Shown piece after piece: positions 1 through 62,180 of a DNA stretch of 62,180 bases. The stretch comes from Sandaracinaceae bacterium. Lineage in GTDB: Bacteria; Myxococcota_A; Polyangia; Polyangiales; Sandaracinaceae. Every line of letters starts with the position of its first letter. Position 1 is the stretch's first letter. Both the position numbers and the translations under genes were made by a program. The stretch covers positions 1 to 62,180 of the forward strand of contig JAHBWG010000057.1 of the NCBI GenBank assembly GCA_019637095.1. Direction: 5' to 3'. The notes under the pieces were generated by a model, which ran no database searches, was not told the DNA's origin, and was given only the letters and a program-made list of their open reading frames with translations.

Positions 1-1326
1 GTGAGCCCCGAGGGCGCCGACGCGCTGCTCTCCTCCACGTCGCTGGTACGGTTCGGCCCGCGCGGCGAACGATTCCTGGCGGGCGTCCTGCGGGAGATCG
101 AGCAGCTCGAGATGACCCCCGACGCGACCAGCTCGCTCTATCGGGCCGTGCTGGTCCCTCGTTTCTGGCGCGCGACGCTGACGCGGCGGTCGCGAGCCTT
201 CAACGAGAAGTCGATCCCCGACGTCTTCAAGGCCGTGCTCGAGGAGATGGGCTTCGCGGACGGAACCGACTTCGCCATTCGCCTCGACGGGACGTACACA
301 CCACGGGAGTACGTCGTCCAGTACGAGGAGACCGACTTCGCGTTCCTCTCGCGCTGGATGGAGCGGCTCGGGATCTACTACTTCTTCGAGTCCATCGACG
401 ACAAGGACTGCCTCGTCATCTCCGACGCGAACAGCTCCCACTTCGAAGGAAACGCCGGCGACCTCGGGTCGCTCTCCTACAACTACCACGACCACATGGA
501 GCACGCGGAGGGCGTCCACCGCTGGCGCCGGGTAAACCGGCTGCGCCCGGCCAAGGTGCACGTCCGCGACTACAACTGGCGGAGCCCCAAGAAGCCTGTC
601 GTGGGTAACGCGGACGTCGACCCCGAGCACGGATTCGGCTTGCACGCCCATTACGGCGACCACATCAAGGACGACGCGGAGGGGGAGAAATACGCCACGC
701 TCCGCGCCGAGCTGTGGAAGGCGGGCAAGGAGATCTACACGGGCCGCACCGCGCTCGCGGACCTCGCACCCGGGACCCGGTTCGCGCTCACCGGCGCGCC
801 CGTCGGTGAGCTGGACATCGAGTACCTCGTCACCAAGGTCGTCCACCGCCCCGCCCCGCAGAGCTCGACGTCCACCGGCGGCCAGTACACCAACGAGATC
901 GAAGCGATCCCCTTCGCCACCCAGTATCGCCCGCCTCGGGTGACCCCGTGGCCGCGCATCGACGGCGTGCTCCCCGCGAAGATCGACGCGGAGGCGATCT
1001 CGAGCGCGGCACCCATCGACAACGAAGGCCGCTATCGTGTCGTCGTCCCCTTCGATCTCTATGGCGAGTACGGCGGCAAAGCCTCGCGCTGGGTGCGCAA
1101 GGCGGAGCCGTACGCGGGTGGCACGTACGGGATGCACATGACCCTTCACGTGGGCGCGGAGGTCCTCCTCGCCCACGTCGGCGGCGATCCAGATCGCCCC
1201 ATCATCGTCGGGAGTGTGCCGAATCCATCGATGGGAACGCCACTCAACGACACGAACGCCACCCGGAGCGCCCTCCGCACACGCTCCGGCATCCTGATCG
1301 ACTTCGAGGACGACGCAAAGGGGTAA
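1..1326 (+). CDS. vgrG: Type VI secretion spike protein VgrG (5' truncated)
   Basis: VgrG forms the trimeric tip of the type VI secretion needle and carries effectors into target cells. The visible 441 residues match the gp27-like hub (about 1-300, with YTPREYVVQYEETDFAFLSR typical of the family). The gp5-like OB fold follows (about 335-425), with GRYRVVVPFDL, then GMHMTLHVGAEVLLAHVGGD and PDRPIIVGSVPN. The reading frame is open from base 1 and the usual N-terminal 70-90 residues are missing, so the GTG at 1 is probably internal. The protein stops just after RTRSGILIDFEDD, where the DUF2345 extension of other VgrGs begins. That extension appears to continue as the next gene, 7 nt downstream. 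Family assignment is firm; the delivered cargo is inferred from neighbours. Confidence 0.93.
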   Translation: MSPEGADALLSSTSLVRFGPRGERFLAGVLREIEQLEMTPDATSSLYRAVLVPRFWRATLTRRSRAFNEKSIPDVFKAVLEEMGFADGTDFAIRLDGTYTPREYVVQYEETDFAFLSRWMERLGIYYFFESIDDKDCLVISDANSSHFEGNAGDLGSLSYNYHDHMEHAEGVHRWRRVNRLRPAKVHVRDYNWRSPKKPVVGNADVDPEHGFGLHAHYGDHIKDDAEGEKYATLRAELWKAGKEIYTGRTALADLAPGTRFALTGAPVGELDIEYLVTKVVHRPAPQSSTSTGGQYTNEIEAIPFATQYRPPRVTPWPRIDGVLPAKIDAEAISSAAPIDNEGRYRVVVPFDLYGEYGGKASRWVRKAEPYAGGTYGMHMTLHVGAEVLLAHVGGDPDRPIIVGSVPNPSMGTPLNDTNATRSALRTRSGILIDFEDDAKG

Positions 1327-1333
1327 CGGAACC

Positions 1334-2857
1334 ATGAGCATCGAAGACCTCACCAAGGTTCAGGACTTCCCCGAGGTCCCCGACGCATGCAGCCCGGGCG
1401 ACAAGCAACGGCTCCGCATTCACGTCCCCAACATCAAGTCCACGCTGACGATGGGCGCGAGGGCCCCCGGAGGGGGAATACGCGACAACGACACGGGGGC
1501 GCCGAACTTCGATGGCTTCGGTGTCGACACCGTCGGGCACGTGTTCGTCAACGCCCGCGGCGGGAAGGACGACAGCAAGATGAACATACAGGCCAACGGG
1601 CAGATCCTGATGCAAAGCGATCAGGACAGCCTGTACCTGGTTTCTGCTGCACCTGCCGTTCTCGCCTCGACCGCTGTCACCAACATCGCCGCCGGCGGCG
1701 GAGTCAACATCGCCGCGGGGTGGGGCTCCAATGTCGCGAACCCTAGCTGCGATGGAGGAACGGGGCCGGGGGCACCCGAAGCTCTCACCTCCCTCCCCGG
1801 GCACCTCGACTCGATCTCGTCCTTCTGGGGCAACGTCGACAGCGCGATGGCTGGCGCCGCGATCGCCGCAAGCGTGCTCCAGAGTCGGTTCGCCAACCCA
1901 GGCTCCAGCTGGCTTGGGGCTCTCTTCGGCTTCGGGAATCTCTCCGCCGCGGCGTGCATCGCCAACAACAACCTCGGCGCCGCGAAGGCCCTCGCGGGAG
2001 GGGGCGTCACCATCCATGGGACACAGGGATGGGTGCTCGGGACACCTCTCTACGGCGGCGCCTATGCGGCACTCGGCCTCACCATTGGCTCGGCGTTCCC
2101 GGCCATGATGGCACTCGTGGACGCCGGCATCATCGCGACCCGCGACATCGGAATGGCGAGCGGTCGCGAGATCGGGGTCACGGCTCGGAAGGCTGTGTCG
2201 ATCTTGGGCGGAGACAAAGTCGAGATCGCTTCTCGCGGTGGTGGGGGCACCGCGGTCAAGGGCAAGACCATCGTCATCGGCAGCGCAGCCGGGGCCGGTG
2301 GCCAAGTCTCCACCGACGGCGTCGGTATCGTCGCCAACAAGATCGCGATCGGCGGCCGAAAGAGCCTCGCGCTCACGGCCAAGAACAAGGGGAGCTTCCG
2401 CGCCAAGCAACTCTCCCTCGGCGGCGATAAGGTGACCGTCAGCGGCAACACGGCGGCGAGCATCCAGGCGAAGAAAGTCGGGGTCTGGGGCGACAACAAT
2501 GTTTGCGTAGGAACCAAAGGCTTCTTCGTGAACGTCGGGAAGTCGAACCTGAAGCTCGGCAACATCAAGAAGCCGCTGCCCGACGCTCCCGCCTATGAGC
2601 CGCCCTCGATGGATGAGATCCTGGAAGCAATGGCCACGGATCGACCGATGGCGAACATGCGCGCCCTGAAGACCGACGCTGAAGAGAGTCACGCAGCGAA
2701 GCTGGAAGCATGGCTCGAGAAGTGCGCGGAGCTAGACTCCAAGAACTGCTCCATCGAGCTCAAGAACGGCAACATCGAGATCGTCGTTCAAGGGAACAAA
2801 TTCAAGATCGATGGAGGCAAGACATGCATGTCGGGCAACGTCACGATCAAGAAGTGA
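1334..2857 (+). CDS. Detached VgrG spike-extension protein (DUF2345-like repeats)
   Basis: A 507-aa protein in the same operon as VgrG (7-nt gap, ATG start). Residues 245-410 are short beta-strand repeats such as ARKAVSILGGDKVEIASRG, IVANKIAIGGRKSLALTAK and QLSLGGDKVTVSGNTAASIQ. These resemble the beta-helical DUF2345/gp5 needle of VgrG proteins. A Gly/Ala-rich segment (about 100-245) may be hydrophobic. The C-terminus (NGNIEIVVQGNKFKIDGGK) looks like a final needle turn. In most species this region is fused to VgrG; here it is a separate polypeptide. It could sit on the VgrG tip and present or be the toxin. Base composition is less GC-biased at third positions than in most of the window. The last 70 bp overlap the convergent neighbour. 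Confidence 0.62.
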   Translation: MSIEDLTKVQDFPEVPDACSPGDKQRLRIHVPNIKSTLTMGARAPGGGIRDNDTGAPNFDGFGVDTVGHVFVNARGGKDDSKMNIQANGQILMQSDQDSLYLVSAAPAVLASTAVTNIAAGGGVNIAAGWGSNVANPSCDGGTGPGAPEALTSLPGHLDSISSFWGNVDSAMAGAAIAASVLQSRFANPGSSWLGALFGFGNLSAAACIANNNLGAAKALAGGGVTIHGTQGWVLGTPLYGGAYAALGLTIGSAFPAMMALVDAGIIATRDIGMASGREIGVTARKAVSILGGDKVEIASRGGGGTAVKGKTIVIGSAAGAGGQVSTDGVGIVANKIAIGGRKSLALTAKNKGSFRAKQLSLGGDKVTVSGNTAASIQAKKVGVWGDNNVCVGTKGFFVNVGKSNLKLGNIKKPLPDAPAYEPPSMDEILEAMATDRPMANMRALKTDAEESHAAKLEAWLEKCAELDSKNCSIELKNGNIEIVVQGNKFKIDGGKTCMSGNVTIKK

Positions 2858-4320
2858 CGTCCTAGTACGAGAGCGGCGGCCAGCAATGGCATGCCCCACC
2901 CAGCGAGATGAAGCCGCCGGGCTCGGCGCAACAGAAACAGGGGACTACGACCGCGCTGCGTGGTGAAGATCACGAGCGAGTCGGGGCCCGACGGAACCAG
3001 GTCGGGCGAGCCTGGCGTGAAGACGCCCGCCGCTCGTAGAGACGCGTGCTCGTCGAGGACGAGATCGATGGCGAGGCGGTCATTCGATGGCCTCGACGCG
3101 CGATGTCTCGTCGACGCCCATCGGGCGCCCGCCAGGTGCACACGGACGGTATCCCGCACCTCGAGGATGGCTACTCCCTCCGTCCGCTCGCGAACGTGGA
3201 TGGTCGTGACCCGCATCTTTCCCGCACCGCGGCTCTCCGATCGTGTCTCGAGCCGATGACGCAGAGGGGTGGGCTGGAGAACACCCTCGATCGCGCACCA
3301 TCCCTCCTCGCTCGCAACGCGACGCGGCGCACGCATCAGAGATGTCAGAAGCGCTCGAGCTGAGCGAGTTCGTATATGTGCCTCGCCGAGGACGAACATG
3401 GACAGCGCCAGTGCGGCGACCGAGGGGATGCCCGCCTCTGCGGGGGAAGGTCGATATCCACTCAAGAGTCCAGGGAAGAGGACGGGTACGCCAGGGAGGA
3501 AGGAGAAGAGGCCGAAAAGCAGGATGGCTGCCGGAAGGAGTCGGTACGCCCCGCGAACGACGCGCCGCTGCTCGGGGCCGTAGCGAAGTGTCACGAAGTA
3601 GGGGACGTACCGCATCACCCAGCCACCGGCCTCCACGTGCGGATAACCCAACCATGTCGCCCCGACATACCAGAACCCTACGAAGGCGAACGAGAGCCAG
3701 GATCCGCACGTCGCGATCTGGAGAGGGTCCGTCGCCCTGGGAAGGAGGCTCAGGCATGCGACCAGGCCACAGCAGAGAAGGCCGAGGAGCGGGAACAGAG
3801 AGGGCAGGACCGGCGTCGACCTCTCGCCCGCACTCGGCTCTGATCGCGAGCCCGGCGCCGTCTCGGAGCGACTCCCTACGATGCGGCATGCGCGAACCGA
3901 GAGGGGCTGCGGAGGTGTTGACGGGCTCTGCCGGTAGTTCTCGGGGACGTCCCGAGACCACTCGACGACGTTCCCCTCGATCTGCACGCAGTCCCCCACC
4001 CGAAAGCCACGCACGGTCAGCTCGACGGGAACGTGAGGGCCCGCGTGAAACCCCTCGAGCAGCGACTTCAGCGCGGCTGGAGTGTGGTCCCAACGAGCGC
4101 GGCTCCGCTGCTCCGAAACGCCAGCGAGCGCGACGTCGTTCGCTGGATCGATTCGTACGACGTGTCCGCTCTCGGTTTCGATGTCGAATGCGACCTGGAC
4201 CCGCCGTGCAACGGCATCCGCCCCGGCGGCGACGAGGCGAACGTCGGCGATGACCCATTCACTGGTGCCTCGAATGACGCCCGACAGCGTCGTGCTCGAC
4301 GAGGCACTCGCCACGGTCAC
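2788..4320 (-). CDS. Multipass membrane protein, possibly GIDE-like
   Basis: A 510-aa integral membrane protein of unknown function. About five hydrophobic segments are visible: LPSLFPLLGLLCCGLVACL, SWLSFAFVGFWYVGATWLGY, LLPAAILLFGLFSFLPGV, VAALALSMFVLGEAHI and GMPLLAAALVLGRHFLI. Soluble parts carry strand patterns (VQIEGNVVEW, CAIEGVLQPT, VAILEVRDTVRVHLAG) reminiscent of GIDE-type beta domains; this is weak resemblance. The start is GTG at 4320, which overlaps the stop of the upstream pentapeptide gene as GTGA, so translation is probably coupled. An open frame continues far upstream on this strand, but that part is the antisense of other genes. The 3' end overlaps the spike-extension gene by 70 bp. 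Confidence 0.7.
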   Translation of the reverse strand: MTVASASSSTTLSGVIRGTSEWVIADVRLVAAGADAVARRVQVAFDIETESGHVVRIDPANDVALAGVSEQRSRARWDHTPAALKSLLEGFHAGPHVPVELTVRGFRVGDCVQIEGNVVEWSRDVPENYRQSPSTPPQPLSVRACRIVGSRSETAPGSRSEPSAGERSTPVLPSLFPLLGLLCCGLVACLSLLPRATDPLQIATCGSWLSFAFVGFWYVGATWLGYPHVEAGGWVMRYVPYFVTLRYGPEQRRVVRGAYRLLPAAILLFGLFSFLPGVPVLFPGLLSGYRPSPAEAGIPSVAALALSMFVLGEAHIRTRSARALLTSLMRAPRRVASEEGWCAIEGVLQPTPLRHRLETRSESRGAGKMRVTTIHVRERTEGVAILEVRDTVRVHLAGARWASTRHRASRPSNDRLAIDLVLDEHASLRAAGVFTPGSPDLVPSGPDSLVIFTTQRGRSPLFLLRRARRLHLAGWGMPLLAAALVLGRHFLIVTLPDMHVLPPSILNLFP

Positions 4321-6479
4321 CCCGGGCGGAAAGCCTCGCCTTTGGCGAGGGCGGGGTCGGTGGGGGCGACGTCTTTGAGGTTCGCGCCGCCGAGGCGCGC
4401 GCCTTCGAGGCTCGTCTGGTGCATCAGCGCGCCCTCGAGGTTCGCGTCGCCGAGGTCCGCGAAGTCGAGCTTGGCGTGGGAGAAGTCGGCGTAGCGGCAG
4501 CTCGCGTGGTTGAAGCGGGCCTTCTGGGCGTTGCACTTCGGGAGCTGCGCGCGGTCGAGGTTGGCGAGGTCGAAGCGGGCCTCGAAGGCGAGCGTCTCCT
4601 CGAGCTGCGCGGCCCGTAGGTCGGCGCCGCGCAGGTCGGCCTGCGAGAGGTTGGCCCGCGAGAGGTCGGCGCTCGTCGCGCGCGCCTTGCGCAGCGACGC
4701 GCGGGTGAGGTCCGCCCGCTCGAAGCAGACGCGGGTGAGGTCCGCCTCGTCGAAGAGCGCGCCGGTGAGGACCGCGCCGGTGAGGTCCGCGTCGACCATG
4801 ACGAGCCCGACCAGGCGCGCGCCGGGGAGCTTCACGCCCTCCATCGAGGCGCGCTCGAGGTTCGCGCCCTCGAGCACGACGCCGCTCAGGTCGACCCCGT
4901 CGAGGTCGGCTCGCGCGAGGATCGCGCCCGCGAGGCGCAGCTCGAACGCGAACGCGCCGCGCAGATCGGCGCTCGTGAGGTCTGCGCGCGAGAGATCCGC
5001 CTTGGCGAGCCGGCACTCGCGCAGGTCCGCCTCGACGAGCACGCACTCGCGCAGCTTGGCCGCCTCGAGGTTCGCCCGATAGAAGCTCGCCTCGCGGAGG
5101 TTCGAGCCCGAGAGCTCGACGTGGTAGAGGTCGCACTCGGCGAGGTCGGCGCCCTCGAGGTTCACGCGCGCGAGCGAGGCCTGCGTGAAGGCGGCGCCGG
5201 CGAGCCGCGCGTCGCGCAGGTCGAGCCCGTCGAGCCGCGACACCTGGAGCTGCGCGCCCGAGAGGTCCGGCTCGACGAGGTGGCTCTCGGTGAGGTCCAG
5301 GCCGCGCAGGTTCGCGTCGGTGAGGTCGGTCCCCACGAGCTTCGCACCGCGCAGATCCGCGTCGCGCAGGTCCGCCGCGGCGAGCAGCGTCTGCGTCAAG
5401 TTGGCGTGCGCGAGCTTGGCCCCGGTGAGGTTGGCGCCGAGGAGGTTGGTGAGCGTCAGATCGGCGCCCTCGAGGTCCGCGCCGGCGAGGTTCGCGCCGC
5501 GCAGATCGGCGCCCGAGAGGTCGAGCCCGCGCGCGTTCAGGCCGGGCAGCTCCGCGCCGGGGAGCGCCGCGCCCGCGAGCGAGGTGGCGATCGAGACGAG
5601 CCCGCCCGCGGGGACGCCCTCGAGGTTCGCCCCGATCAGGCGCGCGCCGCCGACGTGCGTGTGGTTGACGATCGCGCCCGCGAGGTCGGCCCCCTCGAGG
5701 TTGGCGCCGGTCAGGCTCGCGCCGGCGAGGTTCGCCTCCCGGAGCGAGGCGCCCGAGAGGTCGGCCCCGCCGAGGTTCGCCTGCACGAGGATCGCGCCGC
5801 TGAGGTCGGCGCCGGCGAGCTTGGCCTGCCGCAGGTCCGCGAGCGCGAGCTGCGCGCCCGCGAGCCGGGCCTCGACGAGGTCCGCGCCGCCGAGGCGCGC
5901 CTCGTCCCACGCGACGCCCGCCGCGTCGAGGCCCGCGAGGTTCGCGCCCGAGAGATCGAGCGGGCGCCCGTGCGCGCTCCCGAACGCGACGCCCACGAGG
6001 CGGGCGCCGGCGAGCGTCGCGCCGCTCAGGCGCGCGTCGACCAGGCGCGTGCCGTCGAAGCTCGCGCCGCTCAGGTCGGCGCCGCAGAGATCGACGTCGG
6101 TCCACACGCCGCCCTGGATGGTCGCGTCGCGGAGCGCCGCGCCGGCGAGCGTGGAGGCCTCGAGCCGCACGTCGTCGAGCATCGAGTCGCCGAGCGCCGC
6201 CTCGCCCATCCGCACCGACGTGCCGGTGACCGCGCGCCACGACGCGCCCGCGAGGTTCGCGCGAGCGAGGTCGACGTCCTCGAGCGTGGCCTCGCTCCAC
6301 CGGCTGCCCTCGAGGTTCGCGCCGGCGAGGACGACGTGCGAGAGCTCGACCTTCGTCCAGTGCGTCGAGGACAGATCGAGCTCCGAGAGGTCCACGTCCT
6401 CGATCCGCACCTCCGAGAAGGCGCCCTGCCGCGCCTGCTTCAGCGCCTCGAGCTCGGCCCGGCTCCTCACGGTGTGCAT
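4317..6479 (-). CDS. Large pentapeptide-repeat protein
   Basis: 720 aa, almost entirely A(D/N)LxxA pentapeptide repeats, for example LAGANLEGSRWSEATLEDVD and LSGANLAGLDAAGVAWDEAR. Such repeats form a right-handed quadrilateral beta-helix. The family includes DNA-mimic topoisomerase inhibitors, T6SS-associated adaptor or effector proteins and many proteins of unknown role; the sequence does not decide between them. No DUF2169 or other extra domain was seen. ATG 6479 was chosen because residues from MHTVRSRAELEALKQAR read as a normal N-terminus, and TATCCT lies 10 nt upstream on this strand. An ATG at 6563 would add a 28-residue basic segment that does not look like protein. The stop overlaps the GTG of the membrane gene, so the two form an operon. 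Confidence 0.9.
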   Translation of the reverse strand: MHTVRSRAELEALKQARQGAFSEVRIEDVDLSELDLSSTHWTKVELSHVVLAGANLEGSRWSEATLEDVDLARANLAGASWRAVTGTSVRMGEAALGDSMLDDVRLEASTLAGAALRDATIQGGVWTDVDLCGADLSGASFDGTRLVDARLSGATLAGARLVGVAFGSAHGRPLDLSGANLAGLDAAGVAWDEARLGGADLVEARLAGAQLALADLRQAKLAGADLSGAILVQANLGGADLSGASLREANLAGASLTGANLEGADLAGAIVNHTHVGGARLIGANLEGVPAGGLVSIATSLAGAALPGAELPGLNARGLDLSGADLRGANLAGADLEGADLTLTNLLGANLTGAKLAHANLTQTLLAAADLRDADLRGAKLVGTDLTDANLRGLDLTESHLVEPDLSGAQLQVSRLDGLDLRDARLAGAAFTQASLARVNLEGADLAECDLYHVELSGSNLREASFYRANLEAAKLRECVLVEADLRECRLAKADLSRADLTSADLRGAFAFELRLAGAILARADLDGVDLSGVVLEGANLERASMEGVKLPGARLVGLVMVDADLTGAVLTGALFDEADLTRVCFERADLTRASLRKARATSADLSRANLSQADLRGADLRAAQLEETLAFEARFDLANLDRAQLPKCNAQKARFNHASCRYADFSHAKLDFADLGDANLEGALMHQTSLEGARLGGANLKDVAPTDPALAKGEAFRPG

Positions 6480-6489
6480 CGCGGCGCGG

Positions 6490-6495
6490 AGGATA
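6490..6495 (-). promoter_or_regulatory. -10-like TATCCT of pentapeptide gene
   Basis: TATCCT (minus strand) ends 10 nt before the ATG at 6479. It matches the TANNNT hexamer found close to many starts in this window and implies a leader of a few nucleotides or none. Confidence 0.4.
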
Positions 6496-6561
6496 GCACC
6501 GTGCCTCCAGCCGGCGGTCGCTCGGGAATGGCGCGCGCGGGCGGCGCGTTGCGAGCGGCCC

Positions 6562-7959
6562 ATGACCGACCCGCGCCGGGTCCGCGCCGCCCTCTCGCTC
6601 GCCGCGCTCGCGCTCGCGTGCGGCGCCCCGCGCGCCGCGCCGCCCGCGGCCGCGCGCGCACCGGCGGAGACCCGCGCCGCGCTCGGCGAGGACGACGCGC
6701 TCGGCTCGCTCTACGCCGACGATGGGCTCGACGGCCTCGGCTCGGACGACGCGGACGCCACAGACGTCGCGGACGCCACAGACGCGGCGGACGGCGACGC
6801 GCGCGACACCGACGCACCGGCCGACGCGCGCGACGCGGACGTCGTGGATCCGGAGCTCCGCGCGCTCGTCGCGCGCCACGCGCCGGACGCGACCGTCGTC
6901 GCGGTCGACCGCGACGCGCAGCGCCTCGCGGTGCGGCGCGGCGAGGTCGAGCTGACGCTCTCGTACGCGCACGACCACGACCTCGCCGGGCTCGCGCCGC
7001 TCGCGCAGCTCGCCGCGCGGCTCGTCGCGCACCTCGCGGGCGGCGGGCTCGTCCGGTGCTTCGAGCACGAGACCGGCGGCGACGCGCGCGAGCGGCTCTG
7101 CGCCGAGATCCCCGAGGGCCCGCTGCGGCACGCCTCGCTCCACCCGAGCGGGCCCGGAGCGCTCCTCGCCGTCCTCGGCGAGCGGTCGTGGTCGTTCGGG
7201 CTCGCGCGCACCGCGCAGACGCTGACGCTGACGCCGCGCACCGCGCCGACCTCGGAGGCCGACCCGCTCGCGCCTCCGCGGTGGCTCTTGCCGCCGAGCC
7301 GCCGGCCCGCCGAGCCGCGCAGCGCGCCGACGAGAGCTCCCGCCCTGACGCTCGCGGCGCGCGCGCCGTCGCCCGGCATCCCGCCGCTCGACCTCGCGCT
7401 CTCGCCCCCGAGCGGCGAGAGCTCGCTCCTCGTCGTCACCGACGCGGACTCCGAGATGGGCCTGCTCGCCTGCATCGTGCGCACGGGCGCACCGCTGCGC
7501 TGCGCGCGCTCGGACCTCGAGCGCGTCGAGGCGGCGCTCCCGCCCGCGGCCGACGGCACGCCGCTGTTCGTCGCGAGCTCCTCCTACGGCAACGAGCGCG
7601 ACGACGAGCGCCTGCTCGTCGCCGCCTCGACGGGGCCGCTCCTGACCTTCGACGCGCTCTCGCTCGGATCGCTCGGCGGCGACGGCGAGTACGACGACGC
7701 GCTCGACAGCTACGTCGTCTCCGTCGGCGCGACGGCGCACCGCGTGACGCGCGTCGAGCCCTCGTGCGTCGAGCGCCGCCCGCTCGCGCGCTGGACCGCC
7801 GATCACGTCCGCGCGCAGCGCCGGTGGATCCGGGAGCGCGCTCGCGCGCCGCCGCGCTGCGCGGACCGCTTCGCGATCGCGGCGGGCCGCTTCGCGCCCG
7901 CGACCTGCGGGCCCGCGCCGGCGCCGCGGTCGTGCCCGGAGCCCGCCGAGGCGCCATGA
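6562..7959 (+). CDS. Putative lipoprotein, unknown function
   Basis: 465 aa. The N-terminus RVRAALSLAALALACGAP has a short hydrophobic stretch ending in a lipobox-like LALAC. An Asp/Ala-rich low-complexity linker follows (about residues 45-95, DADATDVADATDAADGDA), common in myxobacterial surface lipoproteins. Residues 95-460 show alternating strand-like segments (AVRRGEVELTLSYAHDHD, SSLLVVTDADSEMGLLAC) and scattered cysteines. No known catalytic motif was recognised. The gene is divergent from the pentapeptide gene, whose start is 82 bp away. The ATG at 6562 is the only start that keeps the signal peptide. Confidence 0.75.
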   Translation: MTDPRRVRAALSLAALALACGAPRAAPPAAARAPAETRAALGEDDALGSLYADDGLDGLGSDDADATDVADATDAADGDARDTDAPADARDADVVDPELRALVARHAPDATVVAVDRDAQRLAVRRGEVELTLSYAHDHDLAGLAPLAQLAARLVAHLAGGGLVRCFEHETGGDARERLCAEIPEGPLRHASLHPSGPGALLAVLGERSWSFGLARTAQTLTLTPRTAPTSEADPLAPPRWLLPPSRRPAEPRSAPTRAPALTLAARAPSPGIPPLDLALSPPSGESSLLVVTDADSEMGLLACIVRTGAPLRCARSDLERVEAALPPAADGTPLFVASSSYGNERDDERLLVAASTGPLLTFDALSLGSLGGDGEYDDALDSYVVSVGATAHRVTRVEPSCVERRPLARWTADHVRAQRRWIRERARAPPRCADRFAIAAGRFAPATCGPAPAPRSCPEPAEAP

Positions 7960-8028
7960 TCCGCGCGCTCGACGGACACCGCGCCGCCATCGACGCGTAC
8001 GCGGGCCTCTGGCATCCTCGAACGCGCG

Positions 8029-10353
8029 ATGAGCGACGACATCCTCGCCCCCCATGGTGACGTCCTCGTGCTGCGGAGCGCGCTCGATCAGCTCGTGGAC
8101 GAGGCGCACGTCCCGCACGACGCGCTCCTCTTGCGCCGGCTCCTCGAGGACCTCTTCGATCGGCCGGGCAACCGCGAGGCGCTCTACCGGCTGATCGAGG
8201 ACGACCCGCTCGCGCCGGGGTTCCCGCACGAGCGGCGGGCGCTCGTCGAGCACCTCGCGTGTCGCATCGAGCAAGGGATGTTGCTCCTCGGGCGCGAAGG
8301 CCACGAGGCGATCTGGGAGGTGCGCGGGATCGCGCCCGGCGGACCGGCCGCGAGCGACCCGAGCGCGCCCTCCTCGTCCCCGTCGAGCGCGCCGCCGCCC
8401 GACCCGAAGGAGATCGTCCGCGACTGGTACTTCTACTGCCACCACCACACCGCGCCGTACGGCAAGCGCGGGCAGGAGAACCGCAACGCGTTCGGCCGCG
8501 TGACCGTCGATCGCGACGGCCGCGCCGTGAACGTGATCGACGTCGTGCCGGACTTCGTCGGCCCGCCGGGGCCGCGCTCGCCGAGCACGCCGGGCAAGGA
8601 CCAGGTCCACTTCTTCTGGAAGGACGACGAGCTCGGCAGCCCGCCCAAGCCCGAGCTGTTCCTCACGACGAGCGGCGCGCCCGAGGAGAAGGTCGCGCCC
8701 TCCGGCGGCGAGGCGGGCTACACGAAGTACAGCTTCGAGACGCCGTACCGCGGCGGGCAGGACGGCATCCTGTTCTTCACGCCGAGCTTCTGGCGCGAGT
8801 TCATGGCGACGACGCAGTACCGGCTGAGCGGCGGGCCGCAGCCGCTGCGCGTCGACGTCTACCACCCGCGCAAGTACAAGTTCGAGCTCAAGATGCCGCC
8901 GCTGCGCGGCTACCAGCGGGGCGTGAAGCTCGGCGACGGGAACGCCGATCCGCGCAAGCTCGCCAAGCCCGACGAGCTGAAGCGCAAGATGGAGGAGGAG
9001 TTCTCCGGCTGGGGGCCCTCCAAGCTCCCGCTCGTCGGCGACGCGATCCCCAAGAGCGGCACGCGCGAGTCGGACAAGGGCCTCCTGAACGACCCGGGCG
9101 GCAGCTTCGTCCCCAAGGACGACTCCGAGTCCAAGGCCGAGTACGGCAAGGCGGGCAGCGCCGCGAGCGACGCGGCCAAGCTCGTCCCGATCAAGTTCAG
9201 CCGCGACGAGGTCGCGCTCGATCCCGGCGGGCTGCTCACGACGATCGCGTCGATCCTGCGGCTCTACCGCCTGGTGTTCGGGATCATCGACACGATCAAG
9301 GACTACGCGCCCCAGGCCGGCTTCTACGTCGACTTCACGCTCGAGCTGATGACCGGCGCGCTCGCGGTCGAGTGGATGTGGAAGGAGTACGAGGACCACC
9401 GCGCGTACGCCGCGGTCGACGTCAACGCGAAGCTCACGCTGTTCAAGGTCGCGCTCGAGCTCGGCGTCGGCGTCAAGGCGTGCGGCGGAAAGCTGCAGGT
9501 GTTCGCGCAGGTCGAGGGCACGACGGAGCTCTCGCTCGGCTACTCGCGCATCAGCCCCGACGGCGACGCGCAGCTCCCCTTCACGTTCACCGCGACGATC
9601 ACCGGCGCGCTCGGCGCGCGCGTCGAGGCGGGCTCGCTCGCCAAGCTCGAGGGCAAGGGCGAGACGGGCTTCGAGCTCGAGTTCAAGGCCACCGTCGGCA
9701 TCGGCGGGCGCGAGCCGCCGTTCAAGGTGCAGATCTCGCCCGCGTGGCTCGGCATCTCGTTCACCGGCACGTTCAGCGCCGGCGCGTTCGGCATCAGCTA
9801 CGAGAAGACGGGCAAGTACGAGCTGGTCGGCAAGAAGAAGCTCGCGCTCGTGAACATCCCGAGCGACACGCCCTACGAGCCGCCGACGATGGCCAAGCGC
9901 GACATCGCCCGGGTGTTCGTGAGCACGTTCTACTCGGGGACGAACGTGCTCTTCTATCGCGCGGGGGAGCGGCGCGACGCGCAGAACCGCTGCTCGAACC
10001 CGGCGTGTCCGGGCCACGGCGATCGGACCCACTACTGTCGCAGCTGGAGCGCGAGCCACTGGGACCGCTGGATGGACCTCGAGCCGGTCGCCGACGTGCT
10101 CGCCGAGGCGGTGCTCGCCGACAAGGGCTTCACGCAGACGCCGAAGGACATCGAGGCGCTCGCGAACTCGGTGCGCGAGGACTTCCGCGAGCCCGCGAAG
10201 ATGGCCCGCACGCAGACGCTCGGCCGCAACTACGTCGACTACTGGGACGCGATGGACTACGCCGCCGGCCGCACGGTGCGCGGCTGCTCGCTCAAAGCGC
10301 ACCTCGCGCGCGGGCAGCAAGATCCGTTGCTCAACCAACCGGTCGGAGGCTGA
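8029..10353 (+). CDS. Unknown 774-aa protein of the VgrG neighbourhood
   Basis: No family was recognised with confidence. Residues 1-90 are helical (LVLRSALDQLVDEAHVP, LLLRRLLEDLFDRP). A Pro/Ser linker (about 105-125) leads to an aromatic, His-rich motif WYFYCHHHTAPYGKRGQE and residues predicted as beta strands. Residues 440-610 are long amphipathic strands rich in alternating charged and aliphatic residues (AVDVNAKLTLFKVALELGVG, FTATITGALGARVEAG). Near 655-670 a CxxxxCPGHGDRTHYC cluster could bind zinc. No signal peptide is present. The next gene starts 2 nt after the stop. Position beside VgrG suggests a T6SS effector or a large structural cargo, but this is inference. CATCCT lies 10 nt before the ATG. 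Confidence 0.7.
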   Translation: MSDDILAPHGDVLVLRSALDQLVDEAHVPHDALLLRRLLEDLFDRPGNREALYRLIEDDPLAPGFPHERRALVEHLACRIEQGMLLLGREGHEAIWEVRGIAPGGPAASDPSAPSSSPSSAPPPDPKEIVRDWYFYCHHHTAPYGKRGQENRNAFGRVTVDRDGRAVNVIDVVPDFVGPPGPRSPSTPGKDQVHFFWKDDELGSPPKPELFLTTSGAPEEKVAPSGGEAGYTKYSFETPYRGGQDGILFFTPSFWREFMATTQYRLSGGPQPLRVDVYHPRKYKFELKMPPLRGYQRGVKLGDGNADPRKLAKPDELKRKMEEEFSGWGPSKLPLVGDAIPKSGTRESDKGLLNDPGGSFVPKDDSESKAEYGKAGSAASDAAKLVPIKFSRDEVALDPGGLLTTIASILRLYRLVFGIIDTIKDYAPQAGFYVDFTLELMTGALAVEWMWKEYEDHRAYAAVDVNAKLTLFKVALELGVGVKACGGKLQVFAQVEGTTELSLGYSRISPDGDAQLPFTFTATITGALGARVEAGSLAKLEGKGETGFELEFKATVGIGGREPPFKVQISPAWLGISFTGTFSAGAFGISYEKTGKYELVGKKKLALVNIPSDTPYEPPTMAKRDIARVFVSTFYSGTNVLFYRAGERRDAQNRCSNPACPGHGDRTHYCRSWSASHWDRWMDLEPVADVLAEAVLADKGFTQTPKDIEALANSVREDFREPAKMARTQTLGRNYVDYWDAMDYAAGRTVRGCSLKAHLARGQQDPLLNQPVGG

Positions 10354-10355
10354 GC

Positions 10356-11171
10356 GTGCCGGTCTCGATCCACCACCTCGAGCTCTTCACCCACAAGTGC
10401 GAGGTCGAGGTCCGCCTCAACGGGGTGCCCATCGCGAGCGCGCGCTCGGTCGACGCGCACACCGACCACTTCGCGCCGCCGATCAACCCCTACCTCGTCG
10501 GGCGGGGCAACGTCCTCGAGGTCGCGATCGCGCCCGCGCCGCTCGGCGAGGACGAGGCGACCGACTGGAGCGACGCGCGCGTCGAGGTGACCGTGCGCGC
10601 GCTCGACAAGGGCGGCATCCTCGTGCCCGGCGGCGGCGGGCCCGCGATCACCGAGCTCGACCTGGCGCCCCTGCTCGCCGAGCGGATCCGGCAAGCGCGC
10701 GAGGACGAGGTCGAGCTGGACATTCCGCAAGTTTTCTTGCACCGGTTCGACAACGACGGCGTGTCGTTCGCGAGCGAGCTGGTCGAGGCCGAGCCCTACG
10801 ACGACCACGAGGCGCTGCTCGACTACGCGATCCACGTCCGCGACCTGTTCGCGCGCGGCGACGTGGACGGCTTCCTCGCGGAGATCGCGCCCAAGTGCGA
10901 GGTGTGGTCGCGCGCGTACGAGGAGCCGGTGGACTTCTTCCAGCAGGAGATCCGCACCGGGCTGGAGACGGAGCTGCTGCCGGCGCAGCCGATCGTGGAC
11001 TTCGAGCGCGACGACGTCGTGCTGCGGCCGCTCGCGGGCGGTCGCATGTGGAGCCTCGAGCGCGACCCCGGCGTGCCGCTGATCCAGACGCCGCCCGACG
11101 CGGACGAGCAGCTCATGCAGTTCCGCATCGTCGCGGCGCCCCGCGGCGGTCAGCTCCGCATCGTGCGGTGA
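10356..11171 (+). CDS. Unknown 271-aa partner of the 774-aa protein
   Basis: Starts at GTG 10356, two bases after the preceding stop, with GGAGGC 7 nt upstream as a Shine-Dalgarno-like site, so the two genes are co-translated. Residues 1-105 look like a beta-sandwich (HHLELFTHKCEVEVRLNGV, RGNVLEVAIAPAPLG). Residues 105-271 are mixed helix/strand with many acidic residues (DDHEALLDYAIHVRDLFARG). No signal peptide or membrane segment is seen. As the second gene of a tight pair next to VgrG it could be an immunity protein or an effector chaperone. Neither role is shown by the sequence. Confidence 0.75.
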   Translation: MPVSIHHLELFTHKCEVEVRLNGVPIASARSVDAHTDHFAPPINPYLVGRGNVLEVAIAPAPLGEDEATDWSDARVEVTVRALDKGGILVPGGGGPAITELDLAPLLAERIRQAREDEVELDIPQVFLHRFDNDGVSFASELVEAEPYDDHEALLDYAIHVRDLFARGDVDGFLAEIAPKCEVWSRAYEEPVDFFQQEIRTGLETELLPAQPIVDFERDDVVLRPLAGGRMWSLERDPGVPLIQTPPDADEQLMQFRIVAAPRGGQLRIVR

Positions 11172-11178
11172 GCCCGCC

Positions 11179-11199
11179 GAGGGGTGCGTCGCACCCCTC
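11179..11199 (+). terminator. Hairpin after the 774/271 pair
   Basis: A perfect 9-bp GC stem (GAGGGGTGC / GCACCCCTC) with a 3-nt GTC loop, followed by CCCCC. It starts 8 nt after the stop at 11171. Lack of a T-run makes factor-independent termination uncertain. The triloop layout matches the hairpin array at 12.5 kb. Confidence 0.5.
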
Positions 11200-11324
11200 C
11201 CCCCGTGGGCCTCGATCGCGCGCTCGGCGAGAACGGGCGGGGGACACCGCGGAGCGTCGCGCGCTCCATCGCATCGTCCTGGACGCGGATCGGCGCGGCG
11301 GGGGCGGCTGGCACGGCCCTTGTG

Positions 11325-12476
11325 ATGTCTCGGGTCGTGCTCGCCCACCTCCGCCGCCCGCTGCGTCTCGCGCTGTTGTTCGGCGCGCTGCTCCTGCCCT
11401 TCGTGGCCGTCGAGCTGCCGGCGCAGGCGCAGCGGGCGGGGCGGCGCCCGCAGCGGGCGCGGCTCGCGCGGGCCTCGCGCGCGCGCGCCGCGCAGCGCCG
11501 CGCCCGCCTCGCTCGGGAGCGCGCACGCCAGGCGACGCCGCGCGCCGACGGCGTCGACATGGACTTCGCGATGGAGGCGATCGAGCACGAGCGCCCGCCG
11601 CCGCCGGTGAACGATCTCGCCGAGGTCGAGGCGCGGCGCGACGCGGCGCGGCGGCGCAACCTCGACCCCGAGCTCTACGGCGGCGCGAGCCGAGACGACG
11701 AGCGCCCGCCGGGCTTCGCGTCGTCCGGGCCCGCGGAGGTCGGCGAGCACAGCCCGCTGCGCGTGCGCGCCCTGCTGCGCGCGTTCCATCGCGGCCTCAC
11801 GTTCTCGGGCGTCGAGCGCGGCCCGATCACCGACTACATCCTGCCCGTCGGCCCCGCGGCCGGCTTCGGCGTCGAGTACTACCCGGGCGCGCACGTCACC
11901 AACTCCGCGCTCGCGCACCTCGGCGTGCACGTCGACTTCCGCCACTCGTTCGCCGTCGAGTCGCAGGGGCCCAACGACATCGCGTACCCGACGACGGCGC
12001 GCGCGTGGCTCGCGGGCCTGCGCCTGCGCTTGCCGTTCGGCGGCGGCACGGAGCTCGGCCTCGAGCTCGCGGGCGGCCAGGAGACCTTCCGCGTCGAGCG
12101 CGGCGGGCTCGACCAGGAGGCGCCGGTCGGCGTCCCGTTCACCGACTACTCGTTCCTGCGCGCGGGCGTGAGCTTCCGGATCCACGCGGGCGACTACGCG
12201 CTCGGCGGTCGCGTCGCGTACCTGCCGAGCTTCGACCTCGGCCCGCTCGGCACCGAGCTCGGCGGCGGGCTCGGGCACGGCGTCGAGGCGGGCTTCGTGG
12301 TCGCGATCCCGCTGGGTCTGGGCTTCTCCTTCCTCGCCGAGGCCGAGGCGCGCGTGTTCGTCCTGCAGCTCGAGCCGACCAGCAGCGCGCGCAGCGCGGC
12401 GCGCGGCGCGATCGACCGCTACGTCGGCGTCAACGCCGGCGTCGAGTGGGACTTCCCCGCGGCGACCCAGCTCTGA
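11325..12476 (+). CDS. Outer-membrane beta-barrel-like protein
   Basis: 383 aa. ATG 11325 gives a signal peptide (LRLALLFGALLLPFVAVE followed by LPAQAQ). Earlier in-frame starts give a basic stretch that does not resemble protein. Residues 35-70 are an Arg/Ala-rich low-complexity region. From about 140 onward the sequence has alternating aromatic/aliphatic strands (FGVEYYPGAHVTNSALAHLG, LGLELAGGQETFRVERG, GYVG-like turns), as in small outer-membrane barrels. The last residues WDFPAATQL lack the classical terminal F. Function unknown; location in the outer membrane is inferred. Confidence 0.7.
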   Translation: MSRVVLAHLRRPLRLALLFGALLLPFVAVELPAQAQRAGRRPQRARLARASRARAAQRRARLARERARQATPRADGVDMDFAMEAIEHERPPPPVNDLAEVEARRDAARRRNLDPELYGGASRDDERPPGFASSGPAEVGEHSPLRVRALLRAFHRGLTFSGVERGPITDYILPVGPAAGFGVEYYPGAHVTNSALAHLGVHVDFRHSFAVESQGPNDIAYPTTARAWLAGLRLRLPFGGGTELGLELAGGQETFRVERGGLDQEAPVGVPFTDYSFLRAGVSFRIHAGDYALGGRVAYLPSFDLGPLGTELGGGLGHGVEAGFVVAIPLGLGFSFLAEAEARVFVLQLEPTSSARSAARGAIDRYVGVNAGVEWDFPAATQL

Positions 12477-12482
12477 GTTTGC

Positions 12483-12622
12483 GGAGGGGCGTTCCAGCCC
12501 CTCCCCCCATGCGGCGAAGCCGCATGGGGCCCCCCACCCAAGACGAACGCGGCGGAGCCGCGTTCGACCCCATCGCGGGGCGATGGGGCCCCCTCGACCG
12601 ACGCCCGTCGCTGCGCGACGGG
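12483..12622. repeat. Array of five tandem hairpins
   Basis: Between the barrel gene and the M20 hydrolase the 306-bp gap holds five separate perfect inverted repeats. They are GGAGGGGC/GCCCCTCC (12483-12504, 6-nt loop), CCCCATGCGGC/GCCGCATGGGG (12505-12529, loop GAA), GAACGCGGC/GCCGCGTTC (12545-12565, loop GGA), CCCCATCGC/GCGATGGGG (12568-12588, loop GGG) and CCCGTCGC/GCGACGGG (12604-12622, loop TGC). Four share a 3-nt loop. The first may terminate the upstream gene. Nothing coding was recognised here. Confidence 0.75.
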
Positions 12623-12657
12623 CTGGTCTCGATGGCGCCGTCGACCGCATGCGCTCT
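12621..12657 (+). repeat. Direct repeat copy A (37 bp)
   Basis: Begins GGCTGGTCTCGATGGCGCCG. It matches 12699-12735 at 35 of 37 positions. A shorter related core, CCTGGTCTCGATGG, recurs at 20965-20978, also just downstream of a gene. Confidence 0.75.
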
Positions 12658-12698
12658 CGATCAGTCGACAGTCTTCCAGCTTGCTGAGGTTGCTGCGC

Positions 12699-12735
12699 GG
12701 CTGGTCTCGATGGCGCCGTCGGCCGCTTGCGCTCT
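12699..12735 (+). repeat. Direct repeat copy B (37 bp)
   Basis: Second copy of the 37-bp unit starting GGCTGGTCTCGATGGCGCCG. It lies 41 bp after copy A and 47 bp before the M20 hydrolase start. Differences from copy A are confined to two bases. Confidence 0.75.
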
Positions 12736-12782
12736 TACTCGCGCTCGCGCGAAGTGGTAAGCAGGGCGTGAGGGAGGCGGCG

Positions 12783-14015
12783 ATGACGAGCGAGGTCCGG
12801 ATCGACGGCGCGCGGCTGTGGGACAGCCTGATGGAGATGGCGAAGATCGGCGCGACGCCCAAGGGCGGCGTGTGCCGCCTCGCGCTCACCGACGTCGACA
12901 AGGCGGCGCGCGATCTCTTCGTGCGCTGGTGCGAGGAGGCGGGCTGCACCGTGACGGTCGACAAGATGGGGAACATCTTCGGCCGCCGCGAGGGTCGCCG
13001 CTCCGACCTCGCGCCCGTGATGACGGGCAGCCACATCGACAGCCAGCCGACCGGCGGCAAGTTCGACGGCATCTACGGCGTGCTCGCGGGCCTCGAGGTG
13101 ATCCGCGCGCTGAACGACGCAGGCGTCGTGACGGACGCGCCGATCGAGGTCAGCGCGTGGACCAACGAGGAGGGCTCGCGCTTCGCGCCGGCGATGGTGA
13201 GCTCGGGGGTGTTCGCGGGCGTGTTCGACCTCGAGTACGGGCTGAGCCGGCGCGACCTCGACGGAAAGACGATCGGCGAGGAGCTCGCCCGGATCGGCTA
13301 CGCGGGCCAGGCGGAGGTCGGCAAGCCGGTGCGCGCGTTCTTCGAGGCGCACATCGAGCAGGGGCCGATCCTCGAGGCCGAGGGCGAGACGATCGGCGTG
13401 GTCACGCACGCGCAGGGGCAGCGCTGGTACGAGTGCACGTTCACCGGCCAGGAGGCGCACGCCGGGCCGACGCCGATGCGGACGCGGCGCGACGCGCTCG
13501 TCGGCGCCGCGCGCGTGATCGACGCCGTCCACCGCATCGGGCTCGAACACGCGCCGCTCGCGTGCGCGACCGTCGGCCTCCTCCAGGTGCGGCCGAACTC
13601 GCGCAACACGATCCCCGGCGAGGTCTTCTTCACGGTGGACCTGCGCCACCCGGACGACGCGACGCTCTCGCGCATGGACCGCGACGTGCGCGCCGCGATC
13701 GCGCGCGCCGCCGAGGAGCTGCGGCTCGAGACCGCGCTCGAGGAGATCTGGTACTCGCCCCCGGTGCCCTTCGATCCGGCGTGCGTCGCCGCGGTGCGCG
13801 CGGCGGCCGAGGCGAACGGCTTCTCGCACCGCGACATCGTCTCGGGCGCGGGCCACGACGCCTGCTACGTCGCGCGCGTCGCGCCGACCGCGATGGTGTT
13901 CATCCCGTGCGAGGGCGGGATCAGCCACAACGAGATCGAGAGCGCGAGCCCCGCCCACGTCGCCGCGGGCGCGCAGGTGCTCCTCGACGCGATGCTCTCG
14001 CGCGCCAAGGCGTGA
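12783..14015 (+). CDS. Zn-dependent M20 amidohydrolase (N-carbamoyl-amino-acid hydrolase / allantoate amidohydrolase type)
   Basis: 410 aa, the normal length for the hydantoinase/carbamoylase (HyuC/AllC/beta-ureidopropionase) branch of peptidase family M20. Metal and catalytic motifs are present: GSHIDSQPTGGKFDG (His84, Asp95), TNEEGSRFAPAM (Glu129/130), AHIEQGPILE, the dimerisation-domain motif GQEAHAGPTPM, and the C-terminal GISHNEIES with the last metal His. These enzymes remove an N-carbamoyl group from amino acids or ureides to give ammonia, CO2 and the amine. Which substrate is used here cannot be told from sequence. ATG 12783 is preceded by GGAGGCGGCG, a modest ribosome-binding site. 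Cytoplasmic; no partner hydantoinase lies next to it. Confidence 0.9.
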   Translation: MTSEVRIDGARLWDSLMEMAKIGATPKGGVCRLALTDVDKAARDLFVRWCEEAGCTVTVDKMGNIFGRREGRRSDLAPVMTGSHIDSQPTGGKFDGIYGVLAGLEVIRALNDAGVVTDAPIEVSAWTNEEGSRFAPAMVSSGVFAGVFDLEYGLSRRDLDGKTIGEELARIGYAGQAEVGKPVRAFFEAHIEQGPILEAEGETIGVVTHAQGQRWYECTFTGQEAHAGPTPMRTRRDALVGAARVIDAVHRIGLEHAPLACATVGLLQVRPNSRNTIPGEVFFTVDLRHPDDATLSRMDRDVRAAIARAAEELRLETALEEIWYSPPVPFDPACVAAVRAAAEANGFSHRDIVSGAGHDACYVARVAPTAMVFIPCEGGISHNEIESASPAHVAAGAQVLLDAMLSRAKA

Positions 14016-14021
14016 GCGAGC

Positions 14022-14084
14022 GGGGACGATCCTCTTCATTTCGTCATTCTCGCTTCGAATGACGAAATGACGAGGATCGTCCCC
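14022..14084. terminator. 28-bp inverted repeat between convergent genes
   Basis: Arms 14022-14049 and 14057-14084 pair over 28 bp with one mismatch around a 7-nt loop. The stem contains an AT-rich part (TTCATTTCGTCATTC / GAATGACGAAATGA) that is out of character for the surroundings. It lies exactly between the M20 hydrolase (+) and the alpha/beta hydrolase (-), 6 nt from each stop. A bidirectional terminator is the simplest reading. The length and odd composition also fit a dispersed palindromic (REP/MITE-like) element. Confidence 0.75.
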
Positions 14085-14089
14085 TCGGC

Positions 14090-14869
14090 TCACCCGAGGA
14101 AGTCTGCGAGGGCGCGCGCGAGCGCGGCGGGGATCTCGACCTGCGGGTAGTGCCCGGCGCCCGGCAGGTGCACCTGCGTCGCGCCCGCGATGCGCGCGGT
14201 CACCTCGCGGGCGAGCAGGTCGGGCGGCAGGAACGGGTCGTCGGTCGCGACGACCAGCGTGGGCGCGTCGATCGCGGCGAAGGGCGCGGTCGAGCCGCCG
14301 CGCGACCACGCGTCGAGCGACTCGACCAAGCACGCCTCGCTGACGTCGAGCGCGAGCGCGACGAGCCGCTCGCGCGCGGCCCCAGGGAGCGCGCGCGTGG
14401 CGAGATCGAGGATCGTGCCGAGCTTCTGCGCGTCGCCCGCCGCCGTGGCGAAGAGCGCGCGCGCCTCGGCCGGCAGCGCGAGCCCGCCGAGCGGCACGGG
14501 GTTGACGAGCGCGAGCCCGGCGAGCCGCGGCCCGCGCTCCGCGGCGACCAGCGCCGCGATCGCGCCGCCCATGCTGTGGCCGAGCAGCGCGGGGCGCTCG
14601 CCGCCGCGCGCGTCGAGCACCGCGCCCACGTCGGCGGCGTAGCGCGCGAGCGTGTAGCCGCTCGCCGGGCGGCTCGAGCCGCCCGCGCCCACGAGGTCCG
14701 GGATCACGAGCGTCCACGCGTCGAGGTCGAGCGCGCGAGCGAGCTCGTCGAAGACGCCGCCGGAGGTCATCCAGCCGTGCACGAGCGCGAGCCGCCGCCC
14801 GCCCCGTCCGAGCTCGCGTACGTGCAAGGACGACCCATCGGGCCGCCGAATCGGTGCGGTGTCCCCCAT
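14090..14869 (-). CDS. Alpha/beta-fold hydrolase
   Basis: 259 aa. The alpha/beta hydrolase layout is clear: oxyanion segment LALVHGWMTSGGVF (about 27-40), VIPDLVGAGGSSRP, nucleophile elbow LLGHSMGGAIAAL (Ser99), acid in TLVVATDDPFLP, and catalytic His in LPGAGHYPQVE near the C-terminus. Substrate is unknown; esterases, lactonases and C-C hydrolases all share this fold. ATG 14869 was chosen because residues from MGDTAPIRRPDG fit the family N-terminus, and TACGCT lies 11 nt upstream. The gene is last in a minus-strand series sigma factor - hybrid kinase - hydrolase, 35 nt after the kinase gene. Confidence 0.9.
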   Translation of the reverse strand: MGDTAPIRRPDGSSLHVRELGRGGRRLALVHGWMTSGGVFDELARALDLDAWTLVIPDLVGAGGSSRPASGYTLARYAADVGAVLDARGGERPALLGHSMGGAIAALVAAERGPRLAGLALVNPVPLGGLALPAEARALFATAAGDAQKLGTILDLATRALPGAARERLVALALDVSEACLVESLDAWSRGGSTAPFAAIDAPTLVVATDDPFLPPDLLAREVTARIAGATQVHLPGAGHYPQVEIPAALARALADFLG

Positions 14870-14904
14870 CCGCGACCGCGAGCGTACCACGACGCGCGAC
14901 GCGC

Positions 14905-16683
14905 TCAATCGAGGCAGCCGCGCAGCGCGAGCGCGAGCGCGGAGAGCGTGAACGGCTTCTGCAGGAAGTGCGCGTGCCCCGCGTCGAGCTCCGCGCGCAC
15001 GGCATCGTCGTCGAGGTTCGCGGACACGTAGAGGATCGGGGAGGCGTGCCCGCGCGCGCGCAGCCGCCGCGCGAGCTCGCGTCCACCCATGCGCGGCATC
15101 GCGAGGTCGGTCATGACCACGTCGACCTCGAGCCCTCCGTCGAGCCGATCGAGCGCCTCGCGCCCGTCGGCGACCGCGAGCACGTCGTAGCCCAGCGTGT
15201 CGAGCGGGCGCGTCGTGATCAGGCGCACCTGCGGGTCGTCCTCGACGAGCAGCACGCGCTCCTGGCCTCGGGGGTGGTCGGTGGCCGACGGCGCCGGCCG
15301 CGCGCTCGGCGCCTCGTGGGCGAGCGGCAGACCGACCTCGAACGTCGCGCCGTGCCCCTCGGCGCTCTCGACGCGGATCCAGCCGCCGCTCTGCTCGACG
15401 ATGCCGTGCACCGTCGCGAGGCCGAGCCCGGTGCCCTGGCCCGGCCCCTTCGTCGTGAAGAACGGATCGAAGATGTGCGGCAGCACGTCCGGCGCGATCC
15501 CGGGGCCGTCGTCCGCGACCTCGAGGCGCGCCTCGGGCCCGCGGTCGGGCGTGTCCACGCGCGAGGTGCGCACGACGACGCGGCCGCCGTCGCGCATCGC
15601 GTCGCGCGCGTTCACCACGAGGTTCACGAGCACCTGGTCGAACTGGCTCGGATCGACGTGGATGGGGAGCGGTTCGTCGTCGAGCTCGAGCGCCATCTCC
15701 ACGCGCTCGTCGATGAGGCGCTGCAGCATCCCTGCGGTGCCGCGCACGAGCGCGCTCATGTCGGCGATCTCGAGGTGCATGATCTGCCGGCGGCTGAACG
15801 CGAGGAGCTGCGCGGTGAGGCTCTGCGCGCGCACGCCGCACTCGCGGATCTGCGTCAGCCCCTCCGCGAGGCGCTCGGGGGCGACGGGCGCGCGCTCGAG
15901 GACCTCGCAGATCCCGAGGATGACGGTGAGGAGGTTGTTGAAGTCGTGCGCGATGCCGCCGGCGAGCCGGCCGACCGCTTCGAGCCGCTCGCCCTGGCGC
16001 AGCTGGCCTTCGAGGCGACGCTGCTCGGTGAGGTCCTCGAGGATCGCCATCGCGCCGACGACGCGGCCGTCCGCGTCGCGCATCGGCGCGGTGTGGATGC
16101 GGGTGTGGACGAGGCTTCCGTCCTTGCGCACGCGCGGGGCCTCGACGCCGGTGAAGCCCTCGCCGCCGACCACGCGCGCGAACAGCTCGCCGAACGCGGC
16201 GGCGGCGTCGTCGGGGACGATCCGGTACGGGCCGCCGACCACCTCGTCCGCGCGCCAGCCGAACGTGCGGGTGGCCGCGGCGTTCCACACGGTGACGCGC
16301 TGGTCGAGGTCGAGCACGAGCACGCTCACCGGCGCCGCGTCGAGCAGCGACGAGAGCGTGCCGCGCGCGATCCGGAGCTCGCGGGCCAGCTCGGCCTCGC
16401 GCGAAGGGCGCTGCGCGCGCACGACCGCGGCGACCTCGCGCAGCGCGGGGGTCGGCTCGAGCTCGACCCGCACGCCCCGCGCGTCCACGCGCTGGGGCGC
16501 GCTCACGTCGAGGCCCGCGAGCCACGGGACGGACCGCGCGAGCGGGACGCCGACGCGCACGTCCACCCCGAGCACGCGGCCGAACGCCTCGTCGCGATGG
16601 AGCACCGTTCCGTCGGGCGCGATCAAGCAGACGCCCGAGTCGTCTCGCAGGTCGTCGAACACCCCGCACGAGGATTGAAGCAC
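14905..16683 (-). CDS. Hybrid sensor histidine kinase with PAS and receiver domains
   Basis: 592 aa, soluble (no membrane segment). Domain order: an N-terminal PAS-like segment (about 10-60), a PAS/PAC domain (about 111-230, VTVWNAAATRTFGW and AILEDLTEQRRLEGQLRQGE), and a HisKA domain with phospho-acceptor His246 in AGGIAHDFNNLL. The HATPase follows with N box VNLVVNARDAM (about 354-362), G1 DDGPGIAP (391-398) and G2 GTGLGLATVHG. A C-terminal receiver has Asp526 in VVMTDLAMPRMGG and Lys in LQKPFT. This is the usual architecture of cytoplasmic PAS hybrid kinases that phosphorylate their own receiver. The start codon is GTG. The gene begins 37 nt after the sigma-factor stop and may be co-transcribed with it. 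Confidence 0.93.
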   Translation of the reverse strand: MLQSSCGVFDDLRDDSGVCLIAPDGTVLHRDEAFGRVLGVDVRVGVPLARSVPWLAGLDVSAPQRVDARGVRVELEPTPALREVAAVVRAQRPSREAELARELRIARGTLSSLLDAAPVSVLVLDLDQRVTVWNAAATRTFGWRADEVVGGPYRIVPDDAAAAFGELFARVVGGEGFTGVEAPRVRKDGSLVHTRIHTAPMRDADGRVVGAMAILEDLTEQRRLEGQLRQGERLEAVGRLAGGIAHDFNNLLTVILGICEVLERAPVAPERLAEGLTQIRECGVRAQSLTAQLLAFSRRQIMHLEIADMSALVRGTAGMLQRLIDERVEMALELDDEPLPIHVDPSQFDQVLVNLVVNARDAMRDGGRVVVRTSRVDTPDRGPEARLEVADDGPGIAPDVLPHIFDPFFTTKGPGQGTGLGLATVHGIVEQSGGWIRVESAEGHGATFEVGLPLAHEAPSARPAPSATDHPRGQERVLLVEDDPQVRLITTRPLDTLGYDVLAVADGREALDRLDGGLEVDVVMTDLAMPRMGGRELARRLRARGHASPILYVSANLDDDAVRAELDAGHAHFLQKPFTLSALALALRGCLD

Positions 16684-16720
16684 GGATGACCGCGCGCGCC
16701 CACGAATGGATCGCGCGGCG

Positions 16721-18713
<1,993 letters not shown>

Positions 18714-18749
18714 GGGGTGCAGATCGGCTCGTGTCCGTCACATCGGCGC

Positions 18750-19526
18750 TCAGATCCGGCGGGCGCCGGCGGGGGGCGTGAACGCGAAGGTGCTCGGCGC
18801 GATCGCCTGGCCGAAGCGGGTCCGCTGGAAGTCGAAGCGGTTGAGGTTGCCGTCGTGGTCCTGCACGAGCACCCGCCGCACGACGCCGCGCGTCGCGGGG
18901 TCGGCGTCGACGTAGAGCAGGATGCGCTGGTACGCGGGCTCCGGGCGCCGCGGGCGCAGCTCGAGCACGTAGCCGTCCCAGCGGAACGACGCGGGGTCGC
19001 GCAGCCGGAACGCGAAGTCGCGGTCGAGCCGCGCCGTCCCCGCGATCAACCCGAGCGCCGAGGGGAGCCCCTCCGCGAGCGGGCTGCGGACGTACTGGCC
19101 CGCGCCGCCGCCGTCACCCGGCTCGTAGACGGTGAGCGTCGCGCCGTCGGTCACGACGACCTTGCCGTTGCCCGCGAGGTAGTCGAACCGCATCTTGCCC
19201 GGCCGCGCGATCGTGAGGACCCCGCGCGACTGGGTCGTGCGCTGGTACACCCGGTCGTAGTGCGACTGTGTGAACGCGGTCCGCACGGTCGTCGTTTGGT
19301 CGTAGAAGCGCTGGATCTCCGCGGCGATCTGGGTGGCCGACGGGCTCGGCGTCGCGGTCTGCGCCGCCGCCGGGGCGCCGAGCGCGAGGGCGAGCAGCGC
19401 GGCGGCGCCGCCGAAGAGGCGGGCGCGGGCGGGGACGCGGTGGCTGCGCCGCTCGGCGCCGCGGGGCCGCGAGGCGGGCGGGTTGCGGGGGGCGTGGTGT
19501 CTCGTGGGCTGGGTCGTGGTGCGCAT
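18750..19526 (-). CDS. lolA: Outer-membrane lipoprotein carrier protein LolA
   Basis: 258 aa. LolA shuttles lipoproteins through the periplasm from the LolCDE complex to the outer membrane. A basic N-terminus of about 35 residues precedes a signal sequence (ARLFGGAAALLALALGAP). The mature part has the LolA pattern: AAEIQRFYDQTTTVRTAFTQ, then RTTQSRGVLTIARPGKMRFD, YLAGNGKVVVTDGATLTVYE and SRVxL-like end strands FDFQRTRFGQAIAPSTFAFT. The signal peptide is unusually far in; ATG 19526 is the only start seen before it. The gene is convergent with mreB (36-bp gap) and divergent from the next barrel gene. Confidence 0.85.
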   Translation of the reverse strand: MRTTTQPTRHHAPRNPPASRPRGAERRSHRVPARARLFGGAAALLALALGAPAAAQTATPSPSATQIAAEIQRFYDQTTTVRTAFTQSHYDRVYQRTTQSRGVLTIARPGKMRFDYLAGNGKVVVTDGATLTVYEPGDGGGAGQYVRSPLAEGLPSALGLIAGTARLDRDFAFRLRDPASFRWDGYVLELRPRRPEPAYQRILLYVDADPATRGVVRRVLVQDHDGNLNRFDFQRTRFGQAIAPSTFAFTPPAGARRI

Positions 19527-19580
19527 GTCCGGTTCGACCGGCGGTGCGCGCGACTATTCATCTGGCCCGTCCGAGTTTGG

Positions 19581-19586
19581 TAGGCT
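19581..19586 (+). promoter_or_regulatory. -10 element TAGGCT (leaderless)
   Basis: TAGGCT ends 7 nt before the GTG at 19594. Transcription would begin at or next to the start codon. No Shine-Dalgarno sequence is present. Confidence 0.5.
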
Positions 19587-19593
19587 CCGCACC

Positions 19594-20277
19594 GTGACGC
19601 GTCACGCGCTCCTGGCCGCTCTCGCCGTCGCGCTCGCGGCGTCGCCCGCGGCGGCGCAGAACGCGGCCGCCGACGACGGGCCGCCGGTCGGCACCGAGGA
19701 GCCCGATCCGACGCGCCTCGACGTCGAGCGCCTGCCGCCGGAGGCGATCCCGATCACGCGCGACCTCTACGCGCACGGCTTCTTCATCGAGGCCTCGATC
19801 GGCGCGCGCGGGTTCGTCAACGGCATCGGGGAGCTCTCCGACGTGGGCCCGTGGGCGACGATCGGTGTCGGCTTCGAGATCTTCGACTGGCTCCACGTGC
19901 TCGTGTCGGCCGAGGGCTCGATGCACGTCACGAGCGGCCCGTCGCCGCCGCCCTCGACCGCGTTCGAGGTTCTCGGCGGCTCGGCGGCGCTGCGCCTGCA
20001 AGCCAACTTCACCGAAGCGTTCGCGATGTGGCTCGCCGGCCAGTTCGCGGTGCTGATCGCGACGACCGACATCCTCACGCTCTACGGCTACCAGGACTCG
20101 ACGACCGTCGGGATCGCGTACGGCGGCGAGCTGGGCATCGACTGGCACTTCCGCGCGCGGCACCACTCGATCGGCCTCGCCGGCGGCGTGCGCCACTTCC
20201 CGTCGTTCGAGCGGCCCGACGGGCCGTCGCCCGCGCTCGGCGTCCACGGCGCGGCGTACATGCGCTACGTGTTCTGA
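19594..20277 (+). CDS. Small outer-membrane beta-barrel-like protein
   Basis: 227 aa. A clean Sec signal peptide (HALLAALAVALAASPAAAQ, cleavage after AAAQ) is followed by an acidic segment and then a region of alternating strands. Examples are GFFIEASIGARGFVNGIGEL, ATIGVGFEIFDWLHVLVSAE and LGIDWHFRARHHSIGLAGG, ending in MRYVF. A terminal aromatic residue is the usual beta-barrel assembly signal. The layout resembles small myxobacterial envelope proteins such as CglE, but identity is not claimed. GTG 19594 is preferred because TAGGCT sits 7 nt upstream and no earlier start keeps the signal peptide at the N-terminus. Confidence 0.78.
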   Translation: MTRHALLAALAVALAASPAAAQNAAADDGPPVGTEEPDPTRLDVERLPPEAIPITRDLYAHGFFIEASIGARGFVNGIGELSDVGPWATIGVGFEIFDWLHVLVSAEGSMHVTSGPSPPPSTAFEVLGGSAALRLQANFTEAFAMWLAGQFAVLIATTDILTLYGYQDSTTVGIAYGGELGIDWHFRARHHSIGLAGGVRHFPSFERPDGPSPALGVHGAAYMRYVF

Positions 20278-20313
20278 CCGCACCTCACGGCAGGCGCGCG
20301 CGCCGGTCCTTGG

Positions 20314-20319
20314 TACGCT
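20314..20319 (+). promoter_or_regulatory. -10 element TACGCT (leaderless)
   Basis: TACGCT ends 6 nt before the ATG at 20326, leaving no room for a leader or ribosome-binding site. Confidence 0.5.
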
Positions 20320-20325
20320 GGGGCG

Positions 20326-20931
20326 ATGTCTCGCCGCGCGCTCGGCTCGCTCTGCGCCTCGCTCGCCCTGGTCGCGGCGAGCGCGCTCGCGCAAGCGCCC
20401 GCGCTGCCGACCCGCAGCACGTTCACGTCCCAGGCGCACTACAACTTGCACCGTGCACCGCTCGGGGCGCAGGGCGCGGGTCACGAGGGGAGGGTCGAGC
20501 TGCGCGGGGACGCCCGCGGGCGCGTGACGGTTACCGACGAGGGCGAGTCGCGCGAGTACGACCTCTCCGCGTCGGGCCGGCACGAGGAGACGGTGGTGCG
20601 GTGGCGGCACGTCTGGACCGGCCGCATCACGCGCGCGGGCGACACGCTCGCCGTGCGGCTCCGCGTCTCGACGTCGAGCTGCGCGCGCGAGCTGCGCGTC
20701 GACGGCGCCTCCGGCACGCCCACGCCGTGCGACGGGCAGGCGGGGCGCACGCTGCGCTGTACGCGCGACGGCGCCGCGCGCGGATGGCGCTGCGCCGACG
20801 TCGCGCCGCGACCCGCGGCCGGGACGCCGACGCCGTGGGCGCTCGTCGAGGGCGAGGGCTGCGTCGCGCGATCCGGTGGCGATCCGATGACCGGGCCGCC
20901 GACCTACACGCCCTGCGACGACGATCCCTGA
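20326..20931 (+). CDS. Exported protein of unknown function
   Basis: 201 aa with a Sec signal peptide (LGSLCASLALVAASALAQ). The mature part has strand-like segments (HEGRVELRGDARGRVTVTDE, EETVVRWRHVWTGRITRAG, DTLAVRLRVSTSSCARELRV). At least five cysteines in the second half could form periplasmic disulfides. No family was recognised. The gene lies alone between the barrel gene and the YqiJ operon; the DNA after its stop carries a copy of the CCTGGTCTCGATGG repeat core. Confidence 0.7.
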   Translation: MSRRALGSLCASLALVAASALAQAPALPTRSTFTSQAHYNLHRAPLGAQGAGHEGRVELRGDARGRVTVTDEGESREYDLSASGRHEETVVRWRHVWTGRITRAGDTLAVRLRVSTSSCARELRVDGASGTPTPCDGQAGRTLRCTRDGAARGWRCADVAPRPAAGTPTPWALVEGEGCVARSGGDPMTGPPTYTPCDDDP

Positions 20932-21063
20932 GTTGGCGGAGGGTCGTTGCGCGCTGCGCGATGGCCTGGTCTCGATGGTGCGCTCGCCAGGCGCCCGCCG
21001 ACCCGCGGAATCGCGGGCGCGCTCGGCGGTTCGTCACCGTAGTACGCTGCGCACCGAGCCCCC

Positions 21064-21810
21064 GTGAGCGAGTTCCTCGACATCGCCCTGAGCTTCCCGA
21101 CCGTGGCGTTCACGGGGCTGCTGGGCCTCGTGCTCGTCTACTGGCTGTCGGTGATGTTCGGCGCGGTCGACCTCGACGCGTTCGACCCCGGCGGCGCGCT
21201 CGACGGCGCCGAGGGCGTCGGCGGCGAGCTCGACGGCGCGGCGGAAGGCGCCGGGGAAGGCGCGGCGGAAGGCGCCGACGGGAGCGCCGAGGCCGGCGGC
21301 CCCACCGGCTTCGCGGCGGTCCTGCACGCGCTGCGACTGCGCCACGCGCCGCTCACCGTCGTCGTCAGCTTCATCGCCGTCTTCGGCTGGATCGCCTCGT
21401 ACTTCGGCAGCCGCTACCTCGCGCCGCTCGTGCCGCTCGGCGACGCGCTCACGGGCGCGCTCGTGCTCCTCGCGGCGCTCGTCGTGGCGCTGCCGCTCAC
21501 CTCGCTCGCGACGCGGCCGCTCGCCAAGCTGTTCAAGACCGAGCCCGCGCGCTCGAACCGCGACCTCATCGGCCAGGTGGTCACCGTCAAGACCGGGCAC
21601 GTCGACGCGCGCTTCGGACAGGCGAGCCTCGACGACGGGCAAGCCGGCTTGCTCCTCAAGATCCGCTGCGAGGACCCGGACGCGCTCGCGCGCGGCGACC
21701 GGGCGCTCATCGTCGACTGGGACGAGGAGAGCGGCGCGTTCGAGGTCGAGCCGATGGAGGCGCTGACCGGCGAGCGCGCCGCGAAGAAGAGCCGCGCGCC
21801 CCGCGCGTGA
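21064..21810 (+). CDS. YqiJ-like membrane protein (DUF1449/NfeD-related)
   Basis: 248 aa. TM1 is FPTVAFTGLLGLVLVYWLSV. It is followed by a Gly/Ala/Glu-rich loop (GAAEGAGEGAAEGADG), then TM2 TVVVSFIAVFGWIASYF and TM3 ALTGALVLLAALVVALPL. The C-terminus (about 165-235) looks like an OB fold (DLIGQVVTVKTGHVDARFGQ, ALIVDWDEESGAFEV). This matches the YqiJ family, which is normally encoded directly before a flotillin (YqiK); the next gene here is a flotillin, which supports the call. It starts at GTG 21064, 15 nt after a TACGCT hexamer. Probably an inner-membrane partner of the flotillin assembly. Confidence 0.85.
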   Translation: MSEFLDIALSFPTVAFTGLLGLVLVYWLSVMFGAVDLDAFDPGGALDGAEGVGGELDGAAEGAGEGAAEGADGSAEAGGPTGFAAVLHALRLRHAPLTVVVSFIAVFGWIASYFGSRYLAPLVPLGDALTGALVLLAALVVALPLTSLATRPLAKLFKTEPARSNRDLIGQVVTVKTGHVDARFGQASLDDGQAGLLLKIRCEDPDALARGDRALIVDWDEESGAFEVEPMEALTGERAAKKSRAPRA

Positions 21811-22022
21811 GCCGGGCGCGCGATCGACGCGCCGCCGACCGATCTTCGGAAGCAGGCGCGGACCGTCCGCGTTGCCGCCCCCGAACCGACGATGCCGACC
21901 GCCGACCCACCATCCAGGGCTGACATGGCTCGACGGTTTCGTGTAGATCACGCCGCGCGCGCCGGTGGGGGGGCGGAGCCGTCCGTCTCGCGCGGCGAGC
22001 GCAAGTAGAAGAGGGGAGCTCC

Positions 22023-24329
22023 ATGAATCCGGATCACATCGCAGTCCTCGTCGGCGCTGGCGCGTCCATCGTCGTCGTCTTCGGCCTCCTGGCCATGTTC
22101 GCGCGCTTCTACAAGAAGGTCGACCAGGGCAAGGCGCTCGTGATCAGCCGGCTCAAAGGCGACCCGACGGTGACCTTCTCGGGCGGCGTCGTGCTCCCGA
22201 TCATCTACCGCGCCGAGGAGATGGACATCTCCGTCAAGACGATCATGATCGACCGGCACGGCAGCGAGGGGTTGATCTGCAAGGACAACATCCGCGCCGA
22301 CATCAAGGTCACCTTCTTCGTTCGCGTCAACAAGACCCAGGAAGACGTCTTGCAGGTCGCGCAGAACGTCGGCGTGCGCCGCGCGAGCTCGCACGAGGAG
22401 GTCGTCGAGCTGTTCAGCGCGAAGTTCTCCGAGGCGCTCAAGACCGTCGGCAAGCGCATGGAGTTCGAAGACCTCTACAAGGAGCGCGCGAAGTTCCGCG
22501 ACGACATCCTCTCCGTCATCGGCGACGACCTGAACGGGTTCGTGCTCGACGACGCCGCGATCGACTACCTCGAGCAGACGCCCGTAGAGCACCTCTCGGC
22601 GACCGACGTCCTCGACGCGCAGGGCATCCACAAGATCACGATGCTCACGACGCAGCAAGCCGTGTTGACCAACAAGTACCGCCAGACCGAGCGGATGGAG
22701 ATCACCAAGCAGAACGTCGAGGCCGATCAGGCGGTGTTCGAGCTCGAGAAGCAGCGCGCCGAGGCGGAGGCCCGCAAGCACCGCGAGATCGCGGTGATGG
22801 AGGCGCGCGAGACGGCCGAGACGGAGAAGGCCCGGGCCGAGGAGCGCAAGCGCGCGGAGATGGCGAAGCTCGCGGCCGACGAGGAGCTCGCGATCGCCGA
22901 GGAGAACAAGCAGCGCCAGGTCGCCGTCGCGGAGTGGAACAAGCAGCGCACCATCGCGATCGAGACCGAGCGCGTCGAGAAGGACCGCGGGATGGAGATC
23001 GTCTCGCGCGAGCGCGAGGTCGAGCTCGCGCGGATCGGCAAGGAGAAGTCGCTCGAGGGCGAGCGCAAGGAGATCGCGGACCTGATCTCGAGCCGCATCG
23101 CGGTCGAGAAGAAGGTCGCCGAGGAGGAGGAGGGCATCCTCACGCTGCGCGCGCTCGCCGAGGCGGGCCGCGGCAAGGACGTGCTCTTGATCGCGGCGGA
23201 GGCCGCCGCGCAGGAGAAGCTCGTCAAGGACATCAAGGGCGCCGAGGCGGCCGAGGAGGTCGCGAAGTTCGAGGCGCGCAAGAAGATCGTCCAGGCCGAC
23301 GCCGACCTCGAGGCCGCCGACAAGGAGGCCAAGGCGGAGATCCGGCGCGCCGACGGCACGAAGGCCAGCGAGGCCGCGAGCGGGCTCGCGGAGGTGCAGG
23401 TGAAGGAGGCGATGGCCGCCGCGATCGAGAAGGAGGGCATGGTCAAGGCGCGCGTCACCGTCGAGCAGCTCAGCGCGGAGGCGGCCGGCGAGGAGAAGAA
23501 GGGCCTGGCCGTCGTGCGCGTGCGCGAGGCGGACGCCGAGGCGATCGCGAAACAGGGCGAGGCGGAGGCGAGGGCCACGCGCGACAAGCTCCTCGCGGAG
23601 GCGGCGGGCACCAAGGAGAAGCTCCTCGCGGAGGCGGTCGGCACCAGGGAGAAGCTCCTCGCCGACGCCGCCGGGACCAAGGAGAAGCTCCTCGCCGAGG
23701 CCACGGGCGTGAAGGAGAAGGGCCTCTCGGAGGCGCTCGTCGAGACCGAGAAGGCGGCAGCGTACGAGAAGCAGGGCCTCGCCGAGGCGACGGCGACGCG
23801 CGAGAAGCTCCTCGCCGAGGCGGCGGGCCTCGCGGAGAAGGCCGAGGCGATGAAGAAGCTCCAGGGCGCGGCGAAGGAGCACGAGGAGTTCCGCATCCGC
23901 CTCGAGAAGGACAAGGAGGTCGAGCTCGCGCGGATCGAGGCGACGCGCCACGTCGCCGAGGCCAAGGCGCAGACGCTGGGCGAGGCGCTCAAGAACACGA
24001 AGATGAACATCGTCGGCGGAGACGGAGAGTTCTTCGATCGGTTCGTGCGCGCGGTCGGCGTGGGCCAGACCGTCGACGGCTTCGTCGAGCAGTCGGACAC
24101 CGCGCAGAAGGTGCTCGCGGAGTACCTCAAGGGCGAGAGCAGCCTGCCGCAGGACCTGAAGGACATCCTGATGCGGCCGCGCGTCACGCCGGAGCACCTG
24201 CAGAGCCTCACGCTCAGCGCCGTGCTCGGGAAGCTCGCGCGCGGGCGCGGGGTCGACGAGGACAAGCTCGCGCGGCTGATCGACGAGGTGCGCGCGCTCG
24301 GCCTCGACGCGCCGCTCGGCGAGAAGTGA
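22023..24329 (+). CDS. Flotillin / YqiK-type SPFH protein
   Basis: 768 aa, longer than typical flotillins (about 500-550). A single N-terminal membrane helix (IAVLVGAGASIVVVFGLLA) leads to the SPFH/band-7 domain (about 40-215; VDQGKALVISRLKGDPTVTF, IRADIKVTFFVRVNKTQEDV). From 230 to 640 it is a Glu/Ala/Lys-rich coiled coil. Residues about 515-570 contain tandem ten-residue units KLLAEAAGTKE, which lengthen the rod. The C-terminus (660-768) is a globular helical region. Flotillins build ring-like scaffolds in ordered membrane patches. RBS GAGGGGAG precedes the ATG by 5 nt. The gene sits 212 bp after the YqiJ-like gene and 10 nt before the giant ATPase, so all three likely act together. Confidence 0.93.
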   Translation: MNPDHIAVLVGAGASIVVVFGLLAMFARFYKKVDQGKALVISRLKGDPTVTFSGGVVLPIIYRAEEMDISVKTIMIDRHGSEGLICKDNIRADIKVTFFVRVNKTQEDVLQVAQNVGVRRASSHEEVVELFSAKFSEALKTVGKRMEFEDLYKERAKFRDDILSVIGDDLNGFVLDDAAIDYLEQTPVEHLSATDVLDAQGIHKITMLTTQQAVLTNKYRQTERMEITKQNVEADQAVFELEKQRAEAEARKHREIAVMEARETAETEKARAEERKRAEMAKLAADEELAIAEENKQRQVAVAEWNKQRTIAIETERVEKDRGMEIVSREREVELARIGKEKSLEGERKEIADLISSRIAVEKKVAEEEEGILTLRALAEAGRGKDVLLIAAEAAAQEKLVKDIKGAEAAEEVAKFEARKKIVQADADLEAADKEAKAEIRRADGTKASEAASGLAEVQVKEAMAAAIEKEGMVKARVTVEQLSAEAAGEEKKGLAVVRVREADAEAIAKQGEAEARATRDKLLAEAAGTKEKLLAEAVGTREKLLADAAGTKEKLLAEATGVKEKGLSEALVETEKAAAYEKQGLAEATATREKLLAEAAGLAEKAEAMKKLQGAAKEHEEFRIRLEKDKEVELARIEATRHVAEAKAQTLGEALKNTKMNIVGGDGEFFDRFVRAVGVGQTVDGFVEQSDTAQKVLAEYLKGESSLPQDLKDILMRPRVTPEHLQSLTLSAVLGKLARGRGVDEDKLARLIDEVRALGLDAPLGEK

Positions 24330-24339
24330 GCCCGGCTCG

Positions 24340-27300
24340 ATGAGCGCGCGCTCACCCCAGGGCGAGGCCGACGAGGCGCTCGAGACGGGGAGCTACGAGG
24401 TCCTGCGCGACCGCCTGGCCGCGCAGGCCTCGACCCTCGGCGAGAAGGCCGCGCGGCTCAACGCGCGCCGGCAGGAGACGTTCGGCAAGAGCGCCCTCGA
24501 GATCGCGGGCCAGGCGTGGATCCGCACCGAGAACCTCTGCGTCCCGCGCGACATCGTCCACGTCGGCGGCAAGCTCCTGTTCGGCTTCAACGTGCAGGTC
24601 CACTTGCGCGAGACGGTCGTCTCCGACGTCTTCAGCCTGCACACCCTCGAGGACGACGGCGACAGCCTCGCGCTCCACGACGCCTCGCTCGAGGGCACGT
24701 TCCTCGACGAGCCCGACTTCGTCCGGCACTTCGCGGAGCTCTACCGCTACTACCAGGACGCGCGGCTGCTCCAGCTCCGCGTCACCGAGTCGGGCCACCT
24801 CCTCGCGATCTTCCAGATCGGCGCGACCGTCCGCGACGTGCGCGTGTTCCACTGGCAGCTCGGGCTCGACGGGAGCGTCACCTACCTCGGCAACCGCGGT
24901 GAGCGCTTCCACGTCTACCCGCCGAGCCACGACTTCACGTGGACGAGCGTCACGCGCGACCACCACGTCGCTGGCCGCTTCCCGCACGCGAGCGTCGACG
25001 ACGCGCTCTTCGTCGAGTGCACCGGGGGCGACCTCACGATCAAGGTCGAGAACAACACCGCCTCGGGCGAGGGCGTCTACGCCGAGCCGGTCGAGCACCC
25101 CGACCAGACGCTCGACGACGCCGAGATCCAGTGGGCCAAGGTCGGCGGCCTGTACCTCTTGCGCATCCGGCCGTTCCGCGAGCGGCACCGCTACCTCGTG
25201 TTCGACACGCGCACGCACGCGGTCACGCGGATCGACGCGATCGGGCAGGCGTGCCTGCGGCTGCCCGAGGACCAAGGGATCCTCTTCCCGGGCGGCTACT
25301 ACCTCCAGAGCGGCGAGACCAAGCGCTTCGACGGCGACTACTCGGACCTCGAGCTCAAGCGCGCGCTGCGCGCCCCCAACGGCGAGGACGTGCTCTACGC
25401 GTTCTACCGGCGCGAGGACGGGCGCTACACGCTCTTGCCGTACAACCTCATCAAGAAGGAGATCGCGCAGCCGATCCCGTGCCACGGCTACTGCCTCTTC
25501 GACGACGGGAAGATGGCCATCCTGCGTTACGAGGGCGACGCGCCGTCGGGCCGCCACGAGATGCAGATCTACCAGACGCCCTTCACGTCCAAGGCGTACG
25601 CGCGCGCGGCGCCGGCCGCGGACGCGGGCTTCCTCGGCAAGGTCGGCAACGCGGAGCTGGTGCGCGCGATCAGCGAGGCGCTCACCGTCGCGCGGCTCGC
25701 GACGCCCCGGACGCCCTCGCGCGGCGGCTACGAGGATCTCGTCGCCGCGGCGACGCGCATGATCGACGGGTTCCTCTGGCTCGGCCGCGACGACGTCGAC
25801 GACCTCGCGACGCCGCTCCGCGCGGTGCGCGAGACCGCCGAGCTCATCATCGACGAGTTCGAAAAGGTCCGCGCGATCCGCGCGCGCGCCGCCGACGCGC
25901 TGCGGGAGGCGCGGGAGCGGCAGGCGGAGCTCGTGCGCGGCCTGCGCCCGGGCGAGTGGCGCGAGGCCTCGCGCTTCATGACCGCGCTCACCTCGCTGCG
26001 CACGCTGCGCGGGCAGCTCATCACGCTGCGGGAGCTGCGCTACGTGGACCTCGCGGCGATCGACGCGCTCGAGGCGGAGGCCGTCTCCGAGCTCGATCGC
26101 GTCAGCCGCGCGACGGTGGAGTTCCTCCTCGACGCGGCCGCGCTCGAGCCGCTCGTGCGCGACCTCGAGCGCCTGCACGCGAAGATCGAGGCGGCGCAGA
26201 GGGGCAGCGAGCTCGAGGCGCTCGGCGCCGAGGTCGGCACCGTCGGCGAGGGGCTCGACGTCCTGAGCGAGGTCGTCGCGGGCCTCGCGGTCGGCGACGC
26301 GACCGCGCGCACGGCGATCCTCGAGCGCATCGGCGAGGTCTACGGCCGCCTCAACCGCGTGCGCGCCACGCTGAGCAACCGGCGCACGGAGGTCCTCACG
26401 CGCGAGGGGCGGGCGGAGTTCGCCGCGCAGTTCGCGCTGTTCTCGCAGTCGGTCACGAGCGCGCTCGCCCAGGCGAGCAGCCCCGAGGCGTGCGACGCGC
26501 AGCTCGCGCGGCTGATGGTGCAGCTCGAGGAGCTCGAGGCGCGCTTCGGCGAGCTCGACGAGCTCGTCGGCGCGCTCACCGAGAAGCGCGAGGAGGTCTA
26601 CGACGCGTTCTCCGGCAAGAAGCAGCAGCTCCTCGACGAGCGGCAGCGCCGCGCGGCGAGCCTGCTCGGCGCCGCCGAGCGCATCCTCGAGGGCGTCGGC
26701 CGGCGCGCGCGCACGTTCGAGGACGCCGACACCCTCAACGCGTGGTTCGCCTCGGACCCGATGGTCCAGAAGCTGCGCGACCTCGTCGAGCGGCTCGCCG
26801 AGCTCGGCGACAACGTCCACGCCGAGGAGATCGCCGGCAAGCTCAAGACCGCGCGCCAGGACGCGCAGCGTCTCTTGCGCGACAAGCTCGACCTCTTCGA
26901 GGACGGCGCGCGCATCATCCGGCTCGGCCGCCAGCGCTTCGGCGTCAACACGCAGGCCGTCGAGCTCACGATCGTCCCGCGCGGCGAGGGCCTCGCGTTC
27001 CACGTGACGGGGACGGACTTCCACCAGCCCATCGCCGACGACGCGCTCGCGACGAGCCGCGACCTCTGGGACCGGCCGCTGATCAGCGAGTCGCCGGACG
27101 TCTACCGCGCGGAGCACCTCGCGGCGTGCGTGCTGTTCCGCGCCGAGCGCGGCGAGGGCACCTCGCTCGCGGCGCTCCACGCGGCGCTGCGCGACGGCGA
27201 GCTGCTGGACGTCGTGCGCGAGGAGGCGCAGCGGCGCTACGACGAAGGCTACGACCGCGGCGTCCACGACGCGGACGCGGCGGCGATCCTCGAGAAGCTG

Positions 27301-29298
27301 CTCGCGATGGAGGCGACCGCGGGGCTCTTGCGCTACCCGCCGGGGCCGCGGGCCGCCGCGTGCGCCTTCTGGGCGAGCGCGGACGAGCCGACGCGCGAGC
27401 GCCTGCGCCGCGTCGGGGCGAGCCTCGGGCGGCTCGCGCGCACCTTCGGCCGCGCCGCCGCGTCCGAGGCGTCCGCCGCGTTCGCCGCCCTCGTCGCCGA
27501 GCTCGAGGTCGCGCTCGCGGACACCGAGGACGCGGCGCTCGCCGCTCGCTATCTCGCGGAGGAGCTCGCGCAGCCCGAGCTGCGCTTCACCACGAGCGCG
27601 GACGCGGTCGAGCTCGAGGCGGCGCTGCTCCACGAGCTCGACAAGAAGAACGCGCGCGCGGCGCTCGAGGCGGAGCTGCGCGCGGAGCCGTCGCGCGCCG
27701 CCCGCGTCGCGCTCGCGAGCGCGTGGCTCGAGGCGTACCTCGCGCGCGAGGGCGACTCGCTCGGCGGCCCCGACGCCGCGCGCCGGCGCGCGCTGCTGCC
27801 GTCCGTGCCCGAGGCGGCGGTCTCGCTCGCGACGGGCGGCGAGCTCGACCGCCAGACGAGCGCCGCGCTCTCGAGCGCGACCGTCGGCCCGATCCTCGGG
27901 CAGCACCCGCGCGTCGAGGGCGGCAAGCTCGAGCTGCGGCTCGACACCTTCCTCGCGCGGCTCGCGCGGTTCGAGCGCGTCGAGGTGCCGCGCTACCGCG
28001 CCTACCGCGCGCTGCGCCACCGCCTCGCCGAGGCCGAGCGCGCGCGCCTGCGGCTCGACGAGCTCGTCCCGCGCGTCCTCACCAGCTTCGTGCGCAACCG
28101 GCTGATCGACGAGGTGTACCTGCCGCTCATCGGCGACAACCTCGCCAAGCAGCTCGGCACCGCAGGCGCCGACGCGCGCACCGACCGCATGGGCCTGCTC
28201 TTGCTCATCAGCCCGCCTGGCTACGGCAAGACCACGCTGATGGAGTATGTCGCGAGCCAGCTCGGGCTCGTGTTCGTCAAGGTCAACGGCCCGAGCCTCG
28301 GGCACCGCGTCACCTCGATCGACCCGGCCGAGGCGCCGAACGCCACCGCGCGCCAGGAGGTCGACAAGGTCAATTTCGCGCTCGAGATGGGCAACAACGT
28401 CATGCTCTACCTCGACGACATCCAGCACACGAGCGCGGAGCTCTTGCAGAAGTTCATCAGCCTCTGCGACGCGCAGCGCCGCATCGAGGGCGTCTGGAAC
28501 GGCACGACGCGCACCTACGACCTGCGCGGCAAGCGGTTCTGCGTCGTGATGGCCGGCAACCCGTACACGGAGTCCGGCGACAAGTTCCAGATCCCCGACA
28601 TGCTCGCGAACCGCGCCGACACCTACAACCTCGGCGACGTGCTCGAGGGCAAGGGCGCGCAGTTCGAGCTCAGCTACGTCGAGAACGCGCTCACCAGCAA
28701 CCCGATCCTCGGCCCCGTCGCGACCCGCTCGCTCGACGACGTCCACCGCTTCGTGCGCATGGCGCGCGGCGAGGAGGTCCCCTCGGCCGAGCTCGACCAC
28801 GCCTACTCCGCCGTCGAGGTGCAGGAGATCGTCGGCGTCCTGACGCGGCTGCTCTACGTCCAGGGCGTGCTCGCCGAGGTCAACGCCGAGTACATCCGCT
28901 CCGCCTCGATGGAGGACGCCTACCGCACCGAGCCGCCGTTCAAGCTCCAGGGCAGCTACCGCAACATGAACAAGCTCGCCGAGAAGGTCGTCGCCGCGAT
29001 GAACGACGCCGAGCTCGAGCGGCTCATCGACGACCACTACCAGGGCGAGAGCCAGACGCTCACCACGGGCGCGGAGCAGAACCTCCTCAAGCTCGCCGAG
29101 ATGCGCGGCCGCCTCACGCCCGAGCAGGCCGCGCGCTGGGACGAGATCAAGCGCGAGTACCGCCGCCTCAAGACCATGGGCGGCGGCGACGACGACCCCG
29201 TCGTCCGCGTCACCGGCACCCTCTCCCACCTCGGCCGCCAGCTCGAGACGATCGAGACCGCCATCCGCGACGCCGCCGACACGCTCCGCTCCCCTTGA
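24340..29298 (+). CDS. Giant AAA+ ATPase of the 'DNA repair ATPase' (DUF3686-type) family
   Basis: 1652 aa. Residues 1-420 are a beta-rich domain that resembles the DUF3686 N-terminal region of proteins annotated as DNA repair ATPases (VCPRDIVHVGGKLLFGFNV-like start, then FHVYPPSHDFTWTSVTRDHH). Residues 440-1000 are coiled-coil rich. An AAA+ domain lies near 1280-1500: Walker A SPPGYGKTTLM (about 1290), Walker B VMLYLDDIQ (about 1354-1362), sensor 1 CVVMAGNPYTESGDKF and arginine-rich lid. The C-terminus is helical. The DNA repair name is historical; no nuclease or DNA-binding motif was seen. It starts 10 nt after the flotillin stop. An energy-driven remodelling role on flotillin membranes is inferred from the operon only. 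Confidence 0.88.
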   Translation: MSARSPQGEADEALETGSYEVLRDRLAAQASTLGEKAARLNARRQETFGKSALEIAGQAWIRTENLCVPRDIVHVGGKLLFGFNVQVHLRETVVSDVFSLHTLEDDGDSLALHDASLEGTFLDEPDFVRHFAELYRYYQDARLLQLRVTESGHLLAIFQIGATVRDVRVFHWQLGLDGSVTYLGNRGERFHVYPPSHDFTWTSVTRDHHVAGRFPHASVDDALFVECTGGDLTIKVENNTASGEGVYAEPVEHPDQTLDDAEIQWAKVGGLYLLRIRPFRERHRYLVFDTRTHAVTRIDAIGQACLRLPEDQGILFPGGYYLQSGETKRFDGDYSDLELKRALRAPNGEDVLYAFYRREDGRYTLLPYNLIKKEIAQPIPCHGYCLFDDGKMAILRYEGDAPSGRHEMQIYQTPFTSKAYARAAPAADAGFLGKVGNAELVRAISEALTVARLATPRTPSRGGYEDLVAAATRMIDGFLWLGRDDVDDLATPLRAVRETAELIIDEFEKVRAIRARAADALREARERQAELVRGLRPGEWREASRFMTALTSLRTLRGQLITLRELRYVDLAAIDALEAEAVSELDRVSRATVEFLLDAAALEPLVRDLERLHAKIEAAQRGSELEALGAEVGTVGEGLDVLSEVVAGLAVGDATARTAILERIGEVYGRLNRVRATLSNRRTEVLTREGRAEFAAQFALFSQSVTSALAQASSPEACDAQLARLMVQLEELEARFGELDELVGALTEKREEVYDAFSGKKQQLLDERQRRAASLLGAAERILEGVGRRARTFEDADTLNAWFASDPMVQKLRDLVERLAELGDNVHAEEIAGKLKTARQDAQRLLRDKLDLFEDGARIIRLGRQRFGVNTQAVELTIVPRGEGLAFHVTGTDFHQPIADDALATSRDLWDRPLISESPDVYRAEHLAACVLFRAERGEGTSLAALHAALRDGELLDVVREEAQRRYDEGYDRGVHDADAAAILEKLLAMEATAGLLRYPPGPRAAACAFWASADEPTRERLRRVGASLGRLARTFGRAAASEASAAFAALVAELEVALADTEDAALAARYLAEELAQPELRFTTSADAVELEAALLHELDKKNARAALEAELRAEPSRAARVALASAWLEAYLAREGDSLGGPDAARRRALLPSVPEAAVSLATGGELDRQTSAALSSATVGPILGQHPRVEGGKLELRLDTFLARLARFERVEVPRYRAYRALRHRLAEAERARLRLDELVPRVLTSFVRNRLIDEVYLPLIGDNLAKQLGTAGADARTDRMGLLLLISPPGYGKTTLMEYVASQLGLVFVKVNGPSLGHRVTSIDPAEAPNATARQEVDKVNFALEMGNNVMLYLDDIQHTSAELLQKFISLCDAQRRIEGVWNGTTRTYDLRGKRFCVVMAGNPYTESGDKFQIPDMLANRADTYNLGDVLEGKGAQFELSYVENALTSNPILGPVATRSLDDVHRFVRMARGEEVPSAELDHAYSAVEVQEIVGVLTRLLYVQGVLAEVNAEYIRSASMEDAYRTEPPFKLQGSYRNMNKLAEKVVAAMNDAELERLIDDHYQGESQTLTTGAEQNLLKLAEMRGRLTPEQAARWDEIKREYRRLKTMGGGDDDPVVRVTGTLSHLGRQLETIETAIRDAADTLRSP

Positions 29299-29355
29299 AG
29301 CTGACCGCGCGATGCCCAACGGCGGAGCGCGCTGCTATCGGCATCACGTCTCGGT

Positions 29356-29787
29356 TCATCGAGGGTGGCAAACGCGATCGTCGCCGCAGATGAACCCCTC
29401 ACGGCATAGTGGGTTGCAGACCCCGCGGCACACGCCGGCGTTGCACGCGTAGCCGGGCGAGCACGGCGGGTCGCACCCAGGACCCGTTTCGACGAAGCGT
29501 TGGTCGCCCGAGGTCCTCACGGCCGAGCCACTGGCCGCACACTCGTTCGAAGCGCACAGGTAGGTCTGACGAACGCCGCAGCCGTTCGCCACGAAGGTGC
29601 CGCGATTGTGGTATCCGTCGTACTGGACCGAGCGGACTTCGATCGAGCTCGGCGCGCAGCCGAAGTTGGCTGCGTGCACTCTCCTCGTGGTGCTCACCGT
29701 GAGGTCATGGAAGCACGCTTGAGTGACGAGAATCGTCGGCAGGAGCAGAACGAGCGTGCGCCAATACTTCACGGGTGACCTCGCCAT
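29356..29787 (-). CDS. Cysteine-rich lipoprotein
   Basis: 143 aa from ATG 29787. The signal sequence WRTLVLLLPTILVTQAC ends in a lipobox-like TQAC. The mature protein has 14-16 cysteines, with EGF/disulfide-knot-like spacing at the end (CDPPCSPGYACNAGVCRGVC, then CREGFICGDDRVC). Such small Cys-rich lipoproteins are common at myxobacterial cell surfaces. Function unknown. Upstream in-frame residues to 29877 read like non-coding sequence. Codon third positions are less GC-rich than the adjacent ATPase gene. The 285 bp up to the SDR gene shows no gene. Confidence 0.68.
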   Translation of the reverse strand: MARSPVKYWRTLVLLLPTILVTQACFHDLTVSTTRRVHAANFGCAPSSIEVRSVQYDGYHNRGTFVANGCGVRQTYLCASNECAASGSAVRTSGDQRFVETGPGCDPPCSPGYACNAGVCRGVCNPLCREGFICGDDRVCHPR

Positions 29788-30072
29788 TCTCGTAGTCGAG
29801 CTGTCGTTGCAGATCTGGCAGCAACGAGCAGAACACTCGAGTCGATCGGAACCGTACCTCTGCACGGTGCGGGACACAACCGGAGTTGTCGTGACGACCG
29901 TGAGAGTGGTGCGACTACGACGACGCGCCTGGGCTCGGCGGCAGCGCGAGCGGAGATGCGGTGGCGCAGACGACCGAGGTCGCCGCGTCGCGGGCGCGGT
30001 CTCCCGTGCTTCGTCGCCGCGCGCTCGGGGTCGTCGGCGCGAGCTCCAGCCTTCCCGAGCCCCTCGTGTCGC

Positions 30073-30954
30073 TCAGGGGTGCGCGTCGCCGCTCGCGCGG
30101 CGCGCGGGGCGCGCGAGCGCCTCGGCGACCCAGGCCTCGCTGCGCCGGCGCAGCTCGTCTTGGAGCGCGACGTCGTCGGCGATGGGGTTGGCGCGCTTCG
30201 CGCGCTCGTCGACATAGTAGAGCCCGGTCTCGCTCGCCGCGTCGGGGGACGCCGCGCAGTGGAGCGTGGTGCGCGCGCCGTCCTCGTTCGACTTCATGAA
30301 GAGCGTCATGATCGACCGGATCGGCCAGGGCACCTCGCGCCACACGTCGGACGCGATGACGCCGGGGTGGAGCGAATAGGTCGTCACGCCGGTGCCCGCG
30401 AGGCGGCGCGCGAGCTCCTTCGCGTGGAGCACGTTGGCGAGCTTGCTCACCTGGTACTCCGGCAGGCCCGTCGTCGACGCGACCGGCTCGGTGAGCTTGG
30501 CCCACTCGATCCCGCGCGCGCGCTCGTGCGCCTTGCTCGCGACGTTGACGATCCGCGCCGGCGCGGACGCGACGAGCCGATCGAGCAGGCGCTCCGTCAG
30601 CCGGAAGTGCCCGAGGTGGTTGACGCCGAACGTCCGCTCGAACCCGTCGGACGTCGTGCCGCGCTGCCCCGCGAGCCCCGCGTTGTTGATCAGGACGTGC
30701 AGCGGCCGGTCCTCGGCGAGGAACGCGTCGGCCGCGGCGTCGACCGACGCGAGATCGGCGAGATCGAGCGGCACGAAGTGCACGTCCTCGTTGCCCTGCG
30801 CGGCGATCGCGTCGATCACGGGCCGCGCCTTGTCCTCGCTGCGGCACGCGAGATAGAGCGTCGCGCCCCGCGCCCCGAGCGCGAGCGCCGTCGCTCGCCC
30901 GATGCCCGTGTTGGCGCCCGTGATGAAGAAGACCCGTCCGTCGAGATCGCCCAT
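30073..30954 (-). CDS. Short-chain dehydrogenase/reductase
   Basis: 293 aa, classical SDR similar to retinol-dehydrogenase/WWOX-type oxidoreductases. NAD(P) motif TGANTGIGRA (about 12-21), structural NNAG (90-93), catalytic Ser in IVNVASKAH, and the YQVSK active-site motif (about 167-171). ACRSEDKAR after the second strand favours NADP. Substrate not predictable. ATG 30954 follows GGAGGCGCC, a normal ribosome-binding site. The open frame runs on upstream only through a decayed copy of the DUF2461 gene, so the longer version is not real. Confidence 0.92.
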   Translation of the reverse strand: MGDLDGRVFFITGANTGIGRATALALGARGATLYLACRSEDKARPVIDAIAAQGNEDVHFVPLDLADLASVDAAADAFLAEDRPLHVLINNAGLAGQRGTTSDGFERTFGVNHLGHFRLTERLLDRLVASAPARIVNVASKAHERARGIEWAKLTEPVASTTGLPEYQVSKLANVLHAKELARRLAGTGVTTYSLHPGVIASDVWREVPWPIRSIMTLFMKSNEDGARTTLHCAASPDAASETGLYYVDERAKRANPIADDVALQDELRRRSEAWVAEALARPARRASGDAHP

Positions 30955-31013
30955 GGCGCCTCCGTCTGTGGCCCTCGCGGCTCGATCGCAAGCCTCTTCT
31001 CGATCGCTCGTGC

Positions 31014-31190
31014 TCAGAACGGGAGCCCCGAGGCGGCGCAGAGGAACGCCGTGTGGGGCTCGGCCACCGCGAGGCGCGACAGACGGGGCGCGACGAGCCC
31101 CGGTCCCTGCGCCTCGGCGAGCGTGAGCCTGCTGACCCTCGGCGTGATCGCCTCGAGCCTCGGCGAGATCGAGCGGCACCTTCATCCCGG
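31014..31190 (-). pseudogene. Decayed C-terminal fragment of a DUF2461 paralogue
   Basis: In one minus-strand frame this reads LTLAEAQGPGLVAPRLSRLA then VAEPHTAFLCAASGLPF and stop. The intact DUF2461 protein at 33.5-34.1 kb ends LTLAEAQGPGLVALCLSRLA then VAKPHTAFLCAALGLPF. Similarity continues into the 3' flank (CTCGATCGCAAGCCTC). Further upstream the frame is lost by a small insertion around 31127-31137, and the first three quarters of the gene are absent. Confidence 0.8.
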
Positions 31191-31505
31191 TACGCCGATG
31201 CGCGCCGACGAGCGAGACTGTGGCGCGCGAGCGCCGCGTCGACATTGCAAGATTCATTGACGCAGGCCGCGAGGCCGGCCCCTCGCCCGTGGATGCGTGC
31301 GTGTCGCCGGAGTACATCCGCCGAATGCGACTCCGACACATGGTCCGCGGCGCGATGATCCCGTCGATTCTGTGGTCGCGCCCCGCGCAGGGCGCGCCGC
31401 CGACGGTCTCGAACCTCGGCAACCGCAACACCGTCACGGCGCGGTGAGCTCGCGCGCCGCATCGTACGACGGAGCGCGTGGTTGCACGACACCGGAGGCC
31501 ACGCG

Positions 31506-31511
31506 TAGCCT
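31506..31511 (+). promoter_or_regulatory. -10 element TAGCCT (leaderless)
   Basis: TAGCCT ends 6 nt before the ATG at 31518. Confidence 0.5.
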
Positions 31512-31517
31512 GAGGTG

Positions 31518-32663
31518 ATGGCGATCTGGCGAGGGTGGGGGCCTCTTGCCTTGGCGCTCGCGGCGGCGACCGCGTGCGGCTCGGAGAGCGGCCCGCGTGT
31601 CGTGACCGCCGAAGAGCGCGCGGCCCTCGAGCGCCATGTGGCCGCGGCGAGGATGGCCGTCGCGAGCGTCGACGCGCTGGCGTCGAGCACGGACTCGATG
31701 CTCGCTGCGCTCGAGGACGGCTCGAGCGACGCCGTCGTCGACGAGCGGTTGGCCGCCCACGAGGCCGCCGTCGCCGGCCTCGAGGCCGCCGTCGCCGCGC
31801 TCGTCGATGCCGAGAGCCCTCTGGACTACGCGCACTATGGCGACGCGCCGGTGGTGCACCGCGAGGCGCTCCTGGGCCCGGTCCTGTTCGTCTTGGGCGC
31901 GGCCGCGCTCGCGGTGACGATGCGCGCGCTCAACCGACGGATGAACGAGCAGCGCGCGCTCCGCGACGCCGCCGCCGAACGCGAAGATGGCGAGGCCTAT
32001 CGCGCCGCGCATCGCGCGATGAGCGAGATCGGCATCGAGGCGGCGGAGGCGCTCGTCGAGAAGGTGGTCCCGAACCCCTTGGACCGGATCGCTTCGACCA
32101 CGCGCGTGGGCAACGTCCTCGTCAGCGCGAGGGACACGTACTCGGATCTGGACGTCCTCGTCGGCTCCTCCGCATGCGCCGGCGACGCGATGGCGCAGGA
32201 GTGTCGCATCGGGGCGAGCCGCACCGACACGGGAGCGCCGGTGGTGGTGCCGGCGGACACGCTCCAAGTGATCGTGACCGGCAGCGAGGTCTCGCGCGTC
32301 GTGGTCGACGACGTCTTGGTCGGCGAGGGTGAGCGCGTCACGCTCGAGCTCGGCGCACGCGAGGCCGCGCACTGCTCCTTCACCAGCGCCATGCCGAATC
32401 CGTTTCAGTACGGCTCCGTCACCTACTGCTACACGGCCTACGGACCTCTTCGCACGTGGGTCTACGACATGTGCTCGGGCGCGCTGCGTGAGGGGAGCTG
32501 TCCAGCCGCCGCCGGTGCGTGCCTCGACCGCGCCCAGCGGGCGCGCGGCGGGATCGCGCTCGAGGCGTGGACCGAGCTCGACGCCGCGGGCTTCGAGCGC
32601 GCGCGGACGGATTGCGTGAATGCGGGCAAGGAGTGGATCGCCCCGTGGCTTGGCGAAGGTTGA
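31518..32663 (+). CDS. Lipoprotein of unknown function with one membrane helix
   Basis: 381 aa. The N-terminus GPLALALAAATACGSESG is a lipoprotein signal with the Cys near residue 20. Residues 30-110 are a helical, coiled-coil-like segment (AALERHVAAARMAVASVDAL). A hydrophobic helix follows (LLGPVLFVLGAAALAVTMRA). The C-terminal 180 residues contain eight or more cysteines and strand-like segments (VIVTGSEVSRVVVDDVLVGE). No family recognised. The start is ATG 31518, six bases after TAGCCT; an ATG one codon earlier would push it into the -10 spacer. Confidence 0.72.
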   Translation: MAIWRGWGPLALALAAATACGSESGPRVVTAEERAALERHVAAARMAVASVDALASSTDSMLAALEDGSSDAVVDERLAAHEAAVAGLEAAVAALVDAESPLDYAHYGDAPVVHREALLGPVLFVLGAAALAVTMRALNRRMNEQRALRDAAAEREDGEAYRAAHRAMSEIGIEAAEALVEKVVPNPLDRIASTTRVGNVLVSARDTYSDLDVLVGSSACAGDAMAQECRIGASRTDTGAPVVVPADTLQVIVTGSEVSRVVVDDVLVGEGERVTLELGAREAAHCSFTSAMPNPFQYGSVTYCYTAYGPLRTWVYDMCSGALREGSCPAAAGACLDRAQRARGGIALEAWTELDAAGFERARTDCVNAGKEWIAPWLGEG

Positions 32664-32670
32664 GCCTCGG

Positions 32671-32772
32671 GGCTCGATCGCAAGCCTCGTCTCGATCGTT
32701 GGTGCTCGGAACCGGAGCCCCGAGGCGGCGCAGAGGAGCGCCTTGGGGGGCTCGGCCGCGAGGCGCGGCGGG
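32671..32772 (-). pseudogene. Short second remnant of DUF2461 3' end
   Basis: Minus-strand reading RLAAEPPKALLCAASGLRF aligns with RLAVAKPHTAFLCAALGLPF of the intact gene, but the stop is lost and the frame runs on as RAPTIETRLAIEPR. The flank CTCGATCGCAAGCCTCGTCT is also shared. This copy ends just before the promoter of the next gene. Confidence 0.7.
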
Positions 32773-32773
32773 C

Positions 32774-32779
32774 TATCCT
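32774..32779 (+). promoter_or_regulatory. -10 element TATCCT (leaderless)
   Basis: TATCCT ends 6 nt before the ATG at 32786. It lies directly beside the second DUF2461 remnant. Confidence 0.5.
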
Positions 32780-32785
32780 GGGCGC

Positions 32786-33373
32786 ATGAGCTGGGGATAC
32801 ATCGCCGATTTCCGCCTCACCGTCGACTCCGCCGCCTGGACTCGGCTCTCTCGCCTGCGCCCGAGCGAGGTGACGCTCCGGGCGGGATGGTCGGGTCTAC
32901 GCGATCGCGCGCTGGAGGAGGCGTTCGGGCGTCCCACCGGGAGAGACGAGACGTTCGCCGAGCTCCTGGAGTGGCCGGCCTATCACCGGGAGTCCGTGCA
33001 CGAGGTGGCGCTCGACGGTCCGACGGCCACGGTGCGCGTGTGCCTCGTCCTCGAGAAGTCACAGCTCGAGCTCTGTCAGCCGCTCGCCACGCTCCTCCAC
33101 GCGGCCAAGAGGGAGCCCGCGACCGGTGCGCTGCGCCTGGTCAATGACGGCACCTACGACGGTGAGGATGGGGTGCACCTGTCGCTCTCCGAGGGCGAGG
33201 TCCGCAAGACGAAGCTGAGACACCACGCCGCGGCCCTCGAGGAGCTGTCGACCGAGCTCATCGAGCGTCTCCAGGCGACGCCGTCCGCGCCCCCCGTCGG
33301 CGAGATCCTCGGCTACAACCCACGGACCGGGCAGCCCGTCTACGCCGCGGCCAAGAAGCCGAAGCGAGGCTGA
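32786..33373 (+). CDS. Unknown 195-aa cytoplasmic protein
   Basis: No signal peptide or membrane helix. It begins MSWGYIADFRLTVDSAAWTR and has amphipathic strands and helices (VHEVALDGPTATVRVCLVLE, ALEELSTELIERLQATP). It ends with a Lys-rich tail KKPKRG after GYNPRTGQPVYAAA. The layout resembles short DUF proteins found beside polymorphic-toxin or immunity loci, but no family could be named. It starts at ATG 32786, six bases from TATCCT, and is convergent with the DUF2461 gene (84-bp gap). Confidence 0.68.
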   Translation: MSWGYIADFRLTVDSAAWTRLSRLRPSEVTLRAGWSGLRDRALEEAFGRPTGRDETFAELLEWPAYHRESVHEVALDGPTATVRVCLVLEKSQLELCQPLATLLHAAKREPATGALRLVNDGTYDGEDGVHLSLSEGEVRKTKLRHHAAALEELSTELIERLQATPSAPPVGEILGYNPRTGQPVYAAAKKPKRG

Positions 33374-33457
33374 TCGGCGCCGCGGGCTCCCTCGGTATGG
33401 CACCGCCGTCCGTGGCCATCAGGGCTCGATCGCAACCCTCGTCTCGATCGTGGGTGC

Positions 33458-34147
33458 TCAGAAGGGGAGCCCCAGGGCGGCGCAGAGGAACGCCGTGTGG
33501 GGCTTGGCCACCGCGAGGCGCGACAGGCAGAGCGCGACGAGACCCGGCCCCTGGGCCTCGGCGAGCGTGAGCTCGCTGACCAGCATGTGGTCCTTGCGCT
33601 TGAGGTCCTCGATGAGCGGATGGTCCTTGTCGATCCCCCGAGGCGGGCGCGCCAGCGACTCGCCCGCCATGTGGAACACCTCGGTGAGCTTCTTGGCCGT
33701 CGTCACCTGCTTCCACCGCTTCGGATCGGCGACGATCGCCTCGCGCACCTTCTGGAGCGCCGCGGGCTCGGGGTGCCACATCCCGGCCGCGAGGAAGCAG
33801 CCGTCGAGGCCGAGGTGCAGGTACGCGCCGGGGGCATGGACGTCCTTGCCCGCGCGGTGCCGGAACTGGATCCCGAGGTTCGTCTTGTAGGGGGTCTTGT
33901 CCTTTCCGAAGCGGACGTCGCGGTGGACGCGCATCAACGAGCCGCCGACCTTGCGGTCGTCGGCGCGCAGCTCGGGGCTGATCTTGCCGAGCTTGTCGCC
34001 CACGTCGCGGATCAACGCCCGCGCCGGCTCGCGCACGGCGGCCTCGTAGCGCGCCTTGTTCGCTTCGAACCAGCGCTTGTCGTTGTTCTCGGCGAGGTCC
34101 CGCAAGAACCCCAGCGTGTCGGTCCCGAATCCCTTGAACTCGCCCAT
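33458..34147 (-). CDS. DUF2461 (TIGR02453) family protein
   Basis: 229 aa, full family length. Family motifs: the N-terminus FLRDLAENNDKRWFEANKAR, middle LRADDRKVGGSLMRVHRDVR then FGKDKTPYKTNLGIQFRH, and YLHLGLDGCFLAAGMWHPEP. The biochemical role of the family is not known. AGGAGGGAT precedes the ATG at 34147 by 3-5 nt, giving a clear ribosome-binding site. Two partial, decayed copies of its 3' end lie 0.7 and 2.3 kb downstream of its stop (at 32.7 and 31.0 kb). Confidence 0.93.
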   Translation of the reverse strand: MGEFKGFGTDTLGFLRDLAENNDKRWFEANKARYEAAVREPARALIRDVGDKLGKISPELRADDRKVGGSLMRVHRDVRFGKDKTPYKTNLGIQFRHRAGKDVHAPGAYLHLGLDGCFLAAGMWHPEPAALQKVREAIVADPKRWKQVTTAKKLTEVFHMAGESLARPPRGIDKDHPLIEDLKRKDHMLVSELTLAEAQGPGLVALCLSRLAVAKPHTAFLCAALGLPF

Positions 34148-34226
34148 CGAAATCCCTCCTGCCCTCGAGGTCGAACGAGCATCGCCGAGATCGACCGGTC
34201 ACACCACGGCGAGTACGCGCCCGGGT

Positions 34227-34340
34227 GAGTACGACATCGCCGCTCGGCGCGGGAGCGAGCGCTGGTACGTGGACGAGGTCGGTCGCCGTTGCCCCGCGCC
34301 GGGCCAGCCCTTCGACGTGGGCACGATCGAGCTCCCCTGA
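34227..34340 (+). other. Possible remnant of a coding sequence
   Basis: A plus-strand frame reads EYDIAARRGSERWYVDEVGR then RCPAPGQPFDVGTIELP and stop, which looks like the end of a real protein. There is no plausible start or upstream homologous sequence, as the frame runs into the antisense of the DUF2461 gene. It may be the tail of a gene lost by recombination. Confidence 0.25.
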
Positions 34341-34387
34341 TCGGCGCGCGAGGTCGCTCCTCACCCCAGCGCGCTCGCACGAACGGA

Positions 34388-34831
34388 CTATCGCGTGCAG
34401 ATGCCGGCGGCGCACGGGAACGGGCGCACGTCGCCGTCGCGGTTCAAGCAGTCGGCGTCCGCGGTGCACTGGACCGTCGCGCACGAGCTCGCCACGTAGG
34501 TCATCCGCGCCGCGCGATCGATGCACGCCGGGCAGCTCCGGCGGGTCGTGATCATGGTGTCGAAGTCGTAGTCATCGTGGAGCACGAAGGCCGGCTCCTG
34601 TCCGACCTCGCACGAGACGAGCGCCCCCGGATCGGCGTCGCAGCTGGCCACGAGCGTGATGTCCGCGAGATCGACGCTGCACGAGCGCCCCGCGCTGTCG
34701 GTGTAGGACTGGACGTCCGTCGGCTCGTCGGTCTCGCAGCCCGCGTGGAGCACGCCGAGGAGCAGCGCCGCTCCCGCGAGGCCCCAAGACGCGGATCGGC
34801 TCGGTCTCGAAGACCTCGTCGTCGTCACCAT
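34388..34831 (-). CDS. Small cysteine-rich lipoprotein
   Basis: 147 aa from ATG 34831. The signal sequence SWGLAGAALLLGVLHAGCET ends in a lipobox (LHAGC). The mature part has nine or ten cysteines (GRSCSVDLADITLVASCDAD, RRSCPACIDRA, SSCATVQCTADADCLNRDGD, FPCAAGICTR). A DADCLNRDGD stretch could bind calcium. Function unknown. A stem-loop about 100 nt upstream (34931-34959) probably ends the preceding barrel gene, so this gene should have its own promoter in the 178-bp gap. Confidence 0.7.
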   Translation of the reverse strand: MVTTTRSSRPSRSASWGLAGAALLLGVLHAGCETDEPTDVQSYTDSAGRSCSVDLADITLVASCDADPGALVSCEVGQEPAFVLHDDYDFDTMITTRRSCPACIDRAARMTYVASSCATVQCTADADCLNRDGDVRPFPCAAGICTR

Positions 34832-34930
34832 CGCTCGCACCTCCGGGCCCCGCGCCTGCACGCGACGGTCCGCCTCGCCGGAAACGGAGGACTTCGCTGC
34901 GCCGCGGTCGCGCGCTGCCGGGCCGCGCAC

Positions 34931-34959
34931 GACACCGTGGGGTCGGACCCCACGGTGCC
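34931..34959 (-). terminator. Inverted repeat after barrel gene
   Basis: Arms GACACCGTGGGGTC and GACCCCACGGTGCC pair at 13 of 14 positions around a single-base centre. It lies 50 nt past the stop of the minus-strand barrel gene. The symmetric, almost loop-free form could equally be a protein-binding palindrome. Confidence 0.5.
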
Positions 34960-35009
34960 GGGCCCATCCCCACGGCGCGGGCGCCGCGATGAGTCGCGCG
35001 GCGACGAGG

Positions 35010-35786
35010 TCAGATCCCGAGCGTGCCCGCGATCCCGAGCGTCCACAGGAGCACGACGCCCCCGAACATGGTCTCGAGCTGCGCGTCGAGCTGCGGACCG
35101 GCGCTGAAGCTGCCTTCGCGCAAGGCCTGGACGTACAGGCGGTTCGAAGCGGTGACCCCTGGCTCGAGCCCGGCGAAGAGCTGCTCGGGACCGAAGTCCA
35201 GCGAGAGCGCCAGCGAGGGCGGAGGCATCATCGCGTGGACCGCGACTCGCAAGTCGTTTTGCACCTCGCCGACGCGCAACCGCAGGGTGAGCCCGACGTA
35301 GCCGCCGTACGCCTCCGACATCGGGCGCTCGACGTCGTCGAACGCGCCGAGCCGGTTCATCGCGAAGCCGAGCCCGAGCCCGAGCGCGCCCGCGCCGTCG
35401 GGCAGATCGACGTCGCCGCCGATCCCCGCGAAGAGCCGCAGGAGCTCGCCCGCGCCCGTGCGGCGGAGCGTCAGCTCGTGGATGGACACGAACAACAGCC
35501 GGCCGTCCGCGCGCAGCTGGAAGCGCTCGGGCCGGCTCGCGTCGGGGATGACGAACGAGGCCTCCGCGCGGGCGAGGTCGAGGTCGACCATCACCCGCGC
35601 GCCGAGCTGTCCACCCATCGCGACGTCGAGCTGCCCGGGCGCATCGCTCATCCACGCCGCGCCGCCGCTCACGGCGAGCGCGAGGCGCCGGCGCGGGTTG
35701 GGCGGCTCCGGCTCGTCCTCGGCGCGTGCGTCGAGCGCGTGGCCCGACACCGCCAGCACCAAGATCGCGATCGCGCGCCACCGCAC
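35010..35786 (-). CDS. Exported beta-barrel-like protein
   Basis: 258 aa. The signal peptide is AIAILVLAVSGHALDARAE (cleavage after ARA). The mature part is repeated strand-like segments (LALAVSGGAAWMSDAPGQLD, ALGLGLGFAMNRLGAFDDVE, GYVGLTLRLRVGEVQNDLRV), ending GVVLLWTLGIAGTLGI. It resembles outer-membrane barrels of unknown function. Start taken as GTG 35786: no closer start keeps the signal peptide. AGGAGG lies only 2 nt before it, too close for an efficient site, so the start is uncertain. It is divergent from the kinase-STAND gene. Confidence 0.7.
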   Translation of the reverse strand: MRWRAIAILVLAVSGHALDARAEDEPEPPNPRRRLALAVSGGAAWMSDAPGQLDVAMGGQLGARVMVDLDLARAEASFVIPDASRPERFQLRADGRLLFVSIHELTLRRTGAGELLRLFAGIGGDVDLPDGAGALGLGLGFAMNRLGAFDDVERPMSEAYGGYVGLTLRLRVGEVQNDLRVAVHAMMPPPSLALSLDFGPEQLFAGLEPGVTASNRLYVQALREGSFSAGPQLDAQLETMFGGVVLLWTLGIAGTLGI

Positions 35787-35907
35787 CTCCTCCTCAACGG
35801 CCGCGCCGCGCGTTCTTTGAGCCGAGGCGCGGCGCGCATGGCGGTTGCGACATCGCGGGCTCGCGGCGCTCGTCGGGCCGTCGTTGATGGCGCGCGAGGC
35901 CGGGGGG

Positions 35908-35913
35908 TAGTCT
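35908..35913 (+). promoter_or_regulatory. -10 element TAGTCT (leaderless)
   Basis: TAGTCT ends 6 nt before the GTG at 35920 of the kinase-STAND gene. Confidence 0.5.
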
Positions 35914-35919
35914 CGGCGC

Positions 35920-38900
35920 GTGCGGTTCGAGGTCGGCGCCTGGATCGGGCAGGGCGGAATGGGGGACGTGTTCCGCGCGACGGAGCTCGACACGGGGCGC
36001 GTCGTGGCGCTCAAGCGGATGCGCGCCGACGAGGCCGGCGCGGCGCGCTTCGCGCGCGAGGCGGCGCTCCTCGCTCGCGTGCGACATCCGGCGCTCGTGG
36101 AGTACGTCGCGCACGGCGTGGACGCGGGGGTGCCGTACCTCGCGATGGAGTGGATCGATGGCGAGACGCTCGGCGACCGGCTCGCCGGGCGTGGGTTGAC
36201 GCTGGGGGAGTCGATCACGATCGCGCGTCGGCTCGCGAGCGCGCTCGCGGCCCTTCACGCCGGGGGCGTCGTGCATCGCGACGTGAAGCCGGCCAACGTC
36301 ATGCTGCGCGGCGGCGATCCGGGCGACGCAGTGCTCCTCGACCTCGGCATCGCGCGGAGCCTCCGAGGCTCGCACGTCGCGTTGACGAGGACGAACGCGC
36401 TCCTCGGCACGGTCGGGTACATGGCGCCCGAACAGGCGCGCTCCGGGCGTGACGTCGGCCCGCCGGCGGACGTGTTCGCGTTGGGCTGCTTGCTGTTCGA
36501 GTGCGTCACCGGGGAGCCGCTCTTCGCCGGTGAGCACGCGATCGAGATCTTGTCGCGCCTCCTGAGCGAGACGCCGCGTCGCGTCCGCAGCTCGCGACCC
36601 GAGGTGCCCGCGTCGCTCGACGAGCTCGTGGCGTCGCTCCTCGAACGCGACGTCCGCGCGCGGCCTTCGGACGGCGCGGCCGTGCTCGTCGCGCTCGAGC
36701 GCCTCGGAGAGATCGAGGCGGACTTGCTCGAGGCGCCCGCGCCCGTGCCGCGGATGACGTACTCCGAGCGGCGGCTGTCCGTGGTGATGGTCGTCGCGCT
36801 TCGCCTCGCGGCAGAGGGCGACGCGACCGTGGCCGAGGACGTCGCCTCGCGCGAGCTGGCGGACGTGATCGAGCTCGCGCGCGCGCACGCGGCGCAGGTG
36901 GCACCACTGGGCTTGGACGCCCTCGCGGTCGCCGTGGACGCGCGCGGCACGCCCGCGGATCAGGCCGAAGCAGCGCTGACGTTGGCGGACGCCATCGTCG
37001 CGGCGCACCCGACGGTGCGCGTGGGCGTCGCCAGCGGGCTCGAGATCGCGAACGACGCTGCGCGGGGAGGCATGCTCCGGCGCGCCGCCGCGCTCGTGGC
37101 CACGCCAGGCGGCGACGCGATCGTGCTCGACGCGACGACGCGCGAGCTCCTCGGCGCGCGCGGCGAGTCTCCCTTCGTCGGGCGCGAGCGCGAGCTCGCG
37201 CGGCTCGACGCCGTGTTCGCGGAGGCGCTCGCCGACGGAGCGCCACGCGGCGTCCGAATCGTCGCCGATCCTGGGATGGGGAAGTCGCGTCTGGTCGAGC
37301 GGTGGGCGGCGCAGTCTCGGGCGCGCACCCTCAGGGCGCGCGCGTCGATGGTGAGCGCGGGGACTCCGCTGCAGATCGTCCGCGACCTCGTCCGTGCCGC
37401 GATCGGCGCCGGGGACCACGACGCGCTGCGCGAGTACGCGAGGGCGCGGGCTCCCGCCGAGGACGCGGAGCGCCTCGCCGATCTGCTCGGTGAGCTCGCG
37501 CAGCGGCCCCTTCGAGGGCCGGGCGGCGCCGCGCTCGAGGCGGCGCGCTCCGACGGAGAGCTCCGCGCGTACTGGCTTCGCCGGACCGCGATCGAGTGGC
37601 TGCGCGCCGAGACGCGGCGCGGGCCGTTGGTGTTGATCGTGGAGGACCTGCAGTGGGGCGACGAGCCCTCGCTCGAGATCCTCGGGGAGTCGCTCGAGGG
37701 AGCACACCCGCTCGTCCTGGTGACGACGGAGCGGCCCGAGCCGGCGCGCGGCCCTCCCCCCGCGTGGCCCGCGGTCGAGGAGCTCCGCCTCGGCGGTCTG
37801 CCGACACCCGCCGCCGCGTCCCTCGTGGCCGCGGCGCTTCGCGGGGACGCGAGCGACGAGCTCGTCGCGTCCGTCATCGCGCGCGCACAGGGAAACCCGC
37901 TCTTCTTGGAGGAGCTCGCGCGGCACGCGCGCGAGCGACGCGGCGAGACGCTCCCCGCGTCCGTGCTCTCGGTGCTGGAGGCTCGGCTCGCGCGGCTCGA
38001 CCCCGAGACGCGGCGCGTCTTGCGCGCGGCGAGCGTGCTCGGTGAGCGCGCGCTCGTCGGTGAGATCGCGGCCGTCGCCGTCGTCGCCGAGGCCGAGCTG
38101 CGCGCGCCCCTCACGGCCGCGCTGCGCGACGGCATCCTGCGCCGCGACGACGCCCCCGACGCGTACCGGTTCTCGCACGCCTTGGTGCGCGACGCCGTCT
38201 ACACGACGCTCCCCGACGACGAGGTGCAGGCGGCGCACGCGCGCGCCGCGGCGTGGCTTCGACAGCAGACGAGCGCGAGCGCCCGAGTCGTCCTCTACCA
38301 CCTCGAGCGTGCGGGTGATCCGGCGGCGTGCGTTCCGTGGCTGCTGCGCGCCGCGCTCGAGGCGTACTACGCCGGCTCGGCGAACGAGATCGTCTCGCTC
38401 GCGCGTCGGGGGCTCGCGCTCGGCGCCCATGGGCCGGACGCCGGACGCCTCCACGCGATCGCGAGCGTCGGGCTCGCGCTCGCGCTGCGCCACGACGAGG
38501 CGATCACGGAGGCGTCGCGAGCGCTCGAGACGCTCGCGCCCGAGGACGAGCTGTGGTTCGTCGCAGCGTCGACGGCGCTCATGGCGACGTTCGATGCGGC
38601 CGACCTCGCCGCCAACGCCGTCCTCGTGCCACGCGTGGTTGCGAACGCGGGCAATGCGCGCGGCCGCCACGGCGCCGCGGGTGTCTACTCCGCGTCGATC
38701 GTCCTGGCGCAGGCGGGAGCGAACGAGCTCGCGCAGCGGCTCGTCGCCGGCGCGCGCGCCCGGTTCGACGCGCCGGTCGAGCGCGCGTGGCTGGGGCTCT
38801 CGGAGGCCAACGCGCTCGCGCGGGATGGCGCCGCCGGCGCCTGCGAGCGACTGGCCGAGGAGGCGTGCGCGCTCGCTGTCCAGAGCGGCGACGAGCACTG

Positions 38901-39528
38901 CGTCCACACCGCCGAGCTCCTGCTCGTCTCCCTGCGCGCCGGGCTGTGTGACCTCGGCGTGATGGAGGCGAGAGTGAGCGGCCGTGCCGGGGCGGGCTTC
39001 CTGGGCCAGTTCTACGAGGTCGCGCTCGCGGCCGCCGCTGCGCGCCGGGACGGCGACCCGACGCGGCTGCACGAGCTGGCCTCCACAGGCACGCTCTTGA
39101 TCCGCGAGCACGCGCGCGCCCTGGCCGCGATCGACGCCTGCGCGCGCGGGCTCCCCGCGCAGGCTCGGCGCTTCACGTCGGCGCCGTCGACCTCCGGGCG
39201 GCTCTCCTCGAGGCTCGCGGTGGTCGACGCGTACGCACGGCTCCGCGCGGGCGACGCGGCCGGTGCCCTCGTCCGGGCCCGGGCTCTGCGCGCCGAGGTC
39301 CTCGCGGGCAGCGGGGTGTACGTGCGCGAGACGCTGTTCACGACGCTGGCGCAGGGGTGCCTCGCGACGGGGGACGTCGAGGGCGCCCGCGAAGCTGCGC
39401 GAGAGGGGATCGCGCAGCTCGCTCGCACGCTGGACGGGGCCAGCGTGGAGCTCTCCCGCGACCTCGGTGACTTCTTCGTCGTGCGCGAGCTCCGCGACCT
39501 GGCCGCGGCGCTCGATGCGCTGGGGTAG
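35920..39528 (+). CDS. Ser/Thr protein kinase fused to cyclase-like and STAND ATPase domains
   Basis: 1202 aa, soluble. The kinase domain (1-270) has the glycine loop GQGGMGDVFRA, Lys32 in VVALKRM, VVHRDVKPANV (Asp121) and DLGIA (Asp141; Leu replaces the usual Phe of DFG), then GTVGYMAPEQA. Residues 285-420 resemble a class III nucleotide-cyclase domain (HPTVRVGVASGLEIAND) but lack the expected metal-binding Asp pattern. A STAND/AAA-16 ATPase follows: VGRERELARLD, Walker A VADPGMGKSRLV (about 447), Walker B LVLIVEDLQWGDEPS, and the FLEELARHARERRGE element. Residues 780-1202 are helical repeats, probably TPR-like. No HTH is present. This kinase-STAND-TPR layout is typical of Myxococcota signalling proteins. 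Confidence 0.92.
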   Translation: MRFEVGAWIGQGGMGDVFRATELDTGRVVALKRMRADEAGAARFAREAALLARVRHPALVEYVAHGVDAGVPYLAMEWIDGETLGDRLAGRGLTLGESITIARRLASALAALHAGGVVHRDVKPANVMLRGGDPGDAVLLDLGIARSLRGSHVALTRTNALLGTVGYMAPEQARSGRDVGPPADVFALGCLLFECVTGEPLFAGEHAIEILSRLLSETPRRVRSSRPEVPASLDELVASLLERDVRARPSDGAAVLVALERLGEIEADLLEAPAPVPRMTYSERRLSVVMVVALRLAAEGDATVAEDVASRELADVIELARAHAAQVAPLGLDALAVAVDARGTPADQAEAALTLADAIVAAHPTVRVGVASGLEIANDAARGGMLRRAAALVATPGGDAIVLDATTRELLGARGESPFVGRERELARLDAVFAEALADGAPRGVRIVADPGMGKSRLVERWAAQSRARTLRARASMVSAGTPLQIVRDLVRAAIGAGDHDALREYARARAPAEDAERLADLLGELAQRPLRGPGGAALEAARSDGELRAYWLRRTAIEWLRAETRRGPLVLIVEDLQWGDEPSLEILGESLEGAHPLVLVTTERPEPARGPPPAWPAVEELRLGGLPTPAAASLVAAALRGDASDELVASVIARAQGNPLFLEELARHARERRGETLPASVLSVLEARLARLDPETRRVLRAASVLGERALVGEIAAVAVVAEAELRAPLTAALRDGILRRDDAPDAYRFSHALVRDAVYTTLPDDEVQAAHARAAAWLRQQTSASARVVLYHLERAGDPAACVPWLLRAALEAYYAGSANEIVSLARRGLALGAHGPDAGRLHAIASVGLALALRHDEAITEASRALETLAPEDELWFVAASTALMATFDAADLAANAVLVPRVVANAGNARGRHGAAGVYSASIVLAQAGANELAQRLVAGARARFDAPVERAWLGLSEANALARDGAAGACERLAEEACALAVQSGDEHCVHTAELLLVSLRAGLCDLGVMEARVSGRAGAGFLGQFYEVALAAAAARRDGDPTRLHELASTGTLLIREHARALAAIDACARGLPAQARRFTSAPSTSGRLSSRLAVVDAYARLRAGDAAGALVRARALRAEVLAGSGVYVRETLFTTLAQGCLATGDVEGAREAAREGIAQLARTLDGASVELSRDLGDFFVVRELRDLAAALDALG

Positions 39529-39630
39529 CGGCGACGCGTGTGGGCGAGAGGGAGAGGTCGAAGACCTCTTCGAGCGGGCGCGCTGACGACGCGCGCGCGT
39601 CCGCGTCCGAACCGCGCTGCGGCGCGATGC

Positions 39631-39636
39631 TATGCT
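39631..39636 (+). promoter_or_regulatory. -10 element TATGCT
   Basis: TATGCT ends 8 nt before the ATG at 39645, consistent with a leaderless or one-base-leader transcript. Confidence 0.45.
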
Positions 39637-39644
39637 CGCGTGTG

Positions 39645-40142
39645 ATGAAGGCCGCGTGGGCCATCGCCGGACTCCTCGCCGGCTGCGCGGTGAGTCACGT
39701 CTCCGACGACTCCGCAGGCTGCGTGCCGCCGTGCATGGCGCGTCTCTTCGCGGGCTGCGCGCCTCCGGTGGGCGAGTGCGACGCCTACCTCACCGCGGCC
39801 CCGGACAACTGGCGTCTCTGCTTCGACAACGGGCTCGTGATCGAGGCCCAGCCCTCGGGAGCGCACCGTTATCGGCAGGGCGCTGAGGTCTGCGCGTCTT
39901 ACGAGAGCCTCGGCGCCGCCACGGTCGCCGTGGACCGTTGGCGAGACCGCGACGGCCGCGAGATCGCGATCGTGACCAGGCCCTACGGCGGCGGGAGCTG
40001 GATCGTCGCGTGCGACGGCGAGGAGCACGTGATCGACCCGGAGTCGATCGCTTGCGCCGGCGACCCGTGGCTACGATCGCAGAACCCGCACTCGCTCGAG
40101 TGTCCCCACGGGCCCGACAGCGACGCCTGCCGCACGCGCTGA
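39645..40142 (+). CDS. Small lipoprotein of unknown function
   Basis: 165 aa. MKAAWAIAGLLAGCAVS is a short lipoprotein signal with Cys14. The mature part carries eight or nine cysteines (CVPPCMARLFAGCAPPVGEC) and strand-like segments (NWRLCFDNGLVIEAQPSGAH, EIAIVTRPYGGGSWIVACDG). No family recognised. Upstream in-frame residues from 39540 form a basic, charged stretch; ATG 39645 is preferred because it gives the signal peptide and follows TATGCT. The 183 bp downstream shows no gene. Confidence 0.72.
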   Translation: MKAAWAIAGLLAGCAVSHVSDDSAGCVPPCMARLFAGCAPPVGECDAYLTAAPDNWRLCFDNGLVIEAQPSGAHRYRQGAEVCASYESLGAATVAVDRWRDRDGREIAIVTRPYGGGSWIVACDGEEHVIDPESIACAGDPWLRSQNPHSLECPHGPDSDACRTR

Positions 40143-40325
40143 GCCGCTCATCCCCTCTCCCCCGCGCTCTGGCGCGGCCGCGGCGCGCTCACGAGCGGCG
40201 CTCCCCCTCTCCGCATCGGCGCGCGTGTTCGGGGTAGGCCGCGCGCGCTCATCACACCGCGTCGTTGGTGTCGCGTGCCGCATCCGCGGCGATGTCCGCG
40301 ACGACCACGTTCGTCCACCTCGCGT

Positions 40326-40919
40326 CTACCGCAGCGGTTTGCCGCCGTTGGCGAGCAGCTCGACGAACTGCGCGATCCGGCGGGCGCGCGTCTCCGGCTT
40401 CTTCGCCGTCTCGAGCCGGTGGAGGATCGCGTAGCGGTTCTGCGCGTCGAGCGCCTCGAAGCGCGCCCTGGCGCCGCGCCGCTTCTTCAGCGCCGCCGCG
40501 AGATCGGGCGGCACGCGCGCGTTGCCGGGCGACGAGTACGCCGCGTCCCAGCGGCCGTCGGCCTTCGCGCGCTCGACCTCCGCGAGGCCGGCCGGGCGCA
40601 TGCGGCCCGCCTCGATCAGCCGGTGCACGTGCTCGCGGTTGATCTTCGACCAGAGGCTCTTGCCCTTGCGCTTGCCGAAGCGCTGGAGGTACGTGCGCTC
40701 GCCCTCGGACTTCGACTGGCCGTCGATCCACCCGTGGCAGAGCGCGACGTCGAGGGCCTCGGGGTAGGTGATCGACGCGATGCCCGAGCCCTTCTTGCCC
40801 AGCCGGATCGCGATCGCCGGCACCTCCGTGTGATGGTCCGCGAGCCACGCCTCGAACGCCTCCGCCGTCGCGAAGGCGTGGATCGGCAGGTCGGCGAACG
40901 CGATTCCCTTCTCGGCCAC
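40326..40919 (-). CDS. YdeI/OmpD-associated family protein
   Basis: 197 aa. Family motifs: a N-terminal block FEAWLADHHTEVPAIAIRLG, KKGSGIASITYPEALDVALC then HGWIDGQSKSEGERTYLQRF and RKGKSLWSKINREHVHRLIE. The C-terminal block RFEALDAQNRYAILHRLETA then KKPETRARRIAQFVELLANG matches the Omd/YdeI proteins linked to peptide or bacteriocin tolerance in enterobacteria. The function here is unknown. GTG 40919 is chosen because TATCGT ends 6 nt upstream on this strand, and the family N-terminus starts here. Confidence 0.88.
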   Translation of the reverse strand: MAEKGIAFADLPIHAFATAEAFEAWLADHHTEVPAIAIRLGKKGSGIASITYPEALDVALCHGWIDGQSKSEGERTYLQRFGKRKGKSLWSKINREHVHRLIEAGRMRPAGLAEVERAKADGRWDAAYSSPGNARVPPDLAAALKKRRGARARFEALDAQNRYAILHRLETAKKPETRARRIAQFVELLANGGKPLR

Positions 40920-40925
40920 ACGGCG

Positions 40926-40931
40926 ACGATA
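40926..40931 (-). promoter_or_regulatory. -10 element TATCGT (leaderless)
   Basis: TATCGT (minus strand) ends 6 nt before the GTG at 40919. Confidence 0.5.
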
Positions 40932-40971
40932 GCAAGGCCCCGCGCGCGCGTCGCGACGCGCACACGCTCGC

Positions 40972-42306
40972 TCAGCGCGCGGCGAGGACCTCGGCGGCGG
41001 CGCGCTCACCCGCCTGGATCGCGCCGTCCATGTAGCCGGCGTGCTCGGTCGCGGTCTCGGTGCCGGCCCAGTGCACGCGGCCCCATGGCTCGCGCAGCGC
41101 GCGGCCGCACGTGGTCATCACCCCGGGCGCCATGACCCCGACGTAGCCGCCCAGGCTCTCGCGCTCGCGCGTCCAGTCCTGATCGACGTAGTGCAAGGGG
41201 TCTTGCGCCTCGTGCCCGAACATCTGCGCGAGCGAGGCGAGGACCGCCTCGCGGCGCGCGCGCGGCTCGGGCAGCGCGGTCGCGGTGGCGCCGAGCAGGA
41301 ACCCGACGAGCGCGTGCTGCGAGCCGTCGTGCGCCGAGTCGTCGAACGCGAGCCGCACGGGGCCGTCGGTCGAGAGGCCCTCGCCGCTGAGCCCGCGCTC
41401 GCGCCAGAACGGCCGGTCGTAGACGGCGAGGCACTTGATCACCGCGCCCATCGGCATGCGCGCGAGGAGCTGGTCGCGCAGCGGCGGGGGGTGGGGCGCG
41501 AGCTCCATGCGATCGACGAGCGCGGGCGGCAACGCCAGGATCACGCGCCGCGCGCGCAGCGTCCCGCGGGCGCTGACGACGCGCGCCTCGTCCTCGTCCT
41601 GCTCGATCGCGCGGACGGGCGCGTCGAGCGTGACGTCGAGGCGCGCCGCGAGCCGCTCCGAGAGCTGCTGCGCGCCGCCGACGAACCGCCGCTCCTGCGC
41701 GCCGCCCGCGACGCGCGCGAGCTGCATCACCCCGCCGCCCGCGCGCAGGTAGAAGAGGAAGTAGAGGAACGAGACCTCGCTCGGCTCGCACGCGAGGATC
41801 GAGCGCACGGCGATCTCGACGACCGCGCGCGCGCGCCGCGACACGACGTTGCGCGCGAGCCACCCCGCGACCGAGATCGCGTCGAGCGCGGCCGCGTCCG
41901 GCGTGTCCCACGGCCGCGCCTTGGGCACGCGCCGGGCGAGCCGGTCGAGCCGCCAGATCGTCGCCTGCAGCTCGACGAGCCCGAGCGCGCCGATCGACGG
42001 GATCTCTCCCGCGTACGTCGTCTTGCGCCCCCCGATGCAGAGGACCTTGTCGCCCTCGTGGTGCTGCGGGAACGTCGCGACGCCGAGCTCCTCGGCCAGC
42101 CGCGCGACGCGGTCCTGCGTGGGCCCGATCCACTGGCCGCCGAGGTCGATCACGTCCTCGCCGAGGCGCCGGCTCAGCGTGCGCCCGCCGACGCGGTCGC
42201 GCGCCTCCACGACCGTGACGCGCAGCCCGGCCTCGCGCAGGCGCCGCGCCGCGCACAGGCCGCTCAGCCCCGCGCCCACCACCACCGCGTCGAACGGCTC
42301 GCTCAC
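40972..42306 (-). CDS. Flavin monoamine oxidase family protein
   Basis: 444 aa. The N-terminal FAD-binding motif AVVVGAGLSGLCAARRLREA then VTVVEARDRVGGRT is complete. GGQWIGPTQDRV and the C-terminal FAD motif GRVHWAGTETATEHAGYMDG then AIQAGERAAAEV fit amine oxidases of the MAO/polyamine oxidase class. Such enzymes oxidise primary or secondary amines to aldehydes with H2O2. No signal peptide. It starts at GTG 42306, seven bases after TAGAGT on this strand. It is divergent from the lipase-like gene with only 58 bp between starts. Confidence 0.92.
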   Translation of the reverse strand: MSEPFDAVVVGAGLSGLCAARRLREAGLRVTVVEARDRVGGRTLSRRLGEDVIDLGGQWIGPTQDRVARLAEELGVATFPQHHEGDKVLCIGGRKTTYAGEIPSIGALGLVELQATIWRLDRLARRVPKARPWDTPDAAALDAISVAGWLARNVVSRRARAVVEIAVRSILACEPSEVSFLYFLFYLRAGGGVMQLARVAGGAQERRFVGGAQQLSERLAARLDVTLDAPVRAIEQDEDEARVVSARGTLRARRVILALPPALVDRMELAPHPPPLRDQLLARMPMGAVIKCLAVYDRPFWRERGLSGEGLSTDGPVRLAFDDSAHDGSQHALVGFLLGATATALPEPRARREAVLASLAQMFGHEAQDPLHYVDQDWTRERESLGGYVGVMAPGVMTTCGRALREPWGRVHWAGTETATEHAGYMDGAIQAGERAAAEVLAAR

Positions 42307-42313
42307 GAGCGCG

Positions 42314-42319
42314 ACTCTA
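42314..42319 (-). promoter_or_regulatory. -10 element TAGAGT (leaderless)
   Basis: TAGAGT (minus strand) ends 7 nt before the GTG at 42306. The divergent CATGCT at 42353-42358 serves the other strand, so two promoters share about 45 bp. Confidence 0.5.
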
Positions 42320-42364
42320 CCCCATCCAGCGGCGCGCTCGGCGCGCGTGCGTCATGCTCCGCGG

Positions 42365-42985
42365 GTGCCCGAGAGACCCACGCTGCTCGTCCACGGGATC
42401 TGGGACGAGGGCGCGTGCTTCGCCTCGATGCGCGCGGGCCTCGAGCGCGCGGGGCTCGGGCCCGTCGAGGCGCTCGATCTGTCGCCCAACGACGGCAGCG
42501 CGCGCATCGAGCGGCTCGCCGAGCAGGTGGACGAGGCGGCGAGCGCGCTGCTCGCGCGCGCGGCCGCGCCGCGGCTCGACGTCGTCGGCTTCAGCATGGG
42601 CGCGCTCGTCTCTCGCTACTGGCTCCAGCGCCTCGGCGGCAAGCAGCGCGCGCGTAGGTTCGTGTCGATCGCGGGGCCGCACGCCGGCACCGCGACGGCG
42701 TGGGCGCTCCCGAAGGACGGCGTGCGTCAGATGCGGCCCGGGAGCTCGCTCCTGCGCGAGCTCGCCGCCGACGAGGACCCGTGGGGCGAGGTCGAGGTGC
42801 ACTGCGTGTTCACGCCGTTCGACCTGATGATCGTTCCGTCGAGCTCGTGCCGGCTCCCGGGCTGCGCGTCCGAGCACCGGCTGCTCGTCCCGCTGCACCG
42901 CTTCATGATCACCGCCCCCGAGGCGATCGCGACCGTCGCCTCGATCCTCGCGAGCGACGCGCCACCGCGATCGACGGGCGAGTGA
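42365..42985 (+). CDS. Lipase-like alpha/beta hydrolase
   Basis: 206 aa. LLVHGIWDEGACF begins the fold, followed by the nucleophile elbow VVGFSMGALVSRYWLQ (GFSMG, Ser77). SIAGPHAGTATAWAL resembles the triacylglycerol lipase/PGAP1 family, then FDLMIVPSSS (likely acid Asp) and HRFMITAPEAI for the His. Substrate likely an ester, perhaps a lipid. No signal peptide, so cytoplasmic unless anchored. Start taken as GTG 42365, six bases after CATGCT; longer in-frame extension is the antisense of the amine oxidase. Confidence 0.85.
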   Translation: MPERPTLLVHGIWDEGACFASMRAGLERAGLGPVEALDLSPNDGSARIERLAEQVDEAASALLARAAAPRLDVVGFSMGALVSRYWLQRLGGKQRARRFVSIAGPHAGTATAWALPKDGVRQMRPGSSLLRELAADEDPWGEVEVHCVFTPFDLMIVPSSSCRLPGCASEHRLLVPLHRFMITAPEAIATVASILASDAPPRSTGE

Positions 42986-43062
42986 CCGCGAGACGGCGGC
43001 GCCTCACGCCACCAGGCGCGCGCCCGGCTTGGGTGGGAGCGCCGCTGCGGTGGCGTGCGCGC

Positions 43063-43329
43063 TCAGCGGCAGAACAGGACGAAGATGTCGCGATGGTTCT
43101 CGTTGGAGCCCCCGCCAGAGCCCACGACGGTCCAGCCGGCCGGGACCTGGATCATCCGATTGCGCTGCGGCATCTGCACCTCACCGCTGTCGTTGATGTC
43201 GACGACCTCCTGGATGCCGCCGAAGCACGTCGTGAAACGCGCCTGGGCTTCCGCCGGCGCGCCCGCGAAGAGCGCGCCCCCGAGCGCCGCGCCGAGCGCG
43301 CCGGCGACGAGCGCGAGCGGGACCGTCAT
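43063..43329 (-). CDS. Small exported protein
   Basis: 88 aa. A signal peptide (PLALVAGALGAALGGALFAG, cleavage near AEA) is followed by about 55 residues with two cysteines and strand-like pattern (FTTCFGGIQEVVDINDSGEV, WTVVGSGGGSNENHRDIFVL). No family recognised. ATG 43329 overlaps the stop of a nine-codon leader frame that carries its own ribosome-binding site, so translation may be coupled to it. Confidence 0.62.
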   Translation of the reverse strand: MTVPLALVAGALGAALGGALFAGAPAEAQARFTTCFGGIQEVVDINDSGEVQMPQRNRMIQVPAGWTVVGSGGGSNENHRDIFVLFCR

Positions 43330-43355
43330 CCGCCTTCATCGATCCATGCCTTCAT
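43326..43355 (-). CDS. Nine-codon leader peptide frame
   Basis: ATG at 43355 reads MKAWIDEGG and stops with TGA that overlaps the ATG of the exported protein (ATGA). AAGGAG lies 7 nt before this ATG, one of the best Shine-Dalgarno sequences in the window, while the main ATG has none of its own. Either a translational coupling device or a wrongly shifted N-terminus. Confidence 0.4.
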   Translation of the reverse strand: MKAWIDEGG

Positions 43356-43426
43356 CGGAGATCTCCTTCCTTTCACAGGGTCAGACCCTCGCACGACCGC
43401 ACGAGTCGCTCAACGCTTCGTCCGGC

Positions 43427-43984
43427 TCATCGCGCGCGGCGCAACTCCAAGAGGCCGAAGAGGGCTTTTCCGCGCGTGTCGCGGGCGCGGCGCGCGAGGT
43501 CCTCGGTGCTCGCACCCGCGAAGCGCTCCGCGCGTGACCAGCGCGTTCCGTCGTGACGCTCGAGGACCAGCACCTCGCCTTCGGCGCGCACCTCGCGGAC
43601 GTCCTCCCAGCGCACCACCTCGCGTCGCGCGCCGTCGCGGAAGTAGATGCCGTCGGTGCGGAGCGCGAGGTAGCGCTCCTCGGCGAGCACGCGCCGCAGC
43701 CCGAGGATGCACGCGAGCGCGCCGCCGACGATCGTCGCGAGCCCGAGGCCGCCGGCGGCGAACGCCGGCCCGAGCGCGCGCGGGTCTGCGAAGTCGAGCG
43801 ACGCGTGACCGAGCCGCGCGAACGAGAGCGCCATCGCCACCGAGCCGAGCGTCATGATCGTCGCGCCGAGCGCGAGCGCGCCGACGAGCCGAGCGCTCGG
43901 ATCGACCCGGTACCACGCGACGATGCGCCCCCCGTCGAGGTGATCGTCGGCGTCCTCGTCGAGCGCGTGCGTGTCGAGGTGCAT
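43427..43984 (-). CDS. Two-helix membrane protein with PH-like tail
   Basis: 185 aa. Two predicted membrane helices (LVGALALGATIMTLGSVAMA and AFAAGGLGLATIVGGALACI) are followed by a cytosolic part (about 100-185). Its strands are RYLALRTDGIYFRDGARREV, VRWEDVREVRAEGEVLVLER. It resembles bacterial PH-like (YcxB/YdbT) domains. Function unknown. ATG 43984 shares one base with the stop of the 45-aa gene upstream, so the pair is an operon. Confidence 0.7.
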   Translation of the reverse strand: MHLDTHALDEDADDHLDGGRIVAWYRVDPSARLVGALALGATIMTLGSVAMALSFARLGHASLDFADPRALGPAFAAGGLGLATIVGGALACILGLRRVLAEERYLALRTDGIYFRDGARREVVRWEDVREVRAEGEVLVLERHDGTRWSRAERFAGASTEDLARRARDTRGKALFGLLELRRAR

Positions 43985-44121
43985 CAGCGCTCGAACGGGA
44001 ACGTGTGTCCGTCGAAGCTCGCCTCGAGCGCGGCGTGCACGGCGTCGGGGCTCGACCAGTCCGCGGTGCTCCGCCGCAGCGTGCCGGTCAGGCCGGGGAG
44101 GCGGACGCAGATCATCGACAT
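43984..44121 (-). CDS. 45-aa small protein
   Basis: Reads MSMICVRLPGLTGTLRRSTA then DWSSPDAVHAALEASFDGHT and FPFER, ending in TGA that overlaps the ATG of the membrane protein. It is preceded by TACCGT with a 7-nt spacer, the same arrangement as other leaderless genes here. Codon use is like the neighbours. No family recognised; it could be a regulator or partner of the membrane protein. A shorter start at the third codon (44115) is possible. Confidence 0.5.
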   Translation of the reverse strand: MSMICVRLPGLTGTLRRSTADWSSPDAVHAALEASFDGHTFPFER

Positions 44122-44201
44122 CGCCGATACGGTAGCGACGCGCGAGCCGCGACTCCAGGTGGTGCCGTCGCGCCCGGTTGGTGCCGCGGGCCGCCTCGTC
44201 G

Positions 44202-44207
44202 TACGGT
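44202..44207 (+). promoter_or_regulatory. -10 element TACGGT
   Basis: TACGGT ends 8 nt before the ATG at 44216. The divergent 45-aa gene has TACCGT on the other strand, 68 bp away. Confidence 0.45.
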
Positions 44208-44215
44208 TCGCCGCG

Positions 44216-45802
44216 ATGGCGGACCACTACGATTGGATCGTGATCGGCTCGGGCTTCGGCGGCAGCGTCAGCGCGCTGCGCCTCTCGGAGAAGGGCTACA
44301 GGGTGTGCGTGCTCGAGAAGGGCCGCCGCTTCGCGCCCCAGGACTTCCCGAAGACGAACTGGGATCTGCGGAACTGGCTCTGGATGCCCGGCGCCGGCCT
44401 GCGCGGGTTCTTCCAGATGTCGTTCATGGAGCACGTCACGATCTTCCACGGCGTCGGCGTCGGCGGCGGCTCGCTCACCTACGCCAACACCCTGCCGACT
44501 CCGAAGCTCGGGTTCTTCCAGGCGCGCTCGTGGGCGCACCTCGCGGACTGGAAGAGGGAGCTCGAGCCGCACTACGCGACCGCGCGCCACATGCTCGGCG
44601 CCGCGACGGTGCCCGTGACGACGCGCGCCGACGAGATCTTGCGCGAGATCGCGCGCGACATGGGCCGCGAGGATCAGTTCCACCCGACGGAGGTCGCGGT
44701 CTACTTCGGGCGGCCGAACGAGCGCGTGCCCGATCCGTACTTCGACGGAGAGGGGCCGGAGCGCGTCGGCTGCAACTACTGCGGCGCGTGCATGACCGGC
44801 TGCCGCGTCGGCGCGAAGAACACGCTCGATCACAACTACCTCTACCTCGCCGAGAAGCTCGGCTGCCGCGTCGAGGCGGAGACCGAGGTGGAGAAGGTGC
44901 GGCCGCGGCGCGAAGGCGGCTACGTCGTCGAGACCCGCGGGAGCTTCAGCAAGGACGCGCGGACGTTCACCGCGGACAAGGTGGTCTTCGCGGGCGGCGT
45001 CATGGGGACGCTGCCGCTCCTGCTCGCGATGAAGGAGGACCCGAGCGCGCTGCCGCGCATCTCGGACCGCCTCGGCAAGGCGGTGCGCACGAACAGCGAG
45101 GCGCTCTTCGGCGTGATCTCGCCCGAGCCCGACGCGGACTACTCGAAGGGCGTCGCCATCACGTCGATCCTCCACACCGACGAGCACAGCCACATCGAGC
45201 CGGTGCGCTACGGCGCGGGGAGCGACTTCTTCCGCCTGCTGACCTTGCCGCACTCGCCCGGCGAGACGGTGGTCAGCCGCATGGCCGGCGCGCTCCGCGG
45301 CTTCGTGCGTCACCCGGTGAAGTGGGCCAAGGCGCTGACCGTGCGCGAGTACTCGCGCTCGAGCCAGATCTTGCTCTACATGCGCACGCTCGAGGGCACG
45401 ATGAGCATGCGCCTCGGGCGCGGCCCGAGGACGGGGTTCGCGCGCGGGCTCGTGACGCAGCTCGACGACCCGAGCCAGGCGCCGAGCGCGTTCATCGACG
45501 AGGCGACCGATCTCGCGCGCCGCTGGGCGGAGAAGGTGAAGGGCGTCGCCGCGACGATGTTCACCGAGACGCTCCTCGGGGTGCCGTCGACCGCGCACAT
45601 CCTGGGGGGCTGCTGCATGGGCGCCGACGCCGGCGACGGCGTGATCGACAAGGACCACCGCGTGTTCGGCTACGACGGGCTCTACGTGATCGACGGCTCG
45701 GCGGTGAGCGCGAACCCGGGCGTGAACCCGTCGCTCACGATCACCGCGCTCGCCGAGCGCGCGATGTCGAAGATCCCGGTCAAGGGCGCGCGCACGAACT
45801 GA
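44216..45802 (+). CDS. GMC-family FAD oxidoreductase (cholesterol oxidase-like)
   Basis: 528 aa. The FAD-binding motif IVIGSGFGGSVSALRLSEKG then YRVCVLEKGRRF, the GMC signature region FHGVGVGGGSLTYANTLPTP, and a C-terminal block VIDGSAVSANPGVNPSLTIT then ALAERAM match cholesterol oxidase/GMC dehydrogenases. A Cys cluster CNYCGACMTGCRVGAKNT (about 182-199) is typical of this bacterial subgroup. Likely oxidises an alcohol, possibly a sterol, with FAD; the substrate is not established. No signal peptide. Start ATG 44216, eight bases after TACGGT. Confidence 0.92.
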   Translation: MADHYDWIVIGSGFGGSVSALRLSEKGYRVCVLEKGRRFAPQDFPKTNWDLRNWLWMPGAGLRGFFQMSFMEHVTIFHGVGVGGGSLTYANTLPTPKLGFFQARSWAHLADWKRELEPHYATARHMLGAATVPVTTRADEILREIARDMGREDQFHPTEVAVYFGRPNERVPDPYFDGEGPERVGCNYCGACMTGCRVGAKNTLDHNYLYLAEKLGCRVEAETEVEKVRPRREGGYVVETRGSFSKDARTFTADKVVFAGGVMGTLPLLLAMKEDPSALPRISDRLGKAVRTNSEALFGVISPEPDADYSKGVAITSILHTDEHSHIEPVRYGAGSDFFRLLTLPHSPGETVVSRMAGALRGFVRHPVKWAKALTVREYSRSSQILLYMRTLEGTMSMRLGRGPRTGFARGLVTQLDDPSQAPSAFIDEATDLARRWAEKVKGVAATMFTETLLGVPSTAHILGGCCMGADAGDGVIDKDHRVFGYDGLYVIDGSAVSANPGVNPSLTITALAERAMSKIPVKGARTN

Positions 45803-45855
45803 CGGCTCGCCAGCACGCGGGGCCGGACGCGCGAAGACCGCTGATCAGTCGATAC

Positions 45856-48039
45856 TCACCGCAGGACGCAGGCGCGGCGCGGCGGGCCCCCGCCCGCCAC
45901 GGTCGCGCAGCGCTCGCGAGGCGGGCAGCCCGCGTCGTCGGTGCACGAGATCTCGCAGTGGCGCGTGGTGGTGAAGCTCGCGGGGTAGAGTGAGCTGCCG
46001 TGGGTGCGCACGTGTCGCGAGCGGCCCACGCAGCTCGGGTAGTCGATCTCGGCGACGCTGATCCAGTCGTCCGTGCGATCGAGGCGCAGGTCCGGGTAGG
46101 TCGCGATGAGCGTGCCGTTGCAGTAGACGCGGACCGTCCCGGTCGTCGGTCCGTCGCCCGGCGCGGCGCCGGTGCCGATCGAGCGCGAGCAGAAGTAGTG
46201 CACGCCGACCGTGTAGGTTCCCGCCGCGGGCATGGTCGTGATGGTGATGTTCTCCGGACCGAAGCCGTTGGTGTCGTCGATGTCGAGCGTCGGGTTCGCG
46301 GCGGCGCCTGCCGGGCCCCAGTCCGGCGTGCGGCTGAGGAAGTGGCAGTCGTCGCTCGTCCACCAGCCCGTCGGGTGGCTGCGGGTGACGTTGAGCAGAT
46401 GCAGATCCGCGTCGCCGTACTCGGTGCTCCAGTTGAGCTGGACGTGGAGGGCGCCCGGCGCCGTCGAGGTCACGGTGGTCGTGCAGCACGCCCGCTCCCC
46501 CGCGCCGTTCGTCACGCAGAGCTGGAGCGTGTAGGTGCCCGAAGCGTCGAGGTAGAAGTTGGTCGCCGCGCGATTGGGGGTGCTCGGGTTGGAGGTCGAG
46601 CCGACGGGACGCCCGGTGACCGTCCACTCGTAGGTCACCGGCCCGCCCGCGGGATCGGAGCCGCTGCCGGTCAGGCTCACCGTCGAGAGGACCCCGGCCG
46701 TGATCGGCGACGGGCAGCTCACGACCGGCGGGACGCTCGGGCACACGCCGCCTTCGTCGGTCATCCCGTCGCAGTCGTCGTCGCGCCCGTTGCATTCCTC
46801 GGGGCGCGGGCCGACGGCCCCGGTGCACTCGGCCCAGCTGCTGCCGCCCGCGAGCATCACGCACGTCTGCGTCCCCGCGACGCACTCGCCCGTGTTCGTG
46901 CCGCAGGGCCGCGTCTCCGGCGGCGTGCACACGCAGCCCTCGTCGACGGCACCGTCACAGTCGTTGTCGAGCCCGTCGCAGACCTCGGTAATCGGGCGGA
47001 CGCCGCCCATGCACGCACCGAAGACGCCGGCGGTGCAGGTCTCGGTGCCCGGCCGACAGATGCCGGTGCTGCTCCCGCATGCGCGTGCGATGCCCTCGTC
47101 GACGCGCCCGTCGCAGTCGTCGTCCACGTCGTTGCAGGCCTCGATCGTCGGGAGCGTCTCGCCGCTGCAGGTGCTCCAGTCTCCGGCCGTGCACGTCTGC
47201 GAGCCGGCGCGGCACGCGCCGACCGCGGAGCCGCACGAGCGGACCAGCTCCTCGTCGACGCGCCCGTCGCAGTCGTCGTCGAGCCCGTTGCAGACCTCGC
47301 CGCTCGGGCCGCGCCCGCCGCTGCAGAGCTCCTCGAACGCTCCATCGATGCAGGTCTGGGTCCCCGCACGACATTCGCCGACGGCGGTGCCGCACACGCG
47401 CGTGATGCCCTCGTCGACGCGCCCGTCGCAGTCGTCGTCCAGCCCGTTGCAGACCTCCGCGCGCGGCTCCGTCGCGCCGACGCACGCGCCACGCCGCCCG
47501 TCCACGCACTCTTGCAGGCCCGGCGCGCAGGCGCCGATGCTGACTCCACAGGGGAGCGGCTCCGCGCCGGTGCACTCGCACCCTTCGTTCGACGAGCCAT
47601 CGCAGCTCTCGTCGACCTCCGCGACGTCGCAGACTTCGTCGGCGGGGGCCACGTCTCCCTCGCAGTCGCCCCACGTGCCGAACTCGAGCCCGTCGGTGCA
47701 GACCATGACGCCGTCGCGGCACGCGCCGACCCCGCGCTGGTGGGCGCGGCCGCGGAAGCACGCCGCCGTCTCACCCGGCAGGCAGACGCAGCCCCCCTCG
47801 ACGACGCCGTCGCAGTCGTCGTCGAGGCCGTTGCCGCAGATCTCCTCGGTCAGGCATCCCTCGCCGGCGTCGCGAGGCCCGCCCGCGTCGCGCGGTCCCC
47901 CCGCGTCGAGCCGGGGCGCGCCCGCGTCGAGCGACGCATCGGCCGGCGACGCCGCGTCGCCGGGCTCGGCGCGTTGACCGGTCGTACAAGCCACGAGCAG
48001 CCCGGCGAGCACGCCGAGACCCCACTGATGTGCGCGCAT
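45856..48039 (-). CDS. MopE-type repeat lipoprotein with C-terminal adhesion-like domain
   Basis: 727 aa from ATG 48039. Signal RAHQWGLGVLAGLLVACTTG has a lipobox (LLVAC). A Gly/Asp/Ala linker follows. Residues 60-400 carry seven or more copies of the CNGLDDDCDGRVDEG motif found in MopE, thought to bind metal, separated by short Cys-rich stretches (ACRAGSQTC). Residues 440-560 look like a PKD/Ig-like domain (TYEWTVTGRPVGSTSNPSTP, ASGTYTLQLCVTNGAGERAC). The C-terminus has GALHVQLNWSTEYGDADLHL, a strand-rich domain. Surface metal-binding lipoprotein is the likely role. Confidence 0.87.
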   Translation of the reverse strand: MRAHQWGLGVLAGLLVACTTGQRAEPGDAASPADASLDAGAPRLDAGGPRDAGGPRDAGEGCLTEEICGNGLDDDCDGVVEGGCVCLPGETAACFRGRAHQRGVGACRDGVMVCTDGLEFGTWGDCEGDVAPADEVCDVAEVDESCDGSSNEGCECTGAEPLPCGVSIGACAPGLQECVDGRRGACVGATEPRAEVCNGLDDDCDGRVDEGITRVCGTAVGECRAGTQTCIDGAFEELCSGGRGPSGEVCNGLDDDCDGRVDEELVRSCGSAVGACRAGSQTCTAGDWSTCSGETLPTIEACNDVDDDCDGRVDEGIARACGSSTGICRPGTETCTAGVFGACMGGVRPITEVCDGLDNDCDGAVDEGCVCTPPETRPCGTNTGECVAGTQTCVMLAGGSSWAECTGAVGPRPEECNGRDDDCDGMTDEGGVCPSVPPVVSCPSPITAGVLSTVSLTGSGSDPAGGPVTYEWTVTGRPVGSTSNPSTPNRAATNFYLDASGTYTLQLCVTNGAGERACCTTTVTSTAPGALHVQLNWSTEYGDADLHLLNVTRSHPTGWWTSDDCHFLSRTPDWGPAGAAANPTLDIDDTNGFGPENITITTMPAAGTYTVGVHYFCSRSIGTGAAPGDGPTTGTVRVYCNGTLIATYPDLRLDRTDDWISVAEIDYPSCVGRSRHVRTHGSSLYPASFTTTRHCEISCTDDAGCPPRERCATVAGGGPPRRACVLR

Positions 48040-48250
48040 GGAACCCAACCCCTTCGCCGCGGGGCGATCCCGCGGAGCGATCGGATATCCGTACCCGACC
48101 CACGAGCGCGCGGCGCAGATCGGCGTGAGGAAGCTCTCGGTAGACCGACGCTCGAGGTGTAACGGGACGAATCGGACCGAGCAACGGGGTCGAGGTGGGT
48201 CGAGCCTCGAGGCGACGCGAGGAGTCGACGGGAGATCTATCGACAGCCCT

Positions 48251-48691
48251 TCACTCGATCGCGACCTCGGTCTTGACCGAGGCGGCGATGAAGCAGCCGT
48301 TGTGGGCTTGCTGGTGCAGGCGCGCGAGCACGTCGGGCGCGGGCGCCTCGCCCGCGAACGTGACGCGCGGGCGCAGCGTGACGCGCGTGACCGCGAGGCG
48401 GCCGCTCTCGTTCTTCTCGAGCACGCCGCGCGCGTCGTCCTCGTAGCGCTCGACGACGACGCCCTTGCGCGCGCAGACCGCGAGGAACGTGAGCATGTGG
48501 CAGCTCGACAGCGCGCCGACGAGGAGCTCCTCCGGGTTGGGTAGGCTCGCGGACCCGCGGTACTCGAGCGCGGCGGACGCGGCGGTGCGCGCGCCGCCGC
48601 CCCACTCGAGCTCGTGGTCGCGCGGGTAGGTCTCGTAGCTGAAGTCGGCGCCGCCTCGCTCCCAGCGGACCTTCGCGACGTGCTCGCTCAT
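48251..48691 (-). CDS. OsmC family peroxiredoxin-like protein
   Basis: 146 aa, normal length. The two OsmC cysteines are in LSSCHMLTFLAVC (about 62-74) and AHNGCFIAASVKTEV near the C-terminus. Residues YETYPRDHELEWGGGA and NPEELLVGALSSC are typical of the family, which reduces organic hydroperoxides. GGAAGGAGCACGAG before ATG 48691 provides a ribosome-binding site. Convergence or operon with neighbours is not obvious: the MopE-type gene upstream on the same strand starts after a 202-bp gap without visible gene. Confidence 0.9.
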   Translation of the reverse strand: MSEHVAKVRWERGGADFSYETYPRDHELEWGGGARTAASAALEYRGSASLPNPEELLVGALSSCHMLTFLAVCARKGVVVERYEDDARGVLEKNESGRLAVTRVTLRPRVTFAGEAPAPDVLARLHQQAHNGCFIAASVKTEVAIE

Positions 48692-48742
48692 CTCGTGCTC
48701 CTTCCAGGGGCGGATCTGGTCTCGCGCGCGCCGGTTGGCAAG

Positions 48743-49327
48743 CTACGCCGGGTAGTAGTGCTCGAAGCAGAGATCGCAGAGCCCGTGCGTGATCCCTTCG
48801 GGCGGCGCCGCGACCCACGCCGGCACCCAGTCCCAGCGGCTCTCGGAGTGGTGGAACCGGCGGCAGTGGCCGCACTGGCGCAGGAGCGCCGTCGCGGGGT
48901 CGCGGTAAGTGTCCGCCGGCGACGAGGCTGCGCGCTCGTGCGGCACGTCGATCACGGCCGAGGTCACGACGAGCAGCCCCTCGCGTCCGGGGTAGGTGCG
49001 CAGGATCATCTCGCGCCGGCGCTCGGCGCTCGAGCACTCGTACCGATGCTCCCAGGCCTGCCCGCGCTCGTAGCTCGAGCGGTACTGCTCGACGTAGTAG
49101 TCGCGCACCGGGCCTCGGATCGCGTCCGCGATCGAGCAGCCCAGGCCCCACCGCTCGGCGATCGATGGCAAGCCGTTCGCCGCCGCGAACGCGAGCCAGC
49201 CGGCGTTGAAGTAGCCGAGCGTGAGGTCGGGGAGGAGGCCGAACACCGTCGCCTCGCAAACGTCGAGGGTCTCGAACCGCGAGACGAGCGGCGCGAGCGC
49301 GGGCAGGACGCGCGTCGACTCAACCAC
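48743..49327 (-). CDS. PAS-like sensor protein with C-terminal zinc-finger motif
   Basis: 194 aa. Residues 20-130 look like a PAS domain (TVFGLLPDLTLGYFNAGWLA, FAAANGLPSIAERWGLGC, LVVTSAVIDVPHERAAS). The C-terminus has CGHCRRFHHSE and THGLCDLCFEHYYPA, two CxxC pairs suited to bind zinc. No output domain is present. GTG 49327 lies 8 nt inside the upstream gene's end, so the two are translationally coupled. The role may be a ligand- or redox-sensing switch; this is inference. Confidence 0.72.
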   Translation of the reverse strand: MVESTRVLPALAPLVSRFETLDVCEATVFGLLPDLTLGYFNAGWLAFAAANGLPSIAERWGLGCSIADAIRGPVRDYYVEQYRSSYERGQAWEHRYECSSAERRREMILRTYPGREGLLVVTSAVIDVPHERAASSPADTYRDPATALLRQCGHCRRFHHSESRWDWVPAWVAAPPEGITHGLCDLCFEHYYPA

Positions 49328-49580
49328 CGACGTCGTGGACGTCGAACGCCGCGACGCTCGGGCACCCGTCGATGGCGCGCTCCACCCACGCGCGGTGCCG
49401 CGCGTTCACGGGGAGGTAGCGCACCTCGCCCTCGCGTCCGGGCGCGGGCAACGGCAGCCCGGCGGCGAGCGCCTCTCGCCGCGTGAGCACGCGCGCAGAG
49501 AGCTCCTCGCGCGCCTCCGCGTCGAGGAGCTGCGCCTCGTCGAAGTCGGGGCGGACGTGGAGCTCGAACACGATCAGCAT
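49320..49580 (-). CDS. 86-aa protein coupled to PAS/zinc gene
   Basis: Reads MLIVFELHVRPDFDEAQLLD then AEAREELSARVLTRREALAA, and ends AFDVHDVGG. It looks like a small ferredoxin-like alpha/beta fold. Its last 8 bp overlap the start of the PAS/zinc gene. CATCCT ends 7 nt before ATG 49580 as a leaderless promoter candidate. No family recognised; probably a functional partner of the next gene. Confidence 0.65.
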   Translation of the reverse strand: MLIVFELHVRPDFDEAQLLDAEAREELSARVLTRREALAAGLPLPAPGREGEVRYLPVNARHRAWVERAIDGCPSVAAFDVHDVGG

Positions 49581-49620
49581 GGCGTCGAGGATGCACCCGC
49601 CCGCGGCGTCGTGTCGACGG

Positions 49621-50988
49621 TCACGGCGCGGGGGCGCGCTCGCGCAGCCGCTCCTCGAGGGGCGGGATGTCGGCGTTGCCCGAGTCGAACACGCGCGCGC
49701 GCGCGAGGGCGCGCGCGGCCGCCTCCAGGTCGCCCTCGTCGAGGGCGCGCCGCGCGCGCGCGACCTCGTCCTTGGCCGCCTCGTCGCGATCGAAGGCGCT
49801 CATCGCGGAGACGTCGGGCAGATCTGGATCGAGCGCCGCCTCGGGCGCCGCGTCGGGCACCGGCTCGAGCGCCTCGGCGTCCGCGCCGGCGTCGCCGAGC
49901 TCGGTCGCGGCGTCGTCCGGCCCCGCGTCCTCGTCGAGCGCGGCGTCCTCGCTCGCCGCGTCCGCGCCTGCGTCGCGCGCGCCCGCGAGGCCGAGCGGGC
50001 CGCCGACGTCGACGAACGCGAGCACGAGCACCACGCCGAGCGCGAGCACGCCGGCGGCGGCGAGCGCCCAGCCCCAGCTCGCGCCTCGGGCCGCGCGCGC
50101 GTCGGGGGGCGGCAGCACCTGCACGCCCGTGGGGTCGCGCTCGAGCAGCCCGGCGTCGATGTACGCGCTCGCGAGCGCGTCGACGAGCTCGTTCGCCGTC
50201 GCGTAACGCAGCGACGCGTCCTTCTCGAGCCCGCGCTGGATCACGCGGTCGACGGCCTTCGGGATCTTCGCGTCGCCCGCCACCTCGCTCGGCGGCACGG
50301 GCGTGTCGTGCACGACGTGGTGCGCGACGCTGATCGCGTCGTCGCCCGGGAAGGCGCGCACGCCGCTCACGACCTCGTAGACCACCGCGGCGAACGAGAA
50401 GTGATCGGTCTGTGGCCCGTACACGCCCTCGCCGAGCGTCTCGGGGGCGGCGTAGCAGGGCGTCCCGAGGAACTGGCCCTCCTTCGTGAGCGCCGCGTCC
50501 GGTACGCGCGCGACGCCGAAGTCCGCGAGCTTCGCGTCACCCGCCGCGCTCACGAGGATGTTGTCGGGCTTCACGTCGCGGTGGATCACGCCCGCCTGGT
50601 GCGCGGTGTCGAGCGCGTTCGCGATCTGCCGCGCGAGGCGCACCGCGTCGTGCGGCGAGAGCGGCCCGCGGCCGCGCAGGATCTGCTTGAGGCTCGAGCC
50701 GGCGACGTACTCGAACACGAGGTACGGCCCGACCGACTCCTCCTCGCCGACGTCGTAGACCGCGACGATCGACGGGTGGCTCAGGCGCGCCGCGGCGCGC
50801 GCTTCGTTGCGGAAGCGCTCGATGAACGTGCGCAGCCGGCTCTCCTCGAGGTCGAGGTGCCGCACCGTCTTGATCGCGACCGCGCGATCGAGCTCGGGGT
50901 CCCGGCCGAGGTAGACCGAGCCCATGGCGCCCTGGCCGAGCATGCGCTCGACCAGGTAGCGCCCGATCTGCTTGGGGATGTCGGCCAA
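49621..50988 (-). CDS. Ser/Thr protein kinase, membrane-anchored
   Basis: 455 aa. Kinase domain 1-285: glycine loop LGQGAMGSVYLGRD, Lys40 in VAIKTV, GVIHRDVKPDNILV (Asp138), ADFGVAR (Asp156), and GTPCYAAPE. All key residues are present, so it should be active. A single membrane helix (WGWALAAAGVLALGVVLVLA) separates it from an outer part that is Asp/Ala/Glu-rich low complexity ending in a helical hairpin (DEVARARRALDEGDLEAAAR). There are no PASTA domains. It begins 9 nt after the pyruvate kinase stop, so the two are co-transcribed and pyruvate kinase is a plausible substrate. Confidence 0.93.
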   Translation of the reverse strand: MADIPKQIGRYLVERMLGQGAMGSVYLGRDPELDRAVAIKTVRHLDLEESRLRTFIERFRNEARAAARLSHPSIVAVYDVGEEESVGPYLVFEYVAGSSLKQILRGRGPLSPHDAVRLARQIANALDTAHQAGVIHRDVKPDNILVSAAGDAKLADFGVARVPDAALTKEGQFLGTPCYAAPETLGEGVYGPQTDHFSFAAVVYEVVSGVRAFPGDDAISVAHHVVHDTPVPPSEVAGDAKIPKAVDRVIQRGLEKDASLRYATANELVDALASAYIDAGLLERDPTGVQVLPPPDARAARGASWGWALAAAGVLALGVVLVLAFVDVGGPLGLAGARDAGADAASEDAALDEDAGPDDAATELGDAGADAEALEPVPDAAPEAALDPDLPDVSAMSAFDRDEAAKDEVARARRALDEGDLEAAARALARARVFDSGNADIPPLEERLRERAPAP

Positions 50989-50997
50989 GGCACCTGC

Positions 50998-52410
50998 TCA
51001 GAGCTGGTGGAGCTTCACCGTGTTGGTTCCCACGGACGTCGGCCAGCCCATCACGATCGCGATCGCGTCGCCGTGCTTGCAGAGCCCCTCGCGCACGAGC
51101 AGCGCGGTGCACAGGCGCAGCGCCTCCTCGAGCGTGTCGGGCGGGATCTCGATGCGCGGGATGACGCCCCACTCGAGCGCGAGCCGGCTCGCGACCTCGG
51201 CGCGCGACGTGATCGCGATGATGTTGGTGCGCGGCCGGTACTCCGACAGCAGCCGCGCCGAGCGGCCGTCGCGGGTGAACGTCACGATCGCCTCGATCGG
51301 GAGCGCGTAGCTCAGCATCGCCGCCGCGCGCGCGGCCGCGTCCGCGAAGCCCCAGCGCTCGTTCTCACCGAGCGCGATCTCGGGGCGCGTGGTGCGGATG
51401 TCCTCGGCGAGCATGGAGCCCTCCACCTCGCGCACGATGGCGTCCATCATCCGGACGGCCTCGGTGGGGTAGCGGCCCGCCGCGGTCTCGCCGCTCAGCA
51501 TGAGGGCGTCCGTGCCGTCGAGGACCGCGTTGGCGACGTCGGCGGCCTCCGCGCGCGTCGGGCGCGGGTTGCGGATCATCGAGTCGAGCATCTGCGTCGC
51601 GGTGATCACGAGCTTCCCGCGCTTGTTCACCTCCTTGATGATCCGCTTCTGGATGAGCGGGACCTTCTCGGAGCCGACCTCGACGCCGAGGTCGCCGCGC
51701 GCGACCATCGCGCCCTCCGCGACGTCGCAGATCTCCTCGAGGTTGGCGATGCCCTCGGGCTTCTCGAGCTTGGCGATGATGGGGGTGCCGCGCGCGATCG
51801 ACTGCGCCTGCCGGACGTCGTCCGCGGTGCGCACGAAGCTGAGCGCGAGGTAGTCGACGTGCAGCGTGTTGACCGCGAACTCGAGGTCCGCCCGGTCCTT
51901 GTCGGTGAGCGCCGGCGTCGACAGGTTGGCGCCCGGCACGTTGAGGCCCTTGCGATCGCTCAGCGTCCCGCCGACGACGACCTCGGTGATCACGTCCGTG
52001 TCCGTCGTGTCGACGACGCGCAGCGCGCGCAGGCCGTCGTCGAGCAGGATCACGTCGCCGGGCACCACGTCGCGCGGGAGCGGCTCGTAGGTCTGCGAGA
52101 CGATGTCCGCGTCCCCGGGCACGTCGCGCGTGGTCAGCGTGAAGCGGGCGCCCTCGACCAGCTCGATCGGGCCGTTCGCGAACTTGCCGCACCGCATCTT
52201 CGGGCCGCAGAGGTCCGCGAGGATGGCCACCGGACGCTTCTGGCGCGCGGCCGCCTCGCGCACGAGCGTCGCCGCGCGCTGGTGCGACTCGTGCTCGCCG
52301 TGCGAGAAGTTGAGCCGCGCGCAGTCCATGCCCGCGGCGACGAGGGCCTCGATGCTCTCGGCGTCGTTCGAGGCCGGCCCCAGCGTGCAGACGATCTTGG
52401 CCCTTCGCAT
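50998..52410 (-). CDS. pyk: Pyruvate kinase
   Basis: 470 aa, full length. It makes ATP and pyruvate from phosphoenolpyruvate at the end of glycolysis. Motifs: N-terminal RRAKIVCTLGPASNDAESIE, ARLNFSHGEHESHQRAATLV, the active-site signature IIAKLEKPEGIANLEEICDV, MVARGDLGVEVGSEKVPLIQ then KRIIKEVNKRGK, and ATQMLDSMIRNPRPTRAEAA then DVANAVLDGTDALMLSGETA. The C-terminal allosteric domain is present (TFTRDGRSARLLSEYRPR) and ends normally. TACAAC ends 7 nt before ATG 52410. The kinase gene follows after 9 nt, which is unusual and hints at control by phosphorylation. Confidence 0.97.
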   Translation of the reverse strand: MRRAKIVCTLGPASNDAESIEALVAAGMDCARLNFSHGEHESHQRAATLVREAAARQKRPVAILADLCGPKMRCGKFANGPIELVEGARFTLTTRDVPGDADIVSQTYEPLPRDVVPGDVILLDDGLRALRVVDTTDTDVITEVVVGGTLSDRKGLNVPGANLSTPALTDKDRADLEFAVNTLHVDYLALSFVRTADDVRQAQSIARGTPIIAKLEKPEGIANLEEICDVAEGAMVARGDLGVEVGSEKVPLIQKRIIKEVNKRGKLVITATQMLDSMIRNPRPTRAEAADVANAVLDGTDALMLSGETAAGRYPTEAVRMMDAIVREVEGSMLAEDIRTTRPEIALGENERWGFADAAARAAAMLSYALPIEAIVTFTRDGRSARLLSEYRPRTNIIAITSRAEVASRLALEWGVIPRIEIPPDTLEEALRLCTALLVREGLCKHGDAIAIVMGWPTSVGTNTVKLHQL

Positions 52411-52535
52411 GCCGCGGGTTGTAACCGGGCGGGCCCCCCACGTCGAGACGCATGGTAGAGGTACGCTTCGCCTCGACGCGGCGGGCGCGCGGCGTCGTCT
52501 TCGGTGTACGTTTCTCGGGATCGCGAGTGGGGACG

Positions 52536-53828
52536 ATGGACGAGGAGCCCGGCGCCGAGGCGCAGACGACGAGCCCGAGCGCAGCCGCCGAAGCGCAGGG
52601 GAAGCGGCGCGACAAGCGCCGGATGCTCGTCCTGCTCGGGCTGGCGCTGGCGGTGGGGCTCGTGTGCGGCGTGCTGCCGGGCCTGGCCAGCGCGGTGGCG
52701 GGGATCGGGGCGATCATCCCCCACGACTTCGAGGCGATCTGCGCGAGCCACCCCGCGATCGAGGATCGGAGCGGTCGCGTGATCGCCGCGAGCGGCTGCG
52801 GGCTCAACGAGCGCGCGAGCGCGAGCGGCTGCGTCGCGATCACCGACGCGCGCTTCGAGGAGGAGGATGTGGCGTTCCCGTCGCGCCACCCGGACCGCGG
52901 GCTCGCGGAGCTGCGCGGGACGCTCAGCCTCCCGCGCGAGGTCGGCGCGCGCCGGCCCGCCGCGGTGCTCATCCACGGGAGCGGCCCGAACTGCCGAGAC
53001 CAGCCGCTCGCCGGCGATCTGTTGACCCGGTACGACCCGCCGATGCCGACCTTCCGCCTGCTCGCCGAGGAGCTCGCGCGGCAGGGGATCGTCGTGCTGC
53101 GCTACGACAAGCGCGCTTGTCACGACTACGGGCCCGACTTCGCGGCGCGGCTCGATCCGTCGCGGCTCGTCTGGAGCTGGTTCACCGACGACGCGCGCGA
53201 CGCGCTCGAGTACCTCTCGACCCGGCCCGAGGTCGACGCGGACCGCCTGATCGTCATCGGCCACAGCGAGGGTGGGCAGCTCGCGCCGTTCGCGGCCGAG
53301 GGGGACCCGCGCGTCGCCGCGGTGGTGATGCTCGCCGGCACGACGCAGCGGTTCGCGGACGGGCTCTTCGGCCAGCTCGATCGCTTCGTCGATCACCGCC
53401 GCTCTCGCTTCGACTACTTCACGGCGTGGGCGGTGGAGCTCCAGTACTCCTCGCTGCGCACGTGCATCGCGCAGCTCGATCGCCCCGGCTACGACCCGGA
53501 CGACGGCTGCGTCGGCGGCGGCGTGACCCTGCGCGCGCTCGAGGAGTACCACCGCTACTCCGACCGCACCGGCGAGGTGATGCGGAGCCTCGGGTGCCCG
53601 ATCCTCGCGCTGCAGGGCAACGCGGACATCAACATCGACCCGGAGGAGATCCCGCGTATGCAAGAGATCTTGCGGGGACGCGACGCGGAGCTCCACCGGA
53701 TCCACGGCGTCTCGCACGCGCTGACGAACGTGCTCGGCCCCGGGCAGCCGCCGGAGCTCGACGCGCAGGTGCTCGAGGTGCTCCGCGCGTTCCTCGCGTC
53801 GGTGAAGCGCGCGCCGGCGGCCGAGTAG
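52536..53828 (+). CDS. Membrane-anchored alpha/beta hydrolase
   Basis: 430 aa. One membrane helix near the N-terminus (MLVLLGLALAVGLVCGVLPG), then a secreted-side domain. The alpha/beta hydrolase core starts at AAVLIHGSGPNCRDQP, with nucleophile motif LIVIGHSEGGQLAPF (GHSEG), acid after ILALQGNADINIDPEEIPRM and His in RIHGVSHALTN. It resembles acyl-peptidase/dienelactone-type hydrolases. Substrate unknown. ATG 52536 leaves a short acidic N-terminal tail; an upstream frame to 52452 reads as a basic region without a start signal. No clear -10 was seen. Confidence 0.82.
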   Translation: MDEEPGAEAQTTSPSAAAEAQGKRRDKRRMLVLLGLALAVGLVCGVLPGLASAVAGIGAIIPHDFEAICASHPAIEDRSGRVIAASGCGLNERASASGCVAITDARFEEEDVAFPSRHPDRGLAELRGTLSLPREVGARRPAAVLIHGSGPNCRDQPLAGDLLTRYDPPMPTFRLLAEELARQGIVVLRYDKRACHDYGPDFAARLDPSRLVWSWFTDDARDALEYLSTRPEVDADRLIVIGHSEGGQLAPFAAEGDPRVAAVVMLAGTTQRFADGLFGQLDRFVDHRRSRFDYFTAWAVELQYSSLRTCIAQLDRPGYDPDDGCVGGGVTLRALEEYHRYSDRTGEVMRSLGCPILALQGNADINIDPEEIPRMQEILRGRDAELHRIHGVSHALTNVLGPGQPPELDAQVLEVLRAFLASVKRAPAAE

Positions 53829-53891
53829 GCGCGAGCGGCGGGCGCGCGCCGAAGTGGCGAGCCGGTGCGCGCCCGTGGCACCGTCGGGCCC

Positions 53892-54662
53892 ATGCGCACG
53901 AGCTTCGCCTTCGTCCTCGCGGTCGCGCTCGCCGCGGGCTGCGTGTACCCGCGGCGCGGGACGCCGCTCTCGGCGGTGGGCAACGTCCCGCCGGGCTCGG
54001 CGTCGGCGCCCGCCGACCTCGTGCAGCTCACCGTCGTCGACGCGCAGGTGCGGCCGCGCGCGCGCGGCGACCGCGACTGGGACGACGGGGGCGGCCTCCC
54101 CGACGTCGTCGCCCGCATCTACCGAGACGAGCAGCTCGTGTGGGAGTCTCCGCGCCTCGACGACACGCTCACGCCGCGCTGGGACGCGACGCTCCCACGC
54201 AACTTCCGCATCAGCCCGACGAACGCGCTGCGCTTCGAGCTGTGGGACATCGACGGCGTGGGCGCCGACCCGATCGGCATCTACCGCACGCGCGGGCTGC
54301 CGGAGAACGCGCTGCCGGGCGCGGAGGCGCGCGTCATGCTGGAGGGCGGCTCGTACCTGGCGATCCGCGTCGACCCGCCGCGCCCGCACCGCGGCGTCGG
54401 CATCGAGGAGTTCGAGGTCCGGCCCGACGAGCTGCTCGTGCTGCGGGTCCTGCCGTACTCGCCCGCGTCGCGCGCGGGCATCGAGGCGGGCGATCGCGTC
54501 GTCGCCATCGGCGACGTCCGCGTCTCGGGGATGACCGACGCGGCGGCGGCGAGCGCGCTCTCGATGGCGCTCAGCCGCGCGCAGCCGCTCATCGTCCGGG
54601 GCGCGAACGACCGCGAGCGGACGGTCACGCTCGAGGGCACCTACGTGTGGCTCGCGATGTGA
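53892..54662 (+). CDS. Lipoprotein with C2-like and PDZ domains
   Basis: 256 aa. Signal TSFAFVLAVALAAGCVYPRR with lipobox (LAAGC, Cys17). Residues 40-165 resemble a C2-like beta sandwich (VQLTVVDAQVRPRARG, DTLTPRWDATLPRNFRISPT, LRFELWDIDGVGADPIG). The C-terminal 90 residues are a PDZ domain (VLRVLPYSPASRAGIEAGDR then VVAIGDVRVSGMTDAAA). No protease domain is present. The stop overlaps the start of the next gene (GTGA), so they form an operon. A membrane- or peptide-binding scaffold on the outer membrane is the likely role. Confidence 0.8.
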   Translation: MRTSFAFVLAVALAAGCVYPRRGTPLSAVGNVPPGSASAPADLVQLTVVDAQVRPRARGDRDWDDGGGLPDVVARIYRDEQLVWESPRLDDTLTPRWDATLPRNFRISPTNALRFELWDIDGVGADPIGIYRTRGLPENALPGAEARVMLEGGSYLAIRVDPPRPHRGVGIEEFEVRPDELLVLRVLPYSPASRAGIEAGDRVVAIGDVRVSGMTDAAAASALSMALSRAQPLIVRGANDRERTVTLEGTYVWLAM

Positions 54663-55225
54663 GCCGCGCGCTCGCGCTCGCGCTCGCGCTCTTCGCGCCC
54701 GCGACGGCGCGGGCCGACTGGGACGCGCAGCTCTCCTCGCGCGTCTCGGTCGGCGGCGGCGCCTACGTGCTCGAGGCCGACCCCGCGCCGTGGCCGCTCT
54801 TCGAGCTCGGCCTGCGCGCCGATCTCTTGCTCGGCGAGAGCCGCGACGAGGTCGTGCGCTTCGGGCCCGCGCTCGACGTGCGGACGGAAGGCTTCCGCAC
54901 GCTCGAGGTGGCGGGGGCGCTCGCGATCCTCTGGCCCACGGGCGCCGGCTTCGGCATCACCACGACCTTCGGCGCGGGCTGGGGTGCGCGCCCCGAGGAT
55001 CGCGACGGCGCGTTCGCCCTCGGCCAGCTCGCGTTCGGCTGGCGCCCGTACAACTACTTCTCCGCGTACGCGTGGACGGCGGGCGTCTACGCGGCGGGCC
55101 GCGTCCAGCTCGAGAACGGCCGCGCGTGGGAGCTCACGATCGGGCTCGAGCTCGACGTCGAGCTCCTCTTCGTGATCCCGTTCATGTTCTTCGTCGAGCT
55201 CGCGCGCGCGCGCGACCCGGAGTGA
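54659..55225 (+). CDS. Small exported beta-barrel-like protein
   Basis: 188 aa, GTG start inside the stop of the lipoprotein gene. The signal sequence is short (RALALALALFAPATARAD). The mature part has barrel-like strands (LFELGLRADLLLGESRDEVV, TLEVAGALAILWPTGAGFGI, YFSAYAWTAGVYAAGRVQLE, WELTIGLELDVELLFVIPFM). It could form a small outer-membrane channel with the C2/PDZ lipoprotein. The gene ends 2 bp before the convergent leucine dehydrogenase stop. Confidence 0.75.
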   Translation: MSRALALALALFAPATARADWDAQLSSRVSVGGGAYVLEADPAPWPLFELGLRADLLLGESRDEVVRFGPALDVRTEGFRTLEVAGALAILWPTGAGFGITTTFGAGWGARPEDRDGAFALGQLAFGWRPYNYFSAYAWTAGVYAAGRVQLENGRAWELTIGLELDVELLFVIPFMFFVELARARDPE

Positions 55226-55227
55226 GA

Positions 55228-56280
55228 TCACACGGCGACGCGGGCGAGGCGCTCTTCGACCATCGTGTCGGCGACGCGGTAGGTCGGCGTCATCGCGCGC
55301 TCGGCGCGCTCGGCGATCTCGTAGATCGTGTCGTAGATCTTCATCGTGCGCGCGCGGGAGACCGCCTCGTCGTAGCCGACGACCTCCTGCGCGACGTTGA
55401 TGAGGCCGCCCGCGTTGATCGCGTAGTCGGGCGCGTAGAGGATGCCGCGCTGCATGAGGTCGTCGCCGTGGCGCGGCTCCGCGAGCTGGTTGTTCGCGGC
55501 GCCCGCGACGATCTTGCAGCGCAGGCGCGGGATCGTCGCGTCGTTGAGCGCGCTGCCGAGCGCGCACGGCGCGAAGACGTCGCAGTCGGCCTCGAAGATG
55601 GCGTCGAGCGAGACGACGCGCGCGGAGAGCTCGCGCTGCGCGCGCTCGGCCTTGAGCGGATCGATGTCCGCCACCGTGAGCTGCGCGCCGAGCGCGTGGA
55701 GCTCGCGGCAGAGGTGGTAGCCGACGTGGCCGACGCCCTGCACGGCCACGCTGACGCCCTCGAGGTCGTCCTTGCCGAGCACGCGCTTGACGCACGCCTC
55801 GATCCCGCGGCGCACGCCGAGCGCGGTGAACGGCGACGGGTCGCCCGAGCCGCCGTGCTCGGGCTTGACCCCGGTGACGTGCTTGGTCACGCCGCGCAGG
55901 ACCTCCATGTCCTCGATGCTCGTGCCGCTGTCCTCCGCCGTGATGTAGTGGCCCCCGAGGTGCTCCACGAACCGGCCGAACGCGCGGAAGAGCGCGGCGC
56001 GGTCGAACTGCCCGGTCGGCTTGATCAGGACGGACTTGCCGCCGCCGTGCGCGATGCCGGCGAGCGCCGCCTTGTAGGTCATCCCGCGCGCGAGCCGCAG
56101 CGCATCCACGATCGCGTCGCGCTCCGTCTCGTAGGGGATGAAGCGGCACCCGCCGAGCGCCGGCCCCAGGCGCGTGTCGTGGATCGCGACGATCGCCTTG
56201 AGGCCGGTGGCGGCGTCGCGGGCGAGGTGGACCTCGCCGTAGTCGTGATGCTCGAGCAGCTCGAAGAGGGGGGTGGTCAT
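55228..56280 (-). CDS. Leucine (branched-chain amino acid) dehydrogenase
   Basis: 350 aa, NAD-dependent oxidative deamination of leucine, valine or isoleucine. The N-terminal domain has GPALGGCRFIPYETERDAIV then DALRLARGMTYKAALAGIAH and GGGKSVLIK, containing the catalytic Lys. The Rossmann domain motif is VAVQGVGHVGYHL, followed by DIDPLKAERA (Asp for NAD). NAGGLINVAQEVVGYDEA near the C-terminus is typical of the leucine/phenylalanine dehydrogenase family; leucine is favoured by overall pattern. TATCGT lies 11 nt before ATG 56280. An upstream extension is not supported. In myxobacteria branched-chain metabolites feed iso-fatty acids. Confidence 0.93.
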   Translation of the reverse strand: MTTPLFELLEHHDYGEVHLARDAATGLKAIVAIHDTRLGPALGGCRFIPYETERDAIVDALRLARGMTYKAALAGIAHGGGKSVLIKPTGQFDRAALFRAFGRFVEHLGGHYITAEDSGTSIEDMEVLRGVTKHVTGVKPEHGGSGDPSPFTALGVRRGIEACVKRVLGKDDLEGVSVAVQGVGHVGYHLCRELHALGAQLTVADIDPLKAERAQRELSARVVSLDAIFEADCDVFAPCALGSALNDATIPRLRCKIVAGAANNQLAEPRHGDDLMQRGILYAPDYAINAGGLINVAQEVVGYDEAVSRARTMKIYDTIYEIAERAERAMTPTYRVADTMVEERLARVAV

Positions 56281-56370
56281 GACGGCGCGCGACGATAGCA
56301 GAGGGCGCGTGCGGGTCGGGCGCGCGCGCGGCGCGTCGCGTGCGCCCGCTCTCGGCACGCCGCGGTGCGC

Positions 56371-56376
56371 TACGCT
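56371..56376 (+). promoter_or_regulatory. -10 element TACGCT (leaderless)
   Basis: TACGCT ends 7 nt before the GTG at 56384. The divergent leucine dehydrogenase has TATCGT at 56292-56297 on the other strand. Confidence 0.5.
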
Positions 56377-56383
56377 GCGCGCC

Positions 56384-57001
56384 GTGCGCGCGCTCTCGCT
56401 CACCCTCGCGCTGATCGCGCTGCCCGCGCCGGGCCACGCGCAGGGGGACGGCGTGTACGGCCGCCTCGCCGGCGACCTCGCGCTCGAGGCAGGCCTCGGC
56501 GGCGGGGTCGCGTTCGAGGGCGCCGATCCGATCGGCGCCGCGGTGCTCGATCTGCGCGCGCGCTACCTCGACATGGCGGGGATCCTCGCGAGCGTGGAGG
56601 TGCGCCCCGAGGGCGCGAGCCGCGTCGCGATCGGCGTGGACCTGCGGCCGGTCTGGCTCGCGCGCTTCGTGCTCGGCGCGAGCCTGGGCGATCGGTTCTG
56701 GGATCTGCTGTTCGACTCGATCGGGCTCGATCTCGGCGTCGCGCTCACCCCGCTCGACGAGCGCGTGGGCGCCGCGCTCATGGTCGGCTTCGGGCTCGAC
56801 GTGCCGCTGGTGTTCTTCGGCGACGGCGTCGAGGGGCTCGCGCTGCGGCTCTTCGGGCGGCACGTCGCGGCGCTCGCGCAGGATCGGTTCGGGCCCGACG
56901 CAGGGGCGCACGACTGGGTCGTGGGCGCGGCGCTCGTCCTGCGCGGCGCGACGCGCACGGGGCTGCCCGCCTGGGAGCCGCGCCGCTACGAGGTGCCGTG
57001 A
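56384..57001 (+). CDS. Exported beta-barrel-like protein
   Basis: 205 aa. Signal peptide ALSLTLALIALPAPGHAQ. The mature part is Gly-rich strands (GRLAGDLALEAGLGGGVAFE, GILASVEVRPEGASRVAIGV, LIGLD-like turns, AALMVGFGLDVPLVFFGDGV). No family recognised; outer membrane is inferred. GTG 56384 follows TACGCT by 7 nt. It is a single gene between leucine dehydrogenase and the MopE/VWA lipoprotein. Confidence 0.75.
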   Translation: MRALSLTLALIALPAPGHAQGDGVYGRLAGDLALEAGLGGGVAFEGADPIGAAVLDLRARYLDMAGILASVEVRPEGASRVAIGVDLRPVWLARFVLGASLGDRFWDLLFDSIGLDLGVALTPLDERVGAALMVGFGLDVPLVFFGDGVEGLALRLFGRHVAALAQDRFGPDAGAHDWVVGAALVLRGATRTGLPAWEPRRYEVP

Positions 57002-57086
57002 CTCGAGCGGCACGAGGTGGCACGCGCCGATCCGCGCGCGCGCCGCGTGTTTGGACAGGCACGGCTCTCGCTGATAGAGCGTCGCG

Positions 57087-58967
57087 ATGCGGACGACGAC
57101 GAGCTTGGCTTGCATGGTGGTGTTGCTGGTGGCCTGCGATGGCGGAGGCGGGACCGACGCGGGGGCGGGGCTCGACGCCGCGACCCCGGGCGAGGACGCG
57201 GGCGCGCGCGACGGCGGCGAGGCCGACGCGGGCGAGCGCGACGCCGGGCCGGCCCAGGACGCGGCGGCCCCGGGCGACGCGGGCGCGGCGCCCGGCCGGT
57301 TGGGCGATCCGTGCACCGAGAGCGCGGACTGCGAGAGCGGGCTCTGCTTCCCGACCGCGTTCGGCGAGGCGCGCTGCACCGAGGCGTGCACCACCCCGGG
57401 CGACTGCGTCGCGGGCTGGGACTGCGGGCCCTTCCGCGGCGCGATGGCCTGCACGTGCGCGACGAGCGCCGAGCGGTGCGACGGCCTCGACGACGACTGC
57501 GACGGCGCGATCGACGAGGACGACCCCTCGCTGATCGGATGCGCCACCGGCCAGCTCTGCACCGGCGGCGCGTGCAGCTGCCCGGCCGAGCGCATGTGCC
57601 CCGACGCGATGGGCGTGGTCTCGTGCGTGGACATCGATCGCGACCCGCGCAACTGCGGGCGCTGCGACAACGACTGCGGCACGCGCGGGCTCTGCACGGG
57701 CGGGGTGTGCTGCACGCCGAGCGCCGAGCGCTGCAACGGGCGCGACGACGACTGCGACGGCGCGGTCGACGAGGACACCGCCGCCGAGTGCGCGGCGTCG
57801 GGCGGCTTCTGCGTCGGGGGGAGCTGCTCGTGCCCGGCGGAGCGCCAGTGCGGGGCGGTGTGCGCCGACCTCGATCGCGATCCCGCGAACTGCGGCGCGT
57901 GCGGCACGCGCTGCGGCGCGGGCGAGGTCTGCGCCGCCGGCGCGTGCTGCGCGTCGGCGGGCGCGCCGGTCGACATCCTCTTCATGGTCGACAACTCGAA
58001 TTCCATGGCCGAGGAGCAGGCGTCGCTCGCGGCCTCGCTGCCCCGCTTCGTGCGGGTGCTGACCACCGGCGACCTCGACGGAGACGGCCGGCCCGACGCG
58101 ACGCCGGCGCGCGACCTCCAGCTCGGCGTGATCACGAGCGACATGGGCGTCGGCGGCTTCATCGTCCCGACGTGCAACGACCCGGCGTTCGGCGACGACG
58201 GGATCCTGCGCACGCAGGGCCGCACGGACTTGCCCGGGTGCCGCGCGACGTACCCGGCGATCCTGCGCTTCGACCCGGCCGGGACCGTGTCGCCCGCGGA
58301 CTTCGCGAGGGACTTCGCGTGCGTCGCGACGGTGGGCACCGGCGGGTGCGGGTTCGAGCAGCAGCTCGAGGCCTCGCTCAAGGCGGTGACGCCGAGCACG
58401 TCGGCGACGCGCTTCTTCCGCGACACGACGGGCCACGGCGACGGCGCGAACGCGGGGTTCCTGCGCGCGGGCTCGATCTTCGTCAACGTCCTGTTGACCG
58501 ACGAGGAGGACTGCTCCTCCGCGATGCCCGCGGTGTTCGATCCCGCGAGCACGACCTACACCGCCGACCTCAACCTGCGCTGCTTCACCTACCCGGAGAC
58601 GATGCACCCGCTGTCACGGTACGTCGACGGACTGCTCGCGGTGCGGCGCGAGCCGCGCGATCTCGTGTACGCGCCGATCGTCGGGATCCCCGTCGACCTC
58701 GAGGGCGCGAGCTACGCGGCGATGCTCGCCGATCCGCGGATGACGGAGCGGGTCGATCCGAGCTTCCCGCATCGGCTCGCGGCGAGCTGCGACGTGCCCG
58801 GTCGCGGCACGGCGTTCCCGCCGCGGCGCATCGTGCGCGCGGCGGAGGCGCTCGAGCGCCGCGGGGCCTCCACGGTCGTCGGCTCGATCTGCCAGGAGAG
58901 CTACGACGGGACGGTCACGGCGATCCTGTCGCGGGTGCTCGCCCGCCTCGGCGCGCTCTGCATGTGA
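57087..58967 (+). CDS. MopE-type repeat lipoprotein with VWA-like domain
   Basis: 626 aa. Signal TTTSLACMVVLLVACDGGGG with lipobox (LLVAC), then a long Asp/Ala/Gly linker (DAGAGLDAATPGEDAG). Residues 70-285 are Cys-rich with two MopE-type motifs (CDGLDDDCDGAIDED, CNGRDDDCDGAVDED) and related CGxCxxxC units (NCGRCDNDCG, NCGACGTRCG). From about 290 it has a von Willebrand A fold: DILFMVDNSNSMAEEQASLA carries the DxSxS-like MIDAS. Later strands are FVNVLLTDEEDCSSA and LQLGVITSDMGVGGF. A surface metal-binding adhesin or ligand-binding protein is likely. TAGAGC, a weak -10, ends 6 nt before the ATG. Confidence 0.88.
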   Translation: MRTTTSLACMVVLLVACDGGGGTDAGAGLDAATPGEDAGARDGGEADAGERDAGPAQDAAAPGDAGAAPGRLGDPCTESADCESGLCFPTAFGEARCTEACTTPGDCVAGWDCGPFRGAMACTCATSAERCDGLDDDCDGAIDEDDPSLIGCATGQLCTGGACSCPAERMCPDAMGVVSCVDIDRDPRNCGRCDNDCGTRGLCTGGVCCTPSAERCNGRDDDCDGAVDEDTAAECAASGGFCVGGSCSCPAERQCGAVCADLDRDPANCGACGTRCGAGEVCAAGACCASAGAPVDILFMVDNSNSMAEEQASLAASLPRFVRVLTTGDLDGDGRPDATPARDLQLGVITSDMGVGGFIVPTCNDPAFGDDGILRTQGRTDLPGCRATYPAILRFDPAGTVSPADFARDFACVATVGTGGCGFEQQLEASLKAVTPSTSATRFFRDTTGHGDGANAGFLRAGSIFVNVLLTDEEDCSSAMPAVFDPASTTYTADLNLRCFTYPETMHPLSRYVDGLLAVRREPRDLVYAPIVGIPVDLEGASYAAMLADPRMTERVDPSFPHRLAASCDVPGRGTAFPPRRIVRAAEALERRGASTVVGSICQESYDGTVTAILSRVLARLGALCM

Positions 58968-58984
58968 CGCGGCCGCTTCGGCGG

Positions 58985-58990
58985 TATCCT
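58985..58990 (+). promoter_or_regulatory. -10 element TATCCT
   Basis: TATCCT ends 8 nt before the ATG at 58999. Confidence 0.45.
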
Positions 58991-58998
58991 GCGGCGCG

Positions 58999-60159
58999 AT
59001 GGTGTACTGCCAGGAGTGCGGGGCCTCCAACACCGCTGACGCGCGGTTCTGCAACATGTGCGGCGCGGCCATCGCGCAGGCCGGCGAGCCGGGCGGTCCG
59101 ATCGGCGAGGACGCGCCGCCCGCGGCGACGATGCGCGGGCACGACTCTCCGTCGGACCGCCCCTCGGCGCCAGCGCCGCCTGCCCGCGAGGGCGCGTCGG
59201 ATCGCGCCGCGCTGAGCGGGCCGACGCCCCCGCCGATGTCGCTCGACGTCTCGACGGTCAGCCTCTCGGCGATCGGCGTGCGCTCGCGCGGGAGCGCGTG
59301 GGCGGTGCTCATCGGGGTCGCGCTCGCGTTCGTCGGCCTCGGCGCGGTCGGGATGTGGCTGGCGCTGACGATGAACGACGAGGAGCCCGCGGCGAGCGCC
59401 GAGGAGCCGTCGCCGACCGTGCCGACCGAGGTGGACGTCCCCGAGGTCCCCGAGGGCGCGGACGTCGAGGGCGCAGAGGTCGCGGCTGGCGAGGGCGGCG
59501 CGACGACGCCGACCGGCCGCGGCGCCACGAGCGGGCGCTCGTCCGGCACGACGAGCGGCGGCGCGAGCGCGAGCACCGGCGGGGGGCGCTCGACCGGCAC
59601 GAGCGGCGGCAGCGGCAGCGCCGGCGGCAGCGCGAGCACCGGCAGCGGCGGCAGCGGCAGCACCGGCAGCACCGGCAGCACCGGCGGCAGCGGCAGCACC
59701 GGCGGCAGCGGCAGCGGCAGCGGCGGCACCGGCGGCAGCGCGAGCACCGGCGGCACCGGCGGCGGCAGCGGCGGCAGCACCGGCGGCAGCGGCGGATCGG
59801 GCTCGGCGCCGGACTGGGACTCGATGCAGCAGCAGCAGCAGGACGACCGCGACTTCGAGATGAACCTCTACACGGGCCGCGTGCGCCAGTTCATCCAGAC
59901 CTACTACATGCGCCGCGCGGCGACGTGCTTCGAGATGGCCTCGCGGAACAACCCCAACGTGCGCGGCCGCGTCGTCATCGCGTTCACCATCCTCGCCGAC
60001 GGCGCGACGCGCGAGGCGCGCGTGAGCGCGAACGAGACGGGCATCGACTCGATCGGCGCGTGCCTCGCGACGCAGGTCGGCTCGTGGCGACTGCCCGCGC
60101 CGCCCGAGGGCGAGGCGCCGCTCGCGATGTCGATGCCCTTCCGCGGCGCCACCGGCTGA
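58999..60159 (+). CDS. Zinc-ribbon membrane protein with AgmX/PglI C-terminal domain
   Basis: 386 aa. A zinc ribbon starts the protein (YCQECGASN and ARFCNMCGAA). A membrane helix lies near 100-125 (AWAVLIGVALAFVGLGAVGM). Residues 160-275 are a Gly/Ser/Thr low-complexity linker built from GGSGS/STGG units, followed by a Gln run (QQQQQ). The C-terminal 100 residues match the AgmX/PglI domain (RVRQFIQTYYMRRAATCFEM, GRVVIAFTILADGATREARV then SANETGIDSIGACLATQVGS), related to TonB C-termini. Similar proteins act in myxobacterial gliding and envelope transport. It probably spans the periplasm. Confidence 0.9.
   Translation: MVYCQECGASNTADARFCNMCGAAIAQAGEPGGPIGEDAPPAATMRGHDSPSDRPSAPAPPAREGASDRAALSGPTPPPMSLDVSTVSLSAIGVRSRGSAWAVLIGVALAFVGLGAVGMWLALTMNDEEPAASAEEPSPTVPTEVDVPEVPEGADVEGAEVAAGEGGATTPTGRGATSGRSSGTTSGGASASTGGGRSTGTSGGSGSAGGSASTGSGGSGSTGSTGSTGGSGSTGGSGSGSGGTGGSASTGGTGGGSGGSTGGSGGSGSAPDWDSMQQQQQDDRDFEMNLYTGRVRQFIQTYYMRRAATCFEMASRNNPNVRGRVVIAFTILADGATREARVSANETGIDSIGACLATQVGSWRLPAPPEGEAPLAMSMPFRGATG
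59600..59810 (+). repeat. GGCAGC-type microsatellite coding for a Gly/Ser/Thr linker
   Basis: Runs of GGCAGC, GGCAGCACC and CGGCGG repeat units. The region encodes the flexible linker of the AgmX-type protein and is prone to length change. Confidence 0.7.
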
Positions 60160-60209
60160 TTGCGGATTGTGTTGCTCTCCCGGGGCCCGCTCGTGCTACG
60201 TCGCAGAGC

Positions 60210-60716
60210 ATGAGCGAGCGCGATCACGTCGACGAAGAGCACCTCCACGTCACCGGGCGCCATCGGCACAGCCAGCCGCCCGGCGTCGCAGTGAGCGACG
60301 ACGACGTGGTGATCGTCGTGACCCAGGCCTTCGGGCCCAAGGGCGACAACCTCGTCGGCCTCTCCGACGTGGAGTTCGACGGTCACCCCGCGGTCACGCT
60401 CAAGATCAGGCACGGCGACCGCGAAGGGCTCGTGCACCTGAGCCCCATCCACGGCGACAAGCGCAAGGCCGGCTTCACGGACATCGAGGTCGGGACGCGC
60501 CTCGAGGTCTTCTGCCCGGTCTCCGGCGAGCCGCTCCCCGTGCTCGGCGACGTCGAGGACGGCAGCGGCGCGAAGTACTACGCCCTCTACCTCACGCCGC
60601 GGCTCCAGAACGGCGCGTCGGTGGCGATCAGCGACACGTGGGGGCACTACCACTCGCGCATCGTCGACGACGACGAGCTGATCTCCTACTGGGCCGCGCA
60701 CCACCCCGACCTCTGA
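60210..60716 (+). CDS. Conserved-looking hypothetical protein, 168 aa
   Basis: No signal peptide. A charged His-rich N-terminus (DHVDEEHLHVTGRHRHSQPP) precedes a beta-rich domain (DDVVIVVTQAFGPKGDNLVG, REGLVHLSPIHGDKRKAGFT, RLEVFCPVSGEPLPVLGDVE). It resembles small regulatory or metal-related beta proteins. A Cys in FCPVSGEPLP and the His-rich tail could bind a metal. No family recognised. TACGTC ends 7 nt before ATG 60210. Confidence 0.7.
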   Translation: MSERDHVDEEHLHVTGRHRHSQPPGVAVSDDDVVIVVTQAFGPKGDNLVGLSDVEFDGHPAVTLKIRHGDREGLVHLSPIHGDKRKAGFTDIEVGTRLEVFCPVSGEPLPVLGDVEDGSGAKYYALYLTPRLQNGASVAISDTWGHYHSRIVDDDELISYWAAHHPDL

Positions 60717-60830
60717 GCGGGGGCTTGTCGCGTCCGGGCCCGCGGGCGTATCCTGGCGCAGGACTACTGGGGGAGGATCGGTGCGGTCGGGCCGAGACGG
60801 TTCGACGACAGCGCTGCGGCGCGGTGGGGG

Positions 60831-61814
60831 ATGCATCCTCCGCCGCGTCGCACTTTCTTGCTGCGGAGCGAGGCCGTGCTCGAGTGCCCGTGCTGTCTGT
60901 TGACGAGCGAGTCGACGCAAGATGTCTTGCGATTCTTCTGGCCCGATCACGACGTGCGCGCGGTGCTGCGCCCCGACGGCCCGTGCTCGTTCTGCGAGGC
61001 CAGCGCGCGCTGGCTCGACCCGGCGCGCCTCGCCGCCGAGCGCGACGAGGTGCTCGCGCACGCGCGGCGGCCAGTGCTGCTCGCGTACTCGGGCGGCAAG
61101 GACAGCACGGCGGCGCTCCATCACCTGCGCCGCGATCTCGGCGTCGAGACGCTGGCGGTGCTCTTCGACAACGGCTTCATCCCGCCCGCGGTCCTCGAGT
61201 ACGCGGCGCGCATCACCGCCGAGCTCGGCGCGGAGCTCGTGATCGACCGCGAGGCCCCCGGCCGCGAGCGCCTGCGCGCCGGCTTCGCGCGGCGGCTGAG
61301 GGTGGCGTTCCGCGGCCCCCGCAACGACGTCTGCGCCGTGTGCAGCAAGACGTTCCTGCGGCGCTTCCACCGCATCGCGCGCGAGCGCGGCGCGGACACG
61401 ATCGTGCTCGGCAACAACTTCTGGGCGCACAGCCCGCACACCTCCGGCGGCGCCGCGCCGCCGTGGATGACCGCGAGCTGGTCGCGCGAGCTCGCGGACG
61501 GCGCGACGCTCTGGCACCTGAACCTCCCGTTCGCGAGCCGCATCACGCGCGCCCGCACGCGCGAGATCCTCGACGAGATCGGGTTCCACGACGCGAGGTT
61601 CACCGGCTACACGTCGAACTGCGTCTTGAGCGACTTCCAAGATCACGTCCGCGCGCGCGACGGGCAACCGACGGACTGGGGGCGCGAGTACCTCTCGCTC
61701 GAGGTGAGCGCGGGCTACCTCACGCGCGCCGAGGCCCTCGAAGAGCTCGGCCGCGCGCGCGGCGCCGCCGACGCGGCGCTGATGGCCCGGATCGAGCGCG
61801 CGCTCGCCCCGTGA
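60831..61814 (+). CDS. PP-loop ATPase with cysteine motifs
   Basis: 327 aa. The PP-loop signature LLAYSGGKDSTAALHHLRRD (about 83-102) marks an ATP pyrophosphatase that adenylates a substrate. Paired cysteines lie before (CPCCLL, CSFC) and after it (CAVCSK, residues about 166-171), as in TtcA/TtuA-like tRNA thiolation enzymes and in sugar N-transferases of the WbpG type. Residues VLGNNFWAHSPHTSGGA and NLPFASRITRARTREILDEI follow. The acceptor could be a tRNA, a sugar or a peptide. ATG 60831 has a G-rich stretch ahead. A TATCCT at about 60747-60753 suggests a leader of roughly 75 nt. Confidence 0.85.
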   Translation: MHPPPRRTFLLRSEAVLECPCCLLTSESTQDVLRFFWPDHDVRAVLRPDGPCSFCEASARWLDPARLAAERDEVLAHARRPVLLAYSGGKDSTAALHHLRRDLGVETLAVLFDNGFIPPAVLEYAARITAELGAELVIDREAPGRERLRAGFARRLRVAFRGPRNDVCAVCSKTFLRRFHRIARERGADTIVLGNNFWAHSPHTSGGAAPPWMTASWSRELADGATLWHLNLPFASRITRARTREILDEIGFHDARFTGYTSNCVLSDFQDHVRARDGQPTDWGREYLSLEVSAGYLTRAEALEELGRARGAADAALMARIERALAP

Positions 61815-61915
61815 AAGCGCGGCGAAACTCGGCATCGTTGCGCGCGCGCGTCTTCGGCCGGTAGCATCGACGCCGCTCGGGTGCGGCTCGGGCGTCAGAC
61901 TGCGTTGGAGGAGCG

Positions 61916-62180
61916 ATGGCCGAGAGCGACGAGCAGGGACGGAACGAGACGAAGACCCTCGACGAAGAGAGCATCGTGACCGAGCGCGTCGGGCGACGCT
62001 CCGCGGTCGCCGCCATCGGCGGCACGCTGCTCGGCGGGCTCGCGCTCGCGATCGCGGCGCCGGCCGAGGAGGCGCAGGCGCAGACGGACAGCGACGGCGG
62101 GCCGAACGCCGACGCCGCCGGCCGCGGCCGCACCGGGATCACCGACAGCGACGGCGGCCGCAACGCGGATCGCGCCGGCC
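61916..62180 (+). CDS. Exported DSDGG-repeat protein (3' truncated)
   Basis: Starts at ATG 61916 after TTGGAGGAGCG, a good ribosome-binding site, and runs off the window after 88 residues. The N-terminal part is acidic, then ERVGRRSAVAAIGG and LLGGLALAIAAPAEEAQAQ give a twin-arginine-like or Sec signal peptide. The mature part begins tandem units TDSDGGPNADAAGRGRTGI and TDSDGGRNADRAG. Such DxD/N-rich repeats may bind calcium or serve as a repeated core that is modified. The full length and repeat number lie beyond the window. Confidence 0.7.
   Translation, partial: MAESDEQGRNETKTLDEESIVTERVGRRSAVAAIGGTLLGGLALAIAAPAEEAQAQTDSDGGPNADAAGRGRTGITDSDGGRNADRAG

Follow-up and report, generated by a model that had tools for sequence, protein, structure and literature searches.

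A truncated gene for an exported repeat protein

What is the Asp-rich repeat protein whose gene starts at the very end of a myxobacterial contig, and which enzyme, if any, acts on it? The window, that is, the whole stretch of DNA analyzed (G000:C151:1-62180), takes in the entire contig of 62,180 bases, from a Sandaracinaceae genome. A forward-strand reading frame at 61916-62179 begins with ATG, is preceded by GGAGGA, and stays open for 88 residues to the window edge; since the contig ends at 62180, at the window's last base, the gene is cut by the assembly and its 3' part is missing from this copy. A sequence-only reading had described tandem repeats after a signal-like N-terminus, in a gene running on past the window. 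Both points are borne out, by a twin-arginine-type leader followed by two TDSDGGxNAD units within 61916-62180, and by the frame that is still open where the contig stops. Export, also part of that description, agrees with the apparent signal of twin arginines plus a hydrophobic stretch. In protein order, residues 14-24 (TLDEESIVTER) precede GRR and the hydrophobic stretch, after which come one complete and one cut repeat unit. The features are as follows.

61907..61912, + strand: putative ribosome-binding site GGAGGA of the repeat gene (from sequence, with its role presumed)
61916..62180, + strand: repeat-protein (precursor) gene, 5' 88 codons, cut by contig end (leader and repeat HMM matches)
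61955..61987, + strand: leader element TLDEESIVTER, spanning residues 14-24 and preceding RR (alignment of 58 rows; JmjC co-occurrence)
61994..62080, + strand: twin-arginine signal, RR and hydrophobic stretch, residues 27-55 (from sequence; possible AQA cleavage site)
62084..62140, + strand: repeat unit 1, TDSDGGPNADAAGRGRTGI (sequence and repeat HMM)
62141..62180, + strand: repeat unit 2, TDSDGGRNADRAG..., cut by contig end (matches unit 1 at 32 of 40 bases)

The leader HMM scores this ORF at 50.5 bits versus 5.7 for the next ORF of the window, and the repeat HMM at 43.2 versus 5.6 bits, from models that both contain the window gene's paralogues and, for the leader, a training set that may include the window gene itself. 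No shuffled ORF reached 15 bits with the repeat HMM or 10 bits with the leader HMM. Compared with G002:C48, the nearest of three homologues compared, 55 of 81 amino acids are identical, with the codon changed at 23 of those 55. The 68 nucleotide differences fall 21/14/33 at codon positions 1/2/3, and the excess at the third position (33 of 68) is expected of a coding gene. Among the DNA matches read, no contig of the genome besides those of the paralogues continues the missing 3' end. Judging by its nearest homologues, the full protein would have about 108 aa and three units.

The genome encodes four leader/repeat proteins, namely the product of the window gene and three complete paralogues with 3, 4, and 6 repeats.

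Paralogue on contig C121: 108 aa, 3 units
Paralogue on contig C145: 147 aa, 4 units, bounded by Cys
Paralogue on contig C42: 201 aa, 6 units

After these four proteins, the leader model finds two weak matches in the same genome (7e-5 and 4e-4), which start at model position 18 or later. By eye, from translations, the neighbors of the paralogues are isopropylmalate/isocitrate-dehydrogenase-like and PilZ-like, carbon-nitrogen-hydrolase-like, and alpha/beta-hydrolase-like and YgiQ-like. No PP-loop or JmjC gene was seen beside the three complete paralogues, in flanks of about 1.5 kb or more.

The PP-loop neighbor is not a conserved partner

The sequence-only reading had proposed the adjacent PP-loop enzyme as a possible modifier of the repeat protein. 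This gene, P0003, lies at 60831-61814 (+), 101 bp upstream of the repeat gene; its product has an SGGKDS motif and gives weak matches, far below cut-off, to LarE and WbuX models. Among 96 related genomes, and among 377 from the phylum, it was found just once, in each case in the source genome, whereas 22 of the 96 relatives have the repeat family at E<1e-6 and 30 have it at E<0.01. In evolutionary terms, then, the two genes show no linkage. Because the repeat protein has homologues in genomes lacking the PP-loop gene, and P0003 is also absent from the listed flanks of the three complete paralogues, we rejected it as the partner and regard that part of the earlier proposal as refuted.

The product of P0003, an orphan among the 377 sampled genomes of the phylum, has a Cys-rich N-terminus (CPCC, CSFC); the gene may be a recent import.

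A JmjC oxygenase is encoded beside many repeat-protein genes

One ORF family does recur beside the relatives' repeat genes. It encodes a JmjC protein of about 395 amino acids, matched by PF08007 (E 1e-26 and 1.8e-29) and present at 24 of 52 loci retrieved with a repeat or PP-loop gene as anchor, a set that includes two (L097 and L098) that are the window's own end. Residues H145, D147, K160, and H208 are invariant in all 36 aligned rows, which leaves the HxD...H iron site intact; K160 we take to be the 2-oxoglutarate lysine of a JmjC enzyme. Available text of one source gives HxD/E...H as the motif of 2-oxoglutarate oxygenases (PMC4295552). By sequence and by model alike, the nearest solved structures are those of NO66 and MINA53. 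The predicted structure (pLDDT 95) aligns with NO66 over 387 residues, spanning model residues 1-395, with Z 32.7, rmsd 4.3, and 25% identity, so that by the model the whole chain is of NO66 type, with helical and winged-helix parts after the JmjC domain (domain names for ROX enzymes as in the accessible part of PMC6006756). The partner enzyme is, by its predicted fold, a JmjC/ROX-fold Fe(II)/2-oxoglutarate oxygenase. NCBIfam supplies no family name for any of the 36 proteins, and neither they nor the repeat proteins have a specific Pfam or NCBIfam model beyond JmjC_2. The JmjC proteins have no evident signal at their N-termini (by eye), which suggests that modification would precede export.

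A scan of the genome collection with the JmjC alignment found at least 567 confirmed relatives, and the best 80 were taken for locus analysis. A leader/repeat protein is encoded at 72 of these best 80 loci, in five phyla, 67 being recognized by HMM and five (L148, L151, L173, L175, L202) by eye. The count depends on method: the repeat HMM is negative at 39 of the 80 and a loose regular expression positive at 49, and leader HMM plus inspection gives 72. At 43 of the 67 HMM loci the nearest precursor gene precedes the JmjC gene on the same strand, with a median gap of 91 bp; at 21 it is divergently transcribed, and at three it lies downstream. The eight loci with no precursor nearby (L169, close to a contig end, and L152, L149, L157, L166, L170, L195, L213) are scattered singly over the JmjC tree (eight changes for eight rows), as expected if genes have moved or act in trans. 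Four more distant JmjC loci (L133-L136) have no leader gene.

Precursor type follows the JmjC tree, with 5 changes versus 29.2 in shuffles, an approximate figure since L148 and L151, despite their related repeats, are labeled "other", and since near-copies inflate it. The tree is midpoint-rooted and has L126 on a very long branch.

The single JmjC gene of this kind in the source genome lies on a separate contig (G000:C137:51906-53081), next to a kinase-like gene and adjoining none of the four repeat-protein genes, so any action of its product on them would be in trans; a gene for a dedicated candidate modifying enzyme is thus linked to the precursor at 72 of the best 80 loci and unlinked in the source genome. 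In the tree it falls in a group with L151, where precursor and JmjC gene are divergent and the precursor is the nearest of the three window-gene homologues compared, and with L152, whose genome carries its precursors on contigs other than that of the JmjC gene.

No third partner family was found in more than 8 of the 63 JmjC loci outside Maricaulis, and each such set comes from one lineage; JmjC itself is at 63 of 63, accompanied by JmjC antisense frames. In a separate clustering, of all 80 loci, the 14 largest clusters were listed, the rest being Maricaulis-type synteny. An ATP-grasp, peptidase, or transporter partner was rejected on this evidence, which for ATP-grasp is the recurrence of gene families and not a match to an ATP-grasp model. 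Of the earlier proposal of a multi-core substrate for side-chain linking enzymes, the idea of a multi-core substrate with a modifying enzyme fits the family-wide JmjC linkage, and that of side-chain linking (ATP-grasp) finds no support.

Some loci call for separate remarks. Near-identical JmjC genes (branches 0.01-0.02) in L155, an Anaerolineae MAG, and L156, an alphaproteobacterial MAG, likely reflect a binning error or very recent transfer. L169, whose contig is binned as Gammaproteobacteria, has a JmjC gene that groups with Acidobacteriota and is likely mis-binned. In Bacteroidota, the tail of the L202 protein is very different, rich in Tyr, Ser, and Asp, and L213 is without a visible precursor.

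Leader and JmjC gene co-occur across genomes

Among the 96 relatives, 23 have a JmjC match at E<1e-60; the leader (E<1e-8) is found in 22 of these 23 versus none of the other 73, where the best match scores 8.7e-6 (G034). All 22 genomes with the repeat protein at E<1e-6 are within the 23, G065 being the exception. In six further relatives the JmjC match is weaker, at E 1e-20 to 1e-42; five of these six group apart in the tree and the sixth, L126, is unsure. In a second sample, 196 genomes from the order of Pararhodobacter aggregans (the Rhodobacterales sample), the JmjC gene is patchily distributed, in 14 genomes, and the leader (E<1e-8) occurs in 13 of the 14 versus 0 of 182, with a best match of 1.2e-7 among the latter. 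Fisher's test, with relatedness ignored, gives 9e-21 for the relatives and 2e-19 for the Rhodobacterales sample; the thresholds for "strong" were chosen after the score gap was visible, and the leader model (alignment A4) has Rhodobacterales rows, to which some of the test genomes probably contributed. Two genomes with a strong JmjC match, G065 and G433, had no detected leader gene.

In JmjC-negative genomes, most of the listed leader matches are confined to the Tat part of the model, beginning at position 13 or beyond. Six were read out, among them each sample's best match; five of the six extend into the model's first part. By eye all six are ordinary Tat enzymes or binding proteins, two of them MsrP-like, with more than 250 residues after the leader, zero or one D-x-D, and no Asp repeats.

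JmjC matches number three in each of two genomes of the window's family, G005 and G008; in both, two of the three are distant (28-33% identity) and the precursors are on other contigs.

A two-part leader and variable repeats

The homologues share a leader with T-L-x-D-x-x-I-x-T before RR (alignment A4, 58 rows). Twin arginines are present in 58 of 58 rows, which had been cut around RR. The Tat-target model TIGR02811 matched two of nine relatives' precursors, below cut-off; the window protein itself has twin arginines followed by a hydrophobic stretch, as a Tat substrate should. The first part of the leader is a candidate recognition element for the JmjC oxygenase. Tat enzymes of JmjC-negative genomes (L230, L232) that are MsrP-like by eye have a similar element, TLTENDITPE or TLTENDVTPE, before RR, so the element by itself is not diagnostic; the combination of element, short Asp-repeat protein, and JmjC gene is. 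The precursor leader may derive from an MsrP-like signal or share a docking role with it.

Beyond the leader the precursors vary. Acidobacteriota have SDPDKKK-like repeats, and other alphaproteobacteria ADSD or GSDYDP repeats, with the leader kept in both. Maricaulis precursors adjoin the JmjC gene but either score low on the leader model, at 12-20 bits, or do not match it, and the predicted structure of one (12 rows, pLDDT 39) is uninformative. By a loose pattern, the longest arrays (L171, L181, L208) run to 12-14 units. A sequence logo of the repeat is not used as evidence, its columns being fixed by the regular expression that gathered the units. For 13 precursors (4 + 9), neither Pfam nor NCBIfam has a family above cut-off. 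A lipobox-like motif follows the signal in 26 of 95 unique precursors, and judging by it some are probably lipoproteins. Together with the RR signal, which points to Tat, and the lack of any recurrent protease or transporter gene, this makes an envelope protein more likely as product than a small excised peptide.

Which residue would be modified?

D-x-D is present in all 93 mature parts, 79 of 79 that bear GxGR and 14 of 14 that do not. In the 14 divergent precursors its enrichment is modest, 77 occurrences versus 54 +/- 5 in 200 shuffles (maximum 67). Leader ORFs away from the JmjC gene, chosen by leader match, have D-x-D repeats in 14 of 14 cases at 11 loci (nine in the Rhodobacterales sample and two in G003 and G007 of the window's family), so substrates in trans are not rare.

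The strongest competitor to Asp hydroxylation, one we nevertheless think unlikely, is the same module with a JmjC enzyme that targets another residue (Arg of GxGR, Ser/Thr, or Asn) or performs a different oxidation. ROX relatives act on Arg (YcfD) or His (NO66, MINA53), according to the available portions of PMC6006756 and PMC4295552, and Arg makes up 0.112 of the residues of the common repeat. In contrast with D-x-D, however, Arg is absent from 4 of the 14 divergent precursors, His from 5 of them and from 37 of the 79 common ones, and Asn from 4 of the 14, which disfavors Arg or His as a universal target. None of the 93 mature parts lacks Ser either, and Asp, though the best candidate, is therefore not the only one.

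A proposed two-component module and its alternatives

We consider it probable, from comparison of sequences, that the repeat protein is the exported multi-repeat substrate of a two-component modification module. Its leader would comprise the T-L-x-D-x-x-I-x-T element and the twin-arginine signal. The cytoplasmic JmjC oxygenase, of ROX (NO66/MINA53) fold, would probably recognize the element and hydroxylate residues of every repeat unit, with the Asp beta-carbon within D-x-D as the likeliest site; Tat would then export the product as a soluble or lipid-anchored envelope protein. In the source genome one JmjC protein would act in trans on four proteins, that of the window included. We infer the enzyme's action on the repeat proteins, the Asp target, the order of events, and Tat export from a leader, repeats, adjacency, genome-wide co-occurrence, and intact iron site that the sequences establish, and from a modeled fold. 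Function is the least certain part; our guess would be tighter binding of a metal, calcium or iron, at the cell surface. A wider reading, which we hold to be rather doubtful, is that of a cross-phylum class of Tat-exported poly-(beta-hydroxyaspartyl) repeat proteins, with a dedicated JmjC enzyme, that bind iron or calcium as surface or secreted proteins, a ribosomal counterpart of beta-hydroxyaspartate siderophores and of the hydroxylated calcium-binding EGF repeats.

Two further explanations dispense with modification of the repeats. The repeats could form a plain, unmodified calcium-binding module at the surface, and the D-x-D-x-G spacing does resemble that of calcium loops. We judge this improbable, as no calcium-binding model (EF-hand or TSP3 type) of Pfam or NCBIfam matched the 4 + 9 precursors and the JmjC linkage would be left unaccounted for. 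Still less probable is that the JmjC protein is a ribosomal oxygenase like NO66 or YcfD whose link to the repeat protein is regulatory or accidental. The fold match to NO66 along the whole chain is what such an enzyme would display; however, the sporadic distribution in the Rhodobacterales sample is odd for a ribosomal modifier, and against it also stand the adjacency to and co-occurrence with one leader type across phyla and the lack of a leader gene at all four distant JmjC loci. Finally, a multi-core graspetide-like substrate, modified by the neighboring PP-loop enzyme or an unseen ATP-grasp ligase, has in its favor the adjacent PP-loop gene and a multi-repeat graspetide with a 2-oxoglutarate oxygenase from Corallococcus (PMC13097080, in part), but is scarcely credible here and is refuted as a family-wide mechanism by the rarity of the PP-loop gene and the lack of a recurrent third family.

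Relation to known systems

An Asp-hydroxylating two-gene module would differ from each of the systems it resembles. To our knowledge, Asp would be a new target for the ROX/JmjC fold. The available parts of two sources have the known ROX enzymes hydroxylating His or Arg of ribosomal proteins (PMC6006756, PMC4295552). Like NO66/RIOX1, MINA53/RIOX2, and YcfD, the partner enzyme has JmjC_2, HxD...H, and, by model, the whole-chain fold; unlike them it is patchy in distribution, only 25% identical, and has as its genomic partner an exported repeat protein instead of a ribosomal one. BipG and PbsQ, of the biphenomycin-type RiPPs, likewise pair a JmjC or cupin-like 2-oxoglutarate oxygenase with a ribosomal precursor; as far as the accessible text goes, the biphenomycin JmjC enzyme acts on Orn, and both are tailoring enzymes clustered with MNIO, radical SAM, arginase, and protease genes (PMC12707348, PMC12257519). 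Here, in contrast, JmjC is the sole recurring enzyme, and a Tat-type leader is followed in the precursor by repeats.

Bufferins, oxazolins, and DAG-RiPPs also combine an export signal or lipobox with a cytosolic modifier and may be repetitive, but in the portions available they have Sec signals, mainly Cys targets, and an MNIO with a partner protein (PMC12452194, PMC12636315), whereas the repeat proteins described here have a Tat-type leader, Asp-rich cores, and JmjC. Corallotide, a graspetide with five repeats, shares repeated cores, a 2-oxoglutarate oxygenase, and a myxobacterial source, and SmaO is a precedent for Asp beta-hydroxylation of a precursor peptide; the same partly accessible source places a graspetide synthetase in both clusters and assigns the corallotide oxygenase to PF13640, not JmjC_2 (PMC13097080).

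A literature search whose coverage left out most subscription papers returned no account of a module of JmjC and Tat-leader repeat proteins. Exported Asp-rich repeat proteins with a JmjC enzyme of their own are thus apparently a widespread and undescribed group, and the module would belong with the signal-peptide-bearing, enzyme-modified ribosomal products as a candidate RiPP. It gives a probable non-ribosomal substrate class to one branch of bacterial JmjC enzymes, which reaches Myxococcota, Pseudomonadota, Acidobacteriota, and Planctomycetota, and Bacteroidota by one locus read by eye. It also suggests that as few as two genes may suffice to make hydroxylated repeat proteins for export, and would extend signal-peptide-bearing modified precursors from Sec/MNIO to Tat/JmjC systems.

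Other genes of the window

Two more forward-strand genes of the window deserve mention. The product of 58999-60159 (+) has a zinc-ribbon-like start, a transmembrane stretch, a long Gly/Ser/Thr low-complexity linker, and a C-terminal domain, and by eye looks like a myxobacterial AgmX/TonB-like protein. That of 57087-58967 (+), 626 aa long, is rich in Cys, contains CDGLDDDCDGAIDED-like repeats, and, by eye, may have a VWA-like domain.
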